Below, in pieces: positions 1-32,550 of a stretch of 32,550 nt of DNA (position 1 is its first letter; every line of letters starts with the position of its first letter). The DNA is from Alphaproteobacteria bacterium. Lineage in GTDB: Bacteria; Pseudomonadota; Alphaproteobacteria; Rickettsiales; SXRF01. The position numbers and the translations under genes were made by a program. The stretch spans positions 1 through 32,550 of the forward strand of contig RFOF01000006.1 in NCBI GenBank assembly GCA_009926845.1, written 5' to 3'. The notes under the pieces were generated by a model. It saw only the letters and a program-made list of their open reading frames with translations, did no database searches and was not told where the DNA came from.

Positions 1-42
1 AAGGTTTAAGCCTTCGCGAGCACTTTTTCCAGCGAATTATTA

Positions 43-609
43 CTACGCGCCACGCCCAGCACGTGGTTCTAGATTAAAGCCAAATTTAGCAGCAAGTTTT
101 TTCAACAAATCTAATTGCGCCTTTGCTCCCAAATTATCAACAGCCACTGCTACATTCTCTACGTTGACTGATTTGCGCGATTGTTTCATCGCATGCTCAA
201 CCTGTTCAAGTGCCTCCAGTGGCTTTTCTACTTGTGAAAAATCTATCACCAAAATACTTTTATGCTGACCCTCGGATAAAATTTTCGACACTTCTGCGGG
301 TATTCCTGCGTTTTCCAATTCTCTGGCTAAATCGTCAAATGGACAGCTTTTTCTCACCGATGAGAGCATCCCCACCTGCACAATACCCTCATGACCCTCT
401 GTTGCATCACGAAGCTGGTTGGCATAACTTTCTGCACTTCCACTTTCATTGTGAAATGCAATTCGTGTGTCTCTAAACGCTTGTATTTGGTGTCGGGCAG
501 CATTTTCAAGCCACCTGCCATCCAGCGCACGCTTCACCAACTCATCCACCTTCTTGGCAATTTCTTCTGCGTCTGCTGAATGGTCAAATTTTGTGGACGG
601 TTTTGGCAT
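43..609 (-). CDS. Hypothetical protein, 188 aa
   Basis: I do not recognise this protein. It is hydrophilic and charged, with no signal peptide, membrane segment or obvious catalytic motif, so it is probably cytoplasmic. The N-terminal ~30 residues are rich in Lys, Glu and Asp and likely helical. The middle holds a short hydrophobic stretch (ILVIDFSQVEKPLEAL) that looks like a buried strand plus helix, and the C-terminal third is predicted helical. It starts at ATG 609 and is on the same strand as, and 37 bases downstream of, the ArnB-like gene. It is less GC-rich than that neighbour. Downstream of its stop, another minus-strand frame reads to a stop at 6-8 and could be the tail of a different gene. 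Coding nature is probable from length and composition; function is unknown. Confidence 0.6.
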   Translation of the reverse strand: MPKPSTKFDHSADAEEIAKKVDELVKRALDGRWLENAARHQIQAFRDTRIAFHNESGSAESYANQLRDATEGHEGIVQVGMLSSVRKSCPFDDLARELENAGIPAEVSKILSEGQHKSILVIDFSQVEKPLEALEQVEHAMKQSRKSVNVENVAVAVDNLGAKAQLDLLKKLAAKFGFNLEPRAGRGA

Positions 610-646
610 ATCGGCTTCTCCTAAAATGTTTAGATAAGGAGCCTAT

Positions 647-1795
647 TTAACCATTTCTTAATACTTTGGCAAGCGAATTAATCACCCGCGCCTGCTCGTC
701 GTCGGTCATGGTGGGGAAAAGCGGCAGGCTGACAATGCGCTGACCAACGCTGAGCGCATGCGGGAAGTCTTCTGGTGCAACGCCCAGATGCTCGCGATAC
801 CACGAGAAAATATGGGTGGCTTGGTAATGCAGCCCGACGCCGATATTCTCGGCTTTCATCGCATTCATGAACGCGTCACGCTCCATGGTTTTCAGTCGAG
901 GAGTGAATAAATGCCACGCATGTTTATGGGCGTAATCCGGCGCTGTGGGCAGGTCGAGTTCTGGCCAATCCTTCAGCGCCTCGATATAACGCTGCGCCAG
1001 CTCAGTGCGCCGCGCGATAAAGCCATCGAGTTCAGGAAGCTGATGAATGCCAAGCGCCGCCTGCATATCCATCATGTTATATTTATAGCCGGGCAGCACC
1101 ACGTCATATTCCTGAGAACCCGTTTTGGTGAAGCGGTTGAACGCGCTCCTGTCGATGCCATGAAAACGCAGGCGCTCAATCTTTTCCGCCACCGCCGCAT
1201 CATCGGTGATGACCGCTCCACCCTCACCTGTTGTCATGTTTTTATTCGGGTGAAAACTCATCACCGCGATGTCGCCAAACGACCCCACGCCCTTGCCACC
1301 GAACTCCGCGCCGATGGCGTGCGCGCAGTCTTCCACCACACGCAAATTATGTTTTTTAGCCAGCGCATAAATCGCGTCCATGTCGCATGGCAAACCCGCA
1401 TAATGCACAGGCATGATAGCGCGGGTTTTTGGCGTAATCGCCGCTTCGATTTTTGTCGCGTCAATATTTTGCGTAGCGGGGTCGATGTCCACCAGCACAG
1501 GCTTGCCACCAGCCAGCACAATGGTGTTCAGCGTTGCCACGAATGTCAACGGCGTGGTGATGACCTCGTCGCCCTCGCTTAAGCCAATGGCCATGAGCGC
1601 CAGTTGTAGCCCAGCGGTCGCCGAAGAAAGCGCGAGGGCGCGGCGGCCACCATGATAATCCGCAAGCATGCCCTCGAATTTGGCAACGCGCGGGCCGGTG
1701 GTTATCCAACCAGAGCGCAAGCACGCCACCACTTCTTCAATGGCAGCTTCGCTAAGTGCGGGTTTGGCAAAAGGGAGAAAGGGAAGTTCGGTCAT
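647..1795 (-). CDS. arnB: DegT/DnrJ/EryC1/StrS-family sugar aminotransferase, ArnB-like
   Basis: A PLP-dependent aminotransferase of the nucleotide-sugar family, 382 aa, the usual length. It matches E. coli ArnB closely from memory: SGWITTGP near residue 28, LSSATAG near 56, MPVHYAG near 128, VVEDCAHA near 153 (Asp binding the PLP pyridine nitrogen) and FHPNKNMTTGEGG with the PLP Schiff-base Lys at about 185. ArnB converts the UDP-4-keto-pentose to UDP-4-amino-4-deoxy-L-arabinose, using glutamate, in the cytoplasm. The gene overlaps the upstream ArnT-like gene by 4 bases, so the two are probably co-translated. ArnA, ArnC and ArnD are not in the window. Related enzymes (PseC, perosamine and viosamine synthases) share these motifs, so the exact sugar is inferred mainly from the ArnT neighbour. 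Confidence 0.85.
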   Translation of the reverse strand: MTELPFLPFAKPALSEAAIEEVVACLRSGWITTGPRVAKFEGMLADYHGGRRALALSSATAGLQLALMAIGLSEGDEVITTPLTFVATLNTIVLAGGKPVLVDIDPATQNIDATKIEAAITPKTRAIMPVHYAGLPCDMDAIYALAKKHNLRVVEDCAHAIGAEFGGKGVGSFGDIAVMSFHPNKNMTTGEGGAVITDDAAVAEKIERLRFHGIDRSAFNRFTKTGSQEYDVVLPGYKYNMMDMQAALGIHQLPELDGFIARRTELAQRYIEALKDWPELDLPTAPDYAHKHAWHLFTPRLKTMERDAFMNAMKAENIGVGLHYQATHIFSWYREHLGVAPEDFPHALSVGQRIVSLPLFPTMTDDEQARVINSLAKVLRNG

Positions 1796-3243
1796 TTTTT
1801 TTCTTTCTTCAACAACATGGTTTTGCCATATGCCATGACTTCCTGCAAATGGCAGTTTGAGTCAGAGGGAAGCGAGGCCTCCTCACCTTTTTTGATGAAC
1901 ACATAGACCTCATTTTTCGCCTCGGCGCAGCGCGTCCAGAACTCACTATTGCTCACCATCCAGCCATGCGTTTGCGGAAAATTATCGACACCAAATTTCA
2001 ACTCACCCTGCCACCCCGCGACCATCACGTTGCGGTTCAAATAGACCGGCAAATCCTGCCAATAGCTTTCATACGCCACTACTATATCATCTGCTTTAAG
2101 CGTTTTGTTCAGCTCATCGGCCAGTGGTTTTATCGTGCGGCTGTCAAAGCGCGGAGCGATAAAATTCGCAGCCATTTCAATCCCCACTATCACCAGCGCA
2201 ATTGCCTTGATAATGCGCTGCCATTTTTCCTTCTCCCACAGCGCCGCCAGATAATGGCCGATGATAATCGCCAGCGGCGGGAAAATCGGAAAAATATAGG
2301 GCACAAGTTTGGAGTGCGACGTTGAGAAAAAGATGAGCGGCAGAAGGATCCACAGCAGCAGAAACAGCGTTTTATCATCAGCGCGATTTTTAAATGCTTG
2401 CCCCAGTGCACCCCACGCAAAAAACACCCACGGTACAAGCCCAGCAAAGGTCACCGCGATAAAGAACCACCATGGTGCGGTGCGCCTATGTCCATCACTC
2501 AGATAGCGGGTGAAATGTTCATGAATAAAATAGAAATTGAAAAACTCTGGATGCTGCATTTGCATCAGCACATGCCACGGCGCGGCAATCGCTACAAAAA
2601 TGAGCAAGCCAGAAACAAGCCGCACGCTGGCCAGCAATTTCCATTTGCGCGTCAGCACAATCCACGCGCCGATGACAAGGCCAGGGATGACGATGCCAAG
2701 CAGCCCTTTGGTGAGCATGGCCAGCGCCGCCGAAATATACATCACATGATAGAGGCAGCGTTGTTTTTTGCTGTCGTTTGTATTTTGCGCAATGAGGAAT
2801 GCGCCAAGCGCAAAGGTCAGAAAAAGTGTAACCGGCGCATCAAGCATCACTATACGGCTTAAACCATAGCCCAGCAGCGAGGTGGACAGCACCAGCACCG
2901 AGAGCAAACCCGCCCGACGACCATATAAATTTTGCGCGATGGAGAAAGTCACCAGCGCCGTAGCGATAACCACTAGCATGGTGGCCAGCCTGCCGGAAAA
3001 TTCGCCAGCACCGCCAAACTGCATCACCGCCGCCTGCATCCAATAAAACAGTGGCGGCTTCTCAAAATACGGTACGCCATTGATATGCGGGGTCAGCCAA
3101 TCCCCCAAAACCAGCATCTGGCGGGGGATTTCGATATAGCGGGCTTCACTGGGGGTGATATAGGGGCGCGAGCCAAGGCCAACCGCCAAAAACACCAGCA
3201 AAACAGCCCCAATTTTGCCCAAATATCGCGAATTTTCTTGCAT
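1792..3243 (-). CDS. arnT: ArnT-like phospholipid-dependent glycosyltransferase (PMT/GT83 family)
   Basis: A polytopic inner-membrane glycosyltransferase. The first periplasmic loop (EARYIEIPRQML ... DWLTPHINGVPYFEKPPL, residues ~35-70) is the hallmark of the ArnT/PMT family and carries the acidic residue expected to act in catalysis. About a dozen hydrophobic segments follow, then a hydrophilic periplasmic C-terminal domain. ArnT moves 4-amino-4-deoxy-L-arabinose from undecaprenyl phosphate to lipid A, lowering surface negative charge. A frame extends upstream to TTG 3264, but I choose ATG 3243 (MQENSRYLGKIG) because the seven extra residues come from an AT-rich repeat in the divergent promoter region. 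The length (~483 aa) is somewhat shorter than E. coli ArnT (~550). The donor could be another polyprenyl-linked sugar. Confidence 0.82.
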   Translation of the reverse strand: MQENSRYLGKIGAVLLVFLAVGLGSRPYITPSEARYIEIPRQMLVLGDWLTPHINGVPYFEKPPLFYWMQAAVMQFGGAGEFSGRLATMLVVIATALVTFSIAQNLYGRRAGLLSVLVLSTSLLGYGLSRIVMLDAPVTLFLTFALGAFLIAQNTNDSKKQRCLYHVMYISAALAMLTKGLLGIVIPGLVIGAWIVLTRKWKLLASVRLVSGLLIFVAIAAPWHVLMQMQHPEFFNFYFIHEHFTRYLSDGHRRTAPWWFFIAVTFAGLVPWVFFAWGALGQAFKNRADDKTLFLLLWILLPLIFFSTSHSKLVPYIFPIFPPLAIIIGHYLAALWEKEKWQRIIKAIALVIVGIEMAANFIAPRFDSRTIKPLADELNKTLKADDIVVAYESYWQDLPVYLNRNVMVAGWQGELKFGVDNFPQTHGWMVSNSEFWTRCAEAKNEVYVFIKKGEEASLPSDSNCHLQEVMAYGKTMLLKKEKK

Positions 3244-3302
3244 TTTACACCCAAATTTGCCCAAATTTTGCCAATTTTTTTGGCACTATAGACGCCCCGC
3301 GC

Positions 3303-3329
3303 TTGAAACTCCAGCGCAGATGCTATAGA
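3303..3329 (+). promoter_or_regulatory. Candidate promoter of the exporter operon
   Basis: TTGAAA at 3303-3308 and TATAGA at 3324-3329 resemble -35 and -10 boxes, but the spacer is only 15 bases. The -10 box lies about 10 bases before the ATG at 3340, so a transcript from it would be nearly leaderless; no clear Shine-Dalgarno is present. The divergent gap also holds AT-rich repeats of the form CCCAAATTTG/CCCAAATTTT (about 3249-3269). Low confidence. Confidence 0.3.
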
Positions 3330-3339
3330 GTCTAAACCT

Positions 3340-4494
3340 ATGTATTTTATCGCTTTGCAGATGCTCTTCGGAGACAGAGGTAAATATCTCGGCATGATCG
3401 TCGGCATCACCTTTGCCGCGCTCATCATGACCCAGCAACCGGCTATTTTTACTGGGCTTATGAGCCGCACCTATAGCTTCATTGGTGACGTGTCATTGCC
3501 TGATATTTGGGTGATGGATCCGGGCGTGAAATTCGTCGAAGAACACAAGCCCCTGCGCGACACCGAGCTTGGCCGCGTGCGCGGCATCGAGGGTGTGGAA
3601 TGGGCAGCGCCCATGTATAAATCACTGGTCATCGGGAAGCTCCCTGATGGCAGCACAAACACCTTTGATCTCACAGGGTTAGACGACGCAACGCTAGTAG
3701 GCGCGCCACCACAAATGGTCGAAGGAAGCCTGCAGGATTTGCGTAAAGCCGACAGCATTATTGTCGGTGATGAGGCTGCAAAAACCCGCCTACGTGTGAA
3801 GCTTGAAGGTGGCGGCGACAGGGCATTGCAAGTGGGCGACACCATTGAAATAAATGACCGCCGCGCAGTGGTGGTGGCACTGGCAAAAGTAACGCGTAAC
3901 TTCGTTTTGCAACCACAAATTTATACCACCTATAGCCGCGCGATGCTGTTCGCACCGCCCAGCCGCCGCCAACTCACCTATGTGCTCGTCAAAGGCAAAA
4001 TCGGACAAGATTTAGATGAGCTGACAGCGCGCATCCGCGAGACCACAGGCCTTGCCGCCTACACCAAAGATGAGTTCAAAAAACTGACCTATAATTACTG
4101 GATGAAAAACACCGGAATCCCCATCAATTTCGGCATTTCGGTGATGCTCGGATTCATTGTCGGAACGGCAATCGCAGGGCAAACTTTTTTCAATTTCGTT
4201 CATGAAAATCTCAAGCAATATGCGGCGCTTAAGGCAATGGGGCTGCGCAGCGGCGTGCTGGTGCGGATGGTGCTTTTGCAAGCCTTCACTGTCGGCATTA
4301 TCGGCTATGGCATTGGTGTCGGCCTCACCTCACTTTTTGGCATGAAATTTCATGATTCCATTCTCGCATTTTTGATGCCGCCAGAGGTGCTCATGTTCTC
4401 CGGCGGCGGCGTGTTTTTAATCGTCACGGTTTCTGCGCTGCTTGCCATTCGACAAGTCATCAAAGTAGACCCCTCCGTTGTGTTCAGGGGGTAG
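3340..4494 (+). CDS. ABC transporter permease, FtsX/MacB (DevC-like) family
   Basis: A 384-aa inner-membrane permease with the FtsX/MacB layout: one transmembrane helix near the N-terminus (residues ~18-35), a large periplasmic domain (~40-265), then three C-terminal helices. NLKQYAALKAMGLRSGVLVRM is the conserved cytoplasmic coupling segment of this family, and the protein ends VDPSVVFRG, as is common. Length and order with the next two genes match the DevBCA-type exporters (permease, ATPase, HlyD-like adaptor) first known from cyanobacterial heterocyst glycolipid export. It starts at ATG 3340; the stop is followed after three bases by the ATPase start. The substrate is not evident. Its position beside arnB/arnT suggests, without proving, an envelope lipid or glycan. 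Confidence 0.85.
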   Translation: MYFIALQMLFGDRGKYLGMIVGITFAALIMTQQPAIFTGLMSRTYSFIGDVSLPDIWVMDPGVKFVEEHKPLRDTELGRVRGIEGVEWAAPMYKSLVIGKLPDGSTNTFDLTGLDDATLVGAPPQMVEGSLQDLRKADSIIVGDEAAKTRLRVKLEGGGDRALQVGDTIEINDRRAVVVALAKVTRNFVLQPQIYTTYSRAMLFAPPSRRQLTYVLVKGKIGQDLDELTARIRETTGLAAYTKDEFKKLTYNYWMKNTGIPINFGISVMLGFIVGTAIAGQTFFNFVHENLKQYAALKAMGLRSGVLVRMVLLQAFTVGIIGYGIGVGLTSLFGMKFHDSILAFLMPPEVLMFSGGGVFLIVTVSALLAIRQVIKVDPSVVFRG

Positions 4495-4497
4495 CGT

Positions 4498-5184
4498 ATG
4501 CACCATGCTGTTGCCTGCAAGGGCCTGACCAAAACATTCGGCGAAAAGGGCAACGAGGTCATCGCGCTGCGCAGCCTCGATCTGGAGATTGATGCCGGTG
4601 AATTTTTCATGCTGGTTGGCCCTTCCGGTTGCGGCAAAACCACGCTAATCTCTATCATTGCGGGCATCCTTTCGCGAGATAGCGGGCAGTGCCATGTATT
4701 GGGGCATGATTACACACAAATGAGCAGCCGCGAGTTGCTGGATTTTCGTGCAAAAAATATCGGTTTTATTTTTCAGAGTTTCAATTTGCTGCCATCGCTC
4801 ACCATCGCGGAAAATGTCGCTGTGCCACTTATCATCGGCGGAATGGAACGCCACAAAGCAGTTGAAAAAGCAAAGGAAATGTTGGGCGAAGTCGGGCTGG
4901 GTGACCGCTGGAAAGCCAAGCCTAATTTGCTCTCCGGCGGTCAACAACAACGCGTGGCCATTGCGCGCGGGCTCGTGCATTCGCCGAAACTTTTAGTGTG
5001 CGACGAACCCACCTCCGCGCTCGACCACGAAACAGGTGTGAAAATTATGGACCTCATGAAACGCCTGAATAAAGAGCGCGGAACCACCCTCGTCGTCGTC
5101 ACCCACGACAACCGCATTTTCCACTACGCTGGCCGCATCGCCCACATGGACGACGGCCACATCACCAGCATCACCACTTCGTAA
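4498..5184 (+). CDS. ABC transporter ATP-binding protein, DevA/LolD-like
   Basis: A 228-aa ABC ATPase, the usual length for the LolD/MacB/DevA group. Walker A GPSGCGKTT is at residues 41-49, the Q-loop around FQSFNLLPSLT near 92-102, signature LSGGQQQR at 145-152, Walker B LLVCDEPTSALD near 165-176 and the switch His in VVVTHD near 200. The tail (HDNRIFHYAGRIAHMDDG) is typical of DevA-type subunits. It energises the FtsX-like permease, working with the membrane fusion protein encoded next. It begins three bases after the permease stop and ends at TAA 5182-5184. That stop directly abuts the inserted 270-bp element; without the insert, the same TAA would overlap the ribosome binding site of the next gene. 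Confidence 0.92.
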   Translation: MHHAVACKGLTKTFGEKGNEVIALRSLDLEIDAGEFFMLVGPSGCGKTTLISIIAGILSRDSGQCHVLGHDYTQMSSRELLDFRAKNIGFIFQSFNLLPSLTIAENVAVPLIIGGMERHKAVEKAKEMLGEVGLGDRWKAKPNLLSGGQQQRVAIARGLVHSPKLLVCDEPTSALDHETGVKIMDLMKRLNKERGTTLVVVTHDNRIFHYAGRIAHMDDGHITSITTS

Positions 5185-5454
5185 GACACTGTTAACAGGG
5201 TTTGTATATGACTGCGACGGAACGATTTTTTGAAATGGCTAGGAAGAAGGCGAAGGCACTAGTTTACGCTAATGGCAAGCCTTTTGACGTAGCCATTTCA
5301 AAAAAGCGACCGTCCCTCTGGGTTGCGTTTTGGCGGGCATCCGCTTCGTTAAGCCGCTTGCCCGTAGTGCTCCGCTATGGGCTTCGCGTCTTGCCTAGCG
5401 GCTTGCTCCACCAAAACAGCAACGCAGCCGTATACAAACCCTGTTAACAGTGTC
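5185..5454. mobile_element. 270-bp structured palindromic (MITE-like) element flanked by TAA
   Basis: The outermost 24 bases at each end (5185-5208 and 5431-5454) are perfect inverted repeats. Pairing continues to 5216/5423 with one possible G-T wobble and one mismatch. Each arm contains the palindrome CTGTTAACAG. Inside are two further hairpins. Arm A pairs TTTTTTGAAATGGCT (5226-5240) with 5291-5305. Arm B pairs GTTGCGTTTTGG (5322-5333) with 5411-5423 with one bulged A, then AAGCCGCT (5351-5358) with 5397-5404, then GCCCGTAG (5360-5367) with 5375-5382. The whole can fold as a three-way junction. TAA flanks both ends (5182-5184, 5455-5457), consistent with a 3-bp target duplication. An 81-codon TTG-started frame crosses it on the plus strand but is probably fortuitous. 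A non-autonomous mobile repeat is the best reading. Confidence 0.8.
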
Positions 5455-5455
5455 T

Positions 5456-5461
5456 AAGGAG
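5456..5461 (+). promoter_or_regulatory. Ribosome binding site at the edge of the inserted element
   Basis: AAGGAG sits 8 bases before the GTG at 5470 and decides that start. It begins inside the right-hand TAA of the element, so the insertion kept both the upstream stop codon (left TAA) and this site intact. Confidence 0.8.
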
Positions 5462-5469
5462 CCCATCTT

Positions 5470-6408
5470 GTGATCACACGTTATCTGCTTCCACTGCTTG
5501 GAATTGTCGGCCTCGTCGCTGGCGTCATTTTTGCACAAACCTATGGCAGCCCCAAAGCACCGCCACCGAATCAGCTTTCCATGCCGCCTTCTGCGCCATA
5601 CTCAGACACAGTTTCGGGCACAGGCTTGGTCGAAGCCAGCTCGCGCAACATCGACATTGGTAGCCATGAATCCGGCGTTGTCAGCCGTGTAGCGGTGAAG
5701 GAAGGTGACCGCGTGCAAGCGGGCGATGTGCTCTTCGCACTCGACGACCGCATCGCCAAAGCAATGATAACGCAACGCGAGAGCGAAGTGGCCGCCGCAA
5801 CTGCCAATATCGCAAACAGCCGCGCCGCGCTCGATGATGTACAAGACCAGCTCAAACGTGCAGAAGGTTTGTCGGTTGGCAAAAGCATCAGCATGGATGA
5901 ATTGCAACGCCGCCGCTTCGCCGTCAAACGCGCCGCCGCCGCCGTCACCGCCTCGCAAGCCGAACATGAAAGTGCCCAGGCTGCGCTGCAATCTGCCCGC
6001 GTTACTTTGTCGCGCCTTTCCGTCACCGCGCCCACCGCAGGGCGCATCCTCAAAGTGCGCATCAGCCCCGGGGAATATATCAACCTGATGGGTGGTGGCG
6101 CTGCGTCAATTTTGATGGGTGAAGATTCGCCGCTATACCTGCGCGTAGAAGTGGATGAAAATGATGTCTGGCGCTTTAAACCAGATGCCAAAGCCACTGC
6201 CTCATTGCGCAGCAAAAAGGATCATTCCTACCCGCTTTCGTTCGTGCGCATCGAGCCCTATGTGCAGCCGAAAAAGAACTTAAATGGCGACACGTCTGAA
6301 CGCGTTGACACCCGCGTTTTAGAGGTCGTTTACCGCATTGATATGAACAAGGACAGCGCCCCGCTCTATATCGGCCAGCAGATGGACGTGTTTATTGATG
6401 GGAAATAA
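5470..6408 (+). CDS. HlyD-family membrane fusion protein (DevB-like)
   Basis: A 312-aa periplasmic adaptor that would link the DevC-like permease to an outer-membrane channel. One N-terminal transmembrane anchor spans residues ~5-23 (LLPLLGIVGLVAGVIFAQTY). Next comes a lipoyl-like half (VVSRVAVKEGDRVQAGDVLFALDD, ~70-93), a helical hairpin (~95-185) rich in Ala, Gln and Glu, the second lipoyl half (APTAGRILKVRISPGEYI, ~188-205) and a beta-barrel region. The start is GTG 5470, chosen for its AAGGAG site. The gene was probably tightly coupled to the ATPase gene before the 270-bp element separated them. No TolC-like outer-membrane partner is in the window. The substrate is unknown. Confidence 0.88.
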   Translation: MITRYLLPLLGIVGLVAGVIFAQTYGSPKAPPPNQLSMPPSAPYSDTVSGTGLVEASSRNIDIGSHESGVVSRVAVKEGDRVQAGDVLFALDDRIAKAMITQRESEVAAATANIANSRAALDDVQDQLKRAEGLSVGKSISMDELQRRRFAVKRAAAAVTASQAEHESAQAALQSARVTLSRLSVTAPTAGRILKVRISPGEYINLMGGGAASILMGEDSPLYLRVEVDENDVWRFKPDAKATASLRSKKDHSYPLSFVRIEPYVQPKKNLNGDTSERVDTRVLEVVYRIDMNKDSAPLYIGQQMDVFIDGK

Positions 6409-6837
6409 TCAGCGCGTAGTATCCGCTGCAAACACTTCCAAAATCTGTTTGGCTTGCTCGGCAGATACCGACTCTTTGGACGCAGAGGGGCTGGGGCGAA
6501 GAATGTCCACCAGCTGATTCTGCGGTTGATTCTGTGTTTTGCGTTGCCAGAATGCAAACGGGCGAACCGGATTTGCTTTTGGCAGATAGGAAATATTTGA
6601 CATGCGTTTGGGTGGCGCATAGGTCGCCGCACGGGCCTTTCCAAATGGAGCGTAAGGCGCGGCCATCACGTCCCACGACAGAAGCGAAAATGCCAGCGCC
6701 GCCGAGGTAAGAACCACTACCTGCCAACGTAAACGCATGACCCACAGAACACTAAGGGATGTTAGTTTCGAAGTTGCCATAGCAGATGAATAAGCAATTG
6801 CCGTGCCACTTGTTTTTTGTGCTGTTTTTTTATTCAA
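6409..6837 (-). CDS. Small membrane-anchored or secreted hypothetical protein
   Basis: Unrecognised, up to 142 aa. It has a basic N-terminal region, one hydrophobic segment (VVVLTSAALAFSLLSW, about residues 40-55) followed by VMAAPYAP, which could be a signal-peptide cleavage region, and then a Pro/Ser/Gln-rich tail ending in a short helix (SAEQAKQILEVFA). The longest frame starts at TTG 6837; ATG 6780 and ATG 6738 are plausible alternatives, and no start has a convincing Shine-Dalgarno. It is divergent from the TPR/pilT/pilU genes and its stop abuts the stop of the convergent membrane fusion gene. Proximity to pilus genes makes a small pilus accessory protein possible, but nothing in the sequence proves it. 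Confidence 0.5.
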   Translation of the reverse strand: MNKKTAQKTSGTAIAYSSAMATSKLTSLSVLWVMRLRWQVVVLTSAALAFSLLSWDVMAAPYAPFGKARAATYAPPKRMSNISYLPKANPVRPFAFWQRKTQNQPQNQLVDILRPSPSASKESVSAEQAKQILEVFAADTTR

Positions 6838-6876
6838 TTACCTAGACGAAGATGGATTTTTTCTGTATCCGTTAAT

Positions 6877-8838
6877 ATGATGAAAAAACTTGTTCGCCAT
6901 ACAATTGTTAGATGTTTGCCTGCTATCGTTCCACTATTGTGTTCGGGCTTTTTTTTTGCAGGAATCGCGCAGGCAGCGCAAAACCTTAGCATAACTGTTC
7001 CGCCACTTGACCGCACACAGCAAATCTCTATTCCTGCCCCTCCACCTGAAATAGGGCTCGCCAAATGGCTAACTCAAGAATGTATGCCCGTGCGCTCGTT
7101 GCATCTGTTCTTGGATCGGAGCATGGCAGGGCGACAAACAAGCCCGCTGCAATCGCTCATAGATGCCGTCAAATCTGAAAGTGAAAGCATTGTGCAGGCC
7201 GGCTTGGTTAGAGCTTTTGGCCCCCTGCCAAACGCGTCTAACATTATGGTGGTTACTATTGAGACTTTTCTCTCACCTAAAAAAATGGACGCGCGCATAG
7301 CTGCGGCCAAGCGTGAAGCAGTCGGGCTACAGGTTTTTGATGCGCCTGCAACTAATTCATATAAGATGGCGGGCGCCATAATCCGCAAAGAAGAAGTGCA
7401 TATTGCATCAGATCAAGCTGCCGCCAAACCCGCCCAAAATCTGCAGGAACATTTGATACGCATGATTCCTCAATTCACACATGATGCGATTGCCGAAGTG
7501 CTGGCACCAGAAAATGAACGCCAGATATATGTGGCGGTTAACAGCGCACAAGCACACCCATTTTCATATATTTCACCCGCCGCCGGTGAAGCATTAGCTG
7601 AAGAACCACTCATTGCACTGCCGCCTGCGGATGCAGAGATAACAGCTGCTGCTGCAGCCGCCTCGCCCCCTGCTGCGCCTGTTGTTGCTCCATCTGCGCC
7701 ACTGGCTACACCAGCTACAAACCCACCAACAGCGGCTTCTGGAACTGCAGTCACCACTGTGCCACCACTTCCTCCGATCACCACGCCCGCTGGAGTATCA
7801 CCTAATATTGCCGCACCATCGGAAACTCAAGCGTCACCATCCGTTATCCCCCCTGTTCCACCGGCAGAGCCAGTGGCAACGCCTGTTGTAGCACAGCCCT
7901 CCCCCACCCCCGAACCTGCTGTGGCAAAACCAACCAAAAAACCGCTCGTAAAGAAAGCAAGAACAACAGCGAAACAAAAATTTGTTCCCCTAGCAGAAAC
8001 GCCAATGCAAGAAACTAATTCTCCCTTTATCAATGGAGCGCCAGCTGGCGTTGGAAATGAAATAGCAACGGAGAATCATCGCATTTTAAACGGCATCCCA
8101 GGCGGGATTGACCAGAAACCTTTTGTGAAGCCAGAATTTTTAAATATTAATCGCGCAAGCCCGCCGTCAGCATCACTGACAACGCCCGAAAATCAAGGCG
8201 ATATAACCGCCAAACGCGAAGCCATGGGTATCGCCATTGAAGTCAAAAAACCAAAGTTAGATATTAATTATGAGCTACGCAAAGCGTATGACGCACAGCT
8301 AGCGGGAAGCTCTGCTGATGCTATCGTTATTTATCGTGAAATTCTTGACAATGATGCAGACAACAAACAGGCTTTGCTTGGTCTTGCCACCAGCTATCAC
8401 CGCACTGGACAACTAGAACTCGCCCGCACGCTTTACGGGCGCGTTCTTACGCTGGATAGTACAAATCGTGTTGCCCTCAATAATTTTCTTGTTTTACTGA
8501 CGGATGAAGCACCAGAAAATGCTTTGGTGCAGTTAAAAGACCTGCAACAACGAAACCCTGAGTTTGCCGCCGTTCCAGCGCAGATAGCCGTTGTTTATCA
8601 GAAGCTTAGACAGCCAGACAAGGCGATTGAAAGCATGAGCCGCGCCGTACAACTGGCGCCTAGCAACCTTAGCTATCGTTATAATTTGGCAGTTTTGCTT
8701 GATCGGCAGCATCATTATGAACAAGCGGCAGCATTATATAGCCAAATCATAGAAGCAACTGAGCATGGTGAAAAAAGTCCAGGAAATATTCAGCAAATTC
8801 AACAAAGATTAACCTTTATCCGCTCTAATAAGCCCTAG
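6877..8838 (+). CDS. Secreted Pro/Ala-rich protein with C-terminal TPR domain
   Basis: An exported protein of about 653 aa. From ATG 6877 it has a signal peptide (MMKKLVRH, hydrophobic core, then GIAQAA with probable cleavage after AQA, ~residue 36). A globular N-terminal part of ~200 residues follows that I do not recognise. Next is a long low-complexity Pro/Ala/Thr linker (~260-390) with a basic patch (KPTKKPLVKKARTTAKQK). The last ~180 residues hold about four tetratricopeptide repeats (for example AIVIYREILDNDADNKQALLGLA and IESMSRAVQLAPSNLSYRYNLAVLL). A frame upstream of 6877 lacks signal-peptide logic. It precedes pilT by 28 bases, so the three genes probably form an operon. TPR proteins serve in pilus assembly (PilF/PilW, MshN); the layout is closest to MshN-like proteins, but that is inference. 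Confidence 0.8.
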   Translation: MMKKLVRHTIVRCLPAIVPLLCSGFFFAGIAQAAQNLSITVPPLDRTQQISIPAPPPEIGLAKWLTQECMPVRSLHLFLDRSMAGRQTSPLQSLIDAVKSESESIVQAGLVRAFGPLPNASNIMVVTIETFLSPKKMDARIAAAKREAVGLQVFDAPATNSYKMAGAIIRKEEVHIASDQAAAKPAQNLQEHLIRMIPQFTHDAIAEVLAPENERQIYVAVNSAQAHPFSYISPAAGEALAEEPLIALPPADAEITAAAAAASPPAAPVVAPSAPLATPATNPPTAASGTAVTTVPPLPPITTPAGVSPNIAAPSETQASPSVIPPVPPAEPVATPVVAQPSPTPEPAVAKPTKKPLVKKARTTAKQKFVPLAETPMQETNSPFINGAPAGVGNEIATENHRILNGIPGGIDQKPFVKPEFLNINRASPPSASLTTPENQGDITAKREAMGIAIEVKKPKLDINYELRKAYDAQLAGSSADAIVIYREILDNDADNKQALLGLATSYHRTGQLELARTLYGRVLTLDSTNRVALNNFLVLLTDEAPENALVQLKDLQQRNPEFAAVPAQIAVVYQKLRQPDKAIESMSRAVQLAPSNLSYRYNLAVLLDRQHHYEQAAALYSQIIEATEHGEKSPGNIQQIQQRLTFIRSNKP

Positions 8839-8866
8839 ACACATTCTCTCATTATAGGGTCTTTCT

Positions 8867-10009
8867 ATGGAAATTACGGATCTGCTTGTTCACACTCAGC
8901 GCAATAAAGCGTCTGACTTACATCTATCAACTGGCAACGCTCCCATCCTGCGCGTCAATGGCGAGATGGTTTCTTATAACTCGCCGCCACTGACCTCGGA
9001 CGAAATCAAGCGCATGCTCTACTCTATCATGACCGAGCAACAACGCTCTGATTACGAACGTGATCTGGAAATCGACTTTGCTATTTCTTTTGGCGAAAAC
9101 TTACGTTTTCGCGTCAACGCTTTCAACACTATCAATGGCGCGGCCGCAGTGTTGCGTACCATCCCTGCAAAAGTTATCACGCTCGAAAATCTTGGTGCGC
9201 CGGAAATATTGAAAAAATTATGCCATCTGCACAAAGGGCTTATTCTTGTCACTGGGCCAACCGGTTCGGGTAAATCCACCACGCTCGCAGCCATGATTGA
9301 CTATATCAACGTCAATGAAGGCAAGCACATCATTACCATTGAAGATCCGGTGGAGTTTATTCATAGTTCGAAGAAATCCCTTATCAACCAGCGCGAAGTG
9401 GGTCGCAGCACGCAGTCATTCGCCAAAGCGCTGCGCAGCGCGCTGCGTGAAGACCCTGATGTGGTACTCGTCGGCGAGATGCGCGACATTGAAACCATTC
9501 AGCTCGCGCTTACAGCAGCGGAAACCGGCCACTTAGTGATGGGTACATTGCATACCAGCTCTGCGCCCAAAACCATCGACCGTATTATCGACGTGTTCCC
9601 CGCGCATGACAAAGAAATGGTGCGTGCTATGCTTTCCGTATCACTAGAAGGCATCATCACCCAAACATTGCTCAGGCGCAAGGATGGTGGCCGCGTCGCT
9701 GCGCATGAAATCATGCTTTCCACACCTGCCGTGCGTAACCTCATCCGCGAAAATAAAATTCCCCAGTTGACCTCGCTCATCCAGATGGGCAGCAAATTGG
9801 GGATGTGCACAATGAAGGATTCTATTTATGCGCTACTTGATAAAGGCCTTATCACAGAAGAAACGGCTCGATCGCATCTGGTGACGAGCACTTCGGATGA
9901 ATCTGAAGAACATAAAGAAATCATGAAACGCGGAGCGCAACACGGCATTGGCGCTGCCAAATCGTCACCCACAGCAAATACTAATCCCAAATCATCCGGC
10001 AATTTTTAG
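8867..10009 (+). CDS. pilT: Type IV pilus twitching motility ATPase PilT
   Basis: A 380-aa hexameric retraction ATPase of the secretion-ATPase superfamily. The N-terminal domain has the family opening (SDLHLSTGNAPILRVNGEM). Walker A GPTGSGKST is at residues 130-138, the Asp box around IITIEDPVEFIH (~155-166), Walker B DPDVVLVGEMRD at 196-207, and the His box TGHLVMGTLHT near 220-230. AVRNLIRE at 288-295 corresponds to the AIRNLIRE motif that marks true PilT proteins and is needed for retraction. A Ser/Asn-rich tail extends ~30 residues beyond the usual end. Its TAG stop is immediately followed by the pilU ATG. The role is to depolymerise the pilus at the cytoplasmic face of the inner membrane. 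Confidence 0.95.
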   Translation: MEITDLLVHTQRNKASDLHLSTGNAPILRVNGEMVSYNSPPLTSDEIKRMLYSIMTEQQRSDYERDLEIDFAISFGENLRFRVNAFNTINGAAAVLRTIPAKVITLENLGAPEILKKLCHLHKGLILVTGPTGSGKSTTLAAMIDYINVNEGKHIITIEDPVEFIHSSKKSLINQREVGRSTQSFAKALRSALREDPDVVLVGEMRDIETIQLALTAAETGHLVMGTLHTSSAPKTIDRIIDVFPAHDKEMVRAMLSVSLEGIITQTLLRRKDGGRVAAHEIMLSTPAVRNLIRENKIPQLTSLIQMGSKLGMCTMKDSIYALLDKGLITEETARSHLVTSTSDESEEHKEIMKRGAQHGIGAAKSSPTANTNPKSSGNF

Positions 10010-11143
10010 ATGACCCTCACTCTTGACGCATTGATGCAAGAATTTGTTTCGCAAAACGCCACCGATATGTATCTATCGGTGGGTTCTCCACCTACGTTGC
10101 GTTTTGGGCAAGCAATTGCCCCTATAAAATCCTCAAATGTGCTCACAAATGACGATATTACGGGGCTGCTACGCTCATTACTTAACGAAGATGCCGTTTC
10201 GGAATTTGAATCCGCACTTGAATATAATACGGCGTTCAGCTGGCGTGATAAAGCGCGTGTACGTGTCAACGTGTTCCGCCAGCAACAAAATTCTGGCGTG
10301 GTTATGCGCCGTATCCAAATGAATATTCCAACCCTTGAAGAATTATCTCTTCCCCAAATTTATGGCGACCTTATCATGGAAAAACGCGGCCTTATTCTTG
10401 TGGTTGGCCCAACCGGATCAGGAAAATCGACCTCACTTGCCTCCATGCTAGAACACAGAAATCTCCACGGTGCCGGCCATATAGTGACCATTGAAGATCC
10501 CGTGGAATATATACACACCCCTAAAAATTGCATCATCACACAGCGCGATGTCGGAATTGACACCTATTCCTTCAGCATTGCGCTCAAAAATATGTTGCGA
10601 CAAACCCCTGACGTTATTGTTATCGGCGAGATTCGCGACCGTGAAACCATGGAGCAGGCAATTATTTTCTCAGAAACCGGACATTTATGTCTTGCAACTT
10701 TACATTCTAACAATACGAATCAGGCGATTGAACGCATCATTAATTTCTTCCCCGATGAACGTCACAAGCAGATATTGCTCAATCTTTCTCTCAACCTGAA
10801 GGCCATTTTATCGCAACGTTTAGTACCCAACACCCAAGGAAAACGAAGTATTGCGCTAGAAATATTGCGCAATGAAGGGCTAATCAAGAATCTGATTCAA
10901 GAGGGACGGGTGCGAGAAATCAAAGCCTGCATTGAAAATGGCCACGATTCTGGAATGCAAACGTTTGACCAAGCCTTGCTTGAATTATGTATAAGTGGCC
11001 ATATCACCGAGGAGGCTGCGTTAGCAGAAGCTGATAATCCATCTAATTTGCGACTGGCTATGAAGCAGCGGCAAATGGCGGCATTACACAAAGCGCCACT
11101 TTCAAGCGAAGCAGAAACGTTCAAAAGTAGCCCGCAGTTCTAG
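10010..11143 (+). CDS. pilU: PilT-paralogue ATPase PilU
   Basis: A 377-aa second retraction-type ATPase. Walker A GPTGSGKST is at 133-141, the Asp box is GHIVTIEDPVEYIH, Walker B is TPDVIVIGEIRD, and the His box is TGHLCLATLHSNN. PilU-like features are ALKNMLRQTPDV in place of the PilT ALR-SALREDPDV and the C-terminal GMQTFDQALLEL; the AIRNLIRE motif is replaced by GLIKNLIQE. PilU assists PilT in forceful retraction. The start codon directly abuts the pilT stop, so translation is coupled. The gene converges with the ABC ATPase gene at 11172 with a gap of 28 bases and no strong terminator hairpin. Confidence 0.92.
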   Translation: MTLTLDALMQEFVSQNATDMYLSVGSPPTLRFGQAIAPIKSSNVLTNDDITGLLRSLLNEDAVSEFESALEYNTAFSWRDKARVRVNVFRQQQNSGVVMRRIQMNIPTLEELSLPQIYGDLIMEKRGLILVVGPTGSGKSTSLASMLEHRNLHGAGHIVTIEDPVEYIHTPKNCIITQRDVGIDTYSFSIALKNMLRQTPDVIVIGEIRDRETMEQAIIFSETGHLCLATLHSNNTNQAIERIINFFPDERHKQILLNLSLNLKAILSQRLVPNTQGKRSIALEILRNEGLIKNLIQEGRVREIKACIENGHDSGMQTFDQALLELCISGHITEEAALAEADNPSNLRLAMKQRQMAALHKAPLSSEAETFKSSPQF

Positions 11144-11171
11144 GCAAGCCTACCATTAATAAAGAAGGTGC

Positions 11172-11900
11172 CTAAGCAGCTACGCCCACACTGATGGAGT
11201 TGAGAAATGCCTTCTCCAGTGAGGCCTCACGGTATTGTTGTTTGAATTCATCCGGCGTTCCGATGAAAAACAATTTTGTGTCGTGAATAACTCCAATACG
11301 ATCGCAAACCTCATCAATATCCGCTAAGATATGTGAGCTGAAAAAAAGCGTTTTCCCCGCCGCACGACTGGCCAGCATCTGTTCTTTAAGTTTAATGCGC
11401 GCACTCGGATCAAGGCCACTCATCGGCTCATCAAGCACCAAAAATGCGGCATCTACTAAAAATGCGCCAACCAGCCCAAGCTTTTGCCCCATTCCTTTTG
11501 AATACGAGCCAACGCGAGCACCAAGCACTTTTGGATCCAGATCTAAGGCTGCTGCCATTGCCTGCGCTTTTTCAACATTCAGCTGGCAGCCATAATAAGA
11601 CAGTGCCAGATCAAGATATTCCATCCCTTTGAGATAACGCGACGGCTGGAATTTTTCTGGCAGATAGGACAGCTGGCAGCGCGCTTTTAAATTCTTTGAG
11701 GAAACGCCGAATATTTTTATCGCACCCTCGTCAACATTAATGAGATCTAGCATGGATTTAATCAATGTTGTTTTTCCCACACCATTTAGCCCAATCAAGC
11801 CAAATATTTCTTCGCCTTCCAGCGAAAAATTGATGCCGTCCAACACTTTGCGGCCAGAGAAAGATTTGTGAACATCTTTGATTTGCAAGGGTTGTGTCAT
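11172..11900 (-). CDS. ABC transporter ATP-binding protein in the pilus operon
   Basis: A 242-aa ABC ATPase of the CcmA/NatA/YxlF type. Walker A GLNGVGKTT is at 37-45, signature SYSKGMGQK at 132-140 (SKGM instead of SGGQ, usual for this subfamily), Walker B AFLVLDEPMSGLDP near 152-165, and switch His FFSSHIL near 190. The start ATG overlaps the stop of the pilP-like gene by four bases, so it is translationally coupled to the pilus operon. No permease is encoded beside it; the next gene is convergent pilU. Myxococcus xanthus has an ABC pair (PilH ATPase, PilI) among its pil genes, which makes a pilus role plausible, but this is analogy and not proof. Confidence 0.9.
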   Translation of the reverse strand: MTQPLQIKDVHKSFSGRKVLDGINFSLEGEEIFGLIGLNGVGKTTLIKSMLDLINVDEGAIKIFGVSSKNLKARCQLSYLPEKFQPSRYLKGMEYLDLALSYYGCQLNVEKAQAMAAALDLDPKVLGARVGSYSKGMGQKLGLVGAFLVDAAFLVLDEPMSGLDPSARIKLKEQMLASRAAGKTLFFSSHILADIDEVCDRIGVIHDTKLFFIGTPDEFKQQYREASLEKAFLNSISVGVAA

Positions 11901-12745
11901 GGTTTGGGCTCCTCTAGTTTCTTATAGCTGTTGATCAGGCCGCCAAGCCCCTTTTTACTTTTAGTATTACTTATTTCAGCTTTGTTGTCAGCCGATACAG
12001 GCATGAATGAGTCTTCTGTTGACTCAACGACATCCTCTACCTTCATTTTCCCATCATCCGTTGCTTGTACCGGCATTACCTTACCTTCCATCACCTCCAT
12101 CAGATAGGAAGAAAATGTTTGATTGCGGCGCAAAGAAAAAGTCACAGTCTTTCCTTCTATATCTACATACACATTGCTATGCTTTTCAACGGCAGCCCAG
12201 GAACTTTTCACCCGCTCTATATTCACGGGTTTCCATACCAATGTCACCTTTTCATTATCAATGCTTACGACCCTCAAATCACTGGCGTCATCTATCTTAT
12301 CCTCCGCTGCTAATTTCCGGCCATTAACGGAGACTGTCCAACTTTTTGTTGAATTAAAAATCAATGATTCCAGGTAAAACTGAGGATAGACAAAGGGGGG
12401 GGCTTTTTTGTTTGGTATAATATTTTTTGCACCATCTGTAATTTGCGATAAATAATCACCCGCCCCCTTATCCGTATCCTGGTTTTTATAGGCAGCAAGC
12501 GCCGCGCGAATAGCAGCGATCTGCTCACCAGAGACCAATATACTTTTTGCAGAACTCGCAGCAGCGGCGACCTCTTGTGTAACGGTTGGTACTACGGGTG
12601 TCACATCCGCCGGCGGGTTCATTTTAGGCGCTTCAACGTCCTGAATCTGTGCATGTGCGCCAGTGATAACCACAAGCGTAATGGCCGTCACACGCAAAAA
12701 CAGCGTATAACACTTATGATAATTATGGTGTAGGCGCATTCGCAT
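11897..12745 (-). CDS. PilP/GspC-like periplasmic pilus assembly protein
   Basis: An exported protein of up to 282 aa. A hydrophobic N-terminal segment (LFLRVTAITLVVITGAHA, ~15-32) looks like a signal peptide cleaved after AHA. The following Pro/Val/Ala-rich stretch is disordered. A domain at ~115-180 (PQFYLESLIFNSTKSWTVSV, then NGRKL and VTLVWKP) resembles the small beta domain of PilP, GspC and MshK, which docks the inner-membrane platform to the secretin. A second region near 200-225 is amphipathic, and the C-terminus is Lys/Glu-rich. The start overlaps the end of the pilO-like gene by 23 bases and its TGA overlaps the ABC ATPase start. A run of eight C bases on the coding strand encodes APPF near residue 116. 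The family is assigned from position and shape, so the symbol is left empty. Confidence 0.65.
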   Translation of the reverse strand: MRMRLHHNYHKCYTLFLRVTAITLVVITGAHAQIQDVEAPKMNPPADVTPVVPTVTQEVAAAASSAKSILVSGEQIAAIRAALAAYKNQDTDKGAGDYLSQITDGAKNIIPNKKAPPFVYPQFYLESLIFNSTKSWTVSVNGRKLAAEDKIDDASDLRVVSIDNEKVTLVWKPVNIERVKSSWAAVEKHSNVYVDIEGKTVTFSLRRNQTFSSYLMEVMEGKVMPVQATDDGKMKVEDVVESTEDSFMPVSADNKAEISNTKSKKGLGGLINSYKKLEEPKP

Positions 12746-13379
12746 TCGATTTGGCGCTCTCTATGGGTTTAATACCAAGCAATTCAATTTTAACTTCGCT
12801 CTTTATCAACGGATAGCTGCCCTGCTCCGCTATCCCTTCAAGCACTTTAGGCGAGACATCTTCACTGCGCGTCAATTTAACTGATGTTATTTTAGGGATC
12901 CCAATAAAATCTTTCTGCACGTTGTCGAGCATGGCATAGACATTCTCATCCATAAGAGTATCAAATGTCAGCGTTAAGTTACTCGACGCAACCACCATTA
13001 AACCAACTTTATATTTTGCATCCGATGAATCTTTTCGCGAGGTCATCGTCAATCGGAGCCCATTCATCATATAACGCGTTTTATACTGGTTAAATTTCTC
13101 CTGAATATCTTGACGACTAATGAAACTACCATCCTCTGGATTTTTAGCAATCGCCTCACGATACATATCCATGTTTTTTTGTGTATTATCAAATTTAGTT
13201 TGCAGAGCGCGCATTTCCGTTTCTATTTGCTGAACTTCTATTTCAAGGTTTCTTTCTTGTGCCAGCGATTCTTCTAATGCATCCGCTAGCAAATAAATGA
13301 TGCCCCAAAGAAAAGATAAAAAGAATGCCGTCACCAATGCTTCCAGTGCCAAGCGATTTTTCAATCTTTTTTGTTTCAT
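12723..13379 (-). CDS. pilO: PilO-like inner-membrane alignment protein
   Basis: A 218-aa bitopic protein: short basic cytoplasmic N-terminus (MKQKRLKNR), one transmembrane helix (~11-33), a coiled coil (~35-80, ESLAQERNLEIEVQQIETEM) and a periplasmic alpha/beta domain (~85-205). This is the PilO/GspM architecture. PilO pairs with PilN in the inner membrane and with PilP in the periplasm to link PilC/PilB to the secretin. It lies four bases after the pilM-pilN fusion stop and overlaps the pilP-like gene, the standard pilMNOP order. Sequence conservation in this family is low, so the call rests on architecture and order. Confidence 0.7.
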   Translation of the reverse strand: MKQKRLKNRLALEALVTAFFLSFLWGIIYLLADALEESLAQERNLEIEVQQIETEMRALQTKFDNTQKNMDMYREAIAKNPEDGSFISRQDIQEKFNQYKTRYMMNGLRLTMTSRKDSSDAKYKVGLMVVASSNLTLTFDTLMDENVYAMLDNVQKDFIGIPKITSVKLTRSEDVSPKVLEGIAEQGSYPLIKSEVKIELLGIKPIESAKSNANAPTP

Positions 13380-13383
13380 ATGA

Positions 13384-15159
13384 CTAATCTGCAGATGTTA
13401 CAGGGTTAGGCAGAGGAGAAGCAACGGGAACCATCACCGCTGGCGCTGATCCGGCAGATGCATTAGGTAGCGGGGCAGCAGCAGCGATAGCCGCACCTTT
13501 AATTATCAATTGCGCCTCAACGACTTTATTTGTCGCCGATGCGTCAGTAGATTTTTTGGCATCCTGTTTCGGATCAAAATTAATATCAACGCTATCACTC
13601 TCCTTCACAGGCGCGACAACAGGCTTGGCATATTCAACACTATATTCTGGAAATGCGGTGCGGAAAAATTCTAAGACTTTTTCTGATTGTGCTTTTAACA
13701 ACACATCCCCCTTGTTCGCATCCTTAAACTCAATCGTCAATATTGCGACCATTTTGAGCCTCATATTATCAGGTGCGCCTGATGGCAGCGCCGCGGGCTT
13801 CGATTTGTCAGTGCCATCTCCAAGCGACCAATCGATAGATTTGATGTTGATAGGCAGGCGAGAGACACCATCAAGACGCATAATCAAGGGAACAGGCGAG
13901 GTATTCTGATCTTTGATTATTTTGTAGAGATCAATGGTATCGCTGATTCTATTAATATCAAGATTGGTATTAGAGACGCTAGTCTTTAGAACTCCAAGAG
14001 CATTTTTTTTGTTAGATTTTTGCTCAGAAAGCGTTTCTTCGTTGGCATGTGACGTATAATAATCGTAGCCTTGCATCCCTGCATACCCCAAGGTTCCCAA
14101 TAGAGCCAACACCGCAAGCACCCTCTGATATTGAATAAATTGGTACAATGTGTTGGCGGCTGTAAATTGTGGAGTGGTAAGGAGCAGGACATGCTTTTTG
14201 TCCATCACGACACAACCTGCTGTCACAATATCGCCAAATTGATCTCCCTGCTGTGTTGCGCCAGACATGCCAAGCGCCTGCGCCGCTTCAAATGGCGTCA
14301 TAACATGTGTAAGGCGAGCATTTAAGCGCGCAAGATCCAGCACATCACGTACTGCTCCTGATGTAATAACATAGACGTCCAGTCCCGCCTGCGGCACAAA
14401 ACCTAGGCGTTTCATATATTCGATGGTGCCTGAGGTTTCCTGTTCGATATTGCCTGCAATGACCTCTGGCGTGGATTCGCCGATAGGTTGCGTCATACGC
14501 GTAAAAATAATGCGCCCATTACGCAAAATAACCTGCCTGAATCCGCCTACTTTATTGTGGCTAACCAGAAATTTCCACTCTGATTTCTCTTCTGCTTCCG
14601 GTAGGTCAAGCGTATTTTCAAAATGCGTAATGATTCGCTCGGTTTCCACCGAAAGCAGCAAAATCCCACCAAACATATTCGGCAGTTGCGCGCAAAAATC
14701 AAGCCACACACCTATCGCCTGCGTGCGCTCGATAGAAACCATCAAAAAATTCCAGTCTTTCCTGCCGGATTTTTCACGCCCAATCAATAGAGCGCCCTTG
14801 ATGTCATTAACACCAAAATCACGGTCCAAACGGCGCTTGATAAGCTTACCAACACTCATTGAGCTGACGGGCGGCAACGTCTGCTGAACGAAAGCCTGAT
14901 CCATCGTATCTATAATCAAGTAAACAGGTGCGGCTATTTCAAGTTTGAGTGTATCTTCAAAAGTGGCTAAGTTTTCAACACTGGCATCAGGTATAAACTG
15001 CCGGCTAATGACCGTCTTGTCTTTGACATGAATCAGAACAGCGCCTTCATCACCTATCATTATGGCAAAGCGTGCGCCACGCGCGGCAGAAAAACCCAAG
15101 CGCCGCGACTTGCGTTTGACCTTTGGAATGTCTGATGATTTTTTAAGCTTCAGTGCCAT
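13384..15159 (-). CDS. PilM-PilN fusion (GspL-like) pilus assembly protein
   Basis: A 591-aa protein joining what are normally two genes. Residues ~20-300 are cytoplasmic and look like a divergent actin-like PilM domain (RRLGFSAARGARFAIMIGD at the start, GGFRQVILRNGRIIFTRM at ~205-222, then ETSGTIEYMKRLGF). A transmembrane helix follows at ~346-366 (VLAVLALLGTLGYAGMQGY), then a short coiled coil and a PilN-like periplasmic domain (~400-550, with LIMRLDGVSRLPINIKSIDW). It ends in a Pro/Ala-rich tail. GspL of type II secretion has the same order of domains. It sits between pilC and the pilO-like gene in the position of pilM plus pilN, and no separate pilN is present. Confidence 0.78.
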   Translation of the reverse strand: MALKLKKSSDIPKVKRKSRRLGFSAARGARFAIMIGDEGAVLIHVKDKTVISRQFIPDASVENLATFEDTLKLEIAAPVYLIIDTMDQAFVQQTLPPVSSMSVGKLIKRRLDRDFGVNDIKGALLIGREKSGRKDWNFLMVSIERTQAIGVWLDFCAQLPNMFGGILLLSVETERIITHFENTLDLPEAEEKSEWKFLVSHNKVGGFRQVILRNGRIIFTRMTQPIGESTPEVIAGNIEQETSGTIEYMKRLGFVPQAGLDVYVITSGAVRDVLDLARLNARLTHVMTPFEAAQALGMSGATQQGDQFGDIVTAGCVVMDKKHVLLLTTPQFTAANTLYQFIQYQRVLAVLALLGTLGYAGMQGYDYYTSHANEETLSEQKSNKKNALGVLKTSVSNTNLDINRISDTIDLYKIIKDQNTSPVPLIMRLDGVSRLPINIKSIDWSLGDGTDKSKPAALPSGAPDNMRLKMVAILTIEFKDANKGDVLLKAQSEKVLEFFRTAFPEYSVEYAKPVVAPVKESDSVDINFDPKQDAKKSTDASATNKVVEAQLIIKGAAIAAAAPLPNASAGSAPAVMVPVASPLPNPVTSAD

Positions 15160-15213
15160 GGAGATTGCCTCTATCTAGGCGAAACATAACATGATCTTTT
15201 GCTTGTGGTCATG

Positions 15214-16416
15214 CTAAAATTTCATTTTGCTGAAGGACTCGTAAAGTGGACCGAAAATTGCCGCAATGATCCAGAAAATCAATATCCCCATTACTGCCGT
15301 CATAATCGGCTGGATCGCCCCCACCATCTTATCCACCGAGTCATTGACCTCACGGCTATAGAAGAAGTTAATATTTTCCAGCGCATCATGCATATTCCCA
15401 CTGTCCTCGCCCACCTTAAACATACGCACAACAAGGTTTGGGAATTGATTAGAAAGACGAAGTGAAGACGTCAAAGAATTTCCCTCAGTAACGTTGCGTT
15501 TCACCAGTTCAACCGCTTCTTTTAGAACGCGATTCTTGACTACTTTATTGCCACCTTCAAGCGCCTCAAGCACATCAATGCCACTATTGAACATAACGGC
15601 AAAAAAGTGGGTGAATCGCGCCATGTCTATTTTACGCACAACCGGCCCAATCAATGGCGTCATCAAGGTCATTGAGTCAATCTTATAAGCAAACTCCTCA
15701 AACGCACGATAGAGAGCGAGTATTCCCATAATCAGCCCAATAGGGACACCAAATATCAGATACCAATAGCCCTCAAACGCATGCGAAACAGCGATAAGCG
15801 CACGAGTATGCAGCGGAATAGTGAAGCCTTGCGCCAAAATAAAATCCACCAATTTGGGCACTACAAACAACATCATCACGCTGATAACGCCGCTGATAAC
15901 CACCAATAAAACCATTGGATAACGCGTAGCTTTTTTGATCTTGCGCATAATTTCGTCCGACCATTTGATATGCTCGGATAAATGAGCAAAAGCATCCGCC
16001 AATTTACCCGTTTTTTCACCCGCGGCAACGAGCCCTGTGAATACATCGTTGAACACACGAGGATAGGCTCCCAGTGCATTTGAAAGCATGTCACCATTTT
16101 TTACGCCTTCATAAACACCCGTCAAAACGTCACGAAGCTTCGGCGATTCCGTAGAATCGCGAACGTCATTGAGTGCGTCATGCAGCGGAACCCCTGCTCG
16201 GTCGAGCTGCTCCATCTGTAAGCACATCAAAATAACGTCTTTGTTTTTGATTTTACTGAAGCGCGAAGATTTTTTGTGTTTCATCTCATGCGCACTCACC
16301 AGATCAACGCCGACTTCTTTTAATCGCGCCTCAAGGTCAAGCTCATTATCCGCAACAATTGTGCCGCGAATTGTGCGGCCCATTTCATTAATTGCTGAAT
16401 AATTATAGTTTGGCAT
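15214..16416 (-). CDS. pilC: Type IV pilus inner-membrane platform protein PilC
   Basis: A 400-aa member of the GspF/PilC family, normal length. Two repeated cytoplasmic T2SSF domains are visible by their conserved turns: GLVAAGEKTGKLADAF near 130-145 and MFKVGEDSGNMHDAL near 335-350. Three transmembrane helices fit ~170-193, ~220-240 and ~375-395. The protein forms the base on which the PilB and PilT motors act. It starts at ATG 16416, seven bases after the pilB stop, and is followed by 54 non-coding bases before the pilM-pilN fusion. Confidence 0.93.
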   Translation of the reverse strand: MPNYNYSAINEMGRTIRGTIVADNELDLEARLKEVGVDLVSAHEMKHKKSSRFSKIKNKDVILMCLQMEQLDRAGVPLHDALNDVRDSTESPKLRDVLTGVYEGVKNGDMLSNALGAYPRVFNDVFTGLVAAGEKTGKLADAFAHLSEHIKWSDEIMRKIKKATRYPMVLLVVISGVISVMMLFVVPKLVDFILAQGFTIPLHTRALIAVSHAFEGYWYLIFGVPIGLIMGILALYRAFEEFAYKIDSMTLMTPLIGPVVRKIDMARFTHFFAVMFNSGIDVLEALEGGNKVVKNRVLKEAVELVKRNVTEGNSLTSSLRLSNQFPNLVVRMFKVGEDSGNMHDALENINFFYSREVNDSVDKMVGAIQPIMTAVMGILIFWIIAAIFGPLYESFSKMKF

Positions 16417-16423
16417 GCGTTGC

Positions 16424-18178
16424 CTACAATCTATCCGTTAAGTCGATAGTGTTTATCAGCTCATCAATGGTGATAATACCTTCAAGCACTTTGTTGATAC
16501 CATCTTGCTGCATCGTCACAAACCCGTTATTGATGGCATACTCAAGCATCACGCGGCGCGTGGCATGGGTAGCAATCAATTCATCAAGGCCTTTGTCGAT
16601 ACGCAACACTTCAAGCACTGCCACTCGGCCTTTGGTGCCTTTTCCACGGCAAGATGGGCAGCCCTCAGCCTCATACACCTGCGGCGATTTTGAGACATCA
16701 ACATCAAGAATTTTGCATTCCTGCTCGGTGGCAGGGCGGGGCTTTTTACATGCCTGACACATTTTGCGCGCCAAACGCTGCGCTAGAACGCCAATAAGTG
16801 AACCCGAAAGCAAATGCGAAGGCACGCCAATATCGCCAAGGCGCGGAATGGCTCCGAGAGCATCGTTAGTGTGCAAACTGGTATATACTTGGTGACCGGT
16901 GAGCGCTGCTCGAACAGCCATCAGCGCCGTTTCTTCATCGCGAACCTCCCCCACGAATATCACGTCAGGATCTTGGCGCATCAGCGATTTGATGCCCGTG
17001 AGAAAGTCCATCCCCGAGCCTTCACGCACGTTACTTTGGCGAATGAGCGCCAGCTGATATTCCACCGGATCTTCCACCGTCATGATGTTGATATCAATGC
17101 TGTTGATAAAGCTAAGAATCGAATAAAGCGTTGTGGTTTTACCGCTACCTGTTGGGCCCGTCACGATAATGATACCCTCCGGGCGCTTAAGCAGTTTCTT
17201 AAGCACCGCCGAGTTATGCTCCGAAAAGCCAAGCTGTTCGAGCGGCACCAGCGATTTAGTTTTATCAAGTAAACGCATCACCACATTTTCACCATAAATA
17301 GTCGGCTGTGTTGCCACACGGAAATCCACATCGCGCCCCAGCACGTTATAGGAAATACGCCCATCCTGTGGTTGACGCGTTTCAGCGATGTTCATACCCG
17401 CCATAATTTTCACGCGCACCAGCATCGCCGACCAATAGTCACGGTGGAACGAGCGCACCTGCACCATCTCCCCATCAATGCGGAAACGCAGGCGCAGGAA
17501 ATTTCCTTCCGGCTCAAAATGGATATCCGACGCGCCCACTTTAATCGCATCAACGAGCAGCGCGTTGACAAGGCGAACCGTGGGGTTCACATAGCCTTCC
17601 TGACGACCATCGAGCTTGTTGTTGTCACGAATGCCTGTTTCAATTTCACGCAAAATGCCATCAACGGCGATTTCATAATCGTAATATTGATCGACTAATT
17701 CAAGAACCTCTGAATCCGTACAATACACGGGTAAGATCTTAATGTTTTTATCGACATGACGACGGACCTGATCGATAGCCAAAACATTATACACGTCAGC
17801 CATGGCAAGTATGAGCGTTCCATCCTTAATAGACACAGGAATCACTTTATGCCGCGCCGCCAGATCCTTAGGAATCAGGCGAACCACTGTCGAATCAAGC
17901 ATTGTTGTTTTCGGATCAAATTTTTGCGCACCAGAGCTTTCCGCCAATACTTCGCCAAGCACACTTTCGGTCAAAAATCCCATTTCAACAAAAATGGCTC
18001 CAAGTAATTTTTTGGTGTTTCTCTGCTCAGTCAGCGCCACTTGCAGCTGATCATCCGATATAAGTCCTTGCGCAATCAATCGATCACCAAGGCGCATCGG
18101 CGGCTTTGGTGCAGCAGCCTCCTGTGGTTTTTCAGATTCTAGCGCATCTTCCTGCGCGGGGCTCACATCATCCGACAT
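16424..18178 (-). CDS. pilB: Type IV pilus assembly ATPase PilB
   Basis: A 584-aa extension motor of the GspE/PilB family. N-terminal GspE domain(s) span ~30-165 (LGDRLIAQGLISDDQLQVAL). The ATPase core has SDIHFEPEGNFLRLRFRIDG near 217-236, Walker A GPTGSGKTT at 341-349, the Asp box MTVEDPVEYQL near 366, Walker B DPDVIFVGEVRD at 403-414 and the His box GHQVYTSLHTND near 428. A zinc-binding Cys pair set (C474, C477, C507, C510) lies in the C-terminal part, as in canonical PilB. It is the first gene of the minus-strand pilus operon. AAGGAA precedes the ATG by about seven bases. Confidence 0.95.
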   Translation of the reverse strand: MSDDVSPAQEDALESEKPQEAAAPKPPMRLGDRLIAQGLISDDQLQVALTEQRNTKKLLGAIFVEMGFLTESVLGEVLAESSGAQKFDPKTTMLDSTVVRLIPKDLAARHKVIPVSIKDGTLILAMADVYNVLAIDQVRRHVDKNIKILPVYCTDSEVLELVDQYYDYEIAVDGILREIETGIRDNNKLDGRQEGYVNPTVRLVNALLVDAIKVGASDIHFEPEGNFLRLRFRIDGEMVQVRSFHRDYWSAMLVRVKIMAGMNIAETRQPQDGRISYNVLGRDVDFRVATQPTIYGENVVMRLLDKTKSLVPLEQLGFSEHNSAVLKKLLKRPEGIIIVTGPTGSGKTTTLYSILSFINSIDINIMTVEDPVEYQLALIRQSNVREGSGMDFLTGIKSLMRQDPDVIFVGEVRDEETALMAVRAALTGHQVYTSLHTNDALGAIPRLGDIGVPSHLLSGSLIGVLAQRLARKMCQACKKPRPATEQECKILDVDVSKSPQVYEAEGCPSCRGKGTKGRVAVLEVLRIDKGLDELIATHATRRVMLEYAINNGFVTMQQDGINKVLEGIITIDELINTIDLTDRL

Positions 18179-18206
18179 CGAATATTCCTTACGAACTAAA
18201 GTAGGC

Positions 18207-18220
18207 GCGTGCGCGCACGC
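18207..18220. terminator. GC-rich palindrome between the cys operon and pilB
   Basis: GCGTGCGCGCACGC is a perfect 14-bp palindrome, flanked more loosely by CTTACG (18188-18193) and CGTAAG (18221-18227 region). It lies after the last gene of the cys operon (stop at 18271) and 30 bases before pilB. It has no following T run on the minus strand, so it could be an operator or a weak terminator. Alternating purine-pyrimidine sequence could also form Z-DNA. Function is uncertain. Confidence 0.3.
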
Positions 18221-18270
18221 ACGTAAGAAGCGTTATCGCAAAAAGATTTATTTTAGATTAACGACGCCAG

Positions 18271-21200
18271 CTAGGCTGCGTTTTTTCGGGCGCCAAGCTG
18301 CTTCAAGCACGCGTCAATCCACTGCGCCGTCAGCTTTTCCTGCACTGAATTTTGGCGCAAACGCTCGTTCAAATGCGGGAAATCAACCTCATCCAGCTTC
18401 TGATCCTGATTAAAACAGGAATAAACATAATATTCCTTGCCGTCCGGCCCCACGTGTTTTTGCAGACACTGGGCGCAGATCTCTTTCATCATGCACTGCA
18501 TCGGCGAGTTGATGCTGCCAATGGCCACATGCTGCGGGTTGATATGCGCCGCCAGCACCCCATGCCGCGCCGCTGCCACCGCCGCCATCATGCGGTCAGA
18601 GCCAATCACGATCATGTGCGACACATCCGGCATTTTGATGGTTGTCGCCCCCAGATCACCGCGCGCATAGGCCAGCATGGCCTCAACAATGTTGCCTTTG
18701 AACGAGAAATCCTGCGCGCGGCCCGGTGTGAATTTTGCGTCGTCGCACGCCCATACAATGACATCTGCTGCTGCTTCAATTTCCTCGATCTTGTAGCGAT
18801 CAACGGATTTTTTATAACCCGCAAAATAAAGCACTTTTGAGCCTTTTTCCCGCGCCGCCTTGCCAATGGAAAACAGCACCGCATTACCCAAACCACCACC
18901 GACCAGCACCACCGTGTCATTTTCGGGGATATGGGTTGGCGTGCCCGTCGGCCCCATCAAAATCACGGGTTCTCCGATTTTCAAATGCGCGAGCAAGTCA
19001 GACGAACCGCCCATCTCAAGCGCGATCACCGAAATAAGCCCTGCTTTTTTATCCACCCACGCACCCGTCATCGCCACGCCTTCCATGGCAAGCGTCGTGC
19101 TGAGCGATTGATGCTCGACGCGCGGCGCAAAAAGTTCAAAATTCTGCATGCGATAAAACTGCCCCGGCAGGAACTCTTCCGCTGCCAGCGGCGCGCGCAT
19201 CACCACCTCGATAATGCTGTGCGTCAGGCGATTAATAGCATGTACAGTAGGGCGAAGTTTCTGATTGATGCCAGCCAAAAATTCCGCGCTTTTTCCACCC
19301 GCTGCTCGCTTCGCCAAAATCCGTGAAACCACAGCATATCCTTGCTTTGCGCTGCCCATAGCCTTGACCACATTGCCCGCAAACGAAGGATGCAGATCGC
19401 CAAAGAAACTGACGGCTTTTCCATCGCCGCGAATATCCATCAGCACATGCGGCGTTTTAGGTTTGGAGGTGCGCTCGGGTTTGACCGCATTTCCATCCTC
19501 ATCGATAGCTTTGAAATATTTGCCATCAAGCGTGAAATGCAGCGGGTCTTCGCGTTGCAAAACGGTGTTTGGATTCGTTCCCGCCGCCACCAAAATCGTG
19601 CGCGCAGGAATAGTTTTTACGTCACCACCCGCCGATTTCAGCGTGATGGATTTTGCATAGCCAAACCCATCCACATCCACGCCCGCAGGCTCATACAGCT
19701 CGCAGAAGAAAATACCTTCTTCCAGCGCTTTTTCCACTTCTTCGTGGTTCAGGCGATAGCTCGGCGCGTCAATGAGGCGTTTGCGATACACGAGCTTTAC
19801 GCCGCCCCAGCTATCAAGCAGTGACCACACATCAGGCTGCGGTTTTTTCTTTTCTTCGCGAATTTGTTTCGCGTGCGAAATGAATTCTTCGCCGATGATA
19901 GTATCTTCTTCGCTCCAAGCCGCGCGCACGGCCGATTCACCGCGCTCTGCCACGAGTGCCTCATAACGCGCGAGGAACTTTTCCACCTGAATCGGGTAAT
20001 AGGCGAGTGATTCGGTCGCGGTATCAATAGCCGTCAGACCGCCGCCAATCACCACCACGGGAAGGCGAATCTGCAGGTTGGCGATGGAGTCTTTTTTCGC
20101 CGCGCCCGTCAGCTGCAGCGCCATCAAAAAGTCGGATGCCGTGCGAACACCGCGCGCCAGTGCATTTGGCATGTCGATAATGGTGGGCTTACCCGCGCCC
20201 ATGCACAGCGCAATATGGTCAAAGCCAAGCTGGAACGCGCTTTCATAGGTCAGCGTCGAACCAAAACGCACACCACCAATCATGCTAAATGCCGCGCGAC
20301 GCTCAAGCAGCAGGCGGATGATTTTCAGGTAATTTTTATCCCAGCGAACGGTGATGCCATACTCAGCCACACCACCAAAGCCTGCCAGCGTGCGTTCATC
20401 GAGTGCTTCATACAGCGTACCAATGTCTTTGATGGGTTCGAATTTTACGCGCTCGCCCAGCGGCGTCACGCCGGAAATTTTTTCTGCCACTGGTTCGATT
20501 TTGAGGCCATCAATTCCTACCACCGTGTGCCCGTCATTAAGCAGGTGATGCGCCAACGTATAACCCGATGGGCCAAGGCCAGAAACCAGCACCTTATAAC
20601 CCGTATCTGCGCGGGGAATCGGGCGCGAAAGATTCAGCGGGTTCCAGCGCGTCATCAGCGAATAAATCTCAAAACCATACGGCAAGCGAAGCACATCGCG
20701 CAGCGTGTGCGTTTCCACCAGAGGGATGTTCACCGGATCCTGTTTTTGGTAGATGCACGACTTCATGCAGTCGTTGCAAATGCGGTGACCGGTGCCCGCA
20801 CACATCGGGTTATCCACGGTTACAACGGCAAGCGCACCAAGCGGAACGCCTTCGGACTTGAGCCAATTCATCTCGGATATTTTTTCTTCCAACGGGCAGC
20901 CCGCTTGCGGAATCTCCAGCGCATTGACCTTCACTTCGCCGGTTTTTTCCTTCATGCCTTTGGAGCAGGAATCCTTGCCCTGATTGTGGCAGAAAATGCA
21001 GTAATTCGCGGCGTCCAGCGCCTGCGTCAACGTGCCGCCATCATCGGTGAGCTTAAAGCCGTCGCGCGCGCGCAGGTGAGCTTTTGGCAGGCGCAGAACC
21101 TGCACCCCATCGCGCTCTTCAGTTTCCACCGCAACGAGGTTGAACGGGTCGAGTTTCTTGGGTTGTTTGAAGAGAACGCCATGGGCATGGCGATGTTGCC

Positions 21201-21717
21201 CCTCTGGGTTATAGAGCGCCCACGCGGCGTAACGCGCGGCAATTTCCAGAAGTGATTTTTGTTCTTCTTCTTTTTCGAGCCAGCCCATCACCACCTTAGC
21301 GAACACGCGCTCAAAATGTTCGTCGTCATGCGGCACGAGCGGGAGCAGCCCAAGCAACGCATCACCCGACACGCGAGCAGCCTCTTCAGCCGACAGCGCT
21401 TTAGCTGCGCGGCGCTGCACGAACAGGCGTTTGCAGGCATAGAGTGAAGCGAGCTCATGGTGGCTGGCGGCGAGTTCCTGCACTTCTTTTTCGATGCCAA
21501 ACAATTTGCCGATAAAATCTTCCACATGCGGCGCAACATCGATGAGTAGTTGCGAATGGTCTTTATCAGACAGCGCAGATTTGTCAGCGCGCACGGTGAC
21601 AAAGCGATTATGCAGCTCCACATCCGCCGCCTTCAACTCACTCACGAACGCCGCGTCCAGCTTCACCAGCCCTTCGCGAGCGTAGAGTTCTTCAAATTGG
21701 ATACCAAAGCCGAACAT
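18271..21717 (-). CDS. Multidomain Fe-S flavoprotein oxidoreductase, 1148 aa (GltD-like plus PyrK/NfnA-like)
   Basis: A very large soluble redox protein. Residues 1-235 are a helical region I do not recognise. Residues 240-321 carry eight Cys (240, 243, 251, 274, 306, 314, 317, 321), suited to one or two Fe-S clusters as in the GltD/NfnB N-terminal domain. A FAD-binding GLGPSG is at ~380-385 and a second dinucleotide site (VVVIGGGLTAID) near 555-566, giving a pyridine-nucleotide:disulfide-type core to ~800. Residues ~820-1060 look like a ferredoxin-reductase (PyrK/NfnA) unit with LPGQFYRM and VVLVGGGLGNAVL. Cys 1075, 1081, 1084 and 1101 fit the PyrK 2Fe-2S site. It therefore likely moves electrons between NAD(P)H and another carrier. 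It starts just after the cysC remnant, last in the sulfate assimilation operon; the physiological partner is unknown. Confidence 0.8.
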   Translation of the reverse strand: MFGFGIQFEELYAREGLVKLDAAFVSELKAADVELHNRFVTVRADKSALSDKDHSQLLIDVAPHVEDFIGKLFGIEKEVQELAASHHELASLYACKRLFVQRRAAKALSAEEAARVSGDALLGLLPLVPHDDEHFERVFAKVVMGWLEKEEEQKSLLEIAARYAAWALYNPEGQHRHAHGVLFKQPKKLDPFNLVAVETEERDGVQVLRLPKAHLRARDGFKLTDDGGTLTQALDAANYCIFCHNQGKDSCSKGMKEKTGEVKVNALEIPQAGCPLEEKISEMNWLKSEGVPLGALAVVTVDNPMCAGTGHRICNDCMKSCIYQKQDPVNIPLVETHTLRDVLRLPYGFEIYSLMTRWNPLNLSRPIPRADTGYKVLVSGLGPSGYTLAHHLLNDGHTVVGIDGLKIEPVAEKISGVTPLGERVKFEPIKDIGTLYEALDERTLAGFGGVAEYGITVRWDKNYLKIIRLLLERRAAFSMIGGVRFGSTLTYESAFQLGFDHIALCMGAGKPTIIDMPNALARGVRTASDFLMALQLTGAAKKDSIANLQIRLPVVVIGGGLTAIDTATESLAYYPIQVEKFLARYEALVAERGESAVRAAWSEEDTIIGEEFISHAKQIREEKKKPQPDVWSLLDSWGGVKLVYRKRLIDAPSYRLNHEEVEKALEEGIFFCELYEPAGVDVDGFGYAKSITLKSAGGDVKTIPARTILVAAGTNPNTVLQREDPLHFTLDGKYFKAIDEDGNAVKPERTSKPKTPHVLMDIRGDGKAVSFFGDLHPSFAGNVVKAMGSAKQGYAVVSRILAKRAAGGKSAEFLAGINQKLRPTVHAINRLTHSIIEVVMRAPLAAEEFLPGQFYRMQNFELFAPRVEHQSLSTTLAMEGVAMTGAWVDKKAGLISVIALEMGGSSDLLAHLKIGEPVILMGPTGTPTHIPENDTVVLVGGGLGNAVLFSIGKAAREKGSKVLYFAGYKKSVDRYKIEEIEAAADVIVWACDDAKFTPGRAQDFSFKGNIVEAMLAYARGDLGATTIKMPDVSHMIVIGSDRMMAAVAAARHGVLAAHINPQHVAIGSINSPMQCMMKEICAQCLQKHVGPDGKEYYVYSCFNQDQKLDEVDFPHLNERLRQNSVQEKLTAQWIDACLKQLGARKNAA

Positions 21718-21719
21718 GC

Positions 21720-22109
21720 TTAAATCCCCGTCCCCGTGTAGTCGTTTCCATCTTCGATGGCCATGTACTTCACTGGGTCCACGAATTGGCGCTCAACATA
21801 TTTGAGCAGATTTTCAACGCAAGTTTCAATATTTGAGTTTTCGGTATCGACCACGACGTCAGGATTTTCCGGCTCCTCATAAGGCGCGCTGATACCCGTG
21901 AATTCAGCAATTTTTCCAGCGCGCGCCTGTTTATAAAGCCCTTTGGTGTCGCGTTTCTCGCACGCTTCCACCGACGCTTTGATATACACATCGTGGAACA
22001 TTTCCGGCGCAACTGAGCGCGCTTTGCTGCGATCTTCGCGGTAGGGCGAGATGAACGAGCTGATAACAATCATGCCGGAGCGAGCCATGAGCGCCGCCAC
22101 TTCCGCCAC
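21720..22109 (-). pseudogene. cysC: Truncated APS kinase (cysC) remnant lacking the P-loop
   Basis: These 129 codons match the C-terminal half of APS kinase: [20 protein letters not shown], then SPYREDR, KRDTKGLYKQARAGKIAEFTG and APYEEPENPDVVVDT. The N-terminal half is absent: no GLSGSGKST-type Walker A and no DGDNLR segment exist in any frame between cysN and this region. Immediately upstream in frame is LRSR after a TAG, where intact proteins read ENIRR. The first usable codon is GTG 22109, overlapping the cysN tail by 40 bases. CysN and CysC are often one fused CysNC protein, so this looks like an internal deletion of roughly 80-100 codons that also shifted the frame. The fragment cannot bind ATP and should not be an active kinase. 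The kept part is well conserved, so the loss may be recent. Confidence 0.85.
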
Positions 22110-23473
22110 GCGGCTTCGCAGGCGCTACCATGCCAATCCTCCGTTGTTTGCGATTTTGGCGCGGATGTTTTGTTCGTGCGCTGATCGACAAAACCTTCCA
22201 TGCTGATGATGCCGCCGCCTGCCACGTCATAATCCTGAATGATGACAAAACGGCCAAGGCGTGGGTTGGTGTTGAATTCATCCACCGCCACCATGCCGCG
22301 CGTGCGGAAAATAACTTCCGCAACGTTGCCGCGATCCACGCGCGGAATTTTCACCTGCTCGAGCGTGTCCGAATCGATGACGTGTTCGATGCTGCGCACT
22401 TCTGCGATAATTTCGGTGGTGTTGATCTTGATCTTGTAGCGTTTCTGCGCTTCTAGCGGCTTATGACCCAGCCAGAATATGCGCGCGCGAAACACGTTGG
22501 TGAGCTTTGGTGCGTCTTGATCGTGGCTGGCAACATGACCGCGCTCGACAAAAATTTGGTCTTCCAGCGTAATGCCGACCGACTCGCCCGCACTCACGGA
22601 TGCAGCGGATGACACCGTTGGCCAAGCCTCGATGCTCGCCACTTTGACTTTGGTGTTGGTCGGTGAAAATAGCAACGTATCACCCGCTTTCAGCGTCCCG
22701 CTTTCGATGCGGCCAACGAGAATGCGGCGCTCGTCGAACTTGTAGACATCTTGAATCGGGAAGCGAAGCGGCAGTTTTTCATCGGCCGCCGCCACCTCAA
22801 ATTTATCGAGCGATTCAACGATCGCAGGGCCTTTATACCACGGCATATTGGCCGAACTTTCGGTGATGCAGTCGCCCTCACGCGCAGAAACAGGAATGAA
22901 GAATGTCGGCTCTACGCCTACGCTTTTTAAGTATGCGCGATATTCTTTTTCAATCGCGTCAAACACCTTTTGGTCATAGCCGACCATGTCCATTTTATTG
23001 ACGACCACCGCGATCTGGCGCACACCAAGCAGATGCAGCAAATAGCCGTGGCGTTTGCTTTGTTCGCGAATGCCTTCTTTTGCATCGATCATCACGAGGG
23101 CGGCATCGGCCTGCGATGCACCGGTGATCATGTTTTTGAGGAATTCTTTGTGGCCGGGCGCGTCGATGATGACGATATCGCGCGCGCAGGTGCGCAGCCA
23201 AATCTGCGTGGTGTCAATGGTGATACCCTGGTCTCGCTCGGTCTGCAGCGCGTCCATGAGGAACGACCATTCAAACGGCATACCACGCTTGACGCAGCTT
23301 TGCTGAATCGCTTCCAGCTTGCCATCGGGCAGCGAGTGCGTGTCATGCAGCAGACGGCCAACCAGCGTCGATTTGCCGTGATCCACATGCCCCACGATCA
23401 CAATCTTGAGCTGCAGACGCACCGTGATCGGGCAAATTTCCTGCGCTTCTTTTTTTTGTATTTTAGTGCTCAT
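22070..23473 (-). CDS. cysN: Sulfate adenylyltransferase subunit 1 (CysN)
   Basis: The GTPase subunit of ATP sulfurylase, 467 aa. It is related to EF-Tu: P-loop GHVDHGKST at 28-36, DTTQIWLRT in the switch I region, DAPGHKEF for G3 and NKMDMVGYD for G4. Domains II and III follow ([34 protein letters not shown]). GTP hydrolysis drives CysD to make adenosine 5'-phosphosulfate from ATP and sulfate. The true CysN domain ends near [18 protein letters not shown] (~residue 425). The last ~40 residues (to [17 protein letters not shown]) are not CysN-like: they read through the deletion junction and then the cysC sequence out of frame. In an intact relative the frame would continue into CysC. Confidence 0.93.
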
Positions 23474-23490
23474 AACTTTTCTTCCTTTGT

Positions 23491-23549
23491 CATTCCTGCG
23501 AAAGCAGGAATCTTATTCTATGTACTGGATCCCCGCATTCGCGGGGATG
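23491..23549. repeat. Two-hairpin palindromic repeat between cysD and cysN
   Basis: Two perfect 8-bp-stem hairpins stand 17 bases apart: ATTCCTGC-GAAA-GCAGGAAT at 23492-23511 and ATCCCCGC-ATTC-GCGGGGAT at 23529-23548. The first is preceded by GTC and the second by CTGG and followed by GA. The unit matches, in stems and flanks, the copy at 25533-25610. A further small hairpin (GCCAGC-AA-GCTGGC, 23561-23574) lies beside it. It fills most of the 111-base gap between two genes that usually abut. Such units are known as interspersed REP-like repeats in proteobacteria. In the transcript it could modulate mRNA stability between cysD and cysN. Confidence 0.85.
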
Positions 23550-23584
23550 AACTCGTCTATGCCAGCAAGCTGGCAAGACATCGT

Positions 23585-24418
23585 TCACATATACCCATCA
23601 GCACGCAGACGCTCGAAGCTGCTCTCATCCTCATCCGCGCCCATTGGCCTGCCGGAGCGCTCAGACACTTTGGTGGTCTTCAGTTCTTCAATAATTTCAT
23701 CCAGCGTCACCGCGCCACTTTCGATCGGCCAAGTAATTCCTTTTTCGCCAAGGCTGCGGAAGCGCATAATCTTTCCGCCCAGATTGCGCCCTTCCAGCAC
23801 GTGGTATGGCTTAGCATAATACAGCGGCACAATCGCTATATTCTCACGCTTGATATATTCCCAGATGTCCAGCTCTGTCCAGTGCAGCAGCGGGTGAATG
23901 CGCAAACTCGTTCCGGGTGCGAAATCAGTTTTGAACTGATCCCAGAATTCTGGCGGCTGCTCTTTTACGTCCCATCCACCTTCCTGCCCACGCGGCGAAA
24001 ACACGCGCTCTTTCGCACGTGTAGCTTCTTCATCGCGGCGAATCCCCGCCACTACGCCGACAAAACCATTCTTCTCTATCACCTCTTTAAGGCCGAGGGT
24101 TTTGCGAGCGGCGACGCGCGCAGCATGCGGCAGTGTCGGGTCGGTTGCCTCAATCGGCGGGCACAAATGGCTGATGAGATTAACGCCCCATTCCTTCGCA
24201 TAGCGATCACGGAATGCATAGACCTCATCCATCTCTAACTCAGTGTCACAGTGGATGAGAGGGAATGGGATCTGCCCAAAGAATGCTTTGCGCGCGAGGT
24301 GGATCATCACGTTGGAATCCTTACCGAACGACCACAACATGGCGATCTTGTCGATGGCGTGGAATGCCTCACGGAAAATAAAAATGCTTTGCGCTTCAAG
24401 TCTGTCTAAGTGGTCCAT
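23585..24418 (-). CDS. cysD: Sulfate adenylyltransferase subunit 2 (CysD)
   Basis: The adenylyl-transferring PP-loop subunit of ATP sulfurylase, 277 aa, slightly under the usual ~300. The PP-loop motif SFGKDSNVM is at ~30-38, HCDTELEMDEVYAFRDRYA near 56, AGIRRDEEATRAKERVFSPR near 125, and WTELDIWEYI near 180. The C-terminus ERSGRPMGADEDESSFERLRADGYM is family-typical, so no truncation is evident. The ATG at 24418 shares its A with the cysH stop (TAATG), indicating coupled translation. With CysN it forms APS in the cytoplasm. Confidence 0.95.
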   Translation of the reverse strand: MDHLDRLEAQSIFIFREAFHAIDKIAMLWSFGKDSNVMIHLARKAFFGQIPFPLIHCDTELEMDEVYAFRDRYAKEWGVNLISHLCPPIEATDPTLPHAARVAARKTLGLKEVIEKNGFVGVVAGIRRDEEATRAKERVFSPRGQEGGWDVKEQPPEFWDQFKTDFAPGTSLRIHPLLHWTELDIWEYIKRENIAIVPLYYAKPYHVLEGRNLGGKIMRFRSLGEKGITWPIESGAVTLDEIIEELKTTKVSERSGRPMGADEDESSFERLRADGYM

Positions 24419-25158
24419 TATACGCTCCAGTCTACAACTTCGTCAGCACCCAGATGGATGCCGCATTCGGTTTTTTGTTCGTTCTCAATTCCTATCGTGT
24501 GCGCCCAGCGGCCTGCACGTTCGTCCTGTCCTTCGGCTACCGGCGCAGTGCAAGGCTCGCAGCCAATAGAGAGATATCCTTTTGCCACCAGCGGATGTTC
24601 CGGAAGGCCGCGTGCAGCAACTTCTTCCTTCTGGCGCTCTTTGCTCCAGCTGGCCAGCGGGTTGATGCGAAATACGTTCTTATCGTCCAGCTCGATCGCC
24701 TGCAACTCTGCGCGCTCAACCGTTTGATAGCGCTTGCGGCCAGTGATCAGCGCCTCAATGCCCAGCTCACGCACCGCGCGATCCAGCGGCTCCACTTTTC
24801 GCAGCCAGCAGCAGCGGTTTGGCTGGGTTTGCCAGAGCGTGCCAGCGGCATCGATATTGCTCAATAGCTTTTCATCTGGCTTTAGCCAGTGCACGTTTTT
24901 AAGGCCAAGTTTTTCTGTCAGCGTGCGCGCATAATCCAGCGTTTCAGGAAAATGTTTTCCCGTTTCCAGAAAAAGCACCGGCGTTTTAACATCAATTTCC
25001 GCCACCATGGAAAGCAGTAGCGCAGCGTCCGCACCGAAGGAAGAAATCAGCCCAATGCGCCCCATGAATTCATCGCGGATCATGATGCGAAGGAGCGGCA
25101 GCGCATCAAGCCCGCCATAGAACATGGAAAGACGTGTGAGCGATGTGCGGCTGGTCAT
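24418..25158 (-). CDS. cysH: Assimilatory adenylylsulfate (APS) reductase, CysH family
   Basis: A 246-aa CysH-family reductase that makes sulfite from activated sulfate with thioredoxin or glutaredoxin. The catalytic Cys is in KTECGIH (C232). It has both extra Cys pairs, CC at 116-117 (NRCCWLRKVEPL) and C200/C203 (SIGCEPCTAPV). These four ligands bind the [4Fe-4S] cluster that separates APS reductases from the cluster-free PAPS reductases of enteric bacteria. APS should therefore be used directly, which fits the broken cysC downstream. ISSFGADAALLL near 38-49 is the nucleotide-binding loop. The ATG overlaps the stop of the siroheme gene by four bases, and the stop overlaps cysD. Confidence 0.94.
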   Translation of the reverse strand: MTSRTSLTRLSMFYGGLDALPLLRIMIRDEFMGRIGLISSFGADAALLLSMVAEIDVKTPVLFLETGKHFPETLDYARTLTEKLGLKNVHWLKPDEKLLSNIDAAGTLWQTQPNRCCWLRKVEPLDRAVRELGIEALITGRKRYQTVERAELQAIELDDKNVFRINPLASWSKERQKEEVAARGLPEHPLVAKGYLSIGCEPCTAPVAEGQDERAGRWAHTIGIENEQKTECGIHLGADEVVDWSV

Positions 25159-25730
25159 GCGCTCTCCTTGCAGGCTTTGCAGTCCAGCCAGCCTTTCTGC
25201 GCGAGCATATCATCGCTAGCCGTGAGCACCTCTTTCATGCCCGCCCCACCGGCCTTTAGCGCAAGGCGTGCGCCTGCCATCTCAGCGCTGTAGCCCGCCC
25301 ACTCGGGGCCAAAGCGCCGCGCAATATAATCGCGCACACGCCGCGCCAGCGTCGGCGACGCACCACCGGTGGAAACGGCAATGAGCAAATCGCCACGGCG
25401 CACATTGGCAGTAAAATAAAAATCGCACAGGTCGATCACGTCTTCGACGTTGATGAGTTTTTTTTGTTTACGCGCTTCTGTTGCAATCATTTCCGAATCT
25501 TCTCGTGAAAGGCCAGCCACCATGACTATTTTACTGTCATCCCGCACTTGTTGCGGGATCTGGAGCCACACATTCTGAACGTCTGGATTCCCGCTTTCGC
25601 GGGAATGAGAATAGACATGCAATGCACCCGCCTCTTCCAGTTGCTTGATGCGGCGCTCAAGCAAAGGCCCACGGCCAACCAGCAGCACAGGAATTTTGGC
25701 AAGATCGAGCGCGATGGGGAACATGCTCAC
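25155..25730 (-). CDS. Siroheme-synthase-type precorrin-2 dehydrogenase (CysG N-domain/Met8-like)
   Basis: A 191-aa stand-alone version of the CysG N-terminal domain, expected to oxidise precorrin-2 to sirohydrochlorin with NAD and possibly insert iron, providing siroheme for CysI. Visible motifs are PVLLVGRGPLLERRIKQLEEAG (14-35, Rossmann glycine turn), VMVAGL (69-74), INVEDVIDLCDFYF (93-106, with the conserved Asp) and RRGDLLIAVSTGGASPTLARR (111-131). The start may be GTG 25730 or ATG 25724, with the G tract just upstream able to act as ribosome binding site. Residues ~41-66 (beginning SHSRESGNPD) come from an inserted palindromic repeat and replace the usual variable loop after the first strand; the reading frame is kept. 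The uroporphyrinogen methyltransferase domain is not in this protein. Confidence 0.88.
   Translation of the reverse strand: MSMFPIALDLAKIPVLLVGRGPLLERRIKQLEEAGALHVYSHSRESGNPDVQNVWLQIPQQVRDDSKIVMVAGLSREDSEMIATEARKQKKLINVEDVIDLCDFYFTANVRRGDLLIAVSTGGASPTLARRVRDYIARRFGPEWAGYSAEMAGARLALKAGGAGMKEVLTASDDMLAQKGWLDCKACKESA
25533..25610. repeat. In-frame palindromic repeat inside the siroheme dehydrogenase gene
   Basis: The same two-hairpin unit as at 23491-23549: stems ATCCCGCA (25539-25546) with TGCGGGAT (25552-25559), and ATTCCCGC (25587-25594) with GCGGGAAT (25599-25606). The flanks GTC before the first and CTGG before the second also match, and the spacer is longer (27 bases). Read on the minus strand it encodes HSRESGNPDVQNVWLQIPQQ and a few more residues. 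It is a multiple of three within the gene and has no stop, so the protein continues into its conserved VMVAGL segment. Confidence 0.85.
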
Positions 25731-26131
25731 CCCCCCCCCCGCGTATATCCGCCACCATTAGGATCAAATGATCTTTGTGATCGATATTGTGATGGCCTAA
25801 CTACCCAATTCGATTCATCACGGTCTGGAATTTCTTCTCCGCGCCTTCTCAACTCTGCACGGACTTCGTCACATAGCCGACGTATAGAACGTTTGACTGG
25901 CTCAGTAATGTAAGAAGCGGTTAAGGTGTATTTCTCAGCGTCTAGAAATCCATCTATCGCCGATAATTCTGCGCTTTTTTGATTACCCGAATAACGCATA
26001 TCTAATGCCAGAAAAGATTGTGCATCTGCTGCATGCTCCGTACCCGTGTCTTTATGAGCATTGGCTGAAATTGTTGCAAATGTGGGAACTGCACAAATAA
26101 TATCTTTTAACTCATGGTAGCTTATTGTCAT
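25727..26131 (-). CDS. Hypothetical protein inside the cys operon
   Basis: Unrecognised, 134 aa from ATG 26131. I prefer that start over ATG 26140 because AGGAG lies 8 bases upstream and the ATG overlaps the cysI stop (ATGA). The protein is soluble. Its first ~45 residues are mixed (TISYHELKDIICAVPTF), the middle has a helical, charged segment (TEPVKRSIRRLCDEVRAELRRRGEEIPDRDE), and the tail is Ser/Arg/Gly-rich and low-complexity, ending in the Gly codons of the G tract. It is not DUF934 or DUF2849, which often accompany cysI in alphaproteobacteria, as far as I can judge. Base composition is more AT-rich than the flanking cys genes, hinting at later arrival. Confidence 0.6.
   Translation of the reverse strand: MTISYHELKDIICAVPTFATISANAHKDTGTEHAADAQSFLALDMRYSGNQKSAELSAIDGFLDAEKYTLTASYITEPVKRSIRRLCDEVRAELRRRGEEIPDRDESNWVVRPSQYRSQRSFDPNGGGYTRGGG
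25730..25740 (-). repeat. Homopolymeric tract of 11 G (minus strand) at an overlapping gene junction
   Basis: Eleven consecutive C on the plus strand. On the coding strand the tract encodes the final Gly codons of the upstream gene, whose TGA follows at 25729-25727. It ends in the GTG that can start the siroheme gene, and it lies 5 bases before that gene's ATG (25724), in Shine-Dalgarno position. Tracts of this length are prone to slippage. Confidence 0.9.
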
Positions 26132-27864
26132 TTTACCCACTCCTGACCAGCGAGTGCGGCGAGTGCGTCCTGCTTCACCGCTTCTACACCATACCGATGG
26201 CAGAAATCACCAAAGCCTTCGCTGGCTTTGCGCTCTTTGCTCCACAGCGCGAACATGGGTTCGAGCGCGGCGGGCACTTTTTCATACGGGATTTTGTCGA
26301 AGATTTTTTCGTTCAGGCGCGTGCCTTCGAAGTCACCGCCGACATAGAGCGCGTATACTTCCGGCATGCGGCCAACGATGCCGATATCGCCAACATACGG
26401 GCGCGAGCAGCCATTGGGGCAACCGGCGATGCGAATGGCGATGTTTTCATCAATCACATTTTGGCGACGCATGACGTTTTCAATTTCGGCCACCAATGAC
26501 AGCTTGATGCGCTCAGCTTCGGCGAGCGCCTTGCCGCAGGTGGGATAGGAAACGCAGGCAATCATGTTGCGATAAACAGGCGTGACGTCTTCGCGCAGCT
26601 TGATGCCAAAGCTATGCAGCTTTTGCGTTATTTTATCTTTATGCTCCGGCAAAATGTCGCACAAAATAATATTCTGGTCAGCTGTCAGCACCAGATTCAT
26701 TTTATATTCAGCGATGATTTCGCGAAGCCCGGTGCGGATTTTTTCATCGCCGCGGTCAACAATGCGCCCACTGGAAACGGGCACGCCGAGGAACCATTTG
26801 CCGTCGCCCTGCTCGTGCCATCCCGTGTGGTCTTCCACCGCGTAGGGCGCTTGCGGGCGCGGGTCCTCCATTTTCTGGCCGAGATATTCTTCGAGCGTTG
26901 CCTTTATCCACGCCGCGCCTTTTTCTTCTACCACATATTTCAGGCGCGCATGCTGGCGATCGCCGCGATCACCGTGGTCGCGCTGCAATTTAACAACGGC
27001 TTCCACCGCAGGAATAAAAAGCTCCGGCGGCACGAACATGATCGGCGTGGCAAGGCGAGGAAAGGTTTTCGCGTTGCCGTGTTTCATGCCAAGTCCGCCG
27101 CCAACGGCGAAGTTATAGCCGATATGTTTTTGCCCCTCGAACAGCGAGATTATGGCCAGGTCATTGGTCAGCGCATCGGTGCAATTATCTTCAGGCACGG
27201 TGATGGCGATTTTGAATTTGCGCGGCATGTAGGTTTCGCCGTACAGCGGCTCCACCTCGCCTGTGGTCGAGGGTTCGGGGTTGAACGCATAATCCGCGAC
27301 CATCTCACCATCGAGCCAGATTTCGCAGTATGAGCTCGTCTTCGGCGCGCAATGTTTTGCCAGCAAATAGGCATCTTCCTGCAGCTTTGCGTGCAGCGCG
27401 TCTTTGATTGGCGCGGGGCACACCATGATGTTGCGCACCACGTCGCCGCAGCCGCCAAGCGTGGAAAGTTTCAGGCGGTTTAGCGCGGCCACCAGCGGCT
27501 TCATGCCCACTTTTTTGATGCAGTGAAACTGGAAGGTTTCGCGCGTAGTGATGCGTAAGGTTCCGTTTGCCCATTCATCAACAATGGAATCCAGCCCCAG
27601 ATATTGCTCAGCAGTGAGCCGTCCGCCCGGACATTTCATCCGCACCATGAATTCATGTTCTTTTTCGAGGCCCGCTTTTTTACGTGCCGTCGCGCTGTCG
27701 CGGTCATAACCGAAATAGCTGCCGTGGAATTTCAGCAGTTCATAGGTCGCATCGGTGACGTCGAGCGTTGACGTGTCGGCGAGCTCTGCCGCGATGTTAC
27801 CTTTCAGGTAATCGCTTTCGCGTTTGATGGTTTCCGCACCGGAAAGTTTTTTAGGTTCGTTCAT
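26128..27864 (-). CDS. cysI: Assimilatory sulfite reductase hemoprotein (CysI)
   Basis: A 578-aa siroheme-[4Fe-4S] enzyme that reduces sulfite to sulfide with six electrons. Both ferredoxin-like halves are present. The four cluster/siroheme Cys are canonical: C437-X5-C443 (ACVSYPTCGKA) and C482-X3-C486 (AGCPNGCSRPY). TTRETFQFH near 106-114 and STLGGCGDVVRNIMVCP near 134-150 carry substrate and siroheme contacts. Overall it resembles the CysI partner of NADPH-sulfite reductase rather than the shorter plant-like form. No CysJ flavoprotein follows it. The ATG at 27864 has AGGAA seven bases upstream. It is the first gene of the cys operon. Confidence 0.94.
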   Translation of the reverse strand: MNEPKKLSGAETIKRESDYLKGNIAAELADTSTLDVTDATYELLKFHGSYFGYDRDSATARKKAGLEKEHEFMVRMKCPGGRLTAEQYLGLDSIVDEWANGTLRITTRETFQFHCIKKVGMKPLVAALNRLKLSTLGGCGDVVRNIMVCPAPIKDALHAKLQEDAYLLAKHCAPKTSSYCEIWLDGEMVADYAFNPEPSTTGEVEPLYGETYMPRKFKIAITVPEDNCTDALTNDLAIISLFEGQKHIGYNFAVGGGLGMKHGNAKTFPRLATPIMFVPPELFIPAVEAVVKLQRDHGDRGDRQHARLKYVVEEKGAAWIKATLEEYLGQKMEDPRPQAPYAVEDHTGWHEQGDGKWFLGVPVSSGRIVDRGDEKIRTGLREIIAEYKMNLVLTADQNIILCDILPEHKDKITQKLHSFGIKLREDVTPVYRNMIACVSYPTCGKALAEAERIKLSLVAEIENVMRRQNVIDENIAIRIAGCPNGCSRPYVGDIGIVGRMPEVYALYVGGDFEGTRLNEKIFDKIPYEKVPAALEPMFALWSKERKASEGFGDFCHRYGVEAVKQDALAALAGQEWVK

Positions 27865-27916
27865 GAGGGATTTCCTGAGTTAATTCGCAATTTTTACAGG
27901 TGATATGAAAATAATT

Positions 27917-27932
27917 CAACAAAATTTTGTTG
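27917..27932. promoter_or_regulatory. Palindrome upstream of cysI, candidate operator
   Basis: CAACAAAATTTTGTTG is a perfect 16-bp palindrome in the AT-rich 118-base gap between the prepilin peptidase stop and cysI. It lies 53 bases before the cysI start, where the operon promoter should be. Nearby minus-strand sequence has TATAAA and TTGAAT boxes but no clean -35/-10 pair. A repressor or activator of sulfur assimilation could bind here. A chance AT palindrome is possible. Confidence 0.4.
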
Positions 27933-27982
27933 TTTTTATTTATACTACATTTTATTATTGTTTTATTGGTCTAAATATCGTT

Positions 27983-28738
27983 TTATTTCATAAAATTATA
28001 GATATTCCAAAAGCGGTCGGAAAGCTCGGGGAAGGCCACGCAGATAAACAGCGAAACCGCCAGAGCGGGGCCAAAGGGAAACAAATTTCCCCGTTTGAGC
28101 ACTCGCCAGAGCAGCCCCGTTGCCACCCCCAGAACGCCAGAAAAGAACAAAAACGGCACGATGGGTTTCAGGCCGAGCCATAGCCCAGCAACAGCCAGAA
28201 ATTTTACATCGCCAAAACCAAGCCCATCTTTTTTGCGCAGCCACTTATAACCATAATGCAGCGCAAGCCCGATGCCGCCGCCGAGCGCGAGGCCACTGAC
28301 CACTTCGCTGGCATCGCTGCCACGCGCAAAGTGGAACGCAAAACCGAGCGGGAGCAAAAACAGATGCACGCTATCGGGGATGATGTAATGCTCAAAATCC
28401 ACCACGATCATAATCAGCAAAAGCACCGCCATCACCATCAAAATAATTCCCACCGCGCTTAGGCCATAGAAGGAATAAATGAGCAAGAAAGTGCCAGCAG
28501 TGGCCAGCTCCGTCATCGGATAGCGCGCAGACACTTTCACACCGCAATGGCAACATTTGCCGCGCGAAAATAGCCACGAGAACAACGGAAACAAATCCAA
28601 AGTGGTGAGCTTTGCATCACACGCAGGGCAATAAGACGGTTTTTTGACGATATCCAAACCCAGCGGCAAACGATAGCTCACGCAGGTGATAAAACTGCCG
28701 AATACAAGGCCAATAGCGATGACGAGAATAATTTCCAT
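27983..28738 (-). CDS. pilD: Prepilin peptidase / N-methyltransferase (PilD, A24 family)
   Basis: A 251-aa inner-membrane bifunctional enzyme that cleaves type IV prepilin leaders and methylates the new N-terminus. The N-terminal cytoplasmic domain has two Cys pairs, C37/C40 (YCPAC) and C62/C65 (CCHC), which bind zinc. The two aspartates of the aspartic protease site are D114 (VVDFEHYIIPD) and D177 (GLGFGDVK). Hydrophobic segments fit the usual eight helices. Its start overlaps the stop of the upstream TerC-like gene by one base (TAATG). It should process the pilins served by the pil genes at 6.9-18 kb, although it is separated from them by the cys operon. Confidence 0.94.
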   Translation of the reverse strand: MEIILVIAIGLVFGSFITCVSYRLPLGLDIVKKPSYCPACDAKLTTLDLFPLFSWLFSRGKCCHCGVKVSARYPMTELATAGTFLLIYSFYGLSAVGIILMVMAVLLLIMIVVDFEHYIIPDSVHLFLLPLGFAFHFARGSDASEVVSGLALGGGIGLALHYGYKWLRKKDGLGFGDVKFLAVAGLWLGLKPIVPFLFFSGVLGVATGLLWRVLKRGNLFPFGPALAVSLFICVAFPELSDRFWNIYNFMK

Positions 28739-29751
28739 TATACACCCACCTGCTTGCGGTTATGCCGCACCGAAGACCAGAGAGAGAGAAAAATAAAGCC
28801 CGCCCCGATGATGCCCGTAATATATTCCGGCACAGGAGTGATGATGGTGGTGAGCATGATGATGGCCAGTGCGCCAATGCCATAATGCGCGCCATGTTCG
28901 AGGAAAACATATTCCGCGAGCGTGCCCTTGCGCACGAGATAGACCGTGATGGATCGCACATACATCGCGCCCGCACCAAGACCAAGCATGATGATGACAA
29001 TGTCGCGGCTGATGGCGAACGCGCCGATAACGCCATCGAGTGAGAAAGAGGCATCCAAGATATTTAAATAGATAAAACCCATGACGCCCGAATACGCAAC
29101 GCTCATCACCGCATGCTCGCCCACTGATTCATTGCTCGACATTAGCGTTGTAATACTGCTGACTGCGACATAAAGCATCACGCCGATCGTGCCCGCAAGC
29201 AATACGGGATGTTGCTGATCTGTAGGTAAAAAATGTTGCAGCACAAGAAGGATAGACATCGCGATAATGACCTCTACCGATTCTAACTTCCCAAAACGCG
29301 CCAGCCTTTCTTCGATACGACCGAGCCAGTGCAGCTCCTTAGACGCATTAAAAATAAAATGGAAAAATACCATGAGCAGAAACATGCCGCCGAAAGAAGC
29401 AATCTGAACATGCGATTCATGCAGATAATGCGCATAGTTGTCGGGGTCTTTCAGCGACATATCGATGACTTCCATCATGCCAAGACCAGTTGCCAGCGCG
29501 ACGATGAGAATCGGGAACACAAGACGTACACCAAACACCGCAAATAAAATACCCCAGGTGAGAAATCTATCTTGCCATTTCTTCTCCATGCCCTTGAGAA
29601 CCACGGCGTTTACCACCGCATTATCCGCTGAGAAACTCACTTCCATGAGGATAAGCAAAGCAGCAATAAAAAGCCCCTCTACGCCTGCATAAAAATAGGA
29701 ACCCGCAAGCGCAGCAAGCGCAATAAGATGTGACCAGAGGAAATAACGCAT
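28738..29751 (-). CDS. TerC-superfamily (DUF475) integral membrane protein
   Basis: A 337-aa polytopic membrane protein with about nine hydrophobic helices. EVSFSADNAVVNAVVLKGM (37-55) and LDASFSLDGVIGAFAIS (230-246) are the paired acidic/Asn motifs, one in each half, that mark the TerC/DUF475 group. Members are linked to tellurite resistance or to metal (Mn or Ca) transport across the inner membrane; for DUF475 itself the substrate is not established. It is translationally coupled to pilD by a one-base overlap and follows the FadB-like gene by 11 bases. The association with pilD may be only organisational. Confidence 0.85.
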   Translation of the reverse strand: MRYFLWSHLIALAALAGSYFYAGVEGLFIAALLILMEVSFSADNAVVNAVVLKGMEKKWQDRFLTWGILFAVFGVRLVFPILIVALATGLGMMEVIDMSLKDPDNYAHYLHESHVQIASFGGMFLLMVFFHFIFNASKELHWLGRIEERLARFGKLESVEVIIAMSILLVLQHFLPTDQQHPVLLAGTIGVMLYVAVSSITTLMSSNESVGEHAVMSVAYSGVMGFIYLNILDASFSLDGVIGAFAISRDIVIIMLGLGAGAMYVRSITVYLVRKGTLAEYVFLEHGAHYGIGALAIIMLTTIITPVPEYITGIIGAGFIFLSLWSSVRHNRKQVGV

Positions 29752-29762
29752 ATTTTTTGTTC

Positions 29763-32027
29763 CTAGTTTTTGAGTGGTTTTCCGTTGTTTAGCATATAGT
29801 CGATTCGCTCCCCAGTAGCTGCCGTTTTGATGAGCTCTGTAAAGGCCGTATGTTCGAGCGCGAGAAGCTCTCTCTCACTGCGCACACCATCAACTCCACC
29901 GCCAGAGAGCACCTGCGCGAGATGTTCAAAAATCACCTTGTCATGGCCACTCGCTGCAGCAGCTTTTTCAAGCAATTTTTGCTTCGCAGAAACGCCCAAA
30001 ATATTCACGCTTTGCTCAGATGCGGCGACATAATTTTTGGCAAGCGCTATGCAGCGCTGTTTGGCATCAGCCAGCACACGCGCGCGGTTCATGCTGATAG
30101 CATCCTGCGGCAACAGGATTTTCATGTCGCGAGCATCTTCTGCCGAGCCTGCGGTTTTTGCGTTCGAAATAATTTCAAAAACCGCCGCACTATCGCCATT
30201 GTGGCGCAGGAGCATTTCTTTGCAGCCGCCCCAACCTGGGATGAGACCAACGCCCACTTCTACAAGCCCGGGATAGGCCTCCATATGCGCCTGTATCACG
30301 TTGCTATGTAGCGCCAGTTCGCAGCCGCCACCGAGGGCAAGGCCAGCGAGCGACGCCACCACGGGGAACGGCGCATATTTCAGCCCCATCATCGCCGCGT
30401 GACCTCGCGAAATAAGCTCGCTCACTTTTTCAAATTCACCCGCACGCGCGGCGGTCAGCATGTAAGATAAATTCGCGCCCGCAGAGAAATTATCAGCGTC
30501 ATTGCCGATGACCAGCCCTTTGAAACCAGACTGCACAATGCCCACCACCTGCTCCATAATCGACAAAATATCCATGTCGATGGCGTTCATTTTTGAGGTG
30601 AGCTCCAAGCAGGCAATACCATCGCCCATATCCCACACGCTGGCAGAAGGATTTTGCACCAGCGGCTTGGAGGTGAGTTTTATGTCAGCGAGCATGAGCG
30701 CGCCCTCGGGGCGTTCAATTTTCTTATAAGCGCCTCCGAGCGTCAGCTGTGTTTGCGCTTCATACAGTTTTTTCCCTGCCGCTTTTTCCACGATTGCAGG
30801 AACGATTTTCCCTTCTTCCTTCCAACGCGCAGCAACTGAGTCGGCGCCGAGCTGGTCGATGATTTCAAACGGCCCGAATTTCCAGTTATAGCCCATGCGC
30901 ATCGCATCATCGACCGCCGAAATATCATCCGCAATTTCGGGGATGAGCGAGGCTGCGTAATGCAACGTTCCCGACAAAACCGCCCATGCATATTGCCCGC
31001 CAATGTCGCTGTGTGAAACGAGTTCACGAAGGCCTTTTTTGCTGGCGGTTAAACTGTCGAGGGATACCTTCTTTTCTTCCGCACGAAAGTCGCCGGTCTT
31101 CAGGTCAATGGCTTCCTTCACCTTCTTTCCATCCACCGTGTTCATGCGATAAAAACCACCCTTGCCTTTGCGCCCCGTGTAACCATCGGCTATCATTTTT
31201 TTCACGAGGTCTGGCAGCGCATACATCTGCGGAAATGCGTCACTCGCGGGCAGATTATCCAGCAACGATTTGGCGATCAGCGGCATCAGATCAATGCCGA
31301 TCAAATCAAATAAACCAAACACGCCAGTTTTAGGAATACCCACCGGGCGGCCCATCACCGCATCCGCCTGCTCGACCGTCACGCCAAGGCGGATGGCCTC
31401 AAGCAGCCCGAGGAACAACCAATACACGCCAATGCGATTGGCGATAAAACCCGGCGTGTCTTTGCACAGCACATTGCCTTTGCCGAGCGTAACATCCGCG
31501 AAATGACACATGCGCGCGAAGGATTCTTTGCTCGTGTGAGGGCTGGCGGCGACTTCGAGCAAACGCATAAAACGCGGCGGATTGAAAAAATGTGCTATCA
31601 TGAAATCCGCACGGAAGGACTCTGCGAGTCCGGCGGTTAATTCATGAAGCGGCAACGTCGAAGTGTTAGATGAAACAATCGAACCTTTTTTGCGAACGGC
31701 GTCTATCTTGCGATACACATCCTGCTTTACATCCAAGCGCTCCAGCACCGCCTCAACAATCCAATCGCAATCTTTGAGCTCATCTAGATTGTCCTCCAGA
31801 TTGCCGCAAATAACGAGCGCCGCTTTGCTTGGGTGCACAAAGCCAGAAGGTTTTCCCGCCAGCTGTTTAGCAATCGCACCCTCTGTCAGGACGTTACGGT
31901 TTTCTGCGCCATTTGGCACGATGTCGAGCAACACGACCTTCACGCCTGCGCTGGCAATCAGCGCCGCGATGCCGCTGCCCATGACACCCGAACCGAGCAC
32001 CGCTACTTTTTGAATCCCGTCAACCAT
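29763..32027 (-). CDS. 3-hydroxyacyl-CoA dehydrogenase / enoyl-CoA hydratase fusion (FadB-like)
   Basis: A 754-aa bifunctional beta-oxidation enzyme with the dehydrogenase first, the reverse of E. coli FadB. Residues ~7-36 are a Rossmann fold (VAVLGSGVMGSGIAALIAS), followed by SNTSTLPLHEL, the active-site region MIAHFFNPPRFM, and GFIANRIGVYW. Two HAD C-terminal domains follow to ~410. The last ~300 residues are a crotonase fold, with SAGANLSYM (oxyanion hole), GLALGGGCELALH and GLVEVGVGLIPGWGG (catalytic Glu). This arrangement is common in alphaproteobacteria. AGGTGG precedes the ATG. The thiolase partner is not in the window. Confidence 0.92.
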   Translation of the reverse strand: MVDGIQKVAVLGSGVMGSGIAALIASAGVKVVLLDIVPNGAENRNVLTEGAIAKQLAGKPSGFVHPSKAALVICGNLEDNLDELKDCDWIVEAVLERLDVKQDVYRKIDAVRKKGSIVSSNTSTLPLHELTAGLAESFRADFMIAHFFNPPRFMRLLEVAASPHTSKESFARMCHFADVTLGKGNVLCKDTPGFIANRIGVYWLFLGLLEAIRLGVTVEQADAVMGRPVGIPKTGVFGLFDLIGIDLMPLIAKSLLDNLPASDAFPQMYALPDLVKKMIADGYTGRKGKGGFYRMNTVDGKKVKEAIDLKTGDFRAEEKKVSLDSLTASKKGLRELVSHSDIGGQYAWAVLSGTLHYAASLIPEIADDISAVDDAMRMGYNWKFGPFEIIDQLGADSVAARWKEEGKIVPAIVEKAAGKKLYEAQTQLTLGGAYKKIERPEGALMLADIKLTSKPLVQNPSASVWDMGDGIACLELTSKMNAIDMDILSIMEQVVGIVQSGFKGLVIGNDADNFSAGANLSYMLTAARAGEFEKVSELISRGHAAMMGLKYAPFPVVASLAGLALGGGCELALHSNVIQAHMEAYPGLVEVGVGLIPGWGGCKEMLLRHNGDSAAVFEIISNAKTAGSAEDARDMKILLPQDAISMNRARVLADAKQRCIALAKNYVAASEQSVNILGVSAKQKLLEKAAAASGHDKVIFEHLAQVLSGGGVDGVRSERELLALEHTAFTELIKTAATGERIDYMLNNGKPLKN

Positions 32028-32099
32028 ATCACCACCTGCACAAAATGAATCTGCGGCAGCCTAGCAGGTTTTTTCGCAAGGGCAAATAAATGGACGTAT

Positions 32100-32550
32100 T
32101 TACATCCCATGAATAATCTGCCATCTCCGATGGTGGATGTGCAACGAAAGCACCTCGAACGCCTTGTGGAAAATCGGATAGATGCAGAGCGTCAGCAGCC
32201 ATTGCAGGAACGCGGCGCCAAGCGGCAGCATTTGCGCCGCCCACAGCGACAACACGAGCCACGCGAGCAGCTGATAGCCACCGAGAAACATCGCAAAATA
32301 ACCCCAGCGGATGACGAAGCCTTCCTTATGGATATATTTGCGCTGGGCGAAAAGAATGAGCATAAAAAATATATTGAGCAGCGAGGTCAAGCCAAGGGGT
32401 TGGCCCATCACCGAATCCATCACAATCCCTAAAGCAAAAACGAACCAGAGCGGCATTTCGCGATGTTCAAAGGTGCCCCAGAAAAACATCGGGATGACGG
32501 TAAGCGCGGGCATGAAATTACCAATGCCGCTGGCATGTTTGGGAATGAGG
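32100..32550 (-). CDS. mreD: Rod shape-determining protein MreD, 5' end outside the window
   Basis: The frame is open to the window edge (upstream residues LIPKHASGIGNF), so ATG 32513 is internal and the gene starts beyond 32550. The visible ~150 residues are hydrophobic with about five membrane segments. MPALTVIPMFFWGTFEHREMP, LGIVMDSVMGQPLGLTSLLNI and the remainder fit the small MreD family. MreD is an inner-membrane partner of MreB and MreC in lateral wall synthesis, so mreC and mreB are expected just upstream. It is 72 bases from the FadB-like gene; no clear terminator is seen. Confidence 0.85.
   Translation of the reverse strand, partial: LIPKHASGIGNFMPALTVIPMFFWGTFEHREMPLWFVFALGIVMDSVMGQPLGLTSLLNIFFMLILFAQRKYIHKEGFVIRWGYFAMFLGGYQLLAWLVLSLWAAQMLPLGAAFLQWLLTLCIYPIFHKAFEVLSLHIHHRRWQIIHGM

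Follow-up and report, generated by a model that had tools for sequence, protein, structure and literature searches.

The window analysed here, a stretch of 32,550 nucleotides from an alphaproteobacterial genome (G000, a MAG-like assembly of 227 contigs), carries a sulfate-assimilation cluster on its minus strand. Domain matches identify a cysN-like GTPase subunit (22070-23473), a cysD-like (23585-24418) and a cysH-like protein (24418-25158), both of the PAPS reductase family, and a cysI-like sulfite/nitrite reductase (26128-27864), itself a siroheme enzyme. The gene of interest, at 25155-25730 on the same strand, is overlapped at its 3' end by the cysH-like gene and encodes a siroheme synthase N-domain-like precorrin-2 dehydrogenase/ferrochelatase of the CysG-N/Met8/SirC type, an enzyme that makes sense in the midst of such a cluster. 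Its ORF is intact and free of internal stops; ATG 25724 is the probable start, with GTG 25730 as an alternative. The product has both domains characteristic of this family, NAD_binding_7 (Pfam match at 6.5e-13) and Sirohm_synth_M (1.2e-10), as well as its fold: CysG, SirC and Met8 were the top matches in a search of PDB structures, and the nearest similarity is to the N-terminal domain of CysG. Between cysI and the siroheme gene lies a 137-residue ORF (25727-26140, minus strand) for which Pfam and NCBIfam gave no match. A homopolymer of 11 C, read as 11 G on the coding strand, occupies 25730-25740, where the stop of this upstream ORF overlaps the siroheme start region, and could be a slippage-prone or sequencing-error site.

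A palindromic repeat translated within the siroheme gene

An earlier note, made from the letters alone, had proposed that a palindromic repeat is translated in frame within this gene, and this proved correct: a head-to-head, REP-like dimer (GTCAT...ATGAG) extends from 25536 to 25609 and, read on the minus strand, contributes about 25 amino acids, SHSRESGNPDVQNVWLQIPQQVRDD, to the stop-free ORF. The residues concerned, placed by the note at about 41-66, are 39-63 when counted from ATG 25724 and 41-65 when counted from GTG 25730. Hairpin unit A, GTCATCCCGCACTTGTTGCGGGATCTGG, occupies 25536-25563 on the plus strand and yields QIPQQVRDD on the coding strand; a spacer (25564-25582) separates it from unit B on the minus strand (25583-25609), CTCATTCCCGCGAAAGCGGGAATCCAG, which has the G of its tag changed to C and yields SHSRESGNPD. 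Both tags of this copy are thus decayed, to TGTCAT and TCTCAT. The mRNA of the dimer is predicted to fold at -33.6 kcal/mol (z -4.9), and none of 200 shuffled sequences was equally stable. The sister element expected in an intergenic gap was found between cysN and cysD, as a two-hairpin element at 23489-23552 on the plus strand.

Conserved motifs lie on both sides of the repeat, and the frame is kept, as had been supposed. In an alignment of the family, these flanking blocks align, and it is the part with the greatest variation that contains the repeat. The AF2 model (mean pLDDT 90.7) places this stretch between the second and third strands, not after the first Rossmann strand as the note had it, and not entirely in a loop: the repeat-coded segment comprises the end of the strand at 37-41, a loop and two short helices (52-55 and 58-63), and is followed by the strand at 66-70. 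In the prediction for the siroheme protein of a relative, G015, the repeat-coded stretch forms one helix, modelled at lower confidence. The position of the segment suggests that it is solvent-exposed, and the dehydrogenase is presumably made and active with the segment in place.

The repeat family in the genome

A BLAST search of the assembly with the element region returned 22 further matches to the two hairpins. Abundance was measured by pattern counts, the MAFFT alignment of dimers with variable spacers being too poor for a covariance model. The exact pattern occurs as 179 units in G000 compared to a single match for the reversed-pattern control, placing its abundance far above chance; a stricter unit pattern was found in 16 of 16 family genomes, with no control matches. 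Units start with GTCAT, often CGTCAT, and have a stem of 8 bp with a loop of 4 nt (or 8-9 bp and 3-5 nt, depending on where the stem is taken to end), followed by a CAG or TGG tail. Joined head to head, they give dimers some 54-107 nt long, which account for 28 of the 71 groups in 52 sampled G000 stretches; most of the sampled units are intergenic. In the same sample, which stands in for the whole genome in all in-gene figures, 6 of the 71 groups lie in verified genes other than the siroheme gene, a minority expected if selection purges most insertions into genes.

These further in-frame carriers encode HscA, MtaB, QueG, the C-terminal part of MnmE, ThrB and the C-terminal domain of Sua5. Counting the siroheme gene, four of these seven carriers (MtaB, QueG, MnmE and Sua5) belong to tRNA modification, in what is a small sample. 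The MnmE ORF (L247:1909-2526, minus strand) contains the dimer CHPGEGRDPRLPEIPAYAGMT in frame, and lacks a match to MnmE upstream of residue 36, which suggests a frameshift. We also considered whether the element is pre-adapted to coding through stop-avoidance, and rejected this: dimers have on average 2.1 of 6 frames open, versus 2.4 after shuffling. No tyrosine transposase of the Y1_Tnp type (PF01797) was detected in the G000 genome, which is about 92% complete; a search of viral contigs found no relative, and plasmids gave distant matches only.

The unit architecture, the dimers, the mostly intergenic placement and the lack of a Y1 transposase agree with the CGTC-REPs described by Di Nocera et al. 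2013 (PMC3733652), which have a CGTC tag, a stem of 8-9 bp, a loop of 4-5 nt and a 3-nt tail, form head-to-head dimers, predominate in Alphaproteobacteria, are mostly intergenic with some intragenic copies, and for which that account names no dedicated transposase. The segment in the siroheme gene is probably a non-autonomous, selfish, CGTC-type REP dimer, presumably spread by transposition.

Different palindromes at one loop in relatives

The relatives do not share the residues encoded by the G000 repeat, as they would if it were ordinary protein sequence; other palindromes occur at the same loop. G015 carries a perfect 27-bp dimer of another sequence (RHTDASRYPEITAQLDTDLRRYD), and G009 a single unit, again different, that is translated as CHASEGWHP; each of these two genomes also has dispersed copies that match its units. 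In G004, the DNA encoding the loop SLRGEVEEIQK aligns with a TTGCGAG-type unit, with none of 1000 shuffles scoring as high, and this unit has 11 occurrences in the G004 genome. BLAST of the loop against that genome gave no convincing match, recognition coming solely through alignment to unit consensuses; judged by its sequence, the G004 loop is a decayed copy from another family. The same consensus alignment, evaluated against shuffles, gave no palindrome signal at this loop in G013 or in the outgroups G006, G011 and G014. Two close relatives carry the depositor label Rickettsiales.

Measured between the conserved GA and IVM motifs, the interval comprises 31 residues in G000, 30 in G015, 20 in G009 and 19 in G004, compared with 18-21 in relatives that have a short loop and no detected palindrome, indicating that the palindromes partly replaced native sequence rather than being purely inserted. 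The register of the right end (ATGAC, 6 nt, ATAGT) is common to G000 and G015. The left offsets are 19 nt in G000, 22 in G015, 22 in G009 and 17 in G004, and the repeat is read in a different frame in G004.

The same pattern in HscA and MtaB

Recurrence at one site is also seen in two of the other carriers. In HscA, one loop holds repeat-coded peptides in G000, G007 and G002, and one β-hairpin does so in G000 and G015. In MtaB, repeats occupy one loop of G000, G002, G004, G007 and G013, and the element ends keep two fixed offsets from a conserved tyrosine codon region: G000, G007 and G013 share the offset 8, and G000, G002 and G004 the offset 14. The G000 copy is a CCCGAGC-type element surrounded by outer CGTCATT...AATGACG remnants, an arrangement that shows, at the level of sequence, one element sitting within what is left of another. 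At the MtaB and HscA sites that they share, the congeners G002 and G007 carry unlike families. In G015 and G009, the MtaB loop has no palindrome and includes short sequence resembling tandem repeats, AACACTCAACACTC in the case of G015, so this loop takes other simple repeats too. Repeat-coded peptides also occur at the ends of MtaB in G015, G004 and G007, for example PVIPALSGDLEQ near the N-terminus in G015 and SLRGALATKQSSS at the C-terminus in G007.

An inverted-repeat scan of the siroheme gene, HscA and MtaB recovered REP-type palindromes only in these four loops and in terminal extensions; a codon-shuffled null yields 5.5 hits per set, so the remaining weak single hits are attributable to chance. 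In a tree of the three proteins, all REP carriers at the four loops fall into one clade (UFBoot 100), a result biased toward the G000 clade in that the three genes were picked for their G000 repeat. The outgroups G006 and G008 have 51 and 56 units genome-wide, yet none at these loops.

Discussion

The observations above show a dispersed repeat family whose copies can code in frame, relatives with elements of unlike families at one and the same site, a decayed copy in G004 and a nested one in MtaB. They make it probable that the siroheme dehydrogenase contains an inherited permissive site at which CGTC-type REP families turn over while being translated in frame. An element without genes of its own probably spreads, or spread in the past, and copies landing in genes would normally be purged. 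A copy would survive where the chain between two strands accepts a short stop-free stretch, and the siroheme element may persist because the β2-β3 connection tolerates many such sequences. The surviving copy would be translated while the conserved flanking core, by prediction, folds as before; later families could insert into the resident element or replace it, and copies could decay into an ordinary-looking loop, as the one in G004 appears to have done. The siroheme site itself was most likely inherited from an ancestor of the genera g1, g3 and g5.

The main rival, which we consider doubtful though well worth weighing, is independent insertion: REPs would land genome-wide and survive in genes at only a few tolerant loops, so that the same loop is used repeatedly. 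It is strongest at the siroheme site, where the units of G015 and G009 match the current repeats of those genomes, where the differing left offsets and the G004 frame fit separate insertions as well, and where no relic was detected in G013. The unlike families of the congeners G002 and G007 at shared MtaB and HscA sites, and the simple repeats in the MtaB loop of G009 and G015, are also compatible with it. Against it stand the MtaB registers, identical across three genera, together with the nested relics, which favour inheritance plus turnover over unrelated landings, and the lack of any element at these loops in REP-rich outgroups.

It is improbable that the hairpins are kept for a function, either as mRNA folds tuning expression of the cys cluster or as a useful loop. 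The RNA hairpins predicted for G000 and G015 are strong, and REPs elsewhere have been proposed as RNA elements (PMC3733652); however, sequence, length, frame and even presence of the element differ among relatives, the G004 copy has decayed, and the dimers show no stop-avoidance. Ordinary protein sequence that is palindromic by chance, or an artefact of a fragmented assembly in which repeats are common break points, is very hard to reconcile with tens of matching copies elsewhere in the genome, parallel cases in independently assembled relatives, and flanks that are contiguous and in frame.

Palindromes translated in frame have their closest precedent in Rickettsia, and the likeness to palindromic elements in Rickettsia proteins, pointed out in the earlier note, is closer than was realized. 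RPE-4, -6 and -7 share ATGAC ends according to the R. japonica genome paper (PMC3767692), and RPE-4/6 are reported to be CGTC-type REPs (PMC3733652). Like them, the elements described here are short ATGAC-ended palindromes lying in frame in the ORFs of conserved genes, including tRNA-modification enzymes, with different groups at one site in orthologues. RPE-4/6/7 were modelled as solvent-exposed (PMC3767692), whereas exposure is deduced here from position. The host differs, being another, environmental family known largely from MAGs, and it shows both nested relics and a decayed copy. The RPE-1 elements, the in-frame coding palindromes described in conserved Rickettsia proteins (Ogata et al. 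2000, via PMC2229807), are longer, at 105-146 bp, and are reported to occur as the same group at similar orthologue sites (PMC3767692), without the turnover of families seen here. In recB, two Xanthomonas species are also on record with different REPs at roughly matching positions (PMC3733652). Siroheme dehydrogenase, HscA and MtaB are not among the CGTC-REP genes named in that article, its supplementary gene list aside. The phenomenon is known in Rickettsia, and the siroheme case is a new one in another, environmental family of Alphaproteobacteria, which carries the range of protein-coding palindromes past Rickettsia and Wolbachia.

The finding bears on a question left undecided for R. japonica, whether Rickettsia orthologues that carry unlike RPE groups at one site do so because the site is a hotspot for insertion or because they share an ancestral insertion (PMC3767692); the MtaB registers, the nested relics and the decayed siroheme copy of G004 make this question testable. 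Relatives with different palindromes at the same spot indicate that such repeats are a recurrent supply of raw material from which protein loops are made. We give about even chances to the broader proposal that certain loops are long-lived docking sites for palindromes, where, over divergence at the genus level, later families enter the remnant of an earlier element or replace it in frame, and copies decay into normal loop sequence. If this were true, the housekeeping enzymes of this lineage would go on drawing loop sequence from selfish repeats.
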